Below, in pieces: positions 1-64,000 of a stretch of DNA of 64,000 bases (positions within the stretch are counted from its first letter, which is position 1; the number at the start of each line of letters is the position of its first letter). The notes under the pieces are model-generated. The model was not told the origin of the DNA and ran no database searches. It saw nothing but the letters and a program-made list of their open reading frames with translations. The DNA comes from Acidobacteriaceae bacterium (GTDB taxonomy: Bacteria; Acidobacteriota; Terriglobia; Terriglobales; Acidobacteriaceae), in assembly GCA_025356095.1 (NCBI GenBank), contig JANXUR010000018.1, forward strand, positions 1-64,000, read 5' to 3'. The translations under genes and the position numbers were made by a program.

Positions 1-1
1 G

Positions 2-181
2 GATGAGTTGAATGAAGAAGCTCTGTTGCCCAATCCAGTGAAACTGCGCGACATGATTCTGCGCCACGCGCTTACCCCTGAACAGTCTCTGGAGATCAAC
101 CGTCTGTTCCTCGATTACCAGAAGTTCTTCGCCGAGGCGCAGAAGCTGGGTCGTGAGGTGCTGGGACGATTAAATCGGTGA
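2..181 (+). CDS. C-terminal fragment of an unknown protein
   Basis: The reading frame is open from the window edge and ends with TGA at 179-181, giving the last 59 residues of a protein whose start lies outside the window. The fragment is charged and probably helical (it contains LTPEQSLEINRLFLDYQKFF and ends in LGREVLGRLNR). I do not recognise a family. It lies 127 bases upstream of proS on the same strand. The frame choice rests on the absence of stops and plausible codon use only. Confidence 0.55.
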   Translation, partial: DELNEEALLPNPVKLRDMILRHALTPEQSLEINRLFLDYQKFFAEAQKLGREVLGRLNR

Positions 182-308
182 GGGTCACAGAAGTAGCTCG
201 TCAATGTTTTCGCTTGTATCCTAACCAAGACCTATTGTTTTTGATTTAAGTTTTTGCGCTAGCAGAAGCTGCGGGCAAGCCATCACCAGCCCGATTTATA
301 ATCAGCAG

Positions 309-2132
309 ATGCATCTTTGGTCCAAGCTTTTCCTACCCACTCTACGCGAAGCTCCGGCGGACGCCGAGGTTGCCAGCCACAAGTTCCTCATCCGCGCCGG
401 GTACGTGCGCCAACTTTCGGCCGGAATCTACTCTTACCTTTTTCTGGCTCAGCGCTCCATGGTCAAAATCACCGGCATCGTCCGGCAAGAGATGGACAAG
501 ATCGGCCAAGAGTTCTACCTGCCCGCGCTCAACCCGCGCGAAGTGTGGGAGGCCAGCGGCCGTTGGACCGTGATGGGCGAAAATATGTTCCGCCTGAAAG
601 ACCGTAAAGGCGCCGATTTGTGTCTGGGCATGACCCACGAAGAGGTGATGACCGAGATTGCCCGCAAGGAACTGCGCAGCTACAAGCAGTTGCCGCAAAT
701 CTGGTATCAAATCCAGACCAAGTTCCGCGACGAACCTCGCCCCAAGAGCGGCCTGCTGCGCGTGCGCCAGTTCACCATGAAGGACGCCTACTCGTTTGAC
801 ATTGACGCTGCCGGGCTGGACGCCAGCTACGAGAAGCATCGCGAAACTTACAAGGCGATCTTTTCCCGCTGCGGACTGAAGTTCGTCATCGTCAAGGCTG
901 ACTCAGGCGCCATGGGCGGCAGCGGGTCAGAAGAGTTCATGGTCCACACCGACGCGGGTGAAGACCTCATCGCCAGCTGCGAAAAATGCGGCTATGCGGC
1001 GAATATTGAGAAGGCCACGTCGAAACTGGAAGCCGTGCAAGACCTTGCGCCCGAAGGTGATGGTCGGCCACTGCTCGTACACACGCCGGGCATGAAGACG
1101 ATTGACGATGTGGCGAAGTTTCTCGGCGTCTCGCCCCGCAACAAGATGAAGACCATGGCGATGATGGCCGAAGTGAAGGCGGCTTCCGCATCTTCTAGCC
1201 ACAAGGATGGCAAGCCAGTGCTGCGCCCCATCGTCGTGATGCTGCGCGGCGACCATTCGCTCAGCGAGGCCAAGCTTGCCGCCGCCGTGGGTAGCGCGCT
1301 GCCCGGAGCCGAAATTCGCCCCATGGTGGAAGACGAGATTAGGGCCGTCTTCCATTCACCCGCCGGATTTCTTGGCCCGGTGGGGCTTACGCGCGCTGAA
1401 GGCGATGGCCAGAAGGTCGCCACGCTGGCCAAGGACGGTAAGAGTTACAGCGAGGGCGTAATCCTGCTGGTGGATTCGGCGCTGCAAGGCCGCTCTAACC
1501 TGATCGGCGGCGCGAATCAGGAAGACTATCACCTGAAAAACGTAACCCCGGGCCGCGACTTCACGCCCACCGGCTACGCCGACCTTCGTCCGGTGGAAGC
1601 CGGCGAAACCTGCCCCGAGTGCGGCGAGGGTAAGCTCACCGTCGCCAAGGCGGTGGAGATCGGCCACATCTTCAAGCTGGGCTATAAGTACTCGGAGTCT
1701 ATGGGCGCGCGCGTGCTCGACTCGAACGGCAAAGAAGTCACGCCCATCATGGGCAGCTACGGCATTGGCATTGAGCGCATCCTGACGTCGGCTATCGAGC
1801 AGAATCACGACGAGGACGGCTTTTGGCTGCCGCCCGCGATTGCTCCATTCACCGTGGTGGTGGTGGTCACCAACGTCAAGGACGCCGCGCTGATGGAGGC
1901 GGCAAAAAAGGTGGCCGCCGACCTGGAAGCCGCTGGCCACGACGTGCTGCTCGACGACCGCGACGAGCGCGCCGGGGTCAAGTTCAAGGACGCCGATCTG
2001 GTCGGCATCCCCTACCGGGTGAACGTGGGCAGGGGCGTAGCCGAAGGCAAGGTGGAAGTCTTCACTCGCGCGACCAAGGAGAAGAAGGAAGTAGGGATGA
2101 ACGAGGTTGCTGGCTCGATAGGTAGCCGGTAG
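309..2132 (+). CDS. proS: Prolyl-tRNA synthetase (bacterial type, with editing domain)
   Basis: ProS charges tRNA-Pro with proline in the cytoplasm. The 607-residue product has the bacterial ProS layout. The class II catalytic core starts at residue 1 ([20 protein letters not shown]). Motif 2 is visible near residue 140 ([16 protein letters not shown]). A YbaK-like INS editing insertion spans roughly residues 225-400. Motif 3 is near residue 480 ([10 protein letters not shown]), followed by an anticodon-binding domain that includes [19 protein letters not shown]. Length fits the long bacterial form (about 570-610 residues). The ATG at 309 is the first in frame and matches the usual family N-terminus. 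No T-box leader is seen in the 127 bases upstream. A REP-like palindrome begins right after the stop codon. Confidence 0.97.
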
Positions 2133-2133
2133 A

Positions 2134-2185
2134 GCGGCGCTTCAGCGCCGCGCCCTCGGCCAGCAAGTGGCGCGGCTTTAGCCGC
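2134..2185. repeat. REP-like double palindrome after proS
   Basis: Two short hairpins lie back to back: GCGGCGC-TTCA-GCGCCGC at 2134-2151 and GCGGC-TTTA-GCCGC at 2172-2185. The inner arms GCCGCGCC (2147-2154) and GGCGCGGC (2169-2176) are also complementary, so one larger hairpin can form instead. There is no T-run, so it is not a standard terminator. The form resembles dispersed extragenic palindromes, but no second copy was found in this window. Confidence 0.45.
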
Positions 2186-2218
2186 TGGTGTGAAAAATCT
2201 AAGCTGGGGGTGGTTTAA

Positions 2219-2591
2219 GTGATTAAGTATGGAACATATGAGTTCGATCAACAGGAAATTTCGATAATGACTGAGTTCCTGACCGAGACGGCTCGCAAGA
2301 GGATCTTAGTAACGTATAGCGACGCTCTCGAACAGGTCAGTGACTACGGCTCATACTATGGTCCGAACGATCAGCGACTGTGGCATCTATTAGGATTGAT
2401 CTCCGAAAATGAGATCGACGCAGGTAAGCCAGCTATCGGCAATCGTCGTAGCTAAAAGCGGCGCAAACGAGGGATATCCGGGCCCCGGCTTTTTCAAACT
2501 CGAGCAGTCAAGGGGTCGATATATCACGGACGACCTGACGACGTGGACAACTGAATTGAATCTGCTTTATGACTATTGGGCACGGAACTAG
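2219..2591 (+). pseudogene. Small hypothetical gene split by a frameshift (PGPGFF family)
   Basis: Two overlapping frames read as one protein. The first (best start ATG 2266; possible upstream starts to 2219) gives a helical N-terminal half ending ...LLGLISENEIDAGKP near 2433. The second carries on as LSAIVVAKSG...GYPGPGFFKL...LNLLYDYWARN and stops at 2591. Joining GKP to LSAIVV needs one skipped base (+1), equal to a one-base insertion. From memory, a widespread family of small bacterial proteins has this same order: a GxxxLSA(V/I)VV strand, PGPGFF, then a C-terminal YxYW. The gene is therefore most likely intact in relatives and broken here, or there is a sequencing error. Function is unknown. 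It sits directly upstream of a toxin-antitoxin pair. Confidence 0.6.
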
Positions 2592-2611
2592 CGGCAGGAG
2601 TTGATCCGGGT

Positions 2612-2640
2612 TTGCTCACTCTCACAACTGAGGGTAGAAT
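2612..2640 (+). promoter_or_regulatory. Candidate promoter of the toxin-antitoxin operon
   Basis: TTGCTC (2612-2617) and TAGAAT (2635-2640) are separated by 17 bases. The -10 box matches the consensus at five of six positions, the -35 at three. Transcription would start near 2647, leaving a very short leader before the antitoxin ATG at 2658; a Shine-Dalgarno-like AAGGAG lies in between (about 2647-2652). Confidence 0.35.
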
Positions 2641-2657
2641 CCTCGCAAGGAGCCTCC

Positions 2658-2924
2658 ATGTCGATCACCCTTCATCCCGAGTTGGAGATGCAGCTTCGCA
2701 GTCGCGCGGACGCTGAGGGTCTCACCGTGGAAATCTACTTAGAGCAACTGGTACGTGCGGACGACCTTGACGGCGCGCACATTGACGCCCACACCCTCAA
2801 CGATCTTCACATGCTCGCACTTGAAGGTTTGCAGTCAGGGGAACCCATTGCGGCGGATGCCGCCTTTTGGGAGCACAAACACCGCATGTTGGAAGAATTT
2901 ATCCGGCTTTCTCCTGCAAGGTGA
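2658..2924 (+). CDS. Putative antitoxin of a ParE-type module
   Basis: An 88-residue protein starting MSITLHPELEMQLRSRADAE. The N-terminal stretch has the short beta-strand then helix of ribbon-helix-helix antitoxins (ITLHPELEMQLRSRAD). The C-terminal half is helical and acidic and would wrap the toxin. ATG 2658 is preferred over an in-frame TTG at 2601 because AAGGAG precedes it. Its stop overlaps the toxin start by 4 bases (GTGA), the usual arrangement for translationally coupled antitoxin-toxin pairs. Family assignment rests on size, order and pattern, not on a strong motif. It would neutralise the downstream toxin and probably repress its own promoter. Confidence 0.65.
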   Translation: MSITLHPELEMQLRSRADAEGLTVEIYLEQLVRADDLDGAHIDAHTLNDLHMLALEGLQSGEPIAADAAFWEHKHRMLEEFIRLSPAR

Positions 2925-3250
2925 CAGCCCGCTACACCGTTCGCCCCAAAGCTGACGCTGACCTGGATCGGCAGGCCTTCTACTATGTACGAGAAGGAAG
3001 CCCTGACTTGGGCCGACGTTTTCTTCTAGCCGCTCACACGGCATTTGTACTACTCGCAAAATTTCCCAGCATCGGATGGGCACCTCAGTTCCCTCATCCG
3101 CTGCTTCCCACTCTTCGCGTGTGGCGAGTTCGCCGCTTTGAGCGAATCCTTATTTTGTTCGTCCCCGCAGCGGAAGGTGTAGACATCCTCCGCGTAATCC
3201 ACAGCGCACGCGATTTGAGCGCGCTCATTAAGCGCGAAGGGCTTCAATAG
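2921..3250 (+). CDS. RelE/ParE-superfamily toxin
   Basis: The start is GTG 2921, overlapping the antitoxin stop, giving 109 residues beginning VTARYTVRPKADADLDRQAF. The fold signature of ParE-type toxins is visible: an opening strand (YTVRPKADADLD), two helices (AFYYVREGSPDLGRRFLLAAHTAF...), then a strand-rich C-terminus (LRVWRVRRFERILILFV...VDILRVIHSARDL). The ending RVIHSARDL is typical of ParE/RelE proteins. ParE members act on gyrase and RelE members on ribosome-bound mRNA; sequence alone does not decide which applies here. The gene appears intact and is preceded by its antitoxin. Confidence 0.8.
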   Translation: MTARYTVRPKADADLDRQAFYYVREGSPDLGRRFLLAAHTAFVLLAKFPSIGWAPQFPHPLLPTLRVWRVRRFERILILFVPAAEGVDILRVIHSARDLSALIKREGLQ

Positions 3251-3487
3251 ACCGGAAGGCGAACTCCCTGCGAAGCTGCCGTGGATGGCGTGCCATATCC
3301 ATGTCATCGCCCAAGCGATCCAGCAAGCTCTTGTGTGCCAGCAGCACAGCATCCAGCATCTCGAAGCCGATTTCGAGTGCCAGTAGCTCAGCCACCTGAT
3401 TGCACCGCGAATCTTGCCTTGTCGCATTTGCGGCATCGCAGCTTTGTCATCCCAGACAGTCGCTAACCGTGCCCCCACCGTGTCCAC
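3228..3487 (-). pseudogene. Possible decayed small gene on the minus strand
   Basis: Two minus-strand frames look protein-like and would join through a frameshift near 3396. The upstream part reads MDTVGARLATVWDDKAAMPQ from 3487. The downstream part (GTG 3395 to TAA 3228, 55 residues) reads VAELLALEIGFEMLDAVLLA then HKSLLDRLGDDMDMARHPRQ, a plausible amphipathic helical pattern. The 3' end overlaps the toxin 3' end by about 23 bases. No family is recognised. It could be chance coding potential; the absence of a shared frame keeps confidence low. Confidence 0.25.
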
Positions 3488-3532
3488 CGTCTCCCAACCA
3501 TCGCTGCGCCCATCTGTGCTACGCTGTTTCGC

Positions 3533-3850
3533 ATGAGCTTAGACTCCGCACAAGCCGCTGCTGACAACGCTATGGCGATGGCCAATCAGGCCTTTGCCAT
3601 GGCAAACGACCTGCAACAGAAGTACATGGACTCTCTGGCGAAAACGTCCAACTTCGACACTTCGACCGAGTCGCTGCGCCAGTCGCTCGATGATATTACC
3701 AAGCGGTTGGACGCACTGGAAGGGTCTGCCAAGGAGAGCGATTCCGGCAGCAAAAGCGGCGACTCTCAGCAAGCGGTAGACGACTTAAAGACGCAAATGG
3801 AAGAACTGAAGGCGGCGGTTGACGAACTGAAGGCGAAAGTCGAAGGTTAA
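3533..3850 (+). CDS. Small Ala-rich coiled-coil protein
   Basis: A 105-residue soluble protein, MSLDSAQAAADNAMAMANQA..., with an Ala/Met-rich helix, a polar linker with Ser/Gly/Asp (about residues 65-80), and a C-terminal heptad-like segment (VDDLKTQMEELKAAVDELKA). No signal peptide or membrane segment is seen. The pattern suggests an oligomeric coiled-coil or phasin-like protein, but no family is recognised and no function is claimed. It stands alone between the toxin region and the penicillin-binding protein gene, and reads as a genuine gene because of coherent heptads and composition. Confidence 0.6.
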   Translation: MSLDSAQAAADNAMAMANQAFAMANDLQQKYMDSLAKTSNFDTSTESLRQSLDDITKRLDALEGSAKESDSGSKSGDSQQAVDDLKTQMEELKAAVDELKAKVEG

Positions 3851-3984
3851 GCCTCCGCGGTTTTTTCGGAATTCCAAGGAAACAGCGAGCCACCTATCTT
3901 CCCGTGCCCAACGCGGCACCTTAGGCGCGCGGCAGGGCCTATCCCTGCGATAGAATAGGGCTGCTTGGTCGGGGGGCAGCGCAG

Positions 3985-4032
3985 CACTAAGCCGAACACT
4001 AAGCCGAACACTAAGCCGCACACTACGCCGAC
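3985..4032. repeat. 12-bp minisatellite upstream of the PBP gene
   Basis: Units CACTAAGCCGAA (3985-3996), CACTAAGCCGAA (3997-4008), CACTAAGCCGCA (4009-4020) and a degenerate CACTACGCCGAC (4021-4032). It lies in the 390-base stretch between the coiled-coil gene (stop 3850) and the likely PBP start (4241). Nothing else in that stretch looks coding. Confidence 0.85.
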
Positions 4033-4120
4033 CATCAGGCCGCAATCGTAGAACGCCCGGATGGCGTGTCGTCTTGTGAACCGGCCGCGCGCTGGCTCCG
4101 TATCTTGCATCAGTGGCGAC

Positions 4121-4174
4121 GGTCGCACCAGTCGCACCAGTGGCACCAGTCGCATCAGTCGCAACACTGGCATC
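4121..4174. repeat. 9-bp minisatellite just upstream of, or inside, the PBP 5' end
   Basis: Six 9-base units of the form AGTCGCACC (4121-4174, with variants such as AGTGGCACC and AGTCGCATC). If the PBP were read from ATG 4061, this would encode a low-complexity SRTSGTSRISR stretch. I place the repeat in the leader and the start at GTG 4241. Confidence 0.75.
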
Positions 4175-4240
4175 AACTACACCAATTGCATCAAACGGTT
4201 TGAATCGTTGTACACGCTCCGCAAAGCAGTCCAAGGACTT

Positions 4241-6814
4241 GTGGCCATAAGAATTAGCATTCCCCGTGTTTCTGGATTCAAGGGCTGGGCAGGCGACCCG
4301 TTGCTGCGCGCCGCGCTGGTGGTGTTTTTAGCGATCGCAGTCGTCGCTGGCGGTCTGTTCACCTACTTCTGGGTGAGTTACGAAAAGATGATTGATGCCC
4401 GCATGTCGGGCCAAATCTTTGCCAATTCAGCGCGCATTTACGGTCGGCCCACCACGGTGAAGGTAGGCGACGCGGTTACGCCTCGGCAGATCGGCGAAAC
4501 CCTGCGCCATGCCGGATACGTCGAGGCGGGCACCTCGGCTGGCATGGGCAGCTTTCAGTTAGTCAGCGGCGGCATTGAAGTCCGACCGGGGCCGGAGAGT
4601 TACCACAAGCCAGAAGCTGCTCACATTCACGTGTCGGCAGGCAAGGTCTCGGCCATCAGCACAGACTCGGAAGCCTCGCTCGATTCCTATGAGCTCGAGC
4701 CGCAACTGATCACCTCCCTCTCAGATACTTCGCGGGCCAAGCGGCAGGTGGTCACCTATCAGGAGATTCCAAAACAACTGGTTGACGCAACGCTGGCGAT
4801 TGAAGACCGCCGATTCTTCAGCCACAGTGGTATTAACTACTTCCGGCTGATTCAAGCCGCGACCATTGACGTCATCACCCGCAGGCACGAACAAGGCGGA
4901 TCCACGCTCACCATGCAGCTTTCGCGCGGATTTTTTCTTTCGCCGGAAAAGACCGTACGCCGCAAGTTGGCTGAGATGATGATCGCCACCCAACTGGAGC
5001 ATCGTTACAGCAAAGACGAGATCTTCGCGCTTTATGCGAATGAAGTGCCGCTGGGCCAGCGCGGTTCATTCGCCGTCGCCGGTTTTGCGGAAGCAGCCCG
5101 TACTTACTTCAACAAAGACTTGAAAGACATCACCCTGCCTGAAGCCGCGCTTCTGGCTGGCATGATTCAGCGTCCCAGCTATTTGTCACCCTATCGCCAC
5201 CCCGAGCGCGCGTTGGCACGCCGCAATCTGGTGTTGGAAGCCATGGCCGACACCGGAGCCATCACGCAGCCCGAAGCCGACAAAGCCAAAGCTGCGCCAC
5301 TCAAGCTCGCCGCACCGAATGTAGAAGCCAGCGACGCCCCCTATTTTGTGGACTTGGTAAAGGATCAGCTCGCCAATCAGTTCAATGAGCGCGAGTTGAA
5401 TGAGCAGGCACTGCGCATCTTTACCACCCTCGACCCTGACCTGCAAAAAGCCGCCGCCGCCGCCATAGAAGAAGGCACAAGGATTGTGGATGCGCAGGTG
5501 AATCAAGGCCGTTCTCGTCGCGTGAAGGGCGCCAACGGCAAGATGGAATCCCAGACCGGTACCGGCCCTGAAGCGCAGATGGCTTTGGTAGCAATTGATC
5601 CCCATACCGGCGAAGTGTTAGCGCTGGTAGGCGGACGCAACTACGGCACCAGCCAGTTAAACCACGCCATCGCCAAGCGGCCCACCGGGTCCATCTTCAA
5701 GCCGTTCGTTTACGCCGCCGCCATGAGCTCCGCCGTGGGCGACAGCAACGCCACTGGAACAGTACCTGCCGCGCCTCCGTCCGGTACCGTCTTTACCCCT
5801 AGCACCATCCTTGACGACGCGCAGACCACCTTTACTATTGACGATAAGGTGTACGAGCCACGCAACTACAAGAACGAGTATCACGGGCAAGTCACCGCGT
5901 TGTATGCGTTGCAACATTCCCTCAACAATGCCACCGTTAAACTGGCCGAGATGGTCGGCTATGGCAAAGTCACGGCACTGGCTCACGCGGCAGGTATCAG
6001 TTCGGTGCAGTCGGTTCCGGCTGCGGCACTCGGATCGTTTTCTGCCAGCCCGCTCGATATGGCGGGTGCCTACACCGTCTTTGCCAATGCTGGTACCCGG
6101 CAATCCACCTACTTCATCCGGTCGGTGCAAAACTCACAAGGTGAGGTGCTTTCCAACAGCCAAAGTGAGGCCAAGAGCGTACTCGATGCCCGAGTCGCCG
6201 CCATTATGACCACACTGATGCAAGGAGTAATCAACAACGGCACGGGCAGCACGGTCCGGGCCCGCGGATTCTCCGCCCCGGCGGCTGGCAAAACTGGCAC
6301 TTCCCACGACGGCTGGTTTGCCGGTTACACCAATAACCTGCTTTGTATTGTGTGGGTTGGCTTTGATGACTACAGCGACCTGAAGCTGGCGGGCGGTGCG
6401 ACAGCGGCTCCCATTTGGGCAGAATTCATGAAGCGCGCCCAGACCCTGCCGCAATACCGCAATATGGGCGATTTCGCGCAACCAGAAGGCGTGATAAATG
6501 TAGCCATTGAGAAGAACACTGGGCTACTGCCGACAGCGAGTTGTCCGGAAACCTATCCCGCAACCTTTGTCGCTGGAACCGAACCAAGACTTACTTGCGA
6601 CCAGGCACCGCCCCCTTCGCTTCCGCCCACGCCTGAAGCAGTCGCCGCGGGCACCCCAACAGAACACTTGGCCGATGGCTCGGACGCCGACCCGGCTAGT
6701 GCTTCTGAGCAGAAAAAACGTGGAATTTTGAGCAAGATTGGTGGTATCTTCAAAAAAGAAAAGAAACCCCGGCCTTCTGAGCCGCAGCCGCCCCAACCGG
6801 AAACCCCTCGCTAG
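4241..6814 (+). CDS. Class A penicillin-binding protein (bifunctional peptidoglycan synthase, PBP1b-like)
   Basis: It polymerises lipid II and cross-links peptidoglycan at the outer face of the inner membrane. From GTG 4241 the protein has 857 residues: a short basic cytoplasmic part, one membrane segment (about 20-45), a UB2H-like domain (about 55-145), and glycosyltransferase family 51 (about 170-345) with the catalytic Glu of EDRRFFSH at residue 188 and GGSTLTMQL. The transpeptidase domain (about 430-740) has nucleophile motif SIFK at 484, SLN at 560 and KTGT at 684. A Pro/Lys-rich tail follows. The frame is open to ATG 4061, but that start lacks a ribosome site and would add a repeat-derived low-complexity stretch; AAGGA precedes GTG 4241, though only 3 bases away. 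The UB2H-like segment suggests PBP1b rather than PBP1a. Confidence 0.93.
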   Translation: MAIRISIPRVSGFKGWAGDPLLRAALVVFLAIAVVAGGLFTYFWVSYEKMIDARMSGQIFANSARIYGRPTTVKVGDAVTPRQIGETLRHAGYVEAGTSAGMGSFQLVSGGIEVRPGPESYHKPEAAHIHVSAGKVSAISTDSEASLDSYELEPQLITSLSDTSRAKRQVVTYQEIPKQLVDATLAIEDRRFFSHSGINYFRLIQAATIDVITRRHEQGGSTLTMQLSRGFFLSPEKTVRRKLAEMMIATQLEHRYSKDEIFALYANEVPLGQRGSFAVAGFAEAARTYFNKDLKDITLPEAALLAGMIQRPSYLSPYRHPERALARRNLVLEAMADTGAITQPEADKAKAAPLKLAAPNVEASDAPYFVDLVKDQLANQFNERELNEQALRIFTTLDPDLQKAAAAAIEEGTRIVDAQVNQGRSRRVKGANGKMESQTGTGPEAQMALVAIDPHTGEVLALVGGRNYGTSQLNHAIAKRPTGSIFKPFVYAAAMSSAVGDSNATGTVPAAPPSGTVFTPSTILDDAQTTFTIDDKVYEPRNYKNEYHGQVTALYALQHSLNNATVKLAEMVGYGKVTALAHAAGISSVQSVPAAALGSFSASPLDMAGAYTVFANAGTRQSTYFIRSVQNSQGEVLSNSQSEAKSVLDARVAAIMTTLMQGVINNGTGSTVRARGFSAPAAGKTGTSHDGWFAGYTNNLLCIVWVGFDDYSDLKLAGGATAAPIWAEFMKRAQTLPQYRNMGDFAQPEGVINVAIEKNTGLLPTASCPETYPATFVAGTEPRLTCDQAPPPSLPPTPEAVAAGTPTEHLADGSDADPASASEQKKRGILSKIGGIFKKEKKPRPSEPQPPQPETPR

Positions 6815-6880
6815 CGCGGTGGGCAAGTTTCACAACGGAGGGCACGCAGCGACAGGGAAAGACCGTTCCGGAGGTTTACT

Positions 6881-7696
6881 ATGCTGCGGACTCGCTGGTT
6901 CTTCATCGCTGCTCTCGCCCCGCTTCTCACGCTAACTCTGTTGGCGCAGGTGCAAGTCACATCCCAAAACAATTTACAGGTGGAAACTCCCGCCCTCCGT
7001 CAAGCGGAATCACCTTCGCCCAGCGCCACGCCGGAAGAGTTGCAGCAACAAGGCGATGAACTACGAGCCCATAAGGCGTTTCTTGACGCGCTCGACTACT
7101 ACCGGGCCGCACTACCGAGAACCTCGGTAAAAGCGCCGCTCTACAACAAGATTGGCATCGTCGAAATGACCTTGCAGCACTATAACGATGCGCGCAAGGA
7201 CTTCGAACGCGCCATCAAGGCCGACAAGAAGCAGCCTGAAGCCCTGAATAATCTGGGCGTAATTCATTACCTCAACAAGAACTACGGTGGCGCGATCAAA
7301 GACTATCGCAAAGCGATTGCTCTGGACGGAGACTCGGCCTCGTTTTTCAACAACTTGGGCGCGGCTTACTTCGAGTCAGAAGATTTCACCAAGGCGGCCC
7401 AGGCGTATGCCAAAGCGCTGGAGATTGACCCGGACCTGCTGGAGCGCACTTCGCACTACGGCGTAACCGCGCACTTGCGCACGCCCAAAGATCAGGCGCA
7501 CTACTTCTATGTGATTGCCAAAATGTACGCCAAGATTGGCGAATTTGACCGTGCGCTACTTTGTCTGCGTCGCAGTCTAGAAGACGGATACAAAGATTTT
7601 GACCATGTCTACAAAGACGAAGAGTTCGCGAACCTGCGCAAGACGGATGCTTTTACGCGGCTCATGGCGGCCAAACCGGTTTCGCTGCAGCAGTAA
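6881..7696 (+). CDS. Exported tetratricopeptide-repeat protein
   Basis: A 271-residue protein with a hydrophobic N-terminal signal (LRTRWFFIAALAPLLTLTLL, residues 2-21) followed by a short Gln/Ser/Pro-rich linker and at least three TPR units: ELRAHKAFLDALDYYRAAL, APLYNKIGIVEMTLQHYNDA, and ALNNLGVIHYLNKNYGGAIK followed by SFFNNLGAAYFESEDFTKAA. The C-terminal part (KMYAKIGEFDRALLCLRRSL) is a further TPR-like helix pair. GGAGG precedes ATG 6881. TPRs mediate protein-protein contacts; the location should be periplasmic or membrane-anchored. It lies 66 bases after the PBP gene on the same strand, so it may be cotranscribed and act in envelope assembly (inference). A strong terminator follows. Confidence 0.85.
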   Translation: MLRTRWFFIAALAPLLTLTLLAQVQVTSQNNLQVETPALRQAESPSPSATPEELQQQGDELRAHKAFLDALDYYRAALPRTSVKAPLYNKIGIVEMTLQHYNDARKDFERAIKADKKQPEALNNLGVIHYLNKNYGGAIKDYRKAIALDGDSASFFNNLGAAYFESEDFTKAAQAYAKALEIDPDLLERTSHYGVTAHLRTPKDQAHYFYVIAKMYAKIGEFDRALLCLRRSLEDGYKDFDHVYKDEEFANLRKTDAFTRLMAAKPVSLQQ

Positions 7697-7856
7697 GCCC
7701 ACGCGCTGGGGCAGGCAGTTGCAGGCGGGGGGCAGGCCGCGCTGGCAGAAAATAACTGTGTTAAACGTTTTAATCCGCAACTTTCCGGAAATCGGCGGGT
7801 TTGGTTGATTAACAACTCCTGAAAGCGACAGGGTGAGTAAGGAGACTCAACTAGAC

Positions 7857-7909
7857 CCGCCGGTAGCCGACCCGAGCAAGCCCCAAGCAAGGCTACCGGC
7901 GGATTTTTT
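7857..7909 (+). terminator. Rho-independent terminator after the TPR gene
   Basis: A perfect 12-bp stem, CCGCCGGTAGCC (7857-7868) with GGCTACCGGCGG (7891-7902), has a 22-base loop and is followed by A then six T (7904-7909) on the plus strand. It ends plus-strand transcription from the PBP/TPR genes before the convergent kdsC-like gene. Confidence 0.85.
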
Positions 7910-7937
7910 CATCGCGAGACCAAACCAGAACAACTTC

Positions 7938-8762
7938 TCAGGATCGGCGCTTCGCAACTCTCTTCCCCAGCATCCTGCCCTTGTCCTTGTCCTTGCCCGG
8001 ACGATTGTCCTTACCTGAATCCTTGGGGCTGCGCTCGCAAATATACTCACTCACCACCCGCTGCAAAACCCTCTGCGCTTTCAAGATATATTCCACCGCA
8101 TCGCGCGCTGCGCCTTCGCCCCCCCGCGTCTTTACCACCAGATGCGCTTCGCGCTTCACATCCGGACGCGCATTCCCCACCGCAATGGCGAGGCCGCAAT
8201 GGCGCATTACGGGCAGGTCAATTACGTCGTCACCCACCATCGCAGCCTGATCGCGCTCGATGCCCGCCCGTTCGCACATTTCTTCCAGCGCACTCAACTT
8301 ATCCGCAATGCCCTGGTACACATAATCAATCTTCAGGTCGCGAGCGCGTTGGGCTACGGTTTCAGAGATTCGCTTGGTGATAATCCCAGTGCGAATGCCC
8401 GCCAGCCGAGCCAGCGAAATCGCTGTGCCGTCGTGCGCGTGGAAGGCCTTAACCTCGATGGTGCCGGGGCTGGAGAGGCCAAAGCCCGGCTGACCTGCAT
8501 GTTTTGCGGCTTGCGTTTGCAACGCCAGCGCCTCGGATGATGGCTGCGTCCCCGCTGGCAGTGGCACAAAGTACAGCTTGCCGTCGGTGAGCACTCCATC
8601 CACGTCAAAAATGATGAGTTTGATCTTGCGGGCACGGCCTAGGGGGTTTTTGGTACGAGCTTTGGAAACGCGCGAAGACGTGGTTGGCATCAGAACCTTA
8701 GTGTAAATGTTCATCTCCACTGCGCGCGAGGTGCCCGGCGTTACGGGCCACCTCCTAGGCAT
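7938..8762 (-). CDS. kdsC: KdsC-type HAD phosphatase (Kdo-8-phosphate phosphatase)
   Basis: It would remove phosphate from 3-deoxy-D-manno-octulosonate 8-phosphate in Kdo/LPS synthesis. HAD motif I is DVDGVLTDG (about residues 53-61), the hallmark of KdsC and CMP-sugar-linked HADs; later motifs include GIITKRIS and MVGDDVIDLPVM. KdsA is encoded at 43804-44646 in the same window. At 274 residues it is long for the family (about 170-190). There is an N-terminal extension of about 45 residues, an insertion of about 35 residues between motif I and the KAFHAHDG strand, and a C-terminal Lys/Arg/Asp-rich tail. The start is uncertain: ATG 8762 gives the full length, ATG 8714 a shorter form. A related YrbI-type phosphatase with another sugar substrate is possible. 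Confidence 0.8.
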   Translation of the reverse strand: MPRRWPVTPGTSRAVEMNIYTKVLMPTTSSRVSKARTKNPLGRARKIKLIIFDVDGVLTDGKLYFVPLPAGTQPSSEALALQTQAAKHAGQPGFGLSSPGTIEVKAFHAHDGTAISLARLAGIRTGIITKRISETVAQRARDLKIDYVYQGIADKLSALEEMCERAGIERDQAAMVGDDVIDLPVMRHCGLAIAVGNARPDVKREAHLVVKTRGGEGAARDAVEYILKAQRVLQRVVSEYICERSPKDSGKDNRPGKDKDKGRMLGKRVAKRRS

Positions 8763-8779
8763 TTGATAACCTCTTATCC

Positions 8780-9268
8780 ATGAGTGGAAATCCCCTTAGC
8801 CCGCTGCAAATTCACCAGTACGTTTTAGATCGCGCCGACCGTCAAGTGGCCGCGCAGGCGGGTGCTATTGGGGCGCGCATGATGTGGCTGGTGCTGGCGC
8901 AATCCTTCTTGTTCAGCGGGTTCGTCGCCGGGGGCAATATCCAGCCGCCAGGGTTTGGCCTTGCCGTGGAAGCCATCGTGACCTCGGTCGGCTTTTTCAC
9001 CTGCCTTTGGGTTCGCGCCGGAGTGAATGCTGCGCTAGCCGCCATGTCCCGTGCAAAACTCGCGCGTCAGGTTCACATTGACTATCTGGAGAAGGAATTG
9101 AATGCCTACCTTCCGGCGGTGCAACTGGAAGACTGCGAGCATCGTCTGGGGAATATGCCCGCCGAGCGCATCCCGACGCTGTTGCTCTCGGCATGGATCG
9201 CCCTGTTTGGGTTGCTCTGTTGGCGGGCGGTGTATTTTCTGCTGCCGCTTGTGCATACACCGAGGTAG
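8780..9268 (+). CDS. Small integral membrane protein, unknown
   Basis: A 162-residue protein with two hydrophobic segments in the first half (MMWLVLAQSFLFSGFVAGG, and LAVEAIVTSVGFFTCLWVRA) and one near the C-terminus (LLLSAWIALFGLLCWRAVYF). A charged amphipathic helix lies between (LARQVHIDYLEKELNAYLP). No signal peptide cleavage is expected. I do not recognise the family. It starts 18 bases from the first possible kdsC-like start on the other strand, so the two genes share a very short divergent promoter region. Confidence 0.6.
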   Translation: MSGNPLSPLQIHQYVLDRADRQVAAQAGAIGARMMWLVLAQSFLFSGFVAGGNIQPPGFGLAVEAIVTSVGFFTCLWVRAGVNAALAAMSRAKLARQVHIDYLEKELNAYLPAVQLEDCEHRLGNMPAERIPTLLLSAWIALFGLLCWRAVYFLLPLVHTPR

Positions 9269-9346
9269 ACGGCAGGCTTCGCGTAGGATCAGTGCGGGTG
9301 GGATTGGGTGCCCGTGGTCGGGCTGTCCGTCGGTGGTCGTGGCGCT

Positions 9347-9422
9347 GTTGTCGCGCGGTTGTCGCGCGGTTGTGGCGGTCATTGTCGCGGTCGCTGTCGT
9401 TGTGGCTGTCGCTGTCGTGGTG
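9347..9422. repeat. GTCGCGGTTGT-type simple repeat
   Basis: An imperfect repetitive stretch built of GTTGTCGCGCG (9347 and 9358) and then shorter TGTCGCGG/TCGCTGTCG units up to about 9422. It fills the 197-base gap between two plus-strand genes and has no convincing reading frame. Confidence 0.6.
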
Positions 9423-9465
9423 GCGCAAGCTTTAGCAGTATATTTTTCAGCGGAGGTAGTTTCCG

Positions 9466-10032
9466 ATGCGGCGATGGTTTCGACTGACAGCTTTCCGAGT
9501 GTGCGCATTCCTCACCGTGCTAAGCGCAATTCTGCTGACCTCGGCTCCGCCCTGGCTTTTTGCAGCCGATGCGGCGGCAATTGATAAGCCCAGCGGTCTC
9601 GACAAGGTTGCGGTGTACCAAGGCACTTGGAAACTGACTGTGGAGCACCTTGAGACACCATTCGGAAAAGCCAGTCATGAGGAAACCAATCTGCGCAACG
9701 ATTGCTGGCGCAGTGCCGCGTTTTACGCCTGCAACCAGTTTGTGGACGGCGATAGCAAGGCGCTGCTGGTGTTCACTTACGACGCCAAGTCCGACGCCTT
9801 CCGCAGCCACATCACTCTGCCCGATGGAACGGACGCAGGGGGCGGCAAGCTACTGATTAAAGGCAACGTGTGGACCTTCCCGTGGGAGAGCACCGAGAAC
9901 GGCAAGACCACACATTTTCGTATTCTGAACACCTTTACCAGCAATGATGCCATCGAGTTCCGCCAGGAGTACTCTACCGACGGCGAGCACTGGACGGTAA
10001 TGGCGCGTGGGAGCGAGACGCGGGTGGAGTAG
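9466..10032 (+). CDS. Exported DUF1579-like (calycin-fold) protein
   Basis: A 188-residue protein with an N-terminal signal peptide (AFLTVLSAILLTSAPPWLFA, cleavage likely after AFAADA-type residues near 36). The mature part follows a lipocalin/THAP4-like strand pattern: YQGTWKLTVEHLETPFGKA, ALLVFTYDAKSDAFRSHITL, and GEHWTVMARGSETRVE. The opening GTWKL...YDAKSDAFRSH and closing DGxxW resemble DUF1579-type proteins of Acidobacteria. Such folds bind small ligands, but the ligand is not known. GGAGG sits close upstream of ATG 9466. No operon partner is evident. Confidence 0.6.
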   Translation: MRRWFRLTAFRVCAFLTVLSAILLTSAPPWLFAADAAAIDKPSGLDKVAVYQGTWKLTVEHLETPFGKASHEETNLRNDCWRSAAFYACNQFVDGDSKALLVFTYDAKSDAFRSHITLPDGTDAGGGKLLIKGNVWTFPWESTENGKTTHFRILNTFTSNDAIEFRQEYSTDGEHWTVMARGSETRVE

Positions 10033-10050
10033 GGGCGGACACCAAAGCCA

Positions 10051-11250
10051 CTACCTGCGCTCAACGCCGGTATTTGTTGAGGCGGCACGCGTTGGCAGGA
10101 AGGCCAAAATTAGATCACGGTTGGCAAGCACCACCTTGCCATCCATGCGAATCAATCTCTTTTTGACCAGCTCATTGAGGTCGCGGGAGAGGGTCTTCGC
10201 AGTCTTGACGGCGTAGTCGCGAGCGACTGGCCCGCTGAGGTCGCGCAGGCGCTCTACGGGAACTCCTGGTAAGTTCTGGACCTCAGAAAGGGTAAGCACC
10301 AGGCGAAGCCTTCGGTGATCGGCTTCTGTCTTTTTGGCTACAAATGCCTCGTTCACGTAGTCCTTCCAGGCGATCTCGTGCTGAAGCACTCGAATTCTCG
10401 ATATCTGCTCCCGCAAACCTTCCCTTAGTCCACGTACGGCATAGGCTATAAACTCGACCACATCTCCGCCGGACTTGCTCGCACGGTCCAACTGTCGGTA
10501 GTACTCCTCGCGTGTCTGGTTGTAGTGATTGCTCAGCAGCTGTGCTGTGGGGGAAGGGAATCCTGACGCGAGCAGTATCTGGGTCTCCACGAGGCGCGCG
10601 GTTCGCCCATTGCCGTCCCCAAACGGGTGAATCCATGCTAGGTAGAGATGCGCGAGAGCAGCCTTGATGATCGCTCCCACGGGTCCCCATACAGCAGGAA
10701 AATTCATCCCATTCAGCCAGTCACAAAGGCGGTCCAGCAAGTACGCACAATCTTCGGCGGGCGCTCCTCGGTAACGCGCGCGATCCACGCCGACAGAGTG
10801 ATCCCTAATTTGACCCGCGACCGCGCGATCATTGTCCAACTTCAACTGGTCGAGGACCCAAAGGTTTAGCGTCTCGATTCGAGAGCGAGAAAGGGGGGGA
10901 ATATGCCCGTCCCCGATCTCGTTGAGGAGGTTATTGCAGGCAGTAATGATGTTCTCGACTTCCTGCCTTTGGTAGTCCGCGCCCGTTGTGGAGGGGATGT
11001 CGCGATCAACCTGCTCACGAACCTGGTCCTCCGTTAGCGTGTTTCCTTCGATGGCGGTGGTCGCCGCAACTCCCTTCGCCAAATATACCGAATGCAACTC
11101 ACGGTCAAGATCAGGCCGAAGTGGAACCCCCGCGACATGTTCACATTTGGAGGAACACTCTCCAAGCTCAATCCACAAATCCGCAGAAAACTTTCGCAGA
11201 TTAAGCGTGAACTTGATCCAAGGATGTGTCCGCTCATATGTCCTTTCCAT
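10051..11250 (-). CDS. Fic-domain AMP-transferase with N-terminal inhibitory helix
   Basis: Fic enzymes transfer AMP (or another nucleotide part) from a nucleotide to a hydroxyl group of a target protein. The complete active-site motif HPFGDGNGRTAR begins with catalytic His at residue 208. The self-inhibiting motif (S/T)xxxE(G/N) is present at the N-terminus as TTAIEGN (residues 64-70), so this is a class II Fic protein whose Glu68 should block productive ATP binding. The C-terminal third (LSEVQNLPGVPVERLRDLSG... LSRDLNELVKKRLIRMDGKV) looks like a winged helix, as in other standalone Fic-wHTH proteins. ATG 11250 is chosen because the upstream 53 residues (to ATG 11409) look unlike the family; neither start has a strong ribosome site. 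The target is unknown. Confidence 0.9.
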   Translation of the reverse strand: MERTYERTHPWIKFTLNLRKFSADLWIELGECSSKCEHVAGVPLRPDLDRELHSVYLAKGVAATTAIEGNTLTEDQVREQVDRDIPSTTGADYQRQEVENIITACNNLLNEIGDGHIPPLSRSRIETLNLWVLDQLKLDNDRAVAGQIRDHSVGVDRARYRGAPAEDCAYLLDRLCDWLNGMNFPAVWGPVGAIIKAALAHLYLAWIHPFGDGNGRTARLVETQILLASGFPSPTAQLLSNHYNQTREEYYRQLDRASKSGGDVVEFIAYAVRGLREGLREQISRIRVLQHEIAWKDYVNEAFVAKKTEADHRRLRLVLTLSEVQNLPGVPVERLRDLSGPVARDYAVKTAKTLSRDLNELVKKRLIRMDGKVVLANRDLILAFLPTRAASTNTGVERR

Positions 11251-11435
11251 GTTATTGATAATACATGCTATTAACCGATTTCTCAACTTTCTGTTGTCCA
11301 CCTGAGTGTCCAGATCAGTGTCCGGGCTGATGTCCGGAGCAAGTTTCCATCTTCCACCTGGTTGCTGCGGCTTCAAGTCGGCCCTTTCAGGCGAAATATT
11401 TGCGAACATCGCCGCGCGGCACTACAATCGGCCCT

Positions 11436-14400
11436 GTGACTCATCCTTTTCATACTGAGGCCACACAGCCCGCGCAGGCTTCCGTAGAGAACGCGGCGCC
11501 CGGCGCGCCGACCCCGGCGTCCGCAGCGTCCGCGGCCCAGTTCCCTGTCCCGGAGTCGCTGGCATGGGCGCATCCCCTGGTGGCGGAGTGGTTTGTGGGG
11601 CGCTTTGGCACGCCCACCGAGCCGCAGGAGCAAGGCTGGCCCCACATACTCGCCGGGCGAACCACGCTCATCGCTGCCCCTACCGGCTCAGGCAAAACGC
11701 TTTCGGCCTTTCTCGCCTGCATTGACGGACTGGTGCGCAAGGCACTAAACGGCGAGCTTACCGACCGCACCGAAGTGCTGTATATTTCTCCGCTCAAGGC
11801 GCTCAGCAACGACATCCAGAAGAATCTTGAAGGGCCGCTCGGCGAGATACAGGCCATGGCTGGCGAACGCGGCCTGCTGATGGCGGAGATTCGCACCGCC
11901 GTCCGAACCGGCGACACGCTGGCTGCCGAGCGTCGGCTGATGCTCAAACGTCCGCCACACATTCTCGTCACGACTCCCGAGTCTCTCTACATTCTGCTGA
12001 CGGCGGAAAAATCGCGCGCGATTCTGCGCAGCGTACAGACGGTGATCGTGGACGAAATTCACGCCGTGGCCGATGACAAACGGGGCTCGCATCTTTCCCT
12101 GAGTCTAGAGCGGCTGGACGCACTGATTACTGCCGATGGCGACGGCGCGGTGGCGAATTCCGAGCTGTTCCGGCTCAGCGGACTGGAGCGGCGTCCGCGC
12201 CCGGTTCGCATTGGGCTTTCAGCTACCCAAAAGCCCATTGAGGAGGTTGCCGCGTTTTTGGCGGGCACGGGCCGCGACACCGCCGAGCAACCTGTGATTG
12301 TGGATGTTGGGCACCGCCGCCAGCTTGACCTAGCGGTGGAAGTTCCCGGCAGCGAACTGGGGCCGGTCGCCTCTAACCAGATGTGGGATGAGCTTTATGA
12401 CCGTCTGGCCGAACTGGTTCGGGAACATCGGTCCACGATTGTGTTTGTAAACACGCGGCGTCTGGCAGAACGCATCGCCATGCACCTCGCCGTGCGACTT
12501 GGCAAAGACAACGTCGCTTCGCATCACGGCAGCCTGTCACGCAAGCTGCGCTTTGCGGCAGAGAGCCGCCTGAAGAATGGCGAAGTCGCCGTTCTGGTGG
12601 CCACGGCATCGCTCGAACTGGGGATTGACGTGGGCACGATTGACCTAGTGTGCCAGATCAATTCGCCGCGCGCCATCGCGGTCGCGTTGCAACGGGTAGG
12701 CCGCGCCGGCCACTGGCGCGGCGCGATTCCAAAGGGCCGATTGTTCGCCACCACGCGCGATGACCTGATCGAATGCGCGGCACTGGTTCGCGCGATTCAG
12801 CAGGGCGACCTTGATCGCCTTATCATTCCGGATTCGCCGCTTGATGTGCTGGCGCAGCAGATTGTCGCCTTGTGCGCGGCGGTGCCCAAGGATAGCGAGT
12901 GGCGCGAAGGAGATGTGTATCAACTGGTCTGTCGGGCCTATCCCTACCGGAATTTGACGCGCGAAAAATTCGAGCGCCTGCTGGAGATGCTCAGCGAAGG
13001 CATCGCCTCGCAGCGCGGACGTTATGGTGCTTACCTACATCGCGACCGGGTCAACGGAATACTGCGTGCGCGGCGCGGTAGTCGCATGGCCGCCATCCTG
13101 TCCGGCGGTGCCATCCCAGAGCTTGGATTGTTCAACGTGGTCGCCGAGCCTGACGGCCAGATCATCGGCACCGTGGACGAAGACTTTGCCATAGACAGCA
13201 GCGCGGGCGACATCATGCTGCTGGGCAACACAAGTTGGCTGATTCGCGGCGTAGAAACTAAAAATGGGCGGGTGCGAGTGGAGGACGCTCATGGAGCTGC
13301 ACCCACTGTCCCGTTCTGGCGCGGCGAAGCACCTGCGCGCACCGCTGAGCTTTCCGCCTATGTGGGTGAGGTGAGGCAGAAGATCAGCGACATGCTGCCG
13401 GGTATTTCTCCAATGCCGTCGCATACCTTTGGGCGGACGAATCCGCAGGCAAACCCCAAGCTTGCTGCTTGTGTGGCGTGGCTGAAAGCCGAGTGCGGAC
13501 TCGACGATTCCGGTGCGGAGCAGGCCATTGCCTATATGCTGGAAGGCCGCGCGGTGCTGGGCGAAGTACCTACGCAAACCACGATTATTGCCGAGCGTTT
13601 TTTTGATGAAGGCGGCGGCATGCAATTGGTGCTTCACGCTCCGTTCGGCGGCCGCATTAACAAAGCCTGGGGATTGGCCCTGCGCAAGCGCTTCTGCCGG
13701 GGCTTCAACTTCGAGTTACAAGCTGCCGCCACGGATAACGGCCTGAACATCGCGCTCGCAGAACAGCACAGCTTTCCGCTCGACGACGTATTTCGCTTCT
13801 TGCACCCCGACACTGCGGGCGAACTGTTGCAACAAGCGGCCCTGCCGTCACCCATTTTCAAGACGCGCTGGAAGTGGGATGCGCAGCGCGCGCTGGCGCT
13901 GCAACGCTTTTCGGGCGGTAAAAAAGTCCCCCCGCAGATTATGCGCATGCGCAGCGACGATCTGCTCGCGTCCGTCTTTCCCGATGTGCAGGCGTGCCCG
14001 GAAAACCTCGTCGGCGACATTGAAATTCCCGATCACCCTTTGATTGAAGAGGTGATGAAAGATGTAATGACTGAGGCCATGGACGTACACGGCCTAGAAG
14101 AGTTGTTGCGCGGCATTGCCAATGGGCGTATCCGATGCATTGCAGTGGATACGCCTGTTCCTTCGCAATTCTCACATGAGATTTTGAATGCGAATCCGTA
14201 CGCATTCCTGGACGATGCGCCGCTGGAGGAGCGGCGCGCCCGTGCGGTGCAGATGCGGCGCACGTTACCCGCATCGGTATTGGAAGAGGTTGGTCAACTG
14301 GATAATGCAGCGATCGCGCAGGTTCAAGCCGAGGCGTGGCCAGACGTTCGTGATGCGGATGAACTGCACGACGCGTTGCACACACTGATCGCGCTGCCGG

Positions 14401-16046
14401 AGGAGTGCGCGCAAGATGCTTCCCCCTGGATGAAGAGCAGTGACGTGCCTGACGAGGGGTTTCGGGCCGCGCCGCAACCCTGGTCATTGTGGCTGGAACG
14501 GCTGATGATGCAGGGCCGGGCTGCGGTGGCTGACGTCTGCCCTGACCCTAACCGCAGCGGCGGCCGACCCCACAGATTCTGGGTCGCCACCGAACGGCTA
14601 CGCCACTTTCGTAAGCTGTACCCGGATGCCACGTTCGCCACACTGCCCGCAGAGCTTCCGGGTGATGCCGTGTCGCGTGAGGACGCGGCACTAGTGCTGG
14701 TGCAGGGCTGGCTGGGACACAGCGGCCCCGTCTCCTGCGAAGGGCTTGGAACGCGATTGGCATTGCCGCCCGAGTCGATCGACCAGGCGATGCTGCGCCA
14801 GGAGATGAAGGGCGCGGTACTGCGCGGCAAATTCACAAATTCCCCGGACAGCATACGGATCGAATCGCCCTATGCCGCAACCGAATGGTGTGAGCGGCGC
14901 CTGCTGGCGCGTATTCACAGATTGACGATCGGGGCTCTGCGCAAACAGGTGGAGCCGGTGACAGCAGCCCGCTTCATGCAGTGGCTGTTACGCTGGCAGC
15001 ACATCGCACCCGGCTCGCAGATGGCCGGGGAACGCGGCCTGCTGGAAGTCCTGCGGCAGTTGCAGGGATTTGAAATTCCCGCCAATGCCTGGGAGCGGCA
15101 AATCCTCAGCCGCCGGGTTCGGGACTACGAGCCCGCATTCCTTGATCAGCTTTGTCTCTCTGGGGTTGCCGGGTGGGGACGCTTATCCCCGCATCCCGCG
15201 ACTGTGGACCCTGCCGAAGGCCGGCGGCGGATCATTCCAACCAGCGTTGCACCCATTACGTTCTTTCTGCGAGCCGAGTCGGACTGGATGGCTCCGCGCC
15301 ATCCTGCTTCAGACTCAGCGTCGGCAGGTTCGGGCTGCCTGAGCCCCCATGCCAGCGCGGTGATGGAGATGCTCAAAGCGCGGGGAGCATCGTTTTTCCC
15401 GGACATTGTGAAAGGCACGCAAAAATTGAAAGCCGAGGTGGAATCTGCTTTGTGGGAACTGGCTGCCGCAGGCATTGTGACCGCAGACGGCTTTGACAAC
15501 CTGCGTTCGCTGATAGACCCGAAACGCCGAGCCGGGCCCGGCAACCCCAAGGCTCCCCGCCCCCGTAACACTGCGGGGCGCTGGGCGCTGCTCTACGTGG
15601 ATGAAGTGCCGGACAAACAACGCGCGCTCGAGGCCAGTTGCTGGATGCTGCTGCATCGCTACGGCGTCGTATTCCGCGACCTGCTGACCAGAGAAAGCTC
15701 GGTGCCCAAGTGGCGCGAGTTGCGGCTGGCTTTCCGCCGTCTGGAAGATCGCGGTGAAGTGCGGGGAGGGCGCTTTGTGGACGGATTCGGCGGCGAACAG
15801 TTCGCCCTTCCAGAGGCAGTCGAGTCGTTGAGGGCCTCTCGCCGCGAGCAGCCCAGCGGCGAAACCTTCATCCTCTCGGCTGCCGACCCGCTGAACCTGG
15901 TAGGCATTCTGGTGCCGGGTGAGCGCGTACCGGCTGTATCTGGACGCACCGTCAGTTATCGCGATGGGGTGGCGATTACCACCGAGCCGCAAGCGTTGAG
16001 CAATGTGGGGGATGAACCGGGTATTGCCAGCGCTGAAGCTGGCTGA
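11436..16046 (+). CDS. lhr: Lhr-type superfamily 2 helicase (large helicase-related)
   Basis: Lhr is a very large ATP-dependent 3'-5' DNA/RNA-DNA helicase linked to DNA repair. The N-terminal half has all SF2 motifs: APTGSGKT (near residue 81), DEIH (near 205), LSATQKP, IVFVNTRRLAERIA, and QRVGRAGH. It is followed by the winged-helix and Lhr-core beta-bundle regions. The C-terminal half (to residue about 1536) is the extra Lhr-CTD with DNA-glycosylase-like winged helices, so this is the long form (about 1500 residues), not the short Lhr-core. In-frame starts are TTG 11400 and GTG 11436; neither has a clear ribosome site, and conservation begins later, near PVPESLAWAHPLV. No linked nuclease or MPE gene is seen. 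The first residues are Ala/Pro-rich. Confidence 0.95.
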   Translation: MTHPFHTEATQPAQASVENAAPGAPTPASAASAAQFPVPESLAWAHPLVAEWFVGRFGTPTEPQEQGWPHILAGRTTLIAAPTGSGKTLSAFLACIDGLVRKALNGELTDRTEVLYISPLKALSNDIQKNLEGPLGEIQAMAGERGLLMAEIRTAVRTGDTLAAERRLMLKRPPHILVTTPESLYILLTAEKSRAILRSVQTVIVDEIHAVADDKRGSHLSLSLERLDALITADGDGAVANSELFRLSGLERRPRPVRIGLSATQKPIEEVAAFLAGTGRDTAEQPVIVDVGHRRQLDLAVEVPGSELGPVASNQMWDELYDRLAELVREHRSTIVFVNTRRLAERIAMHLAVRLGKDNVASHHGSLSRKLRFAAESRLKNGEVAVLVATASLELGIDVGTIDLVCQINSPRAIAVALQRVGRAGHWRGAIPKGRLFATTRDDLIECAALVRAIQQGDLDRLIIPDSPLDVLAQQIVALCAAVPKDSEWREGDVYQLVCRAYPYRNLTREKFERLLEMLSEGIASQRGRYGAYLHRDRVNGILRARRGSRMAAILSGGAIPELGLFNVVAEPDGQIIGTVDEDFAIDSSAGDIMLLGNTSWLIRGVETKNGRVRVEDAHGAAPTVPFWRGEAPARTAELSAYVGEVRQKISDMLPGISPMPSHTFGRTNPQANPKLAACVAWLKAECGLDDSGAEQAIAYMLEGRAVLGEVPTQTTIIAERFFDEGGGMQLVLHAPFGGRINKAWGLALRKRFCRGFNFELQAAATDNGLNIALAEQHSFPLDDVFRFLHPDTAGELLQQAALPSPIFKTRWKWDAQRALALQRFSGGKKVPPQIMRMRSDDLLASVFPDVQACPENLVGDIEIPDHPLIEEVMKDVMTEAMDVHGLEELLRGIANGRIRCIAVDTPVPSQFSHEILNANPYAFLDDAPLEERRARAVQMRRTLPASVLEEVGQLDNAAIAQVQAEAWPDVRDADELHDALHTLIALPEECAQDASPWMKSSDVPDEGFRAAPQPWSLWLERLMMQGRAAVADVCPDPNRSGGRPHRFWVATERLRHFRKLYPDATFATLPAELPGDAVSREDAALVLVQGWLGHSGPVSCEGLGTRLALPPESIDQAMLRQEMKGAVLRGKFTNSPDSIRIESPYAATEWCERRLLARIHRLTIGALRKQVEPVTAARFMQWLLRWQHIAPGSQMAGERGLLEVLRQLQGFEIPANAWERQILSRRVRDYEPAFLDQLCLSGVAGWGRLSPHPATVDPAEGRRRIIPTSVAPITFFLRAESDWMAPRHPASDSASAGSGCLSPHASAVMEMLKARGASFFPDIVKGTQKLKAEVESALWELAAAGIVTADGFDNLRSLIDPKRRAGPGNPKAPRPRNTAGRWALLYVDEVPDKQRALEASCWMLLHRYGVVFRDLLTRESSVPKWRELRLAFRRLEDRGEVRGGRFVDGFGGEQFALPEAVESLRASRREQPSGETFILSAADPLNLVGILVPGERVPAVSGRTVSYRDGVAITTEPQALSNVGDEPGIASAEAG

Positions 16047-16070
16047 TGCAAAGATGCTGGCTGATGCAAA
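16038..16070. repeat. Tandem duplication across the lhr stop codon
   Basis: GCTGGCTGATGCAAA occurs at 16038-16052 and again at 16056-16070 (18-base period). The TGA stop of lhr lies in the first copy (16044-16046), so the second copy is a duplicate placed in the 3' untranslated region. Confidence 0.8.
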
Positions 16071-16118
16071 AATACGCCCGCGCCCCCTAGGGGTGGTGTA
16101 GAAATAGAAGCGCGGGCG
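16064..16118 (-). terminator. Terminator oriented for a minus-strand transcript
   Basis: A nine-base stem, CGCCCGCGC (16075-16083) with GCGCGGGCG (16110-16118), has a loop of 26 bases that contains the palindrome CCCCTAGGGG. On the plus strand no T-run follows. On the minus strand the stem is followed by TATTTTTGC (16066-16074), the layout of a Rho-independent terminator. This implies transcription entering from the right, within the otherwise empty gap. Confidence 0.6.
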
Positions 16119-16203
16119 ACAAAGTTCGGCCGGGCAGACGAAGAGGCACTTGGAACGCCGAACAAACTCGATATGTGGTTCAACACTTTGTAGAACGACA
16201 CTC

Positions 16204-16392
16204 TTACTTGAAACCCTGCTGCAGCCTCTTCAACCTCATCATTTCCCGCAAGGCTCTCCGCGCTTGGTCGGTTGAATTGTGTGAATTATGCCATTCGAGA
16301 GTTTGCTGGACTGTCTCCCAGAGATGCGGCGCCAATCCGCTCCATGCAACCCGGCAAACTCCCGAATTAACTTGTGTGAGAGCACTTGACAT
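16204..16392 (-). CDS. Possible small protein or transcribed region in the lhr/regulator gap
   Basis: The 613-base gap between lhr and the sigma-54-type activator holds no plus-strand gene. On the minus strand a 62-residue frame runs from ATG 16392 and contains WETVQQTLEWHNSHNSTDQA followed by a basic Arg/Leu-rich helix ending LKRLQQGFK. It has no visible ribosome site and no known family. The reason to list it is the minus-strand terminator at 16064-16118 downstream, which suggests some transcript here; that could equally be a non-coding RNA. The rest of the gap (16393-16658) shows nothing recognisable. Confidence 0.25.
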   Translation of the reverse strand: MSSALTQVNSGVCRVAWSGLAPHLWETVQQTLEWHNSHNSTDQARRALREMMRLKRLQQGFK

Positions 16393-16658
16393 GCCAAACT
16401 AGGACTTCACCAGATGCGCACGCACCAGGCAGATCGTATGTAATTCATCGCAATAGACTTATGGGGGTCGCTGAAGGGCCGCAGGGAATCTCGAATCTGG
16501 TTCAGCCGCGAACTTTGAGGCGGCAGTTGACTATCCGTTCAGATAGGGGGCAATCCTTCTGGTGAGGGGTGGTGCATACGAGCAGGGATTCAGTCGTTTC
16601 GGCGCAAACGCGGCAAGGTGCGCTCGAGCTGGAGTTGTGTTAAACAGGTTGAGCAGTT

Positions 16659-18620
16659 ATGGCGAACGGTTCACTAGCCCAGTTGATCTTCACCAGCGGT
16701 CCGCTCAAGGATCGTACGTTCTCGCTCGCCCCTGCGCTGGAGGAGCCATTCTCCATCGGGCGGGAGACTGTCAATACTCTCTCCATCCCAGACAAGGCAG
16801 TGTCAAAGATCCATTGCGCCATTGAATGGCGTGACGGCGAGTTCCACCTGACCGACCGGGACAGCCGTAACGGTACCCGTGTGCAGGATCGCGTGGTACA
16901 GAACTGCGTCTTACGCCATGGTGATCAAATCACCATCGGTGCCTCTACCCTCGTGTTTGCCGATGCCCCACTGGCCAGGATGGAGGATGGAGTCTTCTTC
17001 GAAGAACTGGAAGAGGAAGAAGATGCGGAGCGGAATACGGTAGTGCTGCATCCCACCGAGACTGTCTACCTTCAGCCGGATCAACTCGCCACGCAGTTGC
17101 CCTCGGATTCGAGTGTGGCGCGCAACCTCAGTCTGCTGCTTCAAGCCAGCCAGGCGGTGCATTCCATTCGTGATCCGCGCGACCTGCAGGAGCAGATGCT
17201 GACCCTGCTGTTCGAGGCCACTCCGGCGGAACGGGGAGCGATTCTGTTGTGTGGTGCCGAGCCCGGCAGGTTTGTCTCTACCTGCTCCCGCTACCGCACC
17301 CTCAGCGACAAGCGCCCGGTTGGCGTAAGCAAGACCATCACCAGCCGCGTCCTGCAAAGCGGCCATTCCATCATGTCGGGCGACCCGCTGCAAGATGCCG
17401 TACTGCCATCAGAAAGCATGGTGGTCTCAGAAGTACGGTCATTCCTGTGCGTGCCCTTGTCACTGCACGACCGCCTTATAGGGTGCATTTATTTGGATAC
17501 CCGCAATGCACTGCTGGGCTTTACCGGTGAGCACCTGCAAGTGGTGACGGCATTCGCGGGCATCTCCGCTGTTGCACTGGATAACGCCCGCCGCTTGAGC
17601 TGGCTGGAGCAGGAAAACGAACGACTCTCGCAAGAGGTGAACCTCGACTACGGGCTGGTGGGCAACAGCGCACCTGTGCGTGACGCTTTGCACGTGATTC
17701 GCAAAGTTGCTTCCGCAGATGCCACCACTGTGCTGATTCTTGGGGAAAGCGGCACCGGTAAAGAGCTGGCGGCGCGGGCCATCCATCGGCTCAGCGCGCG
17801 GGCAAGTAAGCCGTTTGCCGCCATCAACTGCGCCGCGCTTCCAGAGAGTTTGATTGAAAGCGAGCTTTTCGGGCACGTGAAAGGTGCTTTCAGCGGAGCG
17901 GTTGCCGAAAAGAAAGGCCGCTTTGAAGCGGCGGATGGTGGCGTGGTTTTTCTGGATGAGATTGGGGAAATGCCGTTGGCCGCTCAGGCAAAATTGCTTC
18001 GCGTGGTGCAAGAACGCGAAATCATTCGGGTCGGCGGCACCAAGACCATTCCTGTCAATGTGCGCATCATCGCGGCCACGAATCGCAATCTGGAAGAGCA
18101 GGCGCGGGCGAAGAATTTTCGCGAAGACTTGTTTCACCGGCTGAACGTGGTGAACGTCACCATGCCGCCCTTGCGCGAGCGCCGCGACGATATTGCGGCG
18201 CTCGCCGAACACTTCGTGGGCAAGCACGCGCGCAAGAGCAACCTGCCACCGCGCCCCATTACTCCAGAAGCCATGGCGCTGCTTACCAACTATGACTGGC
18301 CGGGGAACGTCCGTGAGTTGGAAAATGTCATTGAGCGTGCGCTGGTGCTGGGCTCGCCGGAAGCCATCTTCGCCGATGACTTGCCAGAAAGTATTTTGGA
18401 AGGTGTATCCACCGCGCCCAATGGCTCGCTGCTGCATTTTCATGCTGCCGTAAAGGAAACGAAAAAATCGCTGATCAATGAAGCGCTTGAAAAAGCGGGC
18501 GGCGTGTACACCGAAGCTGCCAAGCTACTCGGCCTGCACCCGAACTATCTTCATCGTCTGATCAAAAATTTGGGCATTAAAGATGGCAGCAAGACGACAC
18601 CAGTATCGGGGAAGAAGTAA
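16659..18620 (+). CDS. FHA-GAF-AAA+-Fis sigma-54-dependent-type activator
   Basis: A 653-residue regulator with domains in this order: FHA (residues about 1-105; [28 protein letters not shown]), which binds phosphothreonine; GAF (about 140-310); AAA+ central domain (about 325-560) with Walker A GESGTGKE near 362-369, Walker [10 protein letters not shown] and the Arg-finger region LFHRLNVV; and a Fis-type HTH at the end ([20 protein letters not shown]). The sigma-54 contact loop reads GAFSGA (about residue 409) instead of the usual GAFTGA, which is a conservative change. The FHA domain indicates control by a Ser/Thr kinase rather than by a histidine kinase. No kinase gene or sigma-54 promoter was recognised nearby, so the target genes are unknown. 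Confidence 0.93.
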
Positions 18621-18660
18621 CAGTCAGCTTAGTAACTCCCTGCCAAGTACTGCTCGGCTT

Positions 18661-18695
18661 AGTGTCAACAGTTCGCTTCCTCACTTTGTGACACT
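18661..18695. terminator. Weak inverted repeat between convergent genes
   Basis: AGTGTCA (18661-18667) and TGACACT (18689-18695) form a 7-bp stem with a 21-base loop in the 77-base gap between the activator stop (18620) and the stop of the minus-strand M23 peptidase (18698). There is no T-run, so a terminator role is only a guess from position. Confidence 0.25.
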
Positions 18696-18697
18696 TG

Positions 18698-19627
18698 TTA
18701 CGGCAACTTCAGCGTCAGCAATTGCGCGGGATCAAGGTACACTCCCTGCCAACGCACCCCCATATGCAAGTGCGGGCCGGTCGCTCGCCCGGTGGCCCCA
18801 CTCAAGCCGACCACCTCACCGAGTTGGACGCTCTGCCCTGCTTTTACTTTCAACTCCGACAAGTGCATGTAAATTGTCAACAGTCCTTCGCCGTGGTCAA
18901 TCGCCACGCAGTTGCCCTCAAAAAACAAGCTGCGCGCCAAAACCACCTTGCCACCATTGGCTGCGTGCACAGGCGTCCCGGTCGCAGCGTGAAAGTCGAG
19001 TCCCTGGTGCTGGCTTTGTAATTCGCCATTGAACACCCGGCGCGTACCAAAGCCGTCTGACGCGGTGTTGGGGATGGGTGCCACAAAACTTCCTTGCCAT
19101 AACCGCAGCGGGGTATCGGGGCCGTGATCGGCGCGTTCGAAAACTTCGTGCTTCAGCTTTTGATCTTCCGCAATGCGCTTCTGTGTAGTCTCGTCTGGTT
19201 GGGTGAACTCTTTGGCCACCTTGAGTTCCACCGTCGTATAGTGGCTGGCCTCGACGCGAACTATTTCACTCCCGGAGACCTCGGTTCCCTTGGCGTCTTT
19301 ACCCGTTAGCTTGAGCGTGTAACTGCCAACCGGGGTATCCAAAGCTACGCCGGCGAATGCGAACCAGATGGTGGGCGAATTCTTTGAAAAGCCCTTCGAC
19401 GCACCGGTACCCGCGCCCGGCTTCGGGTTTTCTTCGGCAAAGTAGATGCGCTTCCCCATCCACTCGCCTGAAAGAGCCACCAGTCTTGCAGTCGCTTTCA
19501 CTTGGATAAGTATGGGGGAGCCTTGCGCAAGGCGCGCGGGGAGAATGGAGGTAGAAAGCTGGGCACACACCACCGGCGACGCAAGGCCAAGGATCAGCGC
19601 CGCCGTCAAAAGAACTACTCTATGCAT
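18698..19627 (-). CDS. Exported M23 (LytM-type) metallopeptidase
   Basis: M23 enzymes cut peptidoglycan cross-bridges or, when inactive, activate amidases. The 309-residue product starts with a signal peptide (HRVVLLTAALILGLASPVVC). A middle beta domain of about 120 residues follows, and then the C-terminal LytM domain with both zinc motifs intact: HQGLDFHAATG (HxxxD) and GPHLHMG (HxH), plus the catalytic His of YMHLSEL. An active enzyme is therefore expected. ATG 19627 is chosen over an upstream start at 19699 because the signal peptide then begins directly. Neighbours on the same strand are 77 bases upstream, so it may close a longer minus-strand transcript. Confidence 0.9.
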   Translation of the reverse strand: MHRVVLLTAALILGLASPVVCAQLSTSILPARLAQGSPILIQVKATARLVALSGEWMGKRIYFAEENPKPGAGTGASKGFSKNSPTIWFAFAGVALDTPVGSYTLKLTGKDAKGTEVSGSEIVRVEASHYTTVELKVAKEFTQPDETTQKRIAEDQKLKHEVFERADHGPDTPLRLWQGSFVAPIPNTASDGFGTRRVFNGELQSQHQGLDFHAATGTPVHAANGGKVVLARSLFFEGNCVAIDHGEGLLTIYMHLSELKVKAGQSVQLGEVVGLSGATGRATGPHLHMGVRWQGVYLDPAQLLTLKLP

Positions 19628-19703
19628 CTGTTGATGATATATGCAGCAAAACGCAGCGCAAACACACTTGCACAAACGGCGGGCGCTGCCGCCCCGCACG
19701 CTC

Positions 19704-20201
19704 TTACTGGAGTGATTTTTTCAACGCGTCCACACCCGCTTGTGCGATGGCTTCATCCACCGGCGAATCGGCACCGCTGGCTGCCACGCCGCCGACCAAC
19801 TCTTCGCCGATCTTGATGGGAACACCGCCCTGTGCCGGAAAGTAAGCAGGAAAAACCACGGGGCCGGAGTTGCCGTCCTTGATCCACTCACCAGCATTTT
19901 TCGAAGGCATCCCGTAAAGCGCAGCGAATCGCGCCTTGCCGCGGGCAAATTCCACCGTGTTAATAGACTGGCCATCGCCCTTTTCCAAAAAAATCGTCGC
20001 GCCGCCATCGTCCACAATCATGATTGTGACTTTCACGTGGCGCGCCGTGGCTTCGGCCTCCATCGCCGACACAATCGTCTTTATTGCCGCTAAGTCTAGA
20101 TAGCGCTTGGCAGGAAGTGCTCGCGGCGAAGCCGCTGGCTGCTGCGCTGCCGCTGCGGCGAGCAGTCCAAGGATGCAAAAAATAGTTCGAATTTTGATCA
20201 T
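19704..20201 (-). CDS. Exported GlcG/HbpS-family (heme-degrading/DUF336) protein
   Basis: A 165-residue protein starting MIKIRTIFCILGLLAAAAAQ, a signal peptide. The mature part is the GlcG/HbpS fold: LDLAAIKTIVSAMEAEATAR, VTIMIVDDGGATIFLEK, SINTVEFARGKARFAALYG, and the Gly/Pro-rich end PAQGGVPIKIGEELVGGVAA then SGADSPVDEAIAQAGVDAL. Members bind heme or cobalamin-related cofactors or accompany oxidoreductases; the actual ligand here is unknown. ATG 20201 gives a clean signal peptide; the longer in-frame start (20321) would add about 40 residues without family similarity. It follows a Tat-exported aldo/keto reductase on the same strand by about 180 bases. Confidence 0.85.
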   Translation of the reverse strand: MIKIRTIFCILGLLAAAAAQQPAASPRALPAKRYLDLAAIKTIVSAMEAEATARHVKVTIMIVDDGGATIFLEKGDGQSINTVEFARGKARFAALYGMPSKNAGEWIKDGNSGPVVFPAYFPAQGGVPIKIGEELVGGVAASGADSPVDEAIAQAGVDALKKSLQ

Positions 20202-20384
20202 AGTGGAGAAGTCTAGCATTACGGACGGGTGCGCTACGGACGATTTCTTGCTCCTGGCTCCTCTCGTTGATTCGATCAAGCCTTCCTCTTTAATGGCAGC
20301 AGCCACGCCGATCAAACGCAACGTTGTGGTGCACGGTAGGCACAGAACCAGCGGCTACTAGGGCCCGCTCACGCAGTAACATTG

Positions 20385-21494
20385 TTACGCCCAGTTTCTA
20401 AAGAACAAGCTCTGCTTGGCAATTGGCTCGGTTCTATCCTTCAGTCCCGCCATCTGGGTCTGGCTGAGTGGAGTAAAGTCGCGTGCTAGTTGCACGTTTT
20501 CTTCCAACTGCGAGACAGTGTCGCACCCGATGATCACCGTGCTTACTGGCAAGCTCAGCGTGAAGTACATCGCCTCTTGCATGGCCAGCACGCCCGGTTT
20601 GGTGGCGGGATGGCTCCATCCGGAATCGTGGCTCTTATCAGGATGGTAGGAAGCCAGCAGGCGACCGCGCGCCGGAATTTTCATACCGATGATGCCCATA
20701 TTGCGCTCGACAGCCATGGGTAGCAGTTGCTCTTGAAAGCTGCGGTGGTGAGCGTCGGCCGCGTTGACGGCCATCAGTATCTGGTCGAAGTTAAAGCGGC
20801 GCAGACACTCCATCAGCACGCCCGGGTCAGAGTGGCCGGTGATGCCGAGATAGCGCACCATCTTCTGCTCACGCGCCTGCAGCAGCGCTTCCATCGCGCC
20901 ACCTTTGCCGAATATCTGCTCGACTTCTTCCATGCGGTCAATGTGGTGCAACTGCCACGCGTCAATATGGTCGGTGTTCAGCAGCTTGAGCGACTTTTCC
21001 AGCAGCTTCAACGACCCGTCGCGAGTGCGGTCGTCTGTCTTGCTGGCAAGGTAAGCCTGAGAGCGGCGGCGCTTCATCACTGCACCAATATATTGGTGGC
21101 TCCACATATCGTCGTGCCCGCCATATTGCGCAGCGGTGTCAATGTAGTTCACGCCCAGGTCGAGTGCGCGCTCCACGATGGGCACGGCCACATCGGCGTT
21201 GTTGGCCTGCTCAATCGCCGCCTGTCCGCCCAGGCTGAAGATGCCGACGCGATGCCCCGTCTTACCCAAATTGCGCGTCGGCATGGCCGCAGCGGTAGCC
21301 GGATTGTATGGAATCGGGTGGGCGTCAGCAGCACTCGGGGCAGCGCTTGCGGCGGCGTTGGCAGCGACGCTGGCCGCGTGCGCGGTCTCGCTCAGCATGC
21401 CTCCAGCGACGGCAGCAGCGGTGACGGCACCAGTGGTTTTCAAAAAATCGCGGCGGGAAGGAGAGGTAGATTTTTCTTGAGGTTTCTCGCTCAT
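20385..21494 (-). CDS. Tat-exported aldo/keto reductase
   Basis: A 369-residue protein. The twin-arginine signal is SRRDFLKTTGAVTAAAVAGG (residues 13-32), followed by an Ala-rich linker. The aldo/keto reductase barrel starts near PTRNLGKTGHRVGIFSLGG. The catalytic tetrad can be read: Asp and Tyr in NYIDTAAQYGG, Lys in YLASKTDDRT, and His in AWQLHHID. Export through Tat suggests the enzyme folds with NADP(H) bound in the cytoplasm before leaving. The substrate is unknown. It belongs to a series of minus-strand genes that includes two other Tat-exported sugar-type enzymes upstream. Confidence 0.9.
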   Translation of the reverse strand: MSEKPQEKSTSPSRRDFLKTTGAVTAAAVAGGMLSETAHAASVAANAAASAAPSAADAHPIPYNPATAAAMPTRNLGKTGHRVGIFSLGGQAAIEQANNADVAVPIVERALDLGVNYIDTAAQYGGHDDMWSHQYIGAVMKRRRSQAYLASKTDDRTRDGSLKLLEKSLKLLNTDHIDAWQLHHIDRMEEVEQIFGKGGAMEALLQAREQKMVRYLGITGHSDPGVLMECLRRFNFDQILMAVNAADAHHRSFQEQLLPMAVERNMGIIGMKIPARGRLLASYHPDKSHDSGWSHPATKPGVLAMQEAMYFTLSLPVSTVIIGCDTVSQLEENVQLARDFTPLSQTQMAGLKDRTEPIAKQSLFFRNWA

Positions 21495-21566
21495 GCTAGT
21501 GCCCTCTGCCCCATATCTTAGCCCTGAGTGCTGCAGGTTTCAATCGCTCAAAAAAGTAAAGCCACC

Positions 21567-23021
21567 CTACCCAAATCTGGCCACTAGCAAGGTCAGATCA
21601 TCCTGTAGCGGCGTGGAGCCGATGAAGTGCCGCACTGCACCGACGATGGCCGCGCGAATCGCCTCCGGCTCACAGGCAGCGCCAGCAACGCCGGGTGAGG
21701 CGACTTGCGCCAGCAGAGCCCGCAACCGCTCTTCGCCAAATTCCTCAGCCGACGCATTCGCCGCCTCAATCACGCCATCGCTGTACATCACCAGCACGTC
21801 ACCGGGCAGCAATTGGCAACTCGCCTGCGTGTAGGTAGCGTCGGGCAGCAGGCCCAGCACTGGCCCGCCAGCATTGGGCTCGTCGGCATCTAACTCGTCG
21901 AGTGCGCTCACTCTGGTGCCCTTACGCAGCAGCAGCGGCGGGCAATGCCCGGCATTCACAAAATGTAACCGCTGTGCCGACGGGTCGTAGTAACACCAGC
22001 ACATGCTGGCATAGCGTTCGCTCGATGCATGTTCACACAACAGCCGGTTTAAGCTGGAGGATTCGCGCTCATGCTGGGCCGCCGATGTTGCCCACGCGCT
22101 CGAACGCACTGCTCCGTGAATCACGCCAACGATCAGCGCAGCAGGCACGCCTTTGCCGGAGACATCACCCAGCACCAGCGCCAGTCCGTTGCCGTTTACG
22201 GGAAAAGCGTCGAAGAAATCGCCGCCGACTTCCTCGGCGGGACGATACTCCGTGGCCAGCAACACCCCGGCAGCGATATGCGGGAGAGAGGGCAACAATG
22301 CAGCCTGTACCTCATGTGCAACTGCCAATTGCGCTTCCAAGCGCTTACCACGCGCGTAAGAACGGAAGCCGAATCCGGCGATGACGACCGTCGTAAGCAG
22401 CGCCAACGCGCCGGCGCAGTTGATAATCAGATTCGTCCACTGCGGAGCCAGAATGCTTTGGTCGGAGGAAACCAGTGGCAACGCCGCTTCCACAATCATC
22501 ACTGAGCGGGGACCGGGGGGGGGCGGCAGCGGCTGGCCGTTAGGGTTGAACACGATCGGCGCGCCCACCAGCCCCGGCATATACACAGGAAACGCTTCCA
22601 CCACCGCATCACCGATAGGGGTATTCACCGCCTTGAACAGCGGCTCGTGCAGACGAAAGTGTGCGCCTTCTTCCTCTTTTGTGAAAGAGCGCTCGGGTGG
22701 GTTTCCGTAGCGCTCATAGATCTTACCCTGCGAATCCCGGATTTCCACCCACTGCGGATGGTCCGCCGACAAACCTTTCATCAGCAGCGGTAAGCGCTCG
22801 TCGCCTTGCTTCCAGTTGTTACGCAACTCCTGCTCAAAAGCCGCCATGCGCAGGCTAGTCTGGTGGCGAACCTGTTGCGAAATCAGCAGCCGCGAAACAA
22901 AGCGATAGTCGCGGATGGAGTTGGCTAACAGCGATAACGCAACAACCGCTCCAGCCACCAGCCACGCGATCACCCAGCGATAACTGCGCGAGGAGTTAGC
23001 GAGTTTTGATCCCTCAACCAT
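21567..23021 (-). CDS. Membrane-bound PP2C/SpoIIE-type serine phosphatase
   Basis: A 484-residue protein. Membrane segment 1 (YRWVIAWLVAGAVVALSLLA) is followed by an extracytoplasmic sensor-like region of about 150 residues and membrane segment 2 (IINCAGALALLTTVVIAGFG). The cytoplasmic SpoIIE/PP2C domain begins at AHEVQAALLPSLP. Metal-binding motifs are visible: PAEEVGGDFFDAF, LVLGDVSGKGVPAALIVG, DVLVMYSDGVIEAANA and DDLTLLVARF. These phosphatases usually act on anti-sigma-factor antagonists in partner-switching systems or general stress control. No anti-sigma or antagonist gene is adjacent. ATG 23021 is preferred to an upstream start at 23063. The stop is 72 bases before the aldo/keto reductase start. 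Confidence 0.9.
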   Translation of the reverse strand: MVEGSKLANSSRSYRWVIAWLVAGAVVALSLLANSIRDYRFVSRLLISQQVRHQTSLRMAAFEQELRNNWKQGDERLPLLMKGLSADHPQWVEIRDSQGKIYERYGNPPERSFTKEEEGAHFRLHEPLFKAVNTPIGDAVVEAFPVYMPGLVGAPIVFNPNGQPLPPPPGPRSVMIVEAALPLVSSDQSILAPQWTNLIINCAGALALLTTVVIAGFGFRSYARGKRLEAQLAVAHEVQAALLPSLPHIAAGVLLATEYRPAEEVGGDFFDAFPVNGNGLALVLGDVSGKGVPAALIVGVIHGAVRSSAWATSAAQHERESSSLNRLLCEHASSERYASMCWCYYDPSAQRLHFVNAGHCPPLLLRKGTRVSALDELDADEPNAGGPVLGLLPDATYTQASCQLLPGDVLVMYSDGVIEAANASAEEFGEERLRALLAQVASPGVAGAACEPEAIRAAIVGAVRHFIGSTPLQDDLTLLVARFG

Positions 23022-23108
23022 AGCAACACGATTCGATGCAGTACAAAGTAAGACGCAACCCACCCAGCGCTGGCTTACACCTCACCTGCAAGCAGGGGCG
23101 TGCGGGCG

Positions 23109-24062
23109 CTAGGCCTGCCCCAGCACCAGACGATCCACCCGGCGGCTCACGTCGCGCAGGTACGCTTCATCGCCGCCATCCAATTCCACAATCACACTAT
23201 CTGCGTAACCAATCTCGGTGAGTGCCTGCCGCACCGCAGCCCAATCCACATCGCCGTCACCAAGATTGACCCAGGCATACCCGTCCTGCTTGCGCTTAAA
23301 GTCTTTCAAGTGCATCTTCACGATGCTGTTACCGAGAGTGCGAATCCAGTCCTGCGGGTAGCCGTATAGCACCACATTGCCAACATCAAACCACGCCTTG
23401 ACCCACGCGCTCTTGAATTCGCTGATATATGTCGCCATCTCGAGCGGGCTGAGCAAAAACTTATTCCACACTTCTTCAATTCCGATGTTGACCTTCAACT
23501 GTTCGGCAAGCGGCAGCAAACTACGGATGGCCTTTTGCGAGCGCGTCCACGCATCGCGATACGACGTCTGTGGATTCAGCACGGCGGGCACCAGCAAGAC
23601 GGTATCCGAACCCCAAAGCTTTGCATTGTGCAGGGAGGTGCGCATTCCGGACAAACTTTTCTCCACCACTGTCGGGTCTGCCGAAGACAGAGGAAACTCC
23701 CAGTGGGCCAGATTCATCACCGAGTCAATGCGTACGCCGGACGCGGCCGCTGCTTGTTTCATCTCTTCAGCAAGGCGTTCATCCGGGGTGGTCGGTGCCT
23801 GCACCACGTCAAAGCCCACCTCACGCGCCAGTTTAAAGCGGTCGGTGACGCTCATCGTCTCCGGCAGCATAGTGTACACCAGACCCTTTTTCATCTTCGC
23901 GGAAGCGCGAAAGTTGGAAGCTGGCTTGGCTGCAGCAGGTGCGCCACCTGCGGCGCTCGAAGCCGCCAGCGCAGAGTCGGCCAACAAGCTTGCGCCGAAC
24001 CCCGCCGCGCAAGCAGTGGTGATGGTTGAACCCAGAAACTCACGACGGGATGTCCGACGCAT
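23109..24062 (-). CDS. Tat-exported sugar phosphate isomerase/epimerase-like TIM barrel
   Basis: A 317-residue protein beginning MRRTSRREFLGSTITTACAA, a Tat signal. The mature part is an AP-endonuclease-2/xylose-isomerase-like TIM barrel with the expected metal-ligand strands: IGIEEVWNKFL (Glu), AWFDVGNVVLYG (Asp), IVKMHLKDFK (His), and SVIVELDGGDEAYL (Glu). Members interconvert sugars or sugar derivatives; several act with Gfo/Idh/MocA oxidoreductases in keto-sugar pathways. The neighbour 63 bases upstream encodes exactly such an oxidoreductase, also Tat-exported, so the two likely act together in the periplasm. ATG 24062 has GAGG seven bases ahead and is preferred over GTG 24068. Confidence 0.9.
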   Translation of the reverse strand: MRRTSRREFLGSTITTACAAGFGASLLADSALAASSAAGGAPAAAKPASNFRASAKMKKGLVYTMLPETMSVTDRFKLAREVGFDVVQAPTTPDERLAEEMKQAAAASGVRIDSVMNLAHWEFPLSSADPTVVEKSLSGMRTSLHNAKLWGSDTVLLVPAVLNPQTSYRDAWTRSQKAIRSLLPLAEQLKVNIGIEEVWNKFLLSPLEMATYISEFKSAWVKAWFDVGNVVLYGYPQDWIRTLGNSIVKMHLKDFKRKQDGYAWVNLGDGDVDWAAVRQALTEIGYADSVIVELDGGDEAYLRDVSRRVDRLVLGQA

Positions 24063-24125
24063 GTACACACCTCAAAGCAAATTTTTCGCCCACCGCAGCT
24101 GCAACCGCCAAACCCATTCTGCGCC

Positions 24126-25433
24126 TTACACCAACTTGGTCAGGTCAAGCTTGGGATCCCAAACTTCATGCGACTTCAGCATCTGCTCCCACGTCACTTC
24201 GTGGCCGGAGTACGCCGCCATTCGCGCCAGGATACACGTCATAGCAGACTCCGCCCCTTGTGCTGCCTGATTGTGGAACTTGCCGCTGGTGATGCTTTCT
24301 AGGAAGTTCTTTTTCTTCTCAGGGTCGGCCAGCGCCAGATTGTCACTAAAGCTGCCAGTCACCGAAAATGCTCCAGATTTATCCGGTGGCGGTGCCGCAC
24401 TGTACTGCCACGGCTCTTCTCCCCAAATACCGAGCGGGCCAGCATACGGAGACTGCGAGGTCCCCTTGGTGCCGAAAAAGCGTTCCGTTACGTCCCAGAA
24501 GCCCTTGGCAAACTGCGTCGAACTGAAGGTAACGTCCACGCCATCGGCGTACTGGAAGATGACATTGTAATTGCCATACGCATCGCCGTCGCCATCGGGA
24601 CGCCCCGCGCGTCCGCCCGCCGCAGAGGCTTTCAACGGATGGCCCTGCAGAATCCAGTTGCAGATATCAATGGCATGAATATTCTGTTCAACAATAATGT
24701 CGCCAGAAAGAGCGCGGTCATACACCCAATTGCGCAAACGACGTTCTGCGGGAGACTTGAATTGGCGATCCTGCGTCTTGATATACCCCGCCAGATAGTG
24801 CGCCTCGCCGCACACGATCTTGCCTATCGCGCCATTGTGAATGCGCTTCACCATCTCTACGAATGGGGGGCAGTCGCGAATCTGGAAGCCCACATCGAGA
24901 CTGAGCTTGCCCTCGGCACGCTTACCAATCTCAATCACCTTCTTGGCTCCGGGTACGTCCACTGCAACCGGCTTCTCCACATAGACGTGTTTGCCCGCCG
25001 CCACCACCGCCTCCAAGTGCTGCGGGTGGAAGTAAGGCGGCGTGGCAATCACAATGGCGTCCACTTCCTGCGACGCCGCGATCTTCTGGAACGCATCTGG
25101 CCCGCTGAAAATCTGTGCTGCGTCTATAGCACCGTAGCCCTTCTCCTGCTGCACCTTGTCGAAGACCGCCCGGGCCTTTTCAAGCTGGTCTGGAAACAAG
25201 TCGGCGAGCGCGACCACGCGGGCGTTACCTGCTTCGATCAGGTTGGTGGCATCTTCCGTACCGCGGCCACCACTACCCAACAGTCCCACCCGAATCGCCG
25301 AGTTGGCGGCACTGCCCCACACCAACCCCGGCCTGATGAACATGGCGCTGGCTGCGACTGCTGTGCTGCCGATAAACTGCCGCCGATCTACCTTCGCCGA
25401 GGATTCCGGTTTGCTTTCTCCATCTGTTGACAT
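24126..25433 (-). CDS. Tat-exported Gfo/Idh/MocA-family oxidoreductase
   Basis: A 435-residue protein with a Tat signal (DRRQFIGSTAVAASAMF, about residues 16-32). The Rossmann domain shows VGLLGSGGRGTEDATNLIEA and VVALADLFPD; the family motif EKPVAVDVPGAKK follows near residue 135. The C-terminal sheet domain includes DRALSGDIIVEQNIHAIDIC, with the conserved Asp and His of sugar-oxidising members. Such enzymes oxidise sugars or cyclitols with NAD(P); the exported model is Zymomonas glucose-fructose oxidoreductase, which keeps its cofactor tightly bound. GGAGG precedes ATG 25433. It lies 73 bases downstream of the alpha-galactosidase gene and 63 upstream of the TIM-barrel gene, forming a likely operon. 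Confidence 0.92.
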   Translation of the reverse strand: MSTDGESKPESSAKVDRRQFIGSTAVAASAMFIRPGLVWGSAANSAIRVGLLGSGGRGTEDATNLIEAGNARVVALADLFPDQLEKARAVFDKVQQEKGYGAIDAAQIFSGPDAFQKIAASQEVDAIVIATPPYFHPQHLEAVVAAGKHVYVEKPVAVDVPGAKKVIEIGKRAEGKLSLDVGFQIRDCPPFVEMVKRIHNGAIGKIVCGEAHYLAGYIKTQDRQFKSPAERRLRNWVYDRALSGDIIVEQNIHAIDICNWILQGHPLKASAAGGRAGRPDGDGDAYGNYNVIFQYADGVDVTFSSTQFAKGFWDVTERFFGTKGTSQSPYAGPLGIWGEEPWQYSAAPPPDKSGAFSVTGSFSDNLALADPEKKKNFLESITSGKFHNQAAQGAESAMTCILARMAAYSGHEVTWEQMLKSHEVWDPKLDLTKLV

Positions 25434-25506
25434 GCGTCCTCCCACTTTACAAACCCTGTTACAACGACTCTATTTGGTGAAGCCGCGCCAAGAGTTACGG
25501 GCACGA

Positions 25507-26706
25507 CTATGGAGTAACACTCTTCTTCACCTTGGCCTCAGAGACTTTCAGCAGCACGACTCCGTGTTCCGGTACGTCGGCGGAGTAGGATTTGCTGATC
25601 GGCATCAGGTCTTTGTGTTCCCACAGGTCGCGCAGTGCGGCCGTGCCCGTCACCCCAATCACGCCAAAGGGCAGTGTCATCCGGATACTACCGCTACCGC
25701 GATTGAATAGAGCCACCGCATGGCTGCCATCGGCCAGCGGACGCGCCCAAATCTCCAGTGGACCTTCATGCCACACCCGGCGACCTTGTTTGCCGAGCTT
25801 GTCCTGATTCACCGCAATCACCTCGCGATTGGTGAGCATATCGTGGGTCTCGGCGTTCATCGAGCGCAGGTCGTTACCCGCCAGCAGCGGTGCGGCCAGA
25901 ATCGCCCACAGGGCCATGTGGGTGCGGTATTCATCCTTCTTCATGCCGCCGTTGCCCACTTCCAGCATGTCAGGGTCATTCCAGTGGCCGGGCTTGGAGA
26001 ACCGTTCCAGCCCATCCTGACTGAATCCAATGCTGCTCATGCTATCCCAGTTGTCGCTGATGTCGCCGGTCGTCCGCCACGAGTTGCCAGTCTTTGCGCC
26101 CCAGCGCCACGGGGCCTTCACGCCCCAGTTGCACAAACTGAATACGATGGGGTGGCTGGCCGCAGCAATCGCGTCGCGGAACTTGACGTATTGCACTTCC
26201 GGGTCAAGCCCTTCGGCGTAACACCAGTCAATCTTCACGTAGTCCACGCCCCAAGCGGCATAGGTATCAATATCTTGCTTTTCGTGGTCGTAACTGCCGG
26301 GCCGCTTCTGGCAGGTGTAGTGCCCGGCGTCGGTGTAAATGCCGAGCTTCAGCCCTTTGCCGTGCACATAGTCGGCGAGTGCCTTAATGCCTGAAGGAAA
26401 GTGGCTATCCACGACGATGCTGCCGTCTGCGGCGCGATCCACCTGCCAGCAGTCGTCAATGTTCACGTACTGGTAGCCAGCGTCTTTCATGCCATTGGTA
26501 ACCATGGCGTCGGCGGTCTCTCGAATGAGTTGCTCGTTCACGTTGCAGGCAAACTTGTTCCAACTGTTCCAACCCATGGGTGGGGTCTGCGCCAAAGCTA
26601 CGTGGGAGGTTTGTTTGCCCATCGGCCTGGTGCTGGCGGGGGCGGCGGACACGGTCGAAACCAGTGCAACAACTACCAAAATCCATATTGCCAGACGAAA
26701 TTTCAT
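25507..26706 (-). CDS. Exported alpha-galactosidase, glycoside hydrolase family 27
   Basis: It hydrolyses terminal alpha-1,6-galactosyl groups (melibiose, raffinose, galactomannan side chains). The 399-residue product begins with a signal peptide (KFRLAIWILVVVALVSTVSA). The GH27 signature is at the start of the mature barrel (PPMGWNSWNKFACNVNE), with YVNIDDCWQ. The nucleophile Asp lies in YVKIDWCYAEG and the acid/base Asp in RTTGDISDNWDS. A C-terminal beta domain follows (WEHKDLMPISKSYSADVPEH). ATG 26706 is set by GGGAGG five to six bases ahead. It is divergent from the sodium/sugar symporter-galKT operon, sharing a 250-base promoter region, and leads the minus-strand operon that includes the Gfo/Idh protein. 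Expected location: periplasm or outside. Confidence 0.95.
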   Translation of the reverse strand: MKFRLAIWILVVVALVSTVSAAPASTRPMGKQTSHVALAQTPPMGWNSWNKFACNVNEQLIRETADAMVTNGMKDAGYQYVNIDDCWQVDRAADGSIVVDSHFPSGIKALADYVHGKGLKLGIYTDAGHYTCQKRPGSYDHEKQDIDTYAAWGVDYVKIDWCYAEGLDPEVQYVKFRDAIAAASHPIVFSLCNWGVKAPWRWGAKTGNSWRTTGDISDNWDSMSSIGFSQDGLERFSKPGHWNDPDMLEVGNGGMKKDEYRTHMALWAILAAPLLAGNDLRSMNAETHDMLTNREVIAVNQDKLGKQGRRVWHEGPLEIWARPLADGSHAVALFNRGSGSIRMTLPFGVIGVTGTAALRDLWEHKDLMPISKSYSADVPEHGVVLLKVSEAKVKKSVTP

Positions 26707-26804
26707 GATTCCTCCCAAATGTGCCGGTGGCGGCAAAAAAGAATTGCCTTCACTGAACTGGGTACGAAGTTCTTCGCCCCAGTGGGCAAGTATTCTGTGT
26801 AATT

Positions 26805-26880
26805 ACCGCTAGCGCTGCGCCTTAGCGGTTGACTTAATCCGCTCAAGATTGTACAACAACGGGACGCGTCAGTTAACCGC
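26805..26880. promoter_or_regulatory. Candidate operator array between alpha-galactosidase and symporter genes
   Basis: ACCGCTA (26805-26811) and TAGCGGT (26823-26829) form a perfect 7-bp inverted repeat with an 11-base spacer. A third related site, GTTAACCGC (26872-26880), is an inverted near-copy (8 of 9) of GCGGTTGAC (26825-26833). The sites bracket the candidate promoter at 26829-26857, which suggests a shared repressor or activator controlling both directions. No LacI-type regulator gene is present in the window. Confidence 0.4.
26829..26857 (+). promoter_or_regulatory. Candidate promoter of the symporter-galKT operon
   Basis: TTGACT (26829-26834), a 17-base spacer and TACAAC (26852-26857) fit a sigma-70 promoter at five and four of six positions. 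The start point would be near 26864, about 94 bases before ATG 26958. The -35 box overlaps the candidate operator half-site. Confidence 0.45.
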
Positions 26881-26957
26881 TTTCGTATGGGGAATCATAG
26901 ATTTTGGCACCCTTCTCCAGCGAACCGATAACGTACCGTTGAGTCCGAGAGGCCTGA

Positions 26958-28730
26958 ATGCATCCGCAACCGCACTGGATTGACTACCTAATCCTTTTGG
27001 TTTATCTAGGCTTTGTCCTCGGCATCGGCTTCGTCCTTAAGAAGCAGATGAAGACCAGCGCCGACTTCTTCCTTTCCGGTCGTTCCATTCCGGCATGGAT
27101 TACCGGTCTGGCATTTCTCTCCGCCAATCTGGGAGCCCAAGAGGTCATCGGCATGGGCGCCAGCGGTGCCAAGTATGGCATCATGACCTCGCACTTTTAC
27201 TGGGTCGGCGCGGTCCCCGCCATGGTTTTTGTGGGTGTCTTTATGATGCCCTTTTACTACGGTTCGCGCGCCCGCTCCGTTCCCGAGTATTTGCGCTTGC
27301 GCTTTGACGAAAAGACCCGCGGCTTAAATGCTGTCTCGTTCGCCGTGATGACCGTGTTTTCCTCTGGCGTCTCCATGTATGCCATGGGCAAGCTTCTGCA
27401 ACTGCTGCTGGGCTGGGACTTCAATCTCGCGATCGCGATTTCCGCGCTTGTGGTACTGGGCTATACGTTTCTGGGTGGGCTGACCTCCGCCATCTACAAC
27501 GAGGTTTTGCAGTTCTTTCTGATTGTGGTGGGCTTCATCCCTTTGGTTTATCTCGGCTTGCGCGATGTGGGCGGATGGGACGGCCTGAAGGCGCGCCTGA
27601 ACGATGACACTCTGGTGCACTCCTGGAAATACATGGGGAGCGCACACGCCAACCCGATGGGCGTCGAGTGGTTCGGCCTCGCCATGGGCCTAGGCTTTGT
27701 GCTGTCGTTTGGCTACTGGTGCACCGACTTTCTGGTGATTCAGCGGGCCATGGCGGCGAACTCCATGACCTCGGCTCGCCGCACTCCCTTGATCGCCGCC
27801 TTCCCCAAGATGGTCTTCCCGTTTCTGGTGATTCTGCCCGGCATGATTGCCGGCGTGGTTGCGGCTCACACCTCTGCAGCACCGATGGCGGTAACCGCTT
27901 CTGCCACTGCGGGAGTGATTCCCGAGTCGGGCGGCAAGGGCATTATCCCGCCCAAGCTCGATAGCGATGGCAACCCCATGGTTAAGAACGGGGCCACTGT
28001 TCTCGACTACGATCTGGCAACGCCAATGATGCTGGTGCGCTACTTCCCTTCGGGCTTGCTGGGACTCGGTTTGTGCGCGCTGATGGCGTCGTTTATGTCT
28101 GGCATGGCTGGCAACACCACCGCTTTCAATACGGTGTGGACCTATGACATTTATCAGAGCTACATCAACAAACATGCCAGCGACCAGCACCTGTTGTGGA
28201 TGGGCCGGATTTCCACCGTCGGGGGACTGCTAATTGCCGTGGCAGCGGCCTATCTGGCTCGGCAGTTCAACAACATCATGGATGTGTTGCAACTGGTATT
28301 TGCGTTCGTAAACGCTCCGCTGTTTGCTACCTTCTTACTGGGTATGTTTTGGAAGCGTGCGACTGGCCATGGGGCATTTTTCGGCTTGTTGAGCGGCACC
28401 ATTGCAGCCGCCGTGCATCACGGGCTTACCATTCCGATTGGCTCGGCGATTGGCATCAAGGGCGGCTATCTTGGCATGGTGATCCATGAATATCCGAGCG
28501 AAATGGCGCAGAACTTCTGGACTGCCATCTTCGCCTGGTCCACATGCATGCTGGTGACCATCTTTATTTCGTTGTTCACCAAGGCACCCACCCGTGAGTC
28601 TCTGGAAGGCTTGGTGTACGGCATGACCAATCTGCCCAAAGACGAAGAGACGGTGTGGTATCAGCGTCCCACTTCGCTGGCGATAGTAGTGCTGGTGTTG
28701 CTCGTAGGTTTCAATCTAATTTTTTGGTAA
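26958..28730 (+). CDS. Sodium/solute symporter (SSS/SGLT family), likely galactose importer
   Basis: A 590-residue polytopic membrane protein of the sodium:solute symporter family. Sequence begins MHPQPHWIDYLILLVYLGFV and shows the SGLT-type motifs LSGRSIPAWITGLAFLSANL and GAQEVIGMGASGAKYGIMTS. About 13-14 membrane segments can be counted to the final LAIVVLVLLVGFNLIFW. GAGAGG precedes ATG 26958. Family members carry sugars, including galactose and glucose, with sodium. The operon partners galK and galT, and the divergent alpha-galactosidase, point to galactose or an alpha-galactoside as substrate (inference). The long loop near residues 300-345 is rich in Gly/Thr and polar. Confidence 0.93.
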   Translation: MHPQPHWIDYLILLVYLGFVLGIGFVLKKQMKTSADFFLSGRSIPAWITGLAFLSANLGAQEVIGMGASGAKYGIMTSHFYWVGAVPAMVFVGVFMMPFYYGSRARSVPEYLRLRFDEKTRGLNAVSFAVMTVFSSGVSMYAMGKLLQLLLGWDFNLAIAISALVVLGYTFLGGLTSAIYNEVLQFFLIVVGFIPLVYLGLRDVGGWDGLKARLNDDTLVHSWKYMGSAHANPMGVEWFGLAMGLGFVLSFGYWCTDFLVIQRAMAANSMTSARRTPLIAAFPKMVFPFLVILPGMIAGVVAAHTSAAPMAVTASATAGVIPESGGKGIIPPKLDSDGNPMVKNGATVLDYDLATPMMLVRYFPSGLLGLGLCALMASFMSGMAGNTTAFNTVWTYDIYQSYINKHASDQHLLWMGRISTVGGLLIAVAAAYLARQFNNIMDVLQLVFAFVNAPLFATFLLGMFWKRATGHGAFFGLLSGTIAAAVHHGLTIPIGSAIGIKGGYLGMVIHEYPSEMAQNFWTAIFAWSTCMLVTIFISLFTKAPTRESLEGLVYGMTNLPKDEETVWYQRPTSLAIVVLVLLVGFNLIFW

Positions 28731-28775
28731 AGCACGGCAACAAACGTCGCCAGTGGATATGGCAGGAGCACACAC

Positions 28776-28979
28776 ATGGGATTTGATATTCGACTACCAA
28801 TCGGCCTGATGTTCGGCACCTTCGGTATGCTGCTCACGGTGTATGGCTTCGCCACCAGTGGAAGTGAAGACTACGTCGTCCACTCGTTGGGTATCAACAT
28901 CAATTTGTGGTGGGGTCTGGCGTTGCTGGTTTTTGGTGCCGTGATGCTGGCACTTTCGTGGAACGCGCGCCGCTCGTAA
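28776..28979 (+). CDS. Small two-pass membrane protein of the galactose operon
   Basis: A 67-residue protein with two membrane helices (LPIGLMFGTFGMLLTVYGFA and INLWWGLALLVFGAVMLALS) joined by a short acidic loop (TSGSEDYVVHSLG). AGGAG lies six bases before ATG 28776, so translation is well supported. It sits 45 bases after the symporter and 68 before galK, in the same direction, and should be cotranscribed. No family name is known to me. Position suggests an accessory or stabilising subunit of the symporter; this is inference. Confidence 0.75.
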   Translation: MGFDIRLPIGLMFGTFGMLLTVYGFATSGSEDYVVHSLGININLWWGLALLVFGAVMLALSWNARRS

Positions 28980-29047
28980 CTGCCGGGTGATTTCTATGCG
29001 CTGGCATGGTTCGGCGCGGTCCTGGTGTTCAACGTTTCATCGTCTTT

Positions 29048-30229
29048 ATGGAAACCTTACGGCTGGCCAATTCGGAGGAGCAACTGGACGCCCTGCAGAA
29101 GGGCTTTCAGCTGAGGTTTGGCCACTCCGCTCGCCTCTATCAAGCGCCCGGCCGCGTCAACCTGATCGGCGAACATACCGACTACAACGATGGCTTTGTG
29201 ATGCCGGCTGCGATTGGCTTCTTTACCCGCGTGGCTGGGGCACCCCGCAGCGATCTCAAGCTAAATATCTACTCTGAAAATTTCGCACAACTGGCGGAGT
29301 TTGACCTGAATGCTCTCCCCGCGACCAAGCAAGGCCATTGGAGCGACTACGCTGTTGGGGTAGCGGACACGCTGGTGCAGGCGGGCATCAGCCTGCGCGG
29401 GGCCGATCTGCTACTTGCCGGCGACGTGCCGGTGGCGGCGGGATTAAGCTCCTCGGCGTCGGTGGAAGTGGCGGTGTGTCAGGCTCTGCTCGATTTGAGC
29501 GAGCAGAAGATGAGCCCGCGGGATATGGCGCTGCTCTGCCAGTGCGCGGAAAACGAGTTTGTCGGTGCCCGCTGCGGAGTGATGGATCAGTTCATCTCGG
29601 TGCACGGGGTAAAGGATCACGCTCTGCTGCTCGACTGCCGCTCGCTCGACTATCGGCTGCTGCCGCTACCGCCCGAAGACGCGCTCGTCATCTGCAACAC
29701 GATGGTGAAGCACAGCGTGGCCACTGGCGAGTACAACCAGCGCCGAGCAGAGTGCGAGGCTGGGGTCAGTATTCTGGCGCGGCATCGGCCAGAAATTCAC
29801 GCTCTGCGCGACGCCACCGAAGCCGACCTCGCTCAAGCCAAGGCAGAAATGACTGACGTGGTGGCCCGCCGTTGCCGCCACATTATCCGCGAAAATGACC
29901 GCGTGCTGCGCTCCGGCGAAGCACTGGAAGCCGGCGACCTCGAGTTGTTTGGCCGCTTGATGAATGAATCCCACCTCAGCATGAGGGATGATTTTGAAAT
30001 CAGTTGCGCCGAACTCGACACCATGGTCGAGATCGCCCAAGCCTTCCCCGGAGTGCTGGGCGCGCGCATGACGGGTGGCGGATTTGGCGGCTGTACAGTG
30101 AATCTGGTTCCATTGCGACTGGTGGAAGCGTTTCGCACCCACATCGCGGCGGAGTATCAGCGGAGCACCGGACTGGATCCTGAGATCTATGTTTGCGCGG
30201 CGGCTGATGGAGTGCGCCGCCTTTTATGA
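29048..30229 (+). CDS. galK: Galactokinase
   Basis: GalK phosphorylates galactose to galactose 1-phosphate with ATP, the first committed Leloir step. The 393-residue product carries the galactokinase signature [20 protein letters not shown] near residue 35, the GHMP ATP-binding motif [13 protein letters not shown], the Asp-containing [12 protein letters not shown], and the C-terminal [16 protein letters not shown] 29048 (protein start [13 protein letters not shown]) is preferred over an in-frame start at 29006. Its TGA overlaps the ATG of galT by four bases (ATGA), so the two are translationally coupled. No galE or mutarotase gene is present in the window. Confidence 0.97.
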
Positions 30230-31278
30230 GCACGAGCAGCCTGCCGTTGACATCTGATTCCCATCGCCGCTTCAACCCCCTTACTGGCGAATGGGTGCTG
30301 GTGTCACCGCATCGCACCCAGCGCCCTTGGCAGGGTCAGGTGGAAGGTGCCGCGAAGGTTGAGAGCGTTGCCTACGACCCGGCTTGCTACCTTTGCCCCA
30401 GCAATAGCCGCGCCGGGGGATTCACGAATCCCGCCTACACTGGCACCTTTACCTTCGACAACGACTTTGCCGCCTTGCTGCCGGGAACAGCGGCATGGGA
30501 AAGCAACGAGAACGACCTGCTGGTTGCGCGCAGCGAGTCGGGGCGTTGCCGGGTAATCTGCTTTTCCCCCCGCCACGACCTGACGCTGGCTCGCATGACT
30601 GTGGCACAAATTCGCGGCGTGGTAGAAGTGTGGGCGACCGAGTATGCGGCGCTGGCGGCAGATCCTAACGTGGCCTCTGTGCAGATATTTGAAAATCGCG
30701 GCGCGATTATGGGATGCAGCAACCCGCACCCTCATGGCCAGATTTGGGCCAACCAGACCCAGCCCAATGAACTCGGCAAGGAAGTCGCCCACTTTCAGCA
30801 ATATCAGCAACGCCGCGGCAGCGGCTTGCTGGCTGATTACTTAGCGCTCGAACTAGAAAAGCAAGAACGCATCGTATGCAGCAACCCGCACTTTGTTACG
30901 CTGGTTCCTTACTGGGCGGTATGGCCGTTTGAGACGCTGGTGATCAGCCGCCGTCCTGCGACTGCGCTCGAGGAACTGTCGGAGGCTGAGCGCACCTCGC
31001 TGGCTGACATCCTGCGCCAAACCACCATTCGATACGACAATCTGTTTCAGGCACCCTTCCCCTACACCATGGGCTTTCATCAGCGCCCCACCGATGGTGG
31101 CAGCTACCCAGAGTTCCATCTGCACGCACACTTCTATCCGCCGCTGCTGCGCTCGGCTACTGTCAAAAAATTCATGGTCGGGTTCGAAATGCTAGGTATG
31201 CCCCAGCGCGACATCACTCCAGAGACCGCAGCGCAGTGGCTGCGCCAGTTGGCGCCAGAACACTACTCAGGCACATAG
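30226..31278 (+). CDS. galT: Galactose-1-phosphate uridylyltransferase
   Basis: GalT swaps UMP between UDP-glucose and galactose 1-phosphate, giving UDP-galactose and glucose 1-phosphate. The 350-residue product has the family start ([20 protein letters not shown]), zinc ligands in CYLCPSN, and the active-site triad motif NPHPHGQIW with the nucleophilic His. The C-terminal half contains [14 protein letters not shown] and [13 protein letters not shown]. It is the last gene of the symporter-galKT operon, fused to galK by a 4-base overlap. UDP-galactose would need a GalE encoded elsewhere to return to UDP-glucose. Confidence 0.97.
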
Positions 31279-31400
31279 AGCGCGGATCTGCGCCCGAATC
31301 GGGCAACAAATCCTAGTTTCGTTGCGCGAATTCTGCGAAAAAGCACCCTAGACCCCTCAGCGTTCATGCACTCCCCCCAAGGATTGGTGGATCGGGAACC

Positions 31401-31442
31401 CGTGTCTGGAAAACCATGTCTGGAAACTCGTGTCTGGAAACC
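31401..31442. repeat. 14-bp minisatellite in the galT downstream gap
   Basis: Three units, CGTGTCTGGAAAAC (31401-31414), CATGTCTGGAAACT (31415-31428) and CGTGTCTGGAAACC (31429-31442), lie in the 353-base gap between galT and the next gene. The remainder of that gap (31279-31400 and 31443-31631) shows no supported gene, terminator or RNA. Confidence 0.85.
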
Positions 31443-31631
31443 CGACTGGAGCACTGCGTGGCGTAGCACACGCGATGCAGTGGGCGAAGGCTATTGCCGG
31501 CCGACGCGAACGCTCTCATCTTCGCGCGGAGCTGCAGGCGGTGAAAAGCGAGAGACGTGGGGCACCCGGCGGTGATACACTTCGCGGCGATTCGGTTGTG
31601 CGGTCAAGAAAGACTCGGGAGGGTCGGCGAA

Positions 31632-32060
31632 ATGAAGGTAAACGCGAAGCGGGTTTGGCTGGGAGCGTTAGGGGGCTGGTTGGTTTGGGCTTTCTGGGAT
31701 GCATTTTGCGGGTTCGTGGTGATAGGTCAGGGGCGCTATGACGCGGCGCAAGCGGCGGGTACGTTCTTGAAGGTGCCGAGGTATCCGGCCTTTCCGTTGC
31801 AGTGGGAGATTTATATCTTCCTGTGCGCGGTCGTATGCGCGTGGGCGTATGCGTGGTCGCGGCGCACGATGGGACCGGGCATGGGGTCGGCGCTAAAGCT
31901 GGGCGCGATGCTGGGATTTTTGGCGGGGTTCCCGCTGAACTTTGCGCAAGCGGCTTGGACGACTGGCGACCGGATGATGCCAACGGGATGGCTGCTGGAT
32001 TTTTGGGGTGGATGCATGCTGGCGACGGTAGTGGCAGGGTGTGTTTACAGGGACGAGTAG
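31632..32060 (+). CDS. Four-helix membrane protein of unknown function
   Basis: A 142-residue protein starting MKVNAKRVWLGALGGWLVWA. Four hydrophobic segments are visible: near the N-terminus (LGALGGWLVWAFWDAFCGFV), in the middle (WEIYIFLCAVVCAWAYAW), LKLGAMLGFLAGFPLNFA, and at the end (GWLLDFWGGCMLATVVAGCV). ATG 31632 is chosen over an upstream in-frame start at 31557 because the protein then opens with a short basic segment ahead of the first helix. No family is recognised. It stands alone, without close same-strand neighbours. Confidence 0.65.
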   Translation: MKVNAKRVWLGALGGWLVWAFWDAFCGFVVIGQGRYDAAQAAGTFLKVPRYPAFPLQWEIYIFLCAVVCAWAYAWSRRTMGPGMGSALKLGAMLGFLAGFPLNFAQAAWTTGDRMMPTGWLLDFWGGCMLATVVAGCVYRDE

Positions 32061-32311
32061 GAGAATAGTTGCGGGTTCCCGGGTGTTGAATACCTCCCCC
32101 CAAAAGGAGTTTGAGAGGAGCACCCGGTCACCTGTTGTTAGGCTGGATACGCCGGTGAGCGGAAAGAACTAATACGCAAGGATGGAATGGTAAGGTCATG
32201 GTGGGCGGGAAGGGGAAACTCTGCTCGCCTGCCTTGTTGGGAAGAGCCTACACTCGAGTCTAGAACGCAAGCAATCGCAATCTGGATAGGACAACTATCC
32301 AAAGGCGAACG

Positions 32312-33013
32312 ATGGACTGGATCATAAAGGCAGGGGTGCTGGTAACGCTGGTGATGAGTGTTTCGGAATTGGCACGGGCTCAGATGAACCCAGCGCGGGT
32401 AGAAAGTGAGTGCGAAAGCGCGATCACGAAACAGATACAAAAAGATCACTCCGACCAAGCAAATCTGGAATTCAACAAGCACGACCTACGAGACACGGCG
32501 GAGGGCAAAGCCGATTCCTGGATCAATGGTGAAGCCGACTTTCAGACAAATAACAAGACGCTGCAGTACAACATAAGTTTCCGTTGCGACATCAATCCGC
32601 AGAATGGAGCGATCACCCGGTCGTTCTACAAGGTGAACAACGGTAAGCCATACCCGGTGAAAGCCGCGAAGCCTAAAGCGACCCCAGCGACACAGGCGAA
32701 TCTGGGTTCGGACTGCGACACGGTACTCACCGGGCTGATCAAGAAAGATCATCCCGACGCCACCGCGATTACGTTTGGCAAGCGAACCACGACGGCAGAG
32801 GGCAAGGCCGATAACTGGATGCACGGCGAAGGTTCGTTTGTGGCCGATGGGGGCACGCTGCATTATGCGTTCAGCCTGCGTTGCGACCAGAATCCGCAGA
32901 ACAATCAGGTGTTCAATGCCTTTTACCGGGTGAATGGTGGCAAGGGTACACCGGTGAACGCGACAAAAGCTGCGGCCCCTGCGGCAGTGACGCCTGCTCC
33001 AAAAAAGAAGTAA
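32312..33013 (+). CDS. Exported protein with two copies of an undescribed Cys-containing domain
   Basis: A 233-residue protein with a signal peptide (MDWIIKAGVLVTLVMSVSEL, cleavage near ARAQ). The mature part has two homologous units of about 75 residues. Unit 1 has ESECESAITKQIQKDHSD, AEGKADSWINGEADF, TLQYNISFRCDINPQNG and FYKVN. Unit 2 has GSDCDTVLTGLIKKDHPD, AEGKADNWMHGEGSF, TLHYAFSLRCDQNPQNN and FYRVN. Each unit keeps two Cys, which may form one disulphide per domain. A Lys/Pro/Thr/Ala linker separates them, and an Ala/Pro/Lys tail ends the protein. I know no named family with this pattern. It is followed by a minisatellite and a two-way terminator. Confidence 0.85.
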   Translation: MDWIIKAGVLVTLVMSVSELARAQMNPARVESECESAITKQIQKDHSDQANLEFNKHDLRDTAEGKADSWINGEADFQTNNKTLQYNISFRCDINPQNGAITRSFYKVNNGKPYPVKAAKPKATPATQANLGSDCDTVLTGLIKKDHPDATAITFGKRTTTAEGKADNWMHGEGSFVADGGTLHYAFSLRCDQNPQNNQVFNAFYRVNGGKGTPVNATKAAAPAAVTPAPKKK

Positions 33014-33034
33014 GTTGGGCGGATGGCTGCGGCC

Positions 33035-33110
33035 GATTGATGTGGGTGAGTGATGTAAGTGATTGATGTGGGCGAGTGATGTAGGTGATTGATGTAGGCG
33101 AGTGATTCAG
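33035..33110. repeat. 26-bp tandem repeat after the duplicated-domain gene
   Basis: Units GATTGATGTGGGTGAGTGAT... at 33035-33060, 33061-33086 and a slightly shorter, diverged third at 33087-33110. They lie directly between the gene stop (33013) and the terminator hairpin at 33140. Confidence 0.9.
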
Positions 33111-33139
33111 TCGCCGATGGATCGGCAAGATGAGTGGTG

Positions 33140-33175
33140 AAAAAGAGGCAGCGCCAAACGGCGTTGCCTCTTTTT
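33140..33175. terminator. Bidirectional Rho-independent terminator
   Basis: A 16-bp stem is formed by AAAAAGAGGCAGCGCC (33140-33155) with GGCGTTGCCTCTTTTT (33160-33175), with one G-T pair and a four-base loop (AAAC). Its A/T ends give a T-run on both strands. It separates the converging duplicated-domain gene (plus) and the GloVer/IPT gene (minus). Confidence 0.9.
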
Positions 33176-33218
33176 CTGTTGAGGACAAGGTTGTAGGTAA
33201 TGCTGGTGGACCCCGGGG

Positions 33219-35099
33219 TTACATCACGGTGTAGTTCGTGGCGCTGGTGGCGGTGCCTCCCGTAGAGGTGATCACGATCTTGCCGGTAATGGCACCGGTA
33301 GGGACGGTAGCGCTGACCGAGCTATCGGTATTGACGGTGAAAGTGGTGGCCGTCACGCCGCCGAAGGTCACTTTCGTGGTTTGGGTGAGGCCAGTGCCGG
33401 TGAGGGTTACGACGGTGCCGACCGGACCCGACGCTGGAGAGAAGCTGGTAAGGGTGGGCGTCACGCTGAAGCTGGTGGCGCTGTTCACGGTGCCGCCGGT
33501 GGTGGTGATGCCAACCTTGCCGGTCTTGGCTCCGGTGGGCACGGTGACGGTGACTTTGCTATCGGAGACCACGGTAAAGGAGGTTGCCGTGATGGTGCCG
33601 ATCGTTACCTTGGTGGTCTGGGTCAAGCCAGTGCCATTGACGGTGACGAGGGTGCCGACCGGGCCGGAGGTGGGCGTGATGCTGCTGATGGTGGGCAGGA
33701 TCTTGAAGCTGACCAGAGTAGTGAGCGGACCGCTGGTGCGCGTGACGGTGATGGTGCCGGTCTTCGCGCCGGTAGGAACGACGGCCGTCATGTAGGTGTC
33801 TGAGGTGACGGCGATGGTGGTGGCAGCTATGCCACCGAACGTGACCTTGGTGGCTCCAGTAAAGCCCTGGCCCAAGAGTTCGACGGTCGAGCCGACTCTA
33901 CCGGAAGTGGTGAGCGCCTTGGCGAAGGGATTAGCGCTGATGTTGAGGCTGTAGAAAACGCCGTTACCGGCATTGGGACCGGTGCCGCCGGAGTTGGTGC
34001 TGCCATAGAGGATTCCGTTGGTGTGCTGGAAAACACCGGACACGGGCAGGTCGCCGGTGGGATTGTCAAAGCTGTGAGCCACGGAATAGGTTCCGGTGGC
34101 GGTGATGCTGTAGAGGGTTCCATTGGTCGCGCTGCCTTGGTTCTGCGTGACGCCATAGAACTTGCCGTCGCTAGCTTGGGTGAGGCCGGAGCGTATACCA
34201 AAGCCTTCGGTGCTGCCGTTGATCTGGTGGAGGGCGGTGTATGAGCCCGCAGTGGTGAGTTTGAAAATGACACCGGCGTTAAAGGTGCCAGCTCCAGCGG
34301 TGCCGTAGAGTTTGCCGTCGGTGCCCTGCACCAGGCTGTAGGAGCAGGCATTCCCGTCGGCGAGGCCGGCGAAGGCGTGCAGCACCGTCACAACACCGGC
34401 AGTCGTGGCCTTAAAGATGGTGCCCGCATTGTTGGCTCCGCCGGAATTTGTGCAGCCGTAGAAGTTGCCGTCCGTGCCTTGAATTAGACCCGCACTAATG
34501 TTGTAGCCCTCGGTGCTATTGGCAAAAGTGTGCAGGGTGCTGAAGACGCCAGCGGCGGTAATCTTATACATGGTTGGGGACGGCAAAAACGGTTCGCCTT
34601 GGGTCAAGCCATAGTAGTTGCCGTCCGCCGCCTGAACCGGTGGGGCAACGGGATTTCCTCCGTCACCGGTATTGGCGAAGCTGTGCAGAATGGTTTCTAC
34701 ACCGGTGGAGCTCAGCTTAAAGGCCGTGCCATTGCCGTTAACGCCACGGTCGTGGATCGAGCCGTAGAAGGAACCGTCGGTACCCAAAATGAGGCCGCCG
34801 TAAAAGCTGAGGTCGACGGCGGGCACGCTCCAGAATGTGCTGTAGACGCCGACTGGTGAGATGGAGTATGCGCCGCCATTGTTGAACGTTCCGCCGCCTA
34901 AGCCAGAGGAATAGAGGTTGCCGTCACGGCCTTGTGCGATATTGGCCGGGGAAGCTGGGCTGATGATGCTGCTGGGCACCAGGTTTACGACGACGGAATA
35001 GGTTTGGGCCTGAGCGGAGGCCATAGCCAGCATGAATGCCACAGTGAGGGCAGCGACGCGGGCGGCGGAATGAACTGGGAAGTGACGAGTGAAAGACAT
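33219..35099 (-). CDS. Exported GloVer-repeat protein with C-terminal IPT/TIG domains
   Basis: A 626-residue protein. A signal peptide (ARVAALTVAFMLAMASAQAQ) is followed by about eight GloVer-type (TIGR03803-like) repeats of roughly 45 residues; the recurring pattern is DGxxYGxTxxGGxxNxGTxFKxTxxGxxTxLHxF, for example DGNFYGCTNSGGANNAGTIF. From about residue 385 there are three IPT/TIG immunoglobulin-like domains, with PTSGPVGTLVTVNGTGL and PASGPVGTVVTLTGTGL as strand motifs. GloVer repeats are predicted to form a beta-propeller-like surface structure. No sorting signal is seen at the C-terminus. The role is probably extracellular binding or adhesion (inference). It is divergent from an HTH-TPR gene, with a 185-base shared promoter region. 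Confidence 0.9.
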   Translation of the reverse strand: MSFTRHFPVHSAARVAALTVAFMLAMASAQAQTYSVVVNLVPSSIISPASPANIAQGRDGNLYSSGLGGGTFNNGGAYSISPVGVYSTFWSVPAVDLSFYGGLILGTDGSFYGSIHDRGVNGNGTAFKLSSTGVETILHSFANTGDGGNPVAPPVQAADGNYYGLTQGEPFLPSPTMYKITAAGVFSTLHTFANSTEGYNISAGLIQGTDGNFYGCTNSGGANNAGTIFKATTAGVVTVLHAFAGLADGNACSYSLVQGTDGKLYGTAGAGTFNAGVIFKLTTAGSYTALHQINGSTEGFGIRSGLTQASDGKFYGVTQNQGSATNGTLYSITATGTYSVAHSFDNPTGDLPVSGVFQHTNGILYGSTNSGGTGPNAGNGVFYSLNISANPFAKALTTSGRVGSTVELLGQGFTGATKVTFGGIAATTIAVTSDTYMTAVVPTGAKTGTITVTRTSGPLTTLVSFKILPTISSITPTSGPVGTLVTVNGTGLTQTTKVTIGTITATSFTVVSDSKVTVTVPTGAKTGKVGITTTGGTVNSATSFSVTPTLTSFSPASGPVGTVVTLTGTGLTQTTKVTFGGVTATTFTVNTDSSVSATVPTGAITGKIVITSTGGTATSATNYTVM

Positions 35100-35284
35100 A
35101 TAAGCCTCCTACAAGCAATGGTTTGAGCGGGTCAAGCGATTTGGGTACGAACCTGCTGCCGGGGTAGCGGCGACGACAAATAGGGGTGCGAGCAGGCCCG
35201 GCCTGTGTGCTATAGTCTGGCGAAGCCTCCCCGCGCGCAAGCAACAAGTACGGACACCTCCGGCCAAATGCAGACATCAGAGAA

Positions 35285-36778
35285 ATGGGCAGGGTTTTGA
35301 AGCAAGGAACCGACGGACCCCGACTAAATTCGTGGAAGGAGATTGCCGCCTTCTTCGACTGCACCGAGCGGACGGTGCGGCGCTGGGAACAGGATCGCGG
35401 GCTACCGATCCACCGTCTGCCGGGTTCGGCTGGGGGGAAGGTCTATGCCTACGCCGCCGAGCTGAAGCAGTGGCTGGAGGCACCAAACTCTACCGGGGCT
35501 ACCGCGGCCACCGAGGCAGGAACGGAGCGGGCGACTGCCGAGCCGGTGGGCGCGACCCCCAGCACCGGTACAGCGACGGATACGGGCGACACGGCCAAGA
35601 CAATTCCAGAAGCAGCCGTGCTGCGAGCAGAAGCGGCGGCACCGACTGCCCCGGGCGCGCCAGCGGCACCGACAACGAGCCGCTGGTTGTTGGCTGTAGT
35701 GGTGGTGGTGCTGGTGGGTGCGGGTTGGGCGGGTTTCCGGACACTGCGCATCGCGTCGGCGGGGGCAACGAGGGTAGCTGCGGGCAAGGGTCGGCACAAA
35801 CCGTCGCCGGAGGCCGAAGACTTCTATTTGAAGGGCCGCTACTACTGGAATTTGCGGACATCGGCAGGGCTGACGCATGCTGTGGATGACTTTACTCAGG
35901 CGATTGTGCACGATCCCGCCTACGCCGAAGCCTATGGCGGACTGGCGGACTGCTATAACTTGATGCGGGAATACACGGTGATGCCAGCGAATGAGGCCTA
36001 TCCCAAGGCGCTCGCCGCCGCGCAAAAGGCAGTGGAACTGGACGACGGTTTAGCGGATGCGGATGCGTCGCTGGGGTTTGTGCTGTTTTATTGGAAGTGG
36101 GATGCGGCGGGGGCGGAGCGCGAGTTTCGCCGGGCCATCGCACTTGACCCAAACAATGTGAACGCGCATCACTGGTACGCCACGATGCTTTCTACTGAAC
36201 GGCGGAACGCCGAGGCGCTGGCGGAGATTGAGTGGGCGCGCAAGCTGGCCCCGGATTCAAAGTCTATTCTGGCGGATAAAGGAACGCTATTGTCCTGCGC
36301 CGGGCGAAACGACGAAGCAGTTGCGTTATTGCAGCAGATGGTGGCGACCGAGCCTGAGTTTGTGTCGCTCCATCGTTACTTGGTTGGCGTCTATTTTGGC
36401 ATGGGGGACTACCCGCGGTATCTGGCGGAGAGCCGCAAGGTAGCCGAGTTAATGCACGACGATGCTGGTATGACGATGGCGAATGCCGCCGAAGCGGGAT
36501 ACAAAGAAAATGGGCGGCAAGGATTGCTCGAGGCGCTCTTGGAGGCGCAGCAAAGGTTGTTTGAGGCGGGTCGAGGAGATGCATTGGGGACAGCGACCTC
36601 AGCAGCCATGCTGGGCAAGAACGAGGAAGCACTCCACTACTTGCAAATTGCACACGATCAGCACGATTCGGGGTTTCCGTACATTTACATGAGCGAGCGT
36701 TCGGCATTTGCGACGTTGCGAAGCGATGGGCGCTATCAAGCGCTGGTGCGAACGGTGTTTCCTGAGGCGACGTTCTAA
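35285..36778 (+). CDS. HTH / membrane-segment / TPR regulator-like protein
   Basis: A 497-residue protein. The N-terminal DNA-binding-like domain (residues about 14-65) reads LNSWKEIAAFFDCTERTVRR then WEQDRGLPIHRLPG, a MerR-like excisionase-type helix-turn-helix common at the N-terminus of acidobacterial TPR proteins. A Thr/Ala/Pro-rich linker follows, then one membrane segment (WLLAVVVVVLVGAGWAGF, about 138-155). The extracytoplasmic part carries several TPRs (AEAYGGLADCYNLMREYTVM; ADASLGFVLFYWKWDAAGAE; VNAHHWYATMLSTERRNAEA). It resembles ToxR/CadC-style one-component membrane regulators with a TPR sensor (inference). The obvious target is the divergent GloVer/IPT gene. Only ATG 35285 fits the domain start. 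Confidence 0.88.
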   Translation: MGRVLKQGTDGPRLNSWKEIAAFFDCTERTVRRWEQDRGLPIHRLPGSAGGKVYAYAAELKQWLEAPNSTGATAATEAGTERATAEPVGATPSTGTATDTGDTAKTIPEAAVLRAEAAAPTAPGAPAAPTTSRWLLAVVVVVLVGAGWAGFRTLRIASAGATRVAAGKGRHKPSPEAEDFYLKGRYYWNLRTSAGLTHAVDDFTQAIVHDPAYAEAYGGLADCYNLMREYTVMPANEAYPKALAAAQKAVELDDGLADADASLGFVLFYWKWDAAGAEREFRRAIALDPNNVNAHHWYATMLSTERRNAEALAEIEWARKLAPDSKSILADKGTLLSCAGRNDEAVALLQQMVATEPEFVSLHRYLVGVYFGMGDYPRYLAESRKVAELMHDDAGMTMANAAEAGYKENGRQGLLEALLEAQQRLFEAGRGDALGTATSAAMLGKNEEALHYLQIAHDQHDSGFPYIYMSERSAFATLRSDGRYQALVRTVFPEATF

Positions 36779-36897
36779 GCTGTCGCGCTGAGCACATCGA
36801 GACAGCGCAACTCCGCTGGCGACGGCGAAAAACGAGGGCCGAGCCGGGGAATCATGACTTATATCGAAGACTTACTTTATCTCGAGAGGCCTGCGGG

Positions 36898-37005
36898 TTA
36901 GCGCACCTTCACCAGATCGGTGACGCTACCGAGCTTGCCGCTGAGGTTGTCGCGAGCGATGGTGCGGACGGAGTATTCGCCCGGCGACGCGGAGTAGGGA
37001 CACGG
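36898..37005 (-). pseudogene. Remnant of the C-terminus of a lost gene
   Basis: The minus-strand frame that stops at 36898-36900 reads PYSASPGEYSVRTIARDNLS then GKLGSVTDLVKVR. This looks like the final beta-strands of a larger secreted protein, but no start exists: the frame is closed by a stop near 37014. The same sense continues in another frame upstream (GVYEVRVPTPRR), pointing to decay by frameshift. It lies in the 292-base gap between the HTH-TPR gene and ybjQ; the rest of that gap is without features. Confidence 0.35.
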
Positions 37006-37069
37006 ACTTCATAAACACCTCGGAGTGCGCAACTCAGACTACAGAACGCTGGAGCTAGCCGTTCAGAGG

Positions 37070-37402
37070 CTAGCTTTTTGGTTCGACGACGACAGCGGTG
37101 CCGTAGCACAACACTTCAGTGACGCCCTGCATGACTTCGGTTGCGTCATAGCGGACGGCCACCACGGCATTCGCGCCGAGTTGTTGCGCGTGTTCCATCA
37201 TCAGGTCAAAGGATTGCTCGCGGGTTTGTTCGCAAAGGTTGGTGAGCAGGGTGATGTTGCCGCCGACGATGGTTTGAAGGCTGGCACCGATGGTGCCGAG
37301 TATGGAGCGGGAGCGGACGATGATGCCGCGCACCAATCCGAGATTACGGGCGATGCGATAACCTTCGATTTCAAGCGCGGTGGTGACCATGTGAGGGTTC
37401 AT
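37070..37402 (-). CDS. YbjQ/UPF0145 family protein
   Basis: A 110-residue protein with the family pattern: [60 protein letters not shown] and [20 protein letters not shown]. Members form ring-shaped pentamers; some have been proposed to bind metals, but no function is established. AGGAGGA lies seven bases before ATG 37402. The gene follows the CPXCG gene by 35 bases on the same strand and is probably cotranscribed with it. Confidence 0.92.
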
Positions 37403-37437
37403 GTCGGATTCCTCCTGCGTTCAAGTATATACCTGCG

Positions 37438-37620
37438 TCACTCCAGTTCGGAGGATATGAGGTAGGAACGGTCGCTGCGGCTCCACTCGATGCGCAGGAG
37501 GTTAGGTTTGCAACAGACCTGGCAGTCTTCGACATAAACTTGGTGCAAACCGGCGGATTCATCCACCTGAGTATCGTTCCACTCACCACAGCCTGCACAT
37601 TGAAAGCCTGCATCCATGGC
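37438..37620 (-). CDS. CPXCG-type cysteine-rich small protein
   Basis: A 60-residue protein starting MDAGFQCAGCGEWNDTQVDE. It has two Cys pairs (CAGC near residue 7 and CQVCC near residue 33) in the order of the CPXCG family, with the conserved middle VDESAGLHQVYVEDC and end KPNLLRIEW. The first pair is CAGC instead of CPYC. Zinc binding is likely. ATG 37620 is preferred over ATG 37632. The function of the family is not known. It lies between the exported phosphodiesterase gene and ybjQ on the same strand. Confidence 0.85.
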   Translation of the reverse strand, partial: AMDAGFQCAGCGEWNDTQVDESAGLHQVYVEDCQVCCKPNLLRIEWSRSDRSYLISSELE

Positions 37621-37760
37621 ATATTGTGGCACAGGCGCGCAAAATTGTGGGAATCAAGCAGCGCGCGCGGCACTCCCTATTTTCGCCAGATTCCGCCACC
37701 CTTGTTCCAAGATATAAGGAACCACACCACCCCTGCACCTTGCTGCGCTTCTAGGAATTG

Positions 37761-37792
37761 AAAAGCCCCGCCCAAGTACGCTTGGACGGGGC
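37761..37792 (-). terminator. Terminator after the exported phosphodiesterase gene
   Basis: On the minus strand GCCCCGTCCAAG (37792-37781) pairs with CTTGGGCGGGGC (37776-37765) around loop CGTA, with one mismatch, followed by TTTT (37764-37761). A second hairpin with an 8-bp stem, CGCCAGCC (37822-37829) / GGCTGGCG (37837-37844), sits between it and the stop codon at 37850 but has no T-run. Confidence 0.75.
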
Positions 37793-37849
37793 ATGTCATG
37801 CAATTGCATGTGGCAATCAGACGCCAGCCAATCATAGGCTGGCGCCCAT

Positions 37850-39445
37850 TTAGTAAGGCAAACCGGGCAGAGCCGGGGTGAATTCCTTTTGCACCGCCTG
37901 CAGTTGCGTGGGGTCAAGGCCGAGAGCCTTGAGAATGGTGACCGCCACCTGTGACGTTGCTACCGGCGTTTTCACCGTTTGCGGCGTCAGGCTGGGATTG
38001 GAGACGAGTAAGCCGACGTTGGTGTCGCCATAGCTGAAGCCGCCATGCTCGGCGTTCTTGTGGCTGGAGGCGGTGTAGATGGTGCCGTACTCCGGCTGCA
38101 CAATCACATCCGGGGTGCGGCTATCCGTCTTCGGATCATTGAACTTGAGCTTAAGGCTGTTGCCGCCCAGTACTTCGTCAATGAACAGCGCGGAAGCGTT
38201 GGTGTTGAGGTAGTCGGTGGTGCCAGAACCGAGATTCTGGTTCGCCAGCCAGATTAGGCCTACGTCGTCGTCGTTGACGAAGCCGCATGCACCGCTGGTG
38301 CAGTTACCGGCGGAGACAATCGCCTGAGCATAGGTGTTAGAACCACCATCGGGCAGTGCGGCAACCAAATCGGCAAAGTGGCCGGGCTTGTTCACCTTGA
38401 GCGGGTTGATGGGCGACTGACCATGCTTGGCGGTGATGATGATGAGTGTGGAATCATACAGGCCAGCCCCTTTAAGGGCGCTGATGATGGAGCCGAGAGA
38501 CTGGTCAGTGTGATCCAGACCGTAGCTCAAAACGGAACTGGGCTTGCCCTGACCGTCGAGGTAGCCGCCAGCCTGCTGATTGATGCTGGAGTTGGTGTCG
38601 CTGGCGCAACTGTTGTCGTAGTTGTCCTTGGCCAGCTTTTGGCCGACGCTGACGCCTTGGAAGTTCATGCCGAAAACGGTAGGGACGCCGAGGCCGGGGG
38701 TGCCGTCGTGGTGCAGACCGTTGATCTCATTGATCAGGCTGCCGACCTTGATGTTGTCGTTCAGCACGGTGCAGACGACGGAGTGGGTGTTGTCAATGGC
38801 GTTGGTGGTGATTTCTGGCGTGTAAAGGTCGGTGACCCCGGTGCCGGAGGGGCCGTTGACCCAATCATAAGCTGGGTGTTTGTCCTCCCACGCGGTGACG
38901 CCGCCGGAAGCCTTGACTACTTCGAAGATGGTGTTGGTGAGCATCGCATTGTGCGGGTAGAGGCGCTGGCAGGTGCCGTTCGAGGCGCGGTAGTTCGGCA
39001 ACTTGGTGGGGTCAATGGAATTCTGGTTGGTGTTGCCTACGTAAAGGTCTATGCTCTCGTCGAAGACCATCATGTTGCCCTTCGAGCCAGTGCAGGTGGT
39101 GTTGGACGGAGCATAGACGGAGCGGTCATAGCTGACGTCGTAGAAGAAACCGTGGCTGAGTGGGGAGCCGCCGGTGACCAGGGCGGCAAGACCGGGAAAC
39201 GAGTCGGAGAGCGCTGGGGTACGGGCGTTGGAGAAGGTTACTCCGCCGTTTGCCAAGGCCGCTATGTTGGAGTTCGGATGGGTGCTGACGTAGCGAGCGA
39301 CGTCGAGAGCATGCATTCCATCCACGCTGATAAGCAGCACGCGCTTGACGGGGTTTTGCTGCGCGGATGCAGCGGGGGCTGCGGCAAATAACGCAAGTGC
39401 AAGCGTGAAGCAAGTCATCACGCACTTCTTGAGCAGACTGATCAC
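37850..39445 (-). CDS. Exported type I phosphodiesterase/nucleotide pyrophosphatase-like protein
   Basis: A 531-residue alkaline-phosphatase-superfamily protein. A signal peptide (MTCFTLALALFAAAPAASAQ) follows a short basic stretch. Metal-site motifs are visible: VLLISVDGMHALD near residue 35, the nucleophile region LSDSFPGLAALVTGG (Ser in place of the more usual Thr), IIITAKHGQSPI, and SSHKNAEHGGFSYGD. The last part (TPVATSQVAVTILKALGLDP) is typical of this family in Acidobacteria. Substrate could be a nucleotide or phosphodiester. GTG 39445 is set by GGAGG seven bases upstream and is preferred over an ATG at 39475, which would add ten residues. A terminator follows at 37761-37792. Confidence 0.88.
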   Translation of the reverse strand: MISLLKKCVMTCFTLALALFAAAPAASAQQNPVKRVLLISVDGMHALDVARYVSTHPNSNIAALANGGVTFSNARTPALSDSFPGLAALVTGGSPLSHGFFYDVSYDRSVYAPSNTTCTGSKGNMMVFDESIDLYVGNTNQNSIDPTKLPNYRASNGTCQRLYPHNAMLTNTIFEVVKASGGVTAWEDKHPAYDWVNGPSGTGVTDLYTPEITTNAIDNTHSVVCTVLNDNIKVGSLINEINGLHHDGTPGLGVPTVFGMNFQGVSVGQKLAKDNYDNSCASDTNSSINQQAGGYLDGQGKPSSVLSYGLDHTDQSLGSIISALKGAGLYDSTLIIITAKHGQSPINPLKVNKPGHFADLVAALPDGGSNTYAQAIVSAGNCTSGACGFVNDDDVGLIWLANQNLGSGTTDYLNTNASALFIDEVLGGNSLKLKFNDPKTDSRTPDVIVQPEYGTIYTASSHKNAEHGGFSYGDTNVGLLVSNPSLTPQTVKTPVATSQVAVTILKALGLDPTQLQAVQKEFTPALPGLPY

Positions 39446-39663
39446 TGTTAATCCTCCGGAAATATCCGAATACATACCAACTTAGGACGATAGCGCCAGA
39501 GTTTTGGCCAGAGATGAATACGCCGTGAATAGTAGATGAATGCACTGCGCAAGAATTACCGGACGACTGACCCACATCTCCCGGAAAGGTTGCGACGATA
39601 GGGAGGATTTGACCGGAGTGCGGCACCTTGGCAGAAGCTGACGCGGGACCTGTGTAAGATGTT

Positions 39664-39711
39664 ACAACAGGCTTTACAACAGGCTTTACAATAGGCTTTA
39701 CAACAGGCTTT
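39664..39711. repeat. 12-bp minisatellite between divergent genes
   Basis: Four units of ACAACAGGCTTT (39664-39675, 39676-39687, 39688-39699 with one change, 39700-39711). They lie in the 337-base region between the divergent phosphodiesterase (minus) and M24 peptidase (plus) genes. No other feature was seen there. Confidence 0.92.
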
Positions 39712-39782
39712 AGACCACACGTGGGAACACGGTTTCGAACCAATATTCGAGCCGAAGCGCACGGATTCAGGGAGGCTTCAAC

Positions 39783-41087
39783 ATGGCTGCAGGCCGGGTT
39801 TCACGTCGGGCGTTTTTGGCTACAGGAGCAATGGCGGCAGGTGTTTCGGGTGCCAGCACACTGGCCTTTGCCGCGGAAGGTGAAGGCGACTCAGTCCATC
39901 TGCCGCCCGCCATCGCAGCGCTTAAATCCCTGCGGGATGCGGCTACGCCTATTACGAAAGAAGAACGAGCCGCGCGAATTGAAAAAGCGCGGCGGCTGAT
40001 GGCTAACCGCAAAATGGATGCGATCTTTGTGTCTGCTGGCACCAGTTTGCGATATTTTGTCGGCGTCAATTGGTGGCAAAGCGAGCGCATGTTCGGCTTT
40101 GTGCTGCCAGCCAAGGGCGAGCCGTTCTTTGTGTGTCCGGCCTTTGAAGAAGAGCGGGCGCGGGAGCAGATTGCGCGCGGGCCGGTCGGCGAAAAGGCCG
40201 ACGTGCGCACCTGGCAGGAGGATGAGAGCCCGTCCCTGCGGGTGAAGCAGGGGTTGGCGGACCGTGGATTGACCGGGGGAGTGGTCGGCGTCGAGGATAC
40301 GGTGCCCTATTTTTTCTCGTACAAGCTGGCGGAACAGGGCTTGCGGCTGACGACGGCTATGCCGGTGACGGCAGGCTGCCGGATGATCAAGAGCGAACAC
40401 GAACTGGCGTTGATGCGGCTTGCCAGTAAGGTGAGCTTGATGGCCTATGAGGCGGCGTATCGTTCGATGCACGAGGGCATGACTGGCGACGAGTTTGCGG
40501 GACTGGTGGACGCGGGGCACGCGCGAATGGGCTTTCGCGGCGGGGCGGATGTGCTGGTGGGTAAGTGGTCGGCGCTGCCGCATGGCACGATTGAGCCGCA
40601 GGTGATTCGCGAGGGCACGATTCTGTTAATGGATGGCGGCTGCTCGGTGGAGGGATACGCGTCGGACATCAGCCGAACGTTTGTGCTGGGCAAAGTTCCG
40701 GTAACGCCTGCGGGCGACAAGATGAAGCAAGTGTTTGACGTGGTGAAGCGGGCGCAGAGCGCGGCGTTGGCAACGGCGAAGCCGGGCGTGGAGTGCCAAG
40801 CTGTAGACGCGGCAGCGCGCAAAGTGATTAGCGACGCGGGGTTTGGGCCGGACTATGCGCACTTTACGCATCGTGTAGGCCACGGCATGGGCATGGATGG
40901 CCATGAGTGGACTTACTTGGTCCGCGGGAACCAAACACTTCTGGAAAAAGATATGATGTTCAGCGACGAGCCGGGGGTGTACCTGCGCGGCGAGTTTGGC
41001 GTGCGGCTGGAAGATGACCTGCACGTAACTGAGGCAGGCGCGGAGTTGCTCACACCGCAGAGCGAGAGTCTGGAAAAGCCGTTTTGA
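39783..41087 (+). CDS. Tat-exported M24 metallopeptidase (Xaa-Pro aminopeptidase-like)
   Basis: A 434-residue protein. The Tat signal is VSRRAFLATGAMAAGVSGAS, followed by an Ala-rich cleavage region. The creatinase N-terminal domain runs to about residue 195. The pita-bread catalytic domain shows all five metal ligands: Asp in LLMDGGCS, Asp in YASDISRTF, His in FTHRVGHGMG, Glu in MMFSDEPGVYLR and Glu in VRLEDDLHV. It should cut amino-terminal residues ahead of proline from imported or periplasmic peptides. GGGAGG lies seven bases before ATG 39783. No operon partner is evident; the next gene is 34 bases downstream but of unknown type. Confidence 0.92.
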   Translation: MAAGRVSRRAFLATGAMAAGVSGASTLAFAAEGEGDSVHLPPAIAALKSLRDAATPITKEERAARIEKARRLMANRKMDAIFVSAGTSLRYFVGVNWWQSERMFGFVLPAKGEPFFVCPAFEEERAREQIARGPVGEKADVRTWQEDESPSLRVKQGLADRGLTGGVVGVEDTVPYFFSYKLAEQGLRLTTAMPVTAGCRMIKSEHELALMRLASKVSLMAYEAAYRSMHEGMTGDEFAGLVDAGHARMGFRGGADVLVGKWSALPHGTIEPQVIREGTILLMDGGCSVEGYASDISRTFVLGKVPVTPAGDKMKQVFDVVKRAQSAALATAKPGVECQAVDAAARKVISDAGFGPDYAHFTHRVGHGMGMDGHEWTYLVRGNQTLLEKDMMFSDEPGVYLRGEFGVRLEDDLHVTEAGAELLTPQSESLEKPF

Positions 41088-41121
41088 GGCTGGTCGAACG
41101 GCGTGGAGCGTAGTAGGTAAC

Positions 41122-41478
41122 GTGGCGAACGTGAACTATCTTTACAAGAACATTGTGGCAAGCGGCTCACTGGAAGACATACTTGCAGCCAACGTGAAAG
41201 ATATGGGATTTAACAATCGGATCAGCAAAATTCACAAATGTTTCGTGAATATCCCCGATAGCTACTTTCCACCCAATTTGCTGGCCCACGTTAAAGTGAT
41301 TCGCGATATTGCGGATAGACACGCAATTCCGCATCCCTTCGAGAGTCCTATTGATGCCAAGATCCGAACGCTGTGGCGATCGCCCAAGAAAGCAAAGGCG
41401 ATTATTCGTGCTTACGTGGCAATCTATCGGGAAATAATCGCCCGACGGGCAAAGCAAAGTGCCAATAGGGGCTGGTGA
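41122..41478 (+). CDS. Hypothetical protein, unknown
   Basis: A 118-residue soluble protein from GTG 41122 (VANVNYLYKNIVASGSLEDI). An inner GTG at 41131 could be the real start. It is mixed alpha-helical, and ends with a basic helix (AIIRAYVAIYREIIARRAKQ). Its base composition is visibly richer in A/T than the flanking M24 and proA genes, which suggests foreign origin. I recognise no family. It converges on proA, whose stop lies 16 bases beyond. Confidence 0.6.
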   Translation: MANVNYLYKNIVASGSLEDILAANVKDMGFNNRISKIHKCFVNIPDSYFPPNLLAHVKVIRDIADRHAIPHPFESPIDAKIRTLWRSPKKAKAIIRAYVAIYREIIARRAKQSANRGW

Positions 41479-41494
41479 TTCGTGGAGCACTCAT

Positions 41495-42778
41495 CTATCT
41501 AACCTGCCCATCGCCAATCACTTCATACTTGTAACTTGTAATCTCGCGCAGGGCGAAGGGGCCTCTTGCGTGGAGCTTCTGGTTGCTGATGCCCATTTCG
41601 GCGCCGAAGCCGAACTCGGCACCGTCGCTGAAGCGGGTGGAGGCGTTCCAGTAGACACAGGCCGAATCCACGCCGCGCAGAAAGCGCCGGGCGGCGGCTT
41701 CGTCGCGGGTCAGGATGGTGTCGGAGTGGTGGGTGGAGTGGCGGTTGATGTGGGCGATGGCCGCATCCACGTCGTCCACCACGGCAACCGCGATGGTCAT
41801 GGCAAGATACTCGGTATCCCAGTCGGCGGCAGTGGCGGGGAGCAACTTCTCCGCGAGCGCGGGGTCGGCTTTCTTCACAGCAGCAATCGTGGCATCGTCG
41901 GCGCGAACTTCCACGCCAGCGGCGAGCAACTTGCCGACGATGCGTGGCGCGTAAGTAGCGGCGATGGCGCGGTGAATCAGCAGCTTTTCCGCAGAGTTGC
42001 AGACGGAAGTGCGTTGGGTTTTGGCGTTGAGGATGACGGCGTCGGCCATGGCGAAGTCGCTTTCGGTGGCGAGGGCGGCGTCGGCGTAGAGATGGCAGTT
42101 CCCTGCCCCGGTTTCAATGTACGGCACCGTAGAATTCCGCGTGACTAAATCAATCAGTTCCTGACCACCGCGCGGGATGAGCACATCAATGTAACCCCGA
42201 GCGTGCAGCATTTCTTGCACGGTGTCGCGGGTGGTGCCGTCGAGCAGTTCAATGGCCCCGGCGGGCAGGCCGGGGACGGCGCTGAGGACTTCCACAATTT
42301 TGGTATTGGTATGGTGGGCCTCGCGGCCACCGCGCAAGACGACGGCGTTGCCGGACTTGAGGGCGAGGGCGGCGGCATCCACGGTGACGTTGGGGCGCGC
42401 CTCATAGATGATGCCGAGGACGCCAAGCGGCACCCGCACCTTGCGGATAACGAGGCCGTTGGGGCGGGTGAACTCTTCCAGCACGTCTCCGATGGGGTCG
42501 GGCAGGGCGATGAGCGCGCGCAAAGCGTCGCACAGCGCGGCAACACGTTTGGGGTCGAGCAGCAGGCGGTCGCGCTTGTAGGGGACAAGACTGGGGTTTG
42601 CCAGGTCAAGCGCATTGGCAGCCAGAATCTCGTCTTGATGCGCGGCGAGCGCCTGCGCCATGGCTTCCAGCAGGGCATTCTTTTCTGCGGCAGCGAGCAG
42701 CGCGAGAGGCGCAGCGGCGGCACGTGCGCGGGCCAGCATGGCTTGCGTCGGTTCGGTCATCGTCGCGGGTTTACTCAT
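41495..42778 (-). CDS. proA: Gamma-glutamyl phosphate reductase
   Basis: ProA reduces gamma-glutamyl phosphate to glutamate 5-semialdehyde with NADPH in proline synthesis. The 427-residue product has the aldehyde-dehydrogenase fold with the ProA catalytic Cys in KTQRTSVCNSAEKLLI and family motifs PLGVLGIIYEARPNVTVDAA, GNAVVLRGGREAHHTN, and VPYIETGAGNCHLYAD. The end (FGFGAEMGISNQKLHARGPF) is diagnostic. Its ATG overlaps the proB stop by four bases (ATGA), so the two form a coupled proBA operon. Confidence 0.97.
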   Translation of the reverse strand: MSKPATMTEPTQAMLARARAAAAPLALLAAAEKNALLEAMAQALAAHQDEILAANALDLANPSLVPYKRDRLLLDPKRVAALCDALRALIALPDPIGDVLEEFTRPNGLVIRKVRVPLGVLGIIYEARPNVTVDAAALALKSGNAVVLRGGREAHHTNTKIVEVLSAVPGLPAGAIELLDGTTRDTVQEMLHARGYIDVLIPRGGQELIDLVTRNSTVPYIETGAGNCHLYADAALATESDFAMADAVILNAKTQRTSVCNSAEKLLIHRAIAATYAPRIVGKLLAAGVEVRADDATIAAVKKADPALAEKLLPATAADWDTEYLAMTIAVAVVDDVDAAIAHINRHSTHHSDTILTRDEAAARRFLRGVDSACVYWNASTRFSDGAEFGFGAEMGISNQKLHARGPFALREITSYKYEVIGDGQVR

Positions 42779-43608
42779 GCCCTTTTTCCTGCGTCTTGCT
42801 TCTTTGCCTTCTGGGTGCGCGGCTTTGCCTTGCCAGTCATCGTCGGCGGAAAGTAAGTGCCGGTCTTGCGTTCAATGGCGGCGGGAATGGCGCGGGGGTG
42901 CTGGCCGCTGACGATCGCCACATTCACACCGCTTTCGCTCGCCGTACGAGCCGAGTGCAGCTTGGAGATCATGCCGCCGCGCCCCAGATTGCTGGTGCTG
43001 CCGCAAGCCGCTTCAATTTCTGGCGTGATTTTGCGAATGGTGCGCAGCAGTTTGCGCTCGCCGTTCTTCGCGCCCGCCACCGGCATGTAGAACCCATCCA
43101 CGTCGGTAAGCAGGATGAGCCAATCCGCCTTGACGGCTTTTGCCAGCAACGAACTAAGCTGGTCGTTGTCGCCAAACGCGCCTTCCAGTTCCTGCACGCT
43201 CACGCTGTCGTTTTCATTCACGATTGGGATCGCCCCTAGAGCGAGCAGAGCATGCAGCGCGTTCTGTAAATTTTTGTAGCGGACGTCGGAAGTAAAGTCG
43301 TCGCTGGTCAGCAGCAGTTGCGCCACCGGTTTGGTGCCGTAAAACAGTCGTTCATAAAGGCGCATCAGCATAGACTGGCCCACAGCGGCGCAGGCCTGCA
43401 TGCGCGGCACGTCGCGGGGACGCTCGGTGAGTCCGATGGCAGACATGCCGCAGGCAATGGCACCGGAGGTCACGATCAAATACTCATGCTGGGCATGGTC
43501 GAGCCGGTCAAGCTGACCTAGTTGGTCAATCAACGCGCGCATGCGTTGCACGTTGATGATGCCGCCGGGGGCGATGGTGCTGGTGCCGATTTTCACGACA
43601 ATGCGCAT
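42775..43608 (-). CDS. proB: Glutamate 5-kinase without PUA domain
   Basis: ProB phosphorylates glutamate with ATP, the first step of proline synthesis. The 277-residue product has the amino-acid-kinase domain (VVKIGTSTIAPGG, LIVTSGAIACGMSAIG, PIVNENDSVSVQELEGAFGD and GRGGMISKLHSARTASESGV). The C-terminal PUA domain of the 367-residue Escherichia coli enzyme is absent; instead there is a short basic tail (KAKPRTQKAKKQDAGKRA). PUA-less ProB enzymes occur naturally, and feedback inhibition may differ. It is coupled to proA downstream. Confidence 0.95.
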   Translation of the reverse strand: MRIVVKIGTSTIAPGGIINVQRMRALIDQLGQLDRLDHAQHEYLIVTSGAIACGMSAIGLTERPRDVPRMQACAAVGQSMLMRLYERLFYGTKPVAQLLLTSDDFTSDVRYKNLQNALHALLALGAIPIVNENDSVSVQELEGAFGDNDQLSSLLAKAVKADWLILLTDVDGFYMPVAGAKNGERKLLRTIRKITPEIEAACGSTSNLGRGGMISKLHSARTASESGVNVAIVSGQHPRAIPAAIERKTGTYFPPTMTGKAKPRTQKAKKQDAGKRA

Positions 43609-43803
43609 AAGGGCAGTTTATAGTTTCAGGTTTCGAGTACAAATGCGGCTTAGCCAATAGTGGTGCCTTCTCCAAGTTTAGCGCATGAGCGCTCGGCGGC
43701 TCCGTGACAACGGGAACGAAAACGCAACGGCGCGCGTGCACACATACACACATCGCGGGCAGGGTGCTTCCCCCGTTGTGCGGGCTTGGCACCACAACGC
43801 TCG

Positions 43804-44646
43804 CTAGTATGAGTGCGCGGCCTTGCGAATAGCGAGCAAGTTTTCCAGTAGTGGGCGCAGGTGCTCCAGCGGCAGGGCGTTGGCCCCGTCGGACTTCGCC
43901 TCGGCGGGGTTGTCGTGGACTTCCATGAAGATGCCGTCGATGCCCGCAGCAACTGCCGCGCGGGATAGCACGGGGATGAACTGCGGCTGGCCGCCGCTTA
44001 CCGCGCGTCCGTCGGCGGAACTGGCCGAGGGCAACTGCACCGAGTGGGTGGCGTCGAAGACCACGGGCGCATACTCGCGCAGAATGGCGAGCGAGCGCAT
44101 ATCCACCACCAGGTTGCCGTAGCCGAAACTGGAGCCGCGCTCGGTGAGAGAAACGCGCGGAGCGTGGCCAGCCTCTGTGGCTGCGTCGGTCACCTTTTGC
44201 ACCGCATGGCGCATGTCCCAGGGGGCAACGAACTGACCCTTTTTTACATTGACTGCACGCCCGCTGCGGCCAGCGGCCGCGAGCAGGTCTGTCTGGCGGC
44301 AGAGGAAGGCAGGGATTTGCAGGATGTCCACGGCTTCGGCAACGCGCGGGACGTCGGCAGATTCGTGCACATCTGTGATGACGGGAAGGTGAAATGTCTG
44401 CGCGACTTTGCGCAAGATGCGCGTGCCTTCGACGACGCCGGGGCCGCGAAAGCTATGCAGCGAGGTGCGATTGGCTTTGTCGTAGCTGGCCTTGAAGATG
44501 TAGGGTACGCCGAGGTCGCTGGTAACGCGGGTGATGGCTTCAGCCATTTTGAGCGCGTGGGCTTCGGACTCGATGACGCAGGGGCCGGCGATGAGGAACA
44601 GCTCAGATCCGCCGATGGAGATGGGGCCGAGGGGGAATGAGGTCAT
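43804..44646 (-). CDS. kdsA: 3-deoxy-8-phosphooctulonate synthase
   Basis: KdsA condenses phosphoenolpyruvate with arabinose 5-phosphate to give Kdo 8-phosphate for LPS. The 280-residue product matches family length, with FLIAGPCVIESEAHALKMAE, FKASYDKANRTSLHSFRGPG, PVITDVHESADVPRVAEAVD and LQIPAFLCRQTDLLAAAG. The Cys of LQIPAFLCRQ belongs to a motif found in both metal-dependent and independent types. It lies about 150 bases after pyrG on the same strand, a common pyrG-kdsA order. KdsC is in the window at 7938-8762; kdsD and kdsB are not. Confidence 0.96.
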   Translation of the reverse strand: MTSFPLGPISIGGSELFLIAGPCVIESEAHALKMAEAITRVTSDLGVPYIFKASYDKANRTSLHSFRGPGVVEGTRILRKVAQTFHLPVITDVHESADVPRVAEAVDILQIPAFLCRQTDLLAAAGRSGRAVNVKKGQFVAPWDMRHAVQKVTDAATEAGHAPRVSLTERGSSFGYGNLVVDMRSLAILREYAPVVFDATHSVQLPSASSADGRAVSGGQPQFIPVLSRAAVAAGIDGIFMEVHDNPAEAKSDGANALPLEHLRPLLENLLAIRKAAHSY

Positions 44647-44796
44647 ACAAGAAGTCTAAAGCATTCAAACTCGCTGGGAAAAACGTACCGAGAACCTTCA
44701 TGCTTGAATGCTCGCCCGCAGCGAACAAGCATGAAGGTTCGTGATACTCTTCCGGGTAAGCGAGACTCTTTCCCGTCGCGAAATGCACATCGCAGA

Positions 44797-47198
<2,402 letters not shown>

Positions 47199-47262
47199 AA
47201 GAATGAGAGTAACTGCCAGAGCGAGTGGTGGGCAACTGCGCGCCGCGCCCGGCGTGCAGGCA

Positions 47263-48141
47263 CTAATTGTCAATCAGCGCGTGGCGGATGGCGTGTACGG
47301 AGAGCGCTACACGGTTTTCCACCCCAACCTTGCGCATCAGTTTGGCGACATGAGCCTTGACGGTGCGTTCCTCTATGCGCAATTCCGCGCCAATTTCTCT
47401 ATTGGAATGGCCCGCCACCAGCAAGTGGAGAACTTGCCCCTCGCGATCAGTAAACTCACCGCCAGAGCCGCCAAATACACCGCACGGGGCCGCGCTGAGA
47501 CGCCCAACAATGGCAGTAAGCGCGGGGCGCGAGGCAGGATCGCCCGAGTGGATCGCACCTTCCAATAAATGCAATTCCGCAGGCGTAAATGCAGACTGGC
47601 CGGAGAGATTCGCGCAAGGCATGTCTGCCACACGATCCACTAGCTGCGACAAAACGCGGCGCGAGGCCCAGACACCGCCGCCGTGAACGGCATGAATGGC
47701 GCGCGCAAATTCTTCGGCGGAGCAGGAGTGGTCCACATAGCCTTTGGCACCACTCGCCAGCACTTGGATGATGTCTTCGTCCCGCAAACCAGCACCGGAA
47801 GCGAGGATGGGCAGGAACCGGCGCGAGGCCCGCACCTGCGCAATCGCCGAAAGTAGCGAAGCTTTGTAAGCGTCGCCCACGAGCAACAAATCTAGGGGAG
47901 CAACTCGGTGGGAAGCGCTGCTGATTGCGATTTCAGTTTCATAGTTCGCCGTGAGGGGAAGATTGGCAAGTTCGCTGAGCGAGACCAACCGCAAGGCAAT
48001 TGTCGCCTCTTCCTCCAGCAGGGAGCAAAGGCCAACAAAGCGCAGCGGGTCGCCTTCCATAACGGCAACCTGAACCACCTGCGGCGAGGATAGAATTGGG
48101 CGGGCGGTCTTGCTTTGGGCGCGGCCAGCAGCAGCGGTCAT
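47263..48141 (-). CDS. LuxR-family regulator with degenerate receiver domain
   Basis: A 292-residue protein. The N-terminal half resembles a response-regulator receiver (VQVAVMEGDPLRFVGLCSLL; SGAKGYVDHSCSAEEFARAI), but the phosphoacceptor position reads LDLLLVGDAY: a Gly stands where Asp is expected after strand 3. Phosphorylation in the normal way is therefore unlikely. The C-terminal LuxR HTH is intact (FTDREGQVLHLLVAGHSNRE then IGAELRIEERTVKAHVAKLM). A Gly/Ser-rich linker (CGVFGGSGGEF) joins them. AGGGGA lies just before ATG 48141. It may sense a ligand or partner protein instead of phosphorylation. The next gene (cupin) could be its target. Confidence 0.85.
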   Translation of the reverse strand: MTAAAGRAQSKTARPILSSPQVVQVAVMEGDPLRFVGLCSLLEEEATIALRLVSLSELANLPLTANYETEIAISSASHRVAPLDLLLVGDAYKASLLSAIAQVRASRRFLPILASGAGLRDEDIIQVLASGAKGYVDHSCSAEEFARAIHAVHGGGVWASRRVLSQLVDRVADMPCANLSGQSAFTPAELHLLEGAIHSGDPASRPALTAIVGRLSAAPCGVFGGSGGEFTDREGQVLHLLVAGHSNREIGAELRIEERTVKAHVAKLMRKVGVENRVALSVHAIRHALIDN

Positions 48142-48360
48142 ACTTCCCCTATCCAGAACGTGAAATGGATACGGCTGAGGGTAAGTCGCGGGGCAGCAAC
48201 ACCACGATTCCATTGTCACGCGCTAGGGAGCACCTGCCAATATCTCGCAGGTAATCGCATAAGGTGACTTGCCGAGTAGAGCCGCGCAGGCCCAGATATA
48301 CTGGCTGGGAACAACTCCGGAACATGCGCGTGAGGGCTAAGCGTGCAAGAAGGATGTGCA

Positions 48361-49671
48361 ATGCGATTCACCTTGCAATGCTGCTGGCGGCATATGATCC
48401 ACATCATGGCAGTACTGTTAGCTATGAGTGCTCCCACGGTGATCGCCTGCGGACAGGCCGCATCTACAGGCAATCCGGTGCGCGCACGCGACCTCGGCAT
48501 CCCTTTTGACGGCACACCAGGACCACTCAACGCGATTACCGATGTGAACGGCGTTGCAGTAGGACATACCACATTGATTGAAGGGTACGGCCCGCTGCAT
48601 GTGGGACAGGGGCCAGTGCGCACTGGAGTTACCGCCGTGCTGCCCAGGGGCCTTGGCGTCACGCCTCCTGTGTTTGCTGCGGTCTATTCGCTGAACGGCA
48701 ATGGCGAAATGACGGGCACACATTGGGTGGAAGAGAGCGGCCTGTTAGATGGTCCGGTAATGATAACGAATACGCACAGTGTCGGCGTAGTTCGTGATGC
48801 GGTGATCGCTTGGCGGGTAAAGAATGCGCCACCTGATCCGGAGGGCTACTGGTGGTCGCTGCCAGTGGTGGCGGAGACCTATGACGGTTACTTGAATGAT
48901 GTGAACGGATTCCATGTGAAGCCGGAGCATGTAACTACCACACTAGAAAACGCACATGGCGGCGCGGTGGAAGAGGGCAGCGTGGGCGGAGGCACGGGGA
49001 TGGTATGCCACGGGTTTAAAGGTGGCATTGGGACGGCGTCACGCAAAGTGACAGTTGGAGCGGGCAAAGATGCTTTGAGTTACACGGTGGGCGTGCTGGT
49101 GCAGTGTAACTACGGCGTTCCCTATGAGCTACGGATCGCGGGAGTGCCCGTAGGACATGAGCTAGCAACGCCGGGAGAGTGGCCGGCGGGCGCGAAGCAA
49201 GACAGTGCGCTTGCGGCGGACGGAACACTAGCCGCGCACGGTGGTTCGGGTGCCGGTTCGGGCGTCGGTTCTCGCGCGGGCCGAAGTGAAGTAGCGAAGG
49301 ACGTCGGCTCGATTATTGTGGTGGTGGCCACAGATGCGCCATTACTACCCAATGCGTTGAGGCGACTTGCACGACGAGTGCCGCTCGGACTGGGGCGGAA
49401 CGGCAGTTACTCCGGCGATGGGTCGGGCGATTTATTCATTGCATTTTCCACAGCGAATGACAATGCCGGCGAGATCAGCGGCGTGCAGAACGTGAAGATG
49501 CTAGGGCACGACGACATGGATCCGCTTTTTCTAGCGACGGTGCAAGCCACCGAAGAGGCCGTGATTAACGCATTGGTTGCGGGACGGGATATGACTGGCG
49601 TGAATGGACACAAAGTAATGGGACTGCCGCACGGGGAGACTACAGCGCTGATGAAAAAGTACGGGAGGTAG
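48361..49671 (+). CDS. P1-family (DmpA/BapA-like) peptidase, exported
   Basis: DmpA-family enzymes are self-cleaving N-terminal nucleophile peptidases that release N-terminal residues, in BapA types including beta-amino acids such as beta-alanine. The 436-residue product has a signal region (IHIMAVLLAMSAPTVIACG). The family start (LGIPFDGTPGPLNAITDVNG) and SVGGGTGMVCHGFKGGIGTA are present. The self-cleavage site is Gly-Ser in KDVGSIIVVVATDAPL, with Ser317 as the expected nucleophile. AAGGA lies six bases before ATG 48361. It converges (48-base gap) on an omega-amino acid catabolic cluster, which suggests it feeds beta-amino acids into it (inference). Confidence 0.9.
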   Translation: MRFTLQCCWRHMIHIMAVLLAMSAPTVIACGQAASTGNPVRARDLGIPFDGTPGPLNAITDVNGVAVGHTTLIEGYGPLHVGQGPVRTGVTAVLPRGLGVTPPVFAAVYSLNGNGEMTGTHWVEESGLLDGPVMITNTHSVGVVRDAVIAWRVKNAPPDPEGYWWSLPVVAETYDGYLNDVNGFHVKPEHVTTTLENAHGGAVEEGSVGGGTGMVCHGFKGGIGTASRKVTVGAGKDALSYTVGVLVQCNYGVPYELRIAGVPVGHELATPGEWPAGAKQDSALAADGTLAAHGGSGAGSGVGSRAGRSEVAKDVGSIIVVVATDAPLLPNALRRLARRVPLGLGRNGSYSGDGSGDLFIAFSTANDNAGEISGVQNVKMLGHDDMDPLFLATVQATEEAVINALVAGRDMTGVNGHKVMGLPHGETTALMKKYGR

Positions 49672-49718
49672 AGGCCGCCGCCCCAATGACTACCCCTCGG
49701 CTGAATATGACCCGACCG

Positions 49719-51011
49719 CTAGCCCCCCTGGGGCGCGACCGTCTTGATGGCAATCGCGATCGTGTCTATCGCGTGATCCATCTGACCTTTGGTGATGACA
49801 AGCGGCGGTTGCAGGCGGATGACGTTACCGTAAACACCGCCCACACCGACTAACACGCCAGCATCAAAGCAGGCTGCTTTGATAGCCTCAGCTTCCGCCG
49901 GGGCAGGAGTAGACTGGTCATCTTTTACTAGCTCAATGCCAATCATCAATCCTAAGCCACGAACGTCGCCAATCAGCGACTGCTGCGCTTGCAGTTCCCG
50001 CAGGCGATCCATGGCATAGTTGCCGGTTTCGGTAGCGCGAGCGCAGAGGTTCTCCCGCTCAATATAATTCAAATTTGCCAAGGCAGCCGCACAGCATACC
50101 GGATTGCCTCCGAAGGTGGAGAGGTGGTCACCGGGACGGAAAGCATCTGCAATTTCTGGGCGCGCCGTGAAGCCGGAAAGCGGAAACCCGTCGGCAATGC
50201 CTTTCGCCGTAACCATGATGTCTGGAGTAACACCGAAGTGCTCGATGGCGAACATCTTACCGGTGCGGGCGACGCCAGTTTGCACTTCGTCGCAGATAAA
50301 CAGAATGCCATGGCGGTCTAGCACCTGCTTGATTTCCTGAAAGTAATTCGGCGGTGGAACCAGAATACCGCCTTCACCCAAGACAGGCTCAGCAATGAAC
50401 GCAGCTACATCGCCGGCAGTGGAGTAACGTATTACATCATCCAGCATCTTTGCCCACTGGCGAGATGCTTCTTGGGGATCGTTTCGCCACGGCGACCGGT
50501 AAACATAAGGCCCCGGCAGAAAGTGGACACCGGTGACGTATGGGCCGCCGCGTCTCTTGCGTCCAGCGTTGCCAGTAACAGCCAGAGCAGTGGCAGAGCG
50601 TCCATGGAAGCTATAGTGCAGCGCAATATTTTCGTGCTTGCCAGTGTAGAGACGGGCCAATTTGAGCGCGCCTTCAATGGCCTCGGCACCACCATTGCCA
50701 AAGAACGTCTTGGACAATCCAGACGGCATCAGTTGGGCAAGCTTCTCAGCCAAGTCAGCGACAGGCGCTAAGTGGTAAAGATAGCTGCCGCAGTGGATGT
50801 ACTTATCAATTTGCGCCTTCGCGGCGGCGGCGACGTCAGGGTTCACATGCCCGGCATTTACCACCGAAATGCCAGCAAAGCAATCCAGATATTCACGACC
50901 AGCAACATTCGTGATCACGGCGCCGGAGGCCGTTGCCGGTTCGAGCGACGCCACTGACTTGACGAAGCCGGTCATCACGTAGTCACGATATTTTTGAGCA
51001 GTGCTTGCCAT
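49719..51011 (-). CDS. Class III aminotransferase, AGXT2/beta-alanine-pyruvate type
   Basis: A 430-residue PLP enzyme of class III. Motifs: FFGNGGAEAIEGALKLARLY, SFHGRSATALAVTGN, FICDEVQTGVARTGKMFA and the PLP-Lys motif DIMVTAKGIADGFPLSGF. The closing GVGGVYGNVIRLQPPLVIT is like the AGXT2 group, which uses beta-alanine, beta-aminoisobutyrate or alanine with pyruvate/glyoxylate. It would convert beta-alanine to malonate semialdehyde. MmsA, encoded 16 bases upstream, takes that product onward, so the pair makes biochemical sense. It is the last gene of the minus-strand cluster. Confidence 0.9.
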   Translation of the reverse strand: MASTAQKYRDYVMTGFVKSVASLEPATASGAVITNVAGREYLDCFAGISVVNAGHVNPDVAAAAKAQIDKYIHCGSYLYHLAPVADLAEKLAQLMPSGLSKTFFGNGGAEAIEGALKLARLYTGKHENIALHYSFHGRSATALAVTGNAGRKRRGGPYVTGVHFLPGPYVYRSPWRNDPQEASRQWAKMLDDVIRYSTAGDVAAFIAEPVLGEGGILVPPPNYFQEIKQVLDRHGILFICDEVQTGVARTGKMFAIEHFGVTPDIMVTAKGIADGFPLSGFTARPEIADAFRPGDHLSTFGGNPVCCAAALANLNYIERENLCARATETGNYAMDRLRELQAQQSLIGDVRGLGLMIGIELVKDDQSTPAPAEAEAIKAACFDAGVLVGVGGVYGNVIRLQPPLVITKGQMDHAIDTIAIAIKTVAPQGG

Positions 51012-51027
51012 ACAGTCGGTCTCCCCA

Positions 51028-52515
51028 CTAAAACTTGCGCGAGTGCTCCATTACCCACCGCTCCACTACTACTTTCTCCTGCGTGTAGAACTCAACGGCA
51101 TCACGCCCCTGCCCATGCAATACGCCGAAGAAACTGTCATTCCAGCCGCTGAATGGGAAATATGCCATTGGAGCTGCCACACCAATATTGATGCCGATAT
51201 TACCTGCGGGCGCCTCGTACCGAAACTTACGTGCAGCCGCTCCGCTCGAGGTAAACAGCGAAGCCTGATTGCCATACGGCGTACTACCTAGAATTCCCAG
51301 CGCCTCATCTATATCGCATGCGTGAACCAGACTCAGCACCGGACCAAATATTTCAGTATTCGTCAGCCTACTGTTCGCCGGGACCTCGTCCAGCACGGTA
51401 GGCGCAACAAAGTAACCGCTGCTACTCACCTGTGTCGGTTGCCGGCCATCCACCAGAATTTTCGCGCCATCGTCCTTGCCTGCGGCGATTAGTCCCTCAA
51501 TCCGCGATTGACTCTGCGGAGAAATCACTGGCCCCATTGTAGTAGTGACGTCCTGTCCAGGACCAGTGCGTATTTTGCCCGCTAGATCGAGGATCACGTC
51601 GCGAAACCGCCGTTGCGCGTCACCCACAGTTACCGCTACGGAGACTGCTAGACAACGCTGTCCGGCGCAGCCAAAAGCACTATCAGCAATAATGCGGCCC
51701 GCCGATTCCATGTCAGCGTCAGGAAGTATGACAACACAATTCTTCGCGCCTCCCTGACACTGCGCCCGCTTGCCCCGTTCAGCGGCGCGAATATACACGA
51801 GCCTCGCTACTCGAGTGGATCCCACGAAGCTAACCGCCTTCACCGCCGGGTGGTCAATGATGGCGTTTGCTGCCTCTTGACCGCCGTGCACCAGAGTCAC
51901 CACACCAGGCGGTAGCCCAATCTGTTCCATCAATTCAAATGCTCGCACCATGGTAAGTGGAACACGCTCGCTGGCCTTCAACACAAAGGTATTTCCACAA
52001 GCAATCGCATAAGGCAAGAACCAGAACGGAATCATCCCAGGGAAGTTAAAGGGAGTAATTGCTGCCACAACGCCCAGCGGCTGACGGATCATCATCTCGT
52101 CAATACCACTCGCCACATCTTCTAAGTTGTAGCCTTGCATCATGGTAGGGATGCCGCAAGCTACTTCGACATTCTCAATTGCGCGGCGAATCTCGCCGCG
52201 CGCCTCGGCCAAGGTCTTTCCATTCTCCAGCGTGATGAGCCCTGCAAGTTCATCCTGATGCGCTTCCAACAAATTCTTTAGCTTAAATAGGGGCTGAATG
52301 CGGTCTTCCGCAGGGGTGCGTCGCCATGAGGGATACGCCACGCCTGCCGCTTCGACGGCAGCGTTCACCTCATTCGCTGTGCACAGCGGGGTCTGAGCAA
52401 TGAGCTCGCCCGTGGCAGGATTGTGTACATCAAGCCAGCTACCGGTGGAAGGAGTGTGCCACCGCCCACCCACGAAGTTAGCGACTCTAATACAAGCAGG
52501 GGAAGCAGTGTTCAT
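51028..52515 (-). CDS. mmsA: CoA-acylating (methyl)malonate-semialdehyde dehydrogenase
   Basis: MmsA oxidises methylmalonate or malonate semialdehyde to propionyl- or acetyl-CoA with CO2 release. The 495-residue product has family markers: FVGGRWHTPSTGSWLDVHNP, FNFPGMIPFWFLPYAIACGN, SFVGSTRVARLVYIRAAERG, GGAKNCVVILPDADMES, and the catalytic Cys in FGCAGQRCLAVSVAV. The usual GAKNH reads GAKNC here. ATG 52515 has GGAG six bases ahead; an upstream in-frame start (52638) is not family-like. It sits upstream of the AGXT2-like aminotransferase, whose product is its expected substrate. Confidence 0.94.
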   Translation of the reverse strand: MNTASPACIRVANFVGGRWHTPSTGSWLDVHNPATGELIAQTPLCTANEVNAAVEAAGVAYPSWRRTPAEDRIQPLFKLKNLLEAHQDELAGLITLENGKTLAEARGEIRRAIENVEVACGIPTMMQGYNLEDVASGIDEMMIRQPLGVVAAITPFNFPGMIPFWFLPYAIACGNTFVLKASERVPLTMVRAFELMEQIGLPPGVVTLVHGGQEAANAIIDHPAVKAVSFVGSTRVARLVYIRAAERGKRAQCQGGAKNCVVILPDADMESAGRIIADSAFGCAGQRCLAVSVAVTVGDAQRRFRDVILDLAGKIRTGPGQDVTTTMGPVISPQSQSRIEGLIAAGKDDGAKILVDGRQPTQVSSSGYFVAPTVLDEVPANSRLTNTEIFGPVLSLVHACDIDEALGILGSTPYGNQASLFTSSGAAARKFRYEAPAGNIGINIGVAAPMAYFPFSGWNDSFFGVLHGQGRDAVEFYTQEKVVVERWVMEHSRKF

Positions 52516-52648
52516 TATTGACTCCAAAGGCAAATTCAGTACATTTTTCAGGAAGGCCAAGTCGCAGCACATAAGAGGAGGGGAGTCAGGCGCTGGTTCA
52601 CGATAGCGACTGATTGATTCCCCTCTCATCCCACGCACTCAGTTTGAA

Positions 52649-54013
52649 CTATACGATGACAAGAGGAGCATCCCTCTTAGTCTCTGAAACATGAGCGATC
52701 GCAGCCTCCATTACATCCAGTCCTTCGTGCAATTGTTCGTCGCTAAGAGTAAGCGGCATCAGCAGGCGCAAGATGTTGCCATAGCTACCGGCGCCTATCG
52801 TCACCAATCCCTTCTGATAGCACCGCTCCATAATGGCATTCGCCTCGTCCTTCGCTGGCTCCTTGGTGCGACGGTCTTTGACTAATTCGACAGCTTGCAT
52901 CGCGCCGAGTCCGCGAACATCGCCCACCATAGGAAATTGCGATTGCCATTTCTGAGCGCGATGCTGAAACACTTTCCCAATATGCTCTGCCTTCGCCAGT
53001 AGCGGCGTACGCTCGAAAATATCCATCACCGCGAGCGCTGCAGCGCAGGAGAGTGGATTGCCAGCGAAAGTCCCGCCCAGGCCGCCGACTCCGGGAGCAT
53101 CCATAATCTCTGCACGGCCGGTAACAGCGGCGAGAGGCATACCGCCACCAAGAGACTTAGCCGTAGTAATAACATCTGGTTCAATACCGTAGTGCTCGCA
53201 GGCAAACATCTTTCCAGTTCGCCCAAACCCGGATTGCACCTCATCTGCAATGAACAGAATTCCGTACTTGCGGCAGATGGCAAGCAACTCCGCAAAGAAT
53301 TCGGGCGGCGGCGCAATGAAGCCGCCTTCTCCAATTACTGGCTCAGCGATAATGGCGGCGACATTCTCCGCGGCGACCACTCGCTTAAAGGTATCTTCAA
53401 GATGATGAGCGCAGTATGCACTGCAATCTGGATATTGCTTGCCGTAGGAGCAGCGGTAACAGTAGGCGTAAGGAACGCGATACACCTCAGGGACGAAGGG
53501 ATCGAAGCCCGCTTTATAAGGATGCGTCTTACTAGTAAGCGTCATAGCCATATAAGTGCGACCATGGAATGCATCTTCAAAACAAATGATTCCCTTCCGC
53601 TTAGTAAAGGCGCGCGCCACCTTGATGGCGTTCTCTACCGCCTCGGCTCCAGTGGTAACCAGCATCGTCTTCTTAGCGAAAGCACCTGGCGTCAAAAGGT
53701 TCAGTCGCTCGCAAACTTCCACGTACCCTTCATATGCCAGCACGTTAAAACTTGTATGTAAGAACCGGTCAGCTTGCGCCTTCACTGCTGCAACCACCTC
53801 AGGAGCGCAGTGCCCAGTATTTACACTTCCAATTCCTCCCGCGAAGTCCAAAAGAACGTTGCCATCTACATCCTCCACCGCGACGCCATCAGCACGGGAA
53901 AGGAACAGCGGCGTTGAATGGAACGGGGCAATGGAGACTGCACGCTCGCGACGCTGCATGAGCGCTCGTGACCGCGGTCCAGGCATTTCAGTGCAAATTC
54001 GTATCGTGTTCAT
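52649..54013 (-). CDS. Class III aminotransferase, GABA aminotransferase-like
   Basis: A 454-residue PLP enzyme with the GabT pattern: VDGNVLLDFAGGIGSVNTGH, TGAEAVENAIKVARAFTKRK, AFHGRTYMAMTLTSKTHPYK, IADEVQSGFGRTGKMFACEH and PLP-Lys in ITTAKSLGGGMPLAAVTGR. It would move an amino group from 4-aminobutyrate (or a related omega-amino acid) to 2-oxoglutarate, giving succinate semialdehyde. A Cys-containing stretch (YCYRCSYGKQYPDCSAYCAH) is unusual and may bind metal or form a cluster-like site. ATG 54013 follows GAGG at a good distance. It lies 13 bases after the aldehyde dehydrogenase gene upstream. Confidence 0.9.
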   Translation of the reverse strand: MNTIRICTEMPGPRSRALMQRRERAVSIAPFHSTPLFLSRADGVAVEDVDGNVLLDFAGGIGSVNTGHCAPEVVAAVKAQADRFLHTSFNVLAYEGYVEVCERLNLLTPGAFAKKTMLVTTGAEAVENAIKVARAFTKRKGIICFEDAFHGRTYMAMTLTSKTHPYKAGFDPFVPEVYRVPYAYCYRCSYGKQYPDCSAYCAHHLEDTFKRVVAAENVAAIIAEPVIGEGGFIAPPPEFFAELLAICRKYGILFIADEVQSGFGRTGKMFACEHYGIEPDVITTAKSLGGGMPLAAVTGRAEIMDAPGVGGLGGTFAGNPLSCAAALAVMDIFERTPLLAKAEHIGKVFQHRAQKWQSQFPMVGDVRGLGAMQAVELVKDRRTKEPAKDEANAIMERCYQKGLVTIGAGSYGNILRLLMPLTLSDEQLHEGLDVMEAAIAHVSETKRDAPLVIV

Positions 54014-54026
54014 ACTAGACCTCGAA

Positions 54027-55487
54027 TCAATACCAACCAATAGGTTGTTCGTTGAGATTGACATGTACCTGCTTCACTTCGAGGTATTCATCCACACCGT
54101 GCGGACCAAGTTCCCGACCGAAGCCAGATTGTTTATAGCCTCCCCAAGGTGCCTCGACATATGTTGGCTGCATGTGATTCACCCACACTACACCGGCGCG
54201 CACGCCCTTAACCACACGGAAGGCCTTAAAGATGTCGCGCGTCCACACTGCTGCGGCCAGACCGTAAGGCGAATCGTTAGCGATCCGCACGGCATCCCGC
54301 TCATTCTCGAATGGAATGACAGTAGCAACCGGGCCAAATATCTCTTCCCGTGCGATTCGAGCAGAGTTATCCACGTCGTAGAAGATTGTGGGCTCCACAT
54401 AGTATCCTTTCGCAAACGCCACAGCCCGACCGCCTCCCGCAGCTAACTTCGCTTCCCTCTTACCCAGTTCCTGATAGTCGCGAACACGGTTATACTGATC
54501 TTTACTAACGAGGGGTCCCATCTTGGTTTCGCGATCCAGGGGCGACCCGAGACGAATGGTCTTTGCTTTTGCGGCCATCGCCTCTACAAACTTCGAATAA
54601 ATGGTTTTCTCAACCAAGATTCGGCTGCCCGCAGAACACACCTCACCCTGATTGATAAAAACGCCGAAGAGCGCACCGTCTATAGCATTTTCGAAGTCCG
54701 CATCTGCGAAGAAAATGTTTGGCGACTTACCGCCGAGTTCCAAGGTGACGCGCTTCAGGGTATCTGCGGCCGTCTTTACAATCATTTTGCCCACAGCAGC
54801 GCTCCCCGTGAACGCTATCTTATCTACGTCATGGTGAGCAACCAAAGGTGCTCCGGCTGCTTCGCCAAAGCCGGTAACAACATTCACCACGCCGGGTGGG
54901 AGGCCACATTCCTCAAACCACTCAGCAAGCTTCAAAAGAGTAAGTGGAGTCTGCTCAGCGGGCTTGATAACACAAGTGCAACCCGCTGCCAACGCTGGAG
55001 CCAGCTTCCATGCAGCCATGGTGAGCGGGTAGTTCCACGGGATAATTTGGCCTGCAACGCCCACTGGCTCTTTCAAGGTGAGGCTGATGGCATTATCCGG
55101 CACAGGATTTACCTGACCAGTAATTTTAGTAGCAAGTCCAGCATAGTACTCAAAGCAGGTGGCAGAGTCTGCCATATCGTACTCTGCTTCTACAATTGGC
55201 TTGCCACAGTTGCGCGCTTCCAGCTCCGCAAGGCTAGAGGACTCTGCGCGAATTTTTTCGGCAATGCGGAACAAGATACGACCCCGCTCCTGTGCGGTTG
55301 TTTCGCGCCAAGGGCCCACGTCGAAAGCGGCGCGCGCAGCCGCAACCGCAGCATCAACATCTACGGCATCTCCCGCTTGCGCATAAGCCAGAACTTCTTC
55401 CGTGGCGGGTTCAATTACAGGAAATATCTTCTGCGACGCACTGGGCACCCATTTCCCGCTGATGTACATTAAATATGTTTTCGGCAT
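54027..55487 (-). CDS. NAD(P)-dependent aldehyde dehydrogenase
   Basis: A 486-residue aldehyde dehydrogenase. Motifs: IIPWNYPLTMAAWKLAPALA (cofactor), ITELGG-type strand LELGGKSPNIFFADADFENA with the base Glu, and the nucleophile Cys in INQGEVCSAGSRILVE. Likely substrates are succinate semialdehyde, gamma-aminobutyraldehyde or 3-aminopropanal; the gene neighbourhood favours a semialdehyde or aminoaldehyde from omega-amino acids or polyamines. It is 27 bases downstream of the permease and 13 upstream of the GabT-like gene, so these are one operon. Confidence 0.92.
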   Translation of the reverse strand: MPKTYLMYISGKWVPSASQKIFPVIEPATEEVLAYAQAGDAVDVDAAVAAARAAFDVGPWRETTAQERGRILFRIAEKIRAESSSLAELEARNCGKPIVEAEYDMADSATCFEYYAGLATKITGQVNPVPDNAISLTLKEPVGVAGQIIPWNYPLTMAAWKLAPALAAGCTCVIKPAEQTPLTLLKLAEWFEECGLPPGVVNVVTGFGEAAGAPLVAHHDVDKIAFTGSAAVGKMIVKTAADTLKRVTLELGGKSPNIFFADADFENAIDGALFGVFINQGEVCSAGSRILVEKTIYSKFVEAMAAKAKTIRLGSPLDRETKMGPLVSKDQYNRVRDYQELGKREAKLAAGGGRAVAFAKGYYVEPTIFYDVDNSARIAREEIFGPVATVIPFENERDAVRIANDSPYGLAAAVWTRDIFKAFRVVKGVRAGVVWVNHMQPTYVEAPWGGYKQSGFGRELGPHGVDEYLEVKQVHVNLNEQPIGWY

Positions 55488-55514
55488 CCAACTTATCCTT
55501 CACAAAACTGCAAT

Positions 55515-56915
55515 TTAGGCACGCGCAAGCTTACGCCGTGAATATACAAAAAAGAAAAATAATGCCAGCCCCACAAAGAACACGGTGCCGCTCACCATCT
55601 TAAGCTCGTACAAAGCGACTGACGAAACGGCTTGTGGTGGGAAAAATACTAATCCGATTCCAAGCAGGGTAGTTAAAAGTCCACTCCAGCCAGCAAGTAT
55701 GAGCGTCAGCCTGCTGTAATGACCCCGACCGTCTGGCGGTGCAGCTGCAATGCGGAGTAGCGCGGCAAAAAGATAAACAAATGGGATTAACTGAAGCACG
55801 ACGGCGAGCGACAGCATTGTCTGGAAGGCCTCGCGGACGCTCGCTCCGACAAAATACAAAATAGTAAGGACGAGGGAGAGGCCGCCGTGGACCAGCAGCG
55901 CAACATAGGGAGTGCGGTATCGGGTGTGCAATCTTCCGAGAGCCGCGGGTAGGTAGGAGTCTAACCCGGCGACGAAGGGAATGCGGGACGAACCAGCCAG
56001 CCACGCGGAGCCTATTCCCGCGATAGACAGTCCGAGCAGCACTGCGAAAGGGGCGACTATCCAAGGTACTCCCACTTCGTGCGCCATATGATTCACAGCC
56101 TGAACGATACCTTGGAGCACGCTTATATCCCGAGTGCCCACTGCGACAAGAAGCGTGAGCGTCGCGCCAATATAGAGCAGACCGGAGAGAACTCCTCCCA
56201 CCGCGACTGCACCCGGCAACGTTCGTTGTGGATCGCGAATTTCATCTCCCATAATTGATGCAAGCTCAAGACCTACTAAGCCAAAGCAGATAACACCAAA
56301 CGAGTTTAAGACGAAACGGGGGTCAGCGGGAATGGCAAAGTCCGCTACCGTGACACTGGCACCATGACGTGAAAACACAATCACGCCCAAACCGATCAGT
56401 ACTGCCGCAGCGATGCCAGTACCAATCGCGCCTATATTATTAATCCACTTACCCACGCCGAGGCCGATGATATTAAGAGCTACTAGGAGACTAAGCAGGA
56501 GAACACATGTGCATAGTGCAAACACTCTGTTGTCTGCAAGCGCTTCGTGGTTCGGCCCGAGCGCAAACACTGAAACTCCGACGAAATAGAGCAAGACTGT
56601 TGGCACATAAAGAATGTTATTGGTCCAATAACACCAACCTGAGAGAAAGCCGTGGAACTCGCCAAACAGTTCTTTTGCCCAAAGATATAGGCCGCCCTCA
56701 CCGGGATAGCGCTTACTGAGCTCGATGACTGCAATCCCTTGTGGCCAGAAAAAAAGCACCAGCGATAAAAGCCACAGCCAGATAGTTACTCCACCATTGG
56801 CCGCGATGGAAGGAACCACGTTTAAATTAAACACTGCTACAACAAATAATAAGACCAGATCGAAACGGCCCAAAGTGCGTTTGAGGTGCGGATTGTGGTG
56901 GGCAGAATGCTTCAT
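55515..56915 (-). CDS. APC-superfamily amino acid permease
   Basis: A 466-residue polytopic permease with about 12 membrane segments, from RFDLVLLFVVAVFNLNVVPS to VSGTVFFVGLALFFFFVYSR. The APC consensus is visible in the opening half (WLWLLSLVLFFWPQGIAVIE and SKRYPGEGGLYLWAKELFGE). Substrate should be an amino acid or amine; given the neighbours, beta-alanine or GABA is the best guess. ATG 56915 (MKHSAHHNPHLKR) is preferred over a TTG at 56960. It lies between the GSAM-like gene and the aldehyde dehydrogenase gene. Confidence 0.9.
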   Translation of the reverse strand: MKHSAHHNPHLKRTLGRFDLVLLFVVAVFNLNVVPSIAANGGVTIWLWLLSLVLFFWPQGIAVIELSKRYPGEGGLYLWAKELFGEFHGFLSGWCYWTNNILYVPTVLLYFVGVSVFALGPNHEALADNRVFALCTCVLLLSLLVALNIIGLGVGKWINNIGAIGTGIAAAVLIGLGVIVFSRHGASVTVADFAIPADPRFVLNSFGVICFGLVGLELASIMGDEIRDPQRTLPGAVAVGGVLSGLLYIGATLTLLVAVGTRDISVLQGIVQAVNHMAHEVGVPWIVAPFAVLLGLSIAGIGSAWLAGSSRIPFVAGLDSYLPAALGRLHTRYRTPYVALLVHGGLSLVLTILYFVGASVREAFQTMLSLAVVLQLIPFVYLFAALLRIAAAPPDGRGHYSRLTLILAGWSGLLTTLLGIGLVFFPPQAVSSVALYELKMVSGTVFFVGLALFFFFVYSRRKLARA

Positions 56916-56978
56916 GCGAGGGGTGCTATTTTCACGAACTGGCTGAAATGGGGAGCGCAATTACGCCCCCCGCGTTTG

Positions 56979-58358
56979 CTAGTGGGCCGCATATGACACA
57001 GTCATGCCGCGCTCTTGTTGCGCTTTCGCCAGCGCCGGAGCTAAGTCAGCGAATGCGGCCAGATGCATATCAATATCGGCTTCCGAGTGTTGCACGGAGA
57101 TTGTCCACTGTTCATCCCACCAGAAGGGTTGCGGCATCACCCCGCGATTTACCATGCCGAACCAATACTGCTTCCACAAATCCACATCCACCATGCGCCA
57201 TTCACGGTGGTTGCGGATTTGTTCCTTATAAAACAGAACTGCGCCATTCGCGCCAGCACCGATGGAATACGCGGTTAGTCCGGATGCTGCGATAATTCTG
57301 TTGCAGCCATTCACTAACTTGGTATTCATACTGTTAATGTGGGCATAGCCTTCTGGTGTCAACACTTGGCGGAACACCGCGAGGCCTGCGGCAATGACCG
57401 TACAGTTGGTGTTATATGTACCCGCATGAAATACCTTGCCCTGAGCAATGACATCCATCACGTCGCGGCGCCCCCCAAAGGCTGCAAGCGGAAAGCCACC
57501 ACCAATAGACTTAGCGAGGCAAATCATGTCTGGCTTAATGTTGAAGTACTCGCAGGCACCACCGCGACCAAGCTTCGCTCCAGTCTTAACCTCGTCGAAA
57601 ATCAGAAGCGCACCGTGCTTGGTGCAAAGAGCGCGTAAACCTTCGAGGAAACCCGGTTCTGGCATTACGATACCGATGTTCATCGGTACCGGCTCTACAA
57701 TCACGGCTGCAACTTCGCCTAAGTTCTCCTCGAACTGACGCTCAACTGACGCCAGATCGTTGAAGGTAGCAACCAGCGTTGCGTCGGTTTCGCCCTTAGG
57801 AATGCCCGCGCTCGCCACCACTCGATTCGGCGCTTCGATTTCGCCCCACTTTTCGGGGTCGGGCTTTACACTCACCATTACGGCACCATGAACGCCGTGA
57901 TAGCAACCTTCGAACTTGATAAGTTTCTCGCGGTCAGTAAATCCCCGGGCAACGCGAATCGCGTGCATCGTAGCTTCGGTACCGGAGTTCGAAAAGCGAA
58001 CCTGTTCGACCGGGAAGCGTGCGATGATCTCCTCTGCCAATTCACGCTCTAACTCGAACGGCATACCTAGCATGGTGCCATTTTCGAGACGGTCTTGCAC
58101 AGCCTTAACTACTGCGGGATGACAGTGCCCGGCCATGATCGCGCCGAAGCAAAGGTTGAAGTCAATGATCTCATTGCCATCCACATCCCACACGCGGCTG
58201 CCATGAGCGCGTTTGATGAACACGGGATATGGCTCATAGCTACGGAAGTTACTGGCTACTCCAAGCGGCATATAGGGCCATGCCTTGGCCAGTGCAGCCT
58301 TGGACCCTGGCGTGCGGCGTTCGAACAAATCCAATTCGTTACGTAATCCCTCGTGCAT
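56979..58358 (-). CDS. GSAM-like class III aminotransferase, beta-transaminase candidate
   Basis: A 459-residue PLP enzyme resembling glutamate-1-semialdehyde aminomutase: IDFNLCFGAIMAGHCHPAVV, VRFSNSGTEATMHAIRVARG, FEGCYHGVHGAVMVSVKP, and PLP-Lys in MICLAKSIGGGFPLAAFGG. True HemL is part of tetrapyrrole synthesis; here the gene is inside an amino acid catabolic operon and the protein is longer than HemL (about 430). GSAM-like enzymes include beta-phenylalanine aminotransferases, so a beta-amino acid substrate is a reasonable guess. Two other class III aminotransferases follow in the same operon. It lies 85 bases after the TonB-dependent receptor gene. Confidence 0.85.
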   Translation of the reverse strand: MHEGLRNELDLFERRTPGSKAALAKAWPYMPLGVASNFRSYEPYPVFIKRAHGSRVWDVDGNEIIDFNLCFGAIMAGHCHPAVVKAVQDRLENGTMLGMPFELERELAEEIIARFPVEQVRFSNSGTEATMHAIRVARGFTDREKLIKFEGCYHGVHGAVMVSVKPDPEKWGEIEAPNRVVASAGIPKGETDATLVATFNDLASVERQFEENLGEVAAVIVEPVPMNIGIVMPEPGFLEGLRALCTKHGALLIFDEVKTGAKLGRGGACEYFNIKPDMICLAKSIGGGFPLAAFGGRRDVMDVIAQGKVFHAGTYNTNCTVIAAGLAVFRQVLTPEGYAHINSMNTKLVNGCNRIIAASGLTAYSIGAGANGAVLFYKEQIRNHREWRMVDVDLWKQYWFGMVNRGVMPQPFWWDEQWTISVQHSEADIDMHLAAFADLAPALAKAQQERGMTVSYAAH

Positions 58359-58443
58359 ACAAATACCTCATCGCAATCGCGAAGAATGAACTGCAACAGC
58401 ACCTACTCCCGTGGCGGAGTGCCCGGCGGGAACTGACAAAAAT

Positions 58444-61400
58444 CTAAAAGAATATTTTTAGAGCAAACTGAGCTAAACGCGGATCGCGCGCCCGCTTAAT
58501 TTTTCCAAAATCAGAGCCATCGCTGAAAGCGCCATCGGGGCTCTGGAACTGCGTGTGGTTAAATAGGTTAAACAGATCGGCGCGGAATTCCATACGGCGC
58601 TTGTCACCACCCCACGGAGTCGTCTTCGCGAAAGTAACATCTACGTTCTGAATACCGGGGCCGCAGCAGATGGAGCGGGGAGCATTGCCAAACGTACCCA
58701 ATGCTGGATCCACGAAGCTAGCCGCGTCGAAGTATGCGTTGCGATTGGTTCGCGGATTTAGAATCTTAAGCGGCGCAATTTGATTTGGTGTGCTAACCGG
58801 AGTAAAGAAGAAGCTGGACACAAGTTCTTGGTCGTTGGCGTCAGAGAGGCGAATTGGAAAGCCGGTTTGGACGGTCAAAATTGTGGATATTGACCAGCCA
58901 TTCAGCGCAACACCGGCTGCTCCATTGTGCTTCGGGATGGGCAAGTCCCAATACCCGTTGACTACGAAGCGGTGACGAGAATCGAAGAGCGACAAGGAGC
59001 GGGTGGCACGAGGGTTGAAAGGATTGAGTGACTCCTCGAAACTGGAGGCCTGATCAATGGACTTACTCCAAGTGTAGGCCACTTGAGCTTGCAAGCCGTG
59101 GGAAAAACGCTTCTCAAGTGAGGTTTGCAATGAGTTATAAGCGGAGTTAGCGACGGTGTCTTCCGCAAAGATATTACTCAGAACATCAACACCATCTGCT
59201 GGACAGGTGGCGGCACCGTTCAAGGGGTCGCAATTCGGAGAGGCATACGGCCGCAAGCCAACAAGAGTAACTCCGTTTGCCCCTACAACTGTGCCCTTGG
59301 CCAGCACTTGATTGTGGTTAGCATAGGGCAGATGCAAGTCGTTGGGCAGAACGGTGCCAGGAGAAATGAAGAAGGAGTTATCCGCAAAGAAAGGGCCACA
59401 AGCGAGCGACGGGTCACTAGTGGCGACAGAGATGCTCTGTAAATCGAGGCAGGTTTGCGCATTGCCGGAGTTAAGGTCATGCGAGGCGAGCAAGTGATGT
59501 GCTTGCGAACCGACAAAGCCCACCTGCAGCACCAAGTTCCGGCTCAACTCCTGCTGAAACGTGACGTTATATTGCTCTGAGTACTGCGTCTTGAGGTGCG
59601 GCTGGAATTCGCCATACAGAAGAATGGGGCGGAAAGTAGACCAGTCCACAGGCTGACCGCGTTTTGGATTCAGAATGCCGTTGAACGGATTGGGCACACT
59701 GGAGCCGCTCTGCTGCACGAAAGGCGTATTAAAGAGCGGGTTCGACAAGAAGGTGCTGCCGCCAAAGGGTGGCTCGGCGCTGAACTGCTCGAGCACTAAT
59801 TGCTCAATCGGGCTGTAGAAGATGCCGAAGCCTGCACGGATACTAGTCTTGCCGGATGCGCCTGGGCTGTAGGCAATACCGATGCGGGGTGCGAAAGCCT
59901 TATGATCAGTGCTGGTGAGTCCGGCGGGAACCCCTTTATCTCCGGGTACTACCAGTCCAGTCGGCAGATAGGGAGTACAGTCTGATGTGCCTAGTGATGC
60001 CTGACTTGCTGCCGAAAGTTGACAAGGAAAAATCGAAGAATTCTGACCGGGCCGGAACGACTGGACATGCTGGGCGGTGTCAGTAAGCGGTGTGAACAGC
60101 TCCCATCGCAGGCCGTAGTTTACGGTAATGTTGGGGCGGAACTTCCAGCTATCTTGCGCGAAAAGGCCAATTTGTTTACTGCGAACGTTTTCTACCTGCG
60201 CGGATCCCTGCGAATAAGAATCAGGCAACCCGAGCAGGTAGTTGGGATAGTTATTGGTGGATTGAACGCTGTTAGGGCCGTTACCGGTATAGCCGAAGTT
60301 GCCAGCGACGTTGAAATAGAGGGTTTGGTCGAAACGAAGTTCACGAACATCTGCACCGAACTTCATGGTGTGCTTACTTCTCACAAAAGTAAGCTCGTCA
60401 GCCAGACTATACGAGTTACCAATCTGAGGCAGCTCGCCCTCAAAATTATTGCCAATGACAAATCCCCCGGCGATGTTGATGAAGGGGACGCCTTCGCGAC
60501 CGGCACCTAGACCAGGGGTAATACCGAGTTTGGGGCTGGTGCCAAATTGCTGTTGCACGGCGGCTGAGTCGCCCGTGCCATTGAAGCAAAAGGCGGCAGC
60601 GTCTCCGGTGCAGGAGTCGGTGACCGGGGCGGTTTTCTCTGGGTGATTGAAGGTCTTTTGCGCTTCCCGCATGTACACTGCGCGAGCCTCGTTCACCAGG
60701 TTGTTGCTAATGGTCCAAGTGTGGCTGAGGTTGATTTGCTGGAAGCGATCGGCCGCTAGGCCGCCAAAACCGCTTACATTGGCACCCGCAGCTTGGAAAT
60801 TGGAGAAGGGCTGGAAAACGTCATCATCCACAAAATAGTAGTAGGCGCTCAGATTCTGGCGGTCATTGAGTTTGAAGTCCCACTTAGCGGTAAGCTGGTC
60901 GGCGCGGGTTCTACTCTTCAGCACCGCCTGATAACTGCCGTCTGAAATGTTCCCGGTGGGAACGTATCGCAACAGGTTGGCAGCCACCGGATCCTGACAC
61001 GCGGAGGGAATTTGATTGTTCGGAAAGATCTGCGCCCAAGCGACGCCAGGGGCCGGGGTAGTACCTTCTGCCGCAGAGATAGCGGCTGCACAACCGGTGC
61101 GAGTGTTTAGCACATCTGCGACTAGTTGGTCTGAGACCTGACCACCGAATGCGCCGGGGGCGCTGAAATTGTTAGAGAAATCGCCGGTACGCTCAGCGGA
61201 CGTCGGGACGGAAGTAACAGGGCCAGAGACACCTTGGCGGATGCGGCGTCCCTCATAACTCAAGAAGAAGAAGCTGCGGTTCTTAGTGATCGGCCCGCCA
61301 AAAGTGCCCCCGAATTGATTCTGGTTGAAGGGCGACTTCGAGGTATCAAAGTAGCCGCGTGAATCCAGCACAGTGTTGCGGAAGTACTCGTAGACATTGC

Positions 61401-62205
61401 CGTGAAATTGATTGGTGCCGGACTTAGTCACTACGTTAACAACAGCGCCAGAGCTACGGCCATATTCCGCATCGAAGGTATTCGTAAGTACGCGAAATTC
61501 TTCAATTGCGTCGGGGCTGGGCTGCACGGTGGGCAGGTTGGCGAACTGATCATTGGCGTCGCCACCATTCACGCTAAAGTTATTGCCACGGCCGCGGCCT
61601 CCGTTTACGGATACAGCTCCCGCGCGGTCACTGCCATAGTAAAGGTCCGTTCCGGTAGTGGATTGTACCCCGGGCTGCAACGAGAGTAGCTGATAGGCGT
61701 CGCGGGCGTTGAGAGGTAATTCTGAAACGGCACGCGAGTTCACGATGGCGCCAAGCTGGGTACTGGAGGTATCTACCAACGGAGCTTCGGAGGTGACGTC
61801 CACAACCTCTTGCGCGGCGCCGAGTTGCAGTACCATATTCAACGCCAGTGCTTGATTCAGCTCGAGCTGCACACCGCGGCGGACGTTCTTCTTAAAACCA
61901 GCGAGGTCAAACTCTAAACGGTAGAGTCCGACGGGGATGGCGGGAAAGGCGTAGTCGCCTGAGGCATCGGTTTGGGCGGAGCGGGCGACGCCGCTTTCTT
62001 CATTCACCAGCGTGACCTTGACACCGGGAACCACCGCACTGGTGGGGTCGGTTACTCGGCCAAAGATGCGGCCGCCAGTGCTTTGTGCAAGAACTGGAGT
62101 GGCAAGATTCAACACAAGATTCAACACAATGCCCAGCAGAATCACGGAGCGTGCGATGAAGCCGAAAGCCTTAAGAGCGGCGAAACGATCCGACAACACA
62201 GCCAT
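58444..62205 (-). CDS. TonB-dependent receptor with carboxypeptidase-regulatory-like domain (Oar-like)
   Basis: A 1253-residue outer-membrane protein. After the signal region (ARSVILLGIVLNLVLNLATP) comes a Cna-B/carboxypeptidase-regulatory-like domain (IFGRVTDPTSAVVPGVKVTL). The plug follows, starting near LVDTSSTQLGAIVNSRAVSE, and then a large beta-barrel (SGTNQFHGNVYEYFRNTVLD; TVNYGLRWELFTPLTD). The end RLAQFALKIFF has the terminal Phe of outer-membrane barrels. ATG 62205 has GGGAGG five bases ahead; ATG 62217 is not needed. It is the first gene of the catabolic cluster and should import its peptide or amino acid substrate (inference). Transcription starts from a promoter with a shared operator. 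Confidence 0.93.
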   Translation of the reverse strand: MAVLSDRFAALKAFGFIARSVILLGIVLNLVLNLATPVLAQSTGGRIFGRVTDPTSAVVPGVKVTLVNEESGVARSAQTDASGDYAFPAIPVGLYRLEFDLAGFKKNVRRGVQLELNQALALNMVLQLGAAQEVVDVTSEAPLVDTSSTQLGAIVNSRAVSELPLNARDAYQLLSLQPGVQSTTGTDLYYGSDRAGAVSVNGGRGRGNNFSVNGGDANDQFANLPTVQPSPDAIEEFRVLTNTFDAEYGRSSGAVVNVVTKSGTNQFHGNVYEYFRNTVLDSRGYFDTSKSPFNQNQFGGTFGGPITKNRSFFFLSYEGRRIRQGVSGPVTSVPTSAERTGDFSNNFSAPGAFGGQVSDQLVADVLNTRTGCAAAISAAEGTTPAPGVAWAQIFPNNQIPSACQDPVAANLLRYVPTGNISDGSYQAVLKSRTRADQLTAKWDFKLNDRQNLSAYYYFVDDDVFQPFSNFQAAGANVSGFGGLAADRFQQINLSHTWTISNNLVNEARAVYMREAQKTFNHPEKTAPVTDSCTGDAAAFCFNGTGDSAAVQQQFGTSPKLGITPGLGAGREGVPFINIAGGFVIGNNFEGELPQIGNSYSLADELTFVRSKHTMKFGADVRELRFDQTLYFNVAGNFGYTGNGPNSVQSTNNYPNYLLGLPDSYSQGSAQVENVRSKQIGLFAQDSWKFRPNITVNYGLRWELFTPLTDTAQHVQSFRPGQNSSIFPCQLSAASQASLGTSDCTPYLPTGLVVPGDKGVPAGLTSTDHKAFAPRIGIAYSPGASGKTSIRAGFGIFYSPIEQLVLEQFSAEPPFGGSTFLSNPLFNTPFVQQSGSSVPNPFNGILNPKRGQPVDWSTFRPILLYGEFQPHLKTQYSEQYNVTFQQELSRNLVLQVGFVGSQAHHLLASHDLNSGNAQTCLDLQSISVATSDPSLACGPFFADNSFFISPGTVLPNDLHLPYANHNQVLAKGTVVGANGVTLVGLRPYASPNCDPLNGAATCPADGVDVLSNIFAEDTVANSAYNSLQTSLEKRFSHGLQAQVAYTWSKSIDQASSFEESLNPFNPRATRSLSLFDSRHRFVVNGYWDLPIPKHNGAAGVALNGWSISTILTVQTGFPIRLSDANDQELVSSFFFTPVSTPNQIAPLKILNPRTNRNAYFDAASFVDPALGTFGNAPRSICCGPGIQNVDVTFAKTTPWGGDKRRMEFRADLFNLFNHTQFQSPDGAFSDGSDFGKIKRARDPRLAQFALKIFF

Positions 62206-62250
62206 GCAACCTCCCATAGAAATGAGGAAAATCAGTTTTCCGGATCGTGC

Positions 62251-62278
62251 TTGACGCCGGAAAGAACCTTGCTATAAT
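62251..62278 (+). promoter_or_regulatory. Promoter of the MerR-XRE-cupin regulator gene
   Basis: TTGACG (62251-62256) and a perfect TATAAT (62273-62278) are 16 bases apart. Transcription would start near 62285, 79 bases before ATG 62364. The -10 box is in the spacer of the inverted repeat at 62265-62289. A second short repeat, TTTCCGG (62237-62243) / CCGGAAA (62257-62263), flanks the -35 box. Confidence 0.65.
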
Positions 62279-62289
62279 TCCGCAAGGTT
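62265..62289. promoter_or_regulatory. Operator: perfect inverted repeat AACCTTGC-N9-GCAAGGTT
   Basis: AACCTTGC (62265-62272) and GCAAGGTT (62282-62289) are exact inverse copies around TATAATTCC, which contains the plus-strand -10 box. The right arm overlaps the -10 box of the minus-strand promoter. A dimer bound here would block both divergent promoters, giving autoregulation and control of the receptor operon. The regulator encoded 75 bases away is the natural binder (inference). Confidence 0.7.
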
Positions 62290-62313
62290 AGAGAATGCGG
62301 GCAACGATGTCAA
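62285..62313 (-). promoter_or_regulatory. Promoter of the TonB receptor-aminotransferase operon
   Basis: On the minus strand a perfect TTGACA (62313-62308) is followed, after 17 bases, by TAACCT (62290-62285). The -10 box matches at three of six positions, which suits a regulated promoter. It overlaps the right half of the operator. Transcription would start near 62278, about 73 bases before ATG 62205. Confidence 0.55.
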
Positions 62314-62363
62314 GGGCATTTCTTGCAACCGGCTATTGATTTTCAAGATTTGGCGGTCTTGCG

Positions 62364-63194
62364 ATGAGACAGCAGAGTTCTTCCAACCCGCCGACCGAGG
62401 AGTTGCTGAAGATTGGCGAGGTGGCGCGTCTGGTTGGAGTTTCACCTTCCATCATGCGAGCTTGGGAGCGGCTGGGGCTGATCCGGCCTCGGCGCACGGA
62501 TAACGGGTATCGCAAGTATGCGCGGAGTGACGTCCAGTTGCTGAAGCGGGCTCGCTACTTGCGGCGCGAACGAGGCCTGAATGCGCCAGCAATCGCGGAG
62601 GTGCTGAAGAGTGCTGGGAGAGGTGCAGGACTTCCCGCAACCGCGCCCAATGAAGGCGCGTCGCGGGTGATTGGAGCGCGGCTACGGCGGCTGCGACTGG
62701 CCCGCAAGCTGGCGCTGGTGGAAGTGGCCAAAGCGGTGGGCATCTCGGTTGGCTTTTTGAGCGGCATTGAGCGATCACAAATGAGCGCGTCGGTGGCGAC
62801 GTTGCGTAAGCTGGCGCGGTTCTACAAGACCAGCATCCTCGATTTTTTCGAACCGCAGGGGGAGAATCCTCACCTCGTCCGGGCAGGCGAGCGCAAGGTG
62901 CTGGATGCGGGTCAGGGGGTAAAAATGGAGCTGCTGGCCTGGGGCAAAGCTGTGATGGAGCCGCACCTGTTCCGCATCGCACCAAAGGCAGGCAGCGGAG
63001 AAGCTTATACGCATGAAGGCGAGGAATTTCTCCACGTACTGGCGGGCGCACTCACGATTTCACTGGAGGGACGCGACTACTTGTTGCGACATGGGGACAG
63101 CCTGTATTTCGACAGCAACATTCCGCACCGCTGGGTGAATCCAGGACTGAAAGAAGCGGCAGTTTTGTGGATTAATACCCCGCCGACGTTTTAG
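62364..63194 (+). CDS. Double-HTH regulator: MerR domain + XRE domain + cupin
   Basis: A 276-residue regulator with three parts. Residues 15-84 form a MerR winged HTH (LKIGEVARLVGVSPSIMRAW; LIRPRRTDNGYRKYA). Residues 104-158 form a Cro/C1 (XRE) HTH (LALVEVAKAVGISVGFLSGI, then SASVATLRKLARFY). Residues 195-272 form a cupin ligand domain (AYTHEGEEFLHVLAGAL, His217 and Glu219/Glu221; PHRWVNPG, His255). XRE-cupin proteins include PuuR, which controls polyamine-to-GABA breakdown. An added MerR HTH is uncommon. The MerR coiled coil that normally dimerises is replaced by the XRE-cupin part. The gene is divergent from the receptor-aminotransferase operon, and the intergenic region has a perfect palindrome. 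Confidence 0.92.
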   Translation: MRQQSSSNPPTEELLKIGEVARLVGVSPSIMRAWERLGLIRPRRTDNGYRKYARSDVQLLKRARYLRRERGLNAPAIAEVLKSAGRGAGLPATAPNEGASRVIGARLRRLRLARKLALVEVAKAVGISVGFLSGIERSQMSASVATLRKLARFYKTSILDFFEPQGENPHLVRAGERKVLDAGQGVKMELLAWGKAVMEPHLFRIAPKAGSGEAYTHEGEEFLHVLAGALTISLEGRDYLLRHGDSLYFDSNIPHRWVNPGLKEAAVLWINTPPTF

Positions 63195-63218
63195 GGTCTG
63201 CGCTGCAGGAGAGATGAG

Positions 63219-64000
63219 ATGATGACGGCAACTGTAAGGACGGCGGCGCTGGCCGCACTGTTAATTTCCACATGGAGCGTTTCGCGAGCTCAGACCTCAG
63301 CCGATCTGGTTATTACCCATGCGCGCATCTTTACCGAAAACGCTGCTGCACCCTGGGCCGAGGCGATGGCGGTGCAAAATGGTCGCATTGTCGCGGTGGG
63401 CAGCGAAGTACAGGTTGCGGCCTTCCGCAAGAACGCTAAGAAGGTGGTGGACGCGCAAGGCAAACTGGTGCTGCCCGGCTTCCATGACGCGCACATCCAC
63501 TTTATGGAAGGCTCGGTGAGCCTGAATGGCGTGGGTCTGGACGGCGCGAAATCGCTCGCCGAAGTGCAACGGCTGGTAAAGGAGTATGCGGCGGCGCACC
63601 CCAAGGCGGCGTGGATTTTGGGGCGGGGGTGGAGCTACGACATCTTTGGCGAAGCGGCGCTGCCCAAACGCCAGATGCTTGACCTGGTGGTGGCCGACCG
63701 GCCCGTGTACTTGGAAGGCTACGACGGCCACACTGCATGGGTGAACAGCAAAGCACTGGAGTTGGCGGGGGTAACGAAGTCCACGCCTGACCCGGCCAAT
63801 GGAACAATCGTGCGCGACGCCAACGGCGAAGCAACCGGCGCGTTGAAGGAAGCCGCCCAGGATGTAGTGGGCGCGCACACTCCTGAGCTGACGAGGCCGG
63901 AGCGCCTGGCCGCGCTGCGCGCGGGGCTGCGCCATGCCAGCGCCAACGGACTGACACGAGTGCGCAGCGCAGGTAGTGACTTTGAATATCTTGATTTGTT
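63219..64000 (+). CDS. Exported YtcJ-like amidohydrolase (partial)
   Basis: The gene runs off the window end; 260 complete codons are seen. A signal peptide (ALAALLISTWSVSRAQ) is followed by the amidohydrolase-family N-terminal strand domain (ADLVITHARIFTENA, AMAVQNGRIVAVG, KLVLPGFHDAHIHFMEGS). HIH in GFHDAHIHF is the first metal-ligand pair. The region DRPVYLEGYDGHTAWVNSKA is typical of YtcJ/N-substituted formamide deformylase-type proteins. GGAGAG lies about five bases before ATG 63219. The substrate would be an amide or N-acyl compound. It is 24 bases from the regulator stop, so the two are probably cotranscribed. Confidence 0.88.
   Translation, partial: MMTATVRTAALAALLISTWSVSRAQTSADLVITHARIFTENAAAPWAEAMAVQNGRIVAVGSEVQVAAFRKNAKKVVDAQGKLVLPGFHDAHIHFMEGSVSLNGVGLDGAKSLAEVQRLVKEYAAAHPKAAWILGRGWSYDIFGEAALPKRQMLDLVVADRPVYLEGYDGHTAWVNSKALELAGVTKSTPDPANGTIVRDANGEATGALKEAAQDVVGAHTPELTRPERLAALRAGLRHASANGLTRVRSAGSDFEYLDL

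Follow-up and report, generated by a model that had tools for sequence, protein, structure and literature searches.

A MerR-XRE-cupin fusion regulator beside a putative omega-amino-acid operon in an Acidobacteriaceae bacterium represents a widespread family

Introduction

How might two unlike DNA-binding heads of one chain share a single operator? The question is raised by a gene near the end of the stretch analyzed here (the window), positions 1 to 64,000 of contig JANXUR010000018.1 from an Acidobacteriaceae bacterium, whose product joins a MerR helix-turn-helix (HTH), an XRE HTH, and a cupin:

62364..63194, + strand: MerR-XRE-cupin transcriptional regulator, 276 amino acids (aa), ATG start (Pfam, AlphaFold2)

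Our analysis indicates that this regulator, ordinary in size, is a variant of the XRE-cupin kind, from an uncharacterized but widespread family. Judging from sequence, we consider it reasonably probable that the protein is a local, autoregulated, PuuR/PauR-like repressor of an operon for uptake and catabolism of omega-amino acids (GABA and probably beta-alanine). The predicted operator is probably read via the MerR head, with a pathway metabolite sensed by the cupin; both binding and effector are inferred.

Results

All three domains exceed their Pfam cut-offs, which bears out the first-pass annotation of a single chain with two HTHs and a cupin as well as the domain borders that it gave. MerR_1 spans aa 16-83 (PF13411, 65.5 bits against a cut-off of 21.6; PF00376, 51.9 bits), HTH_3/XRE spans aa 107-160 (49.8 bits, cut-off 23), and Cupin_2 lies C-terminal to HTH_3 at aa 202-270 (68 bits, cut-off 27.2). 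The NCBIfam PuuR model NF007408 matches aa 102-276 up to the last position of the model, and the score of 78.2 bits, under the equivalog cut-off of 211, places the protein outside the PuuR equivalogs. Among relatives, alignment reveals an almost invariant NTPPTF at the C terminus of the fusion proteins. The His/Glu ligands of the cupin, initially described as intact, are so only in part: H217, E221, and H255 are invariant in 36/36 sequences, whereas the canonical HxH motif has Tyr215 in place of its first His in 33/36. Three of the four ligands of an HxH...E...H metal cupin are present, and three-ligand metal binding is possible.

An AlphaFold2 model, generated with an input alignment of 30 relatives, has three confident domains (mean pLDDT, 86.5) and a linker at aa 89-96 with pLDDT of <50; the pTM of 0.46 means that confidence holds for each domain and not for relative domain placement. 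The MerR helices stop at aa 83, a poorly ordered linker follows, and the next helix is that of the XRE domain; no long C-terminal MerR dimerization helix is present between the two domains in the model. Foldseek and VIA-align searches with the whole model matched mostly the cupin, and none of the PDB chains among the structure and profile matches listed spans all three domains. An assembly, sequencing, or frameshift artifact was considered and ruled out, as the open reading frame is intact and relatives in several phyla are conserved end to end, at full length, with 34-67% identity.

The fusion is common, contrary to the rarity implied at first. Within the window's family, 36 of 120 genomes contain full-length relatives (38 matches in total, 2 of them partial), as do 14 of 396 genomes of its phylum, 5 of 299 Pseudomonadota genomes, and 4 of 249 Bacillota genomes; in the Desulfotignum phylum, none of the 148 genomes sampled has one at the cut-off used. 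Full-length relatives also occur in 122 plasmid records, mostly rhizobial, and an actinomycete (Actinomycetota) member is carried by an Embleya plasmid; annotated plasmid copies bear the bare name "MerR family transcriptional regulator." Common as the fusion is, no paper on a MerR-XRE-cupin protein was found in a literature search that covered mainly open-access papers. The family is old, widespread across phyla, and apparently unstudied. Rhizobium leguminosarum has a "gabDTR" cluster (PMC6421345) that may include a fusion relative; none was seen in the pRL10 stretches examined.

To place the fusions among XRE-cupins, a tree was generated from the XRE-cupin part alone of 30 fusions and 34 plain XRE-cupins. 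All 30 fusions cluster together (96/96) and exclude 33 of the 34 plain proteins. The exception, L037, is a plain XRE-cupin without a MerR domain, weakly placed on a long branch inside the fusion group. Because the fusions group together, a single old fusion event, perhaps with rare loss, is likely and is the simplest reading of these sequences. Recent or recurrent fusion is disfavored by the same grouping, L037 aside. In one proteobacterial member (L078, 9547-11436, + strand), a fourth, C-terminal domain is found, Pro_racemase (PF05544, aa 315-627), and this chain thus unites a regulator with a proline/hydroxyproline epimerase-like enzyme.

Divergent from the regulator, seven close-set minus-strand genes form an apparent operon, and an amidohydrolase gene follows the regulator on its own strand:

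58444..62217, - strand: TonB-dependent-receptor-like outer-membrane protein with a CarboxypepD_reg domain, operon gene 1
56979..58358, - strand: class III aminotransferase (glutamate-1-semialdehyde aminomutase subfamily/GntE-like)
55515..56960, - strand: APC amino-acid permease; best NCBIfam matches are GadC-type antiporters, below cut-off
54027..55487, - strand: aldehyde dehydrogenase (SSADH/aminobutyraldehyde/betaine-aldehyde dehydrogenase-like)
52649..54064, - strand: GABA transaminase GabT (TIGR00700, 554 bits, cut-off 507)
51028..52638, - strand: (methyl)malonate-semialdehyde dehydrogenase family (TIGR01722, 539 bits, cut-off 449)
49719..51011, - strand: class III aminotransferase, final gene of the apparent operon
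63219..64000, + strand: Amidohydro_3 amidohydrolase, starting 24 bp 3' of the regulator; it crosses the window end and has 577 aa in the contig

The operon gene set plausibly suits uptake and breakdown of omega-amino acids (GABA, beta-alanine), a substrate class suggested by gene content. The linkage to class III aminotransferases raised in the first-pass annotation recurs elsewhere. GabT homologues lie within ~9 kb at 18 of 30 other fusion loci, in further Acidobacteriota families and in alphaproteobacteria including rhizobia, compared with 0 of 12 plain XRE-cupin control loci, the control flanks being somewhat shorter than those of the fusion loci. The commonest recurring neighbor of the fusion gene is gabT. 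In rhizobia, the genes divergent from the fusion gene are gabT or gabT-gabD, and Sinorhizobium meliloti has the latter pair. No GabT was detected in the neighborhood of Bacillota, Actinomycetota, or Etf-linked alphaproteobacterial members, and the effector therefore probably differs between clades.

Other neighborhoods are varied. Some Acidobacteriota fusion members adjoin a sodium:solute symporter gene. In two Bacillota loci (L079 and L081), the fusion gene is followed by amidohydrolase and isochorismatase-fold hydrolase genes and by UbiX/UbiD decarboxylase-like genes; the isochorismatase-fold and UbiX/UbiD assignments were made by eye. A second rhizobial subgroup, represented by L084 and L088 on Shinella and Sinorhizobium plasmids, has electron-transfer-flavoprotein and folD/purU-type one-carbon genes in its neighborhood in place of gabT, which suggests a different substrate.

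The 146-bp intergenic region between the regulator and the operon contains three predicted elements:

62265..62289, unstranded: predicted operator, a perfect 25-bp palindrome, AACCTTGC-TATAATTCC-GCAAGGTT (i.e., AACCTTGC-N9-GCAAGGTT)
62251..62278, + strand: predicted sigma-70 promoter driving the regulator gene, TTGACG-N16-TATAAT, its -10 preceded by TG and contained in the operator
62285..62313, - strand: predicted divergent promoter, TTGACA-N17-TAACCT; the -10 overlaps the operator right arm; present in 14/15 family loci

A specific site had been anticipated between 62220 and 62320, where the predicted palindrome indeed lies. A long or composite site serving both HTHs had also been suggested; what we find is one conserved 25-bp palindrome, with no sign of a further conserved motif of another kind. 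Of 15 family loci, counting that of the window, 13 have both arms exact; of the other two, one has a single mismatch and one is without the right arm. The regulators of the family loci compared are 59-67% identical to that of the window, and part of the palindrome conservation is that of the promoter itself (TG-n-TATAAT). In the family member L110, a natural half-site variant, the operator has lost its right arm and the divergent promoter its TTGACA -35, although the divergent receptor gene is kept. The regulator promoter has 11 of 12 consensus matches, with 0.2 promoter-like sites expected in the region, and spacers across the family loci are of normal length, mostly 16-17 bp on the plus strand and 17-18 bp on the minus strand.

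Genome scans with the palindrome point to a local site. In the window's own genome, the predicted operator is the sole copy free of mismatches. The zero-mismatch copy is unique in six of seven genomes searched, the best site of the seventh being its single-mismatch one, and two-mismatch matches are about as numerous as those of a reversed-pattern control. A regulon of many sites was rejected, there being no second zero-mismatch copy in the seven genomes.

The upstream regions of 28 fusion loci from outside the window's family were examined for the core CTTGC-N9-GCAAG, which had been derived from that family. The core is enriched there, with a combined p of 0.0025 that is approximate since the loci are related, while the same core at gaps of 7, 8, 10, and 11 gives p near 1, and 34 plain XRE-cupin control loci give p = 0.87. 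The strongest loci in this cross-phylum test are mostly alphaproteobacteria and hence not independent, and the motif is absent in several distant fusion clades. Exact copies sit in regulator-gabT intergenic regions of alphaproteobacteria. An unbiased dyad scan recovered TTGCA-N7-TGCAA, which shares its axis with the core, at 8 of 23 loci versus 0.3 expected; poly-A and A/T-rich dyads also ranked high. At four loci (L075, L073, L077, and L076), two TTGCA-N7-TGYA(A/G) sites precede gabT at a spacing, read from the sequence, of 31-33 bp, as if two dimers could occupy one helix face. Two Desulfotignum plain XRE-cupin controls (L003 and L012) each have a 9/10 match to CTTGC-N9-GCAAG about 305 bases upstream (p = 0.007 each), possibly by chance or as the site of another regulator.

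Discussion

Since each of the two -10 elements coincides with part of the palindrome, a regulator bound at this site should block both promoters. In the mechanism that we propose, a homodimer held by the XRE-cupin part would place its MerR heads on the palindrome, and RNA polymerase would be blocked in both directions. The cupin pocket would then take up GABA or an intermediate of the pathway, either an omega-amino acid or the corresponding semialdehyde, and the protein would be released from DNA, upon which both operons would be expressed. The XRE head may add contacts, provide cooperativity, or merely form the dimer interface. A GABA-pathway-responsive repressor is favored because of the -10 overlap, the lack of MerR-activator features, and the behavior of characterized XRE-cupins: in P. 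aeruginosa all eight act as repressors, in most cases on genes next to their own, and putrescine makes PuuR leave DNA (PMC7901475).

The other readings differ in what the MerR head does and in what is sensed. MerR activators have operators within spacers of 19-20 bp and dimerize via a long helix. A regulator of this type, with the MerR head remodeling the divergent promoter to activate the catabolic operon and the XRE part repressing, could account for a divergent promoter that has a perfect -35 (TTGACA) and a weak -10 (TAACCT) and so could need help, and the palindrome arms presumably look like MerR-family operators. However, the spacers are mostly 16-18 bp (17-18 bp for the divergent promoter), the operator coincides with the two -10 elements instead of lying in a spacer, and the AlphaFold2 model is without the dimerization helix, in addition to the repressor character of known XRE-cupins (PMC7901475). 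We therefore regard an activator or dual regulator as improbable, and the switch between MerR-style activation and repression suggested in the first-pass annotation appears, as far as the model and promoter predictions go, not to apply. Ordinary XRE-cupins bind palindromes beside their own genes (PMC7901475), and the XRE HTH of the window protein is intact by Pfam, so that the XRE head might read the site, leaving MerR as an accessory or protein-interaction module. Against this, the motif is lacking at plain XRE-cupin loci, and the alphaproteobacterial XRE domain diverges from the window's more than the MerR domain does, although the operator arms are kept. The missing motif at plain loci, together with a MerR domain that is somewhat better conserved than XRE in most cross-clade comparisons, favors the MerR head as the reader, and we hold reading by the XRE head to be rather unlikely. 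A composite repressor under ligand control, with two HTH types of different DNA specificity, in which MerR heads occupy the palindrome while XRE heads contact another or a central site or link tandem operators (for example, the pairs 31-33 bp apart before alphaproteobacterial gabT), is a speculative reading to which we give limited credence; if true, it would be unlike any characterized MerR or XRE-cupin protein.

The substrate is a separate matter. The gene set, with its outer-membrane importer, its three class III aminotransferases, and the downstream amidohydrolase, suggests a broader range than GABA, and other clades pair the regulator with an amidohydrolase plus an isochorismatase-fold hydrolase, with ETF, or with a fused proline racemase. 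The operon may thus serve another amine or amino acid (polyamine, ureide, guanidino compound, or D-/N-acyl amino acid), with GABA a mere intermediate and not the effector. Yet gabT is the most recurrent neighbor, and the rhizobial divergent genes are gabT or gabT-gabD; we see this alternative as possible, if on the unlikely side. A repressor responsive to the GABA pathway remains our preferred reading.

The database label "MerR family" masks a distinct, old regulator family with a predictable function, for which operator, operon, and ligand class are predicted specifically enough for laboratory test. The family offers a candidate GABA regulator for rhizobia and Acidobacteriota; rhizobial gabT is reportedly induced by GABA.

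Compared with known systems, the regulator resembles PuuR/PauR-type XRE-cupin repressors in the order of its XRE HTH and Cupin_2 domains, the latter aligning with the PuuR C-terminal end, in a (here predicted) palindrome next to its own gene, and in its amine/GABA-pathway targets. It differs from them in the additional N-terminal MerR winged HTH, and the fusions form their own clade apart from all sampled plain XRE-cupins but one. The XRE-cupin part finds its best match, by structure and by profile, in 1y9q, the solved structure of a Vibrio cholerae HTH_3 family XRE-cupin, which is without the MerR domain. With MerR-family regulators (HspR, CueR, SoxR, CarH, and GlnR/TnrA), it shares the winged HTH with MerR_1/MerR Pfam matches, and its palindrome, with CTTG/CAAG arms, presumably resembles HspR and CueR sites; unlike them, it has in the model no long C-terminal dimerization helix, its predicted operator lies on the -10, and a cupin is the presumed sensor. 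The GABA regulators known as GabR, whether MocR-type (Bacillus subtilis), sigma-54-dependent (B. thuringiensis), or PucR-type (Corynebacterium), likewise control GABA transaminase genes, but all three belong to protein families wholly different from that of the MerR-XRE-cupin regulator.
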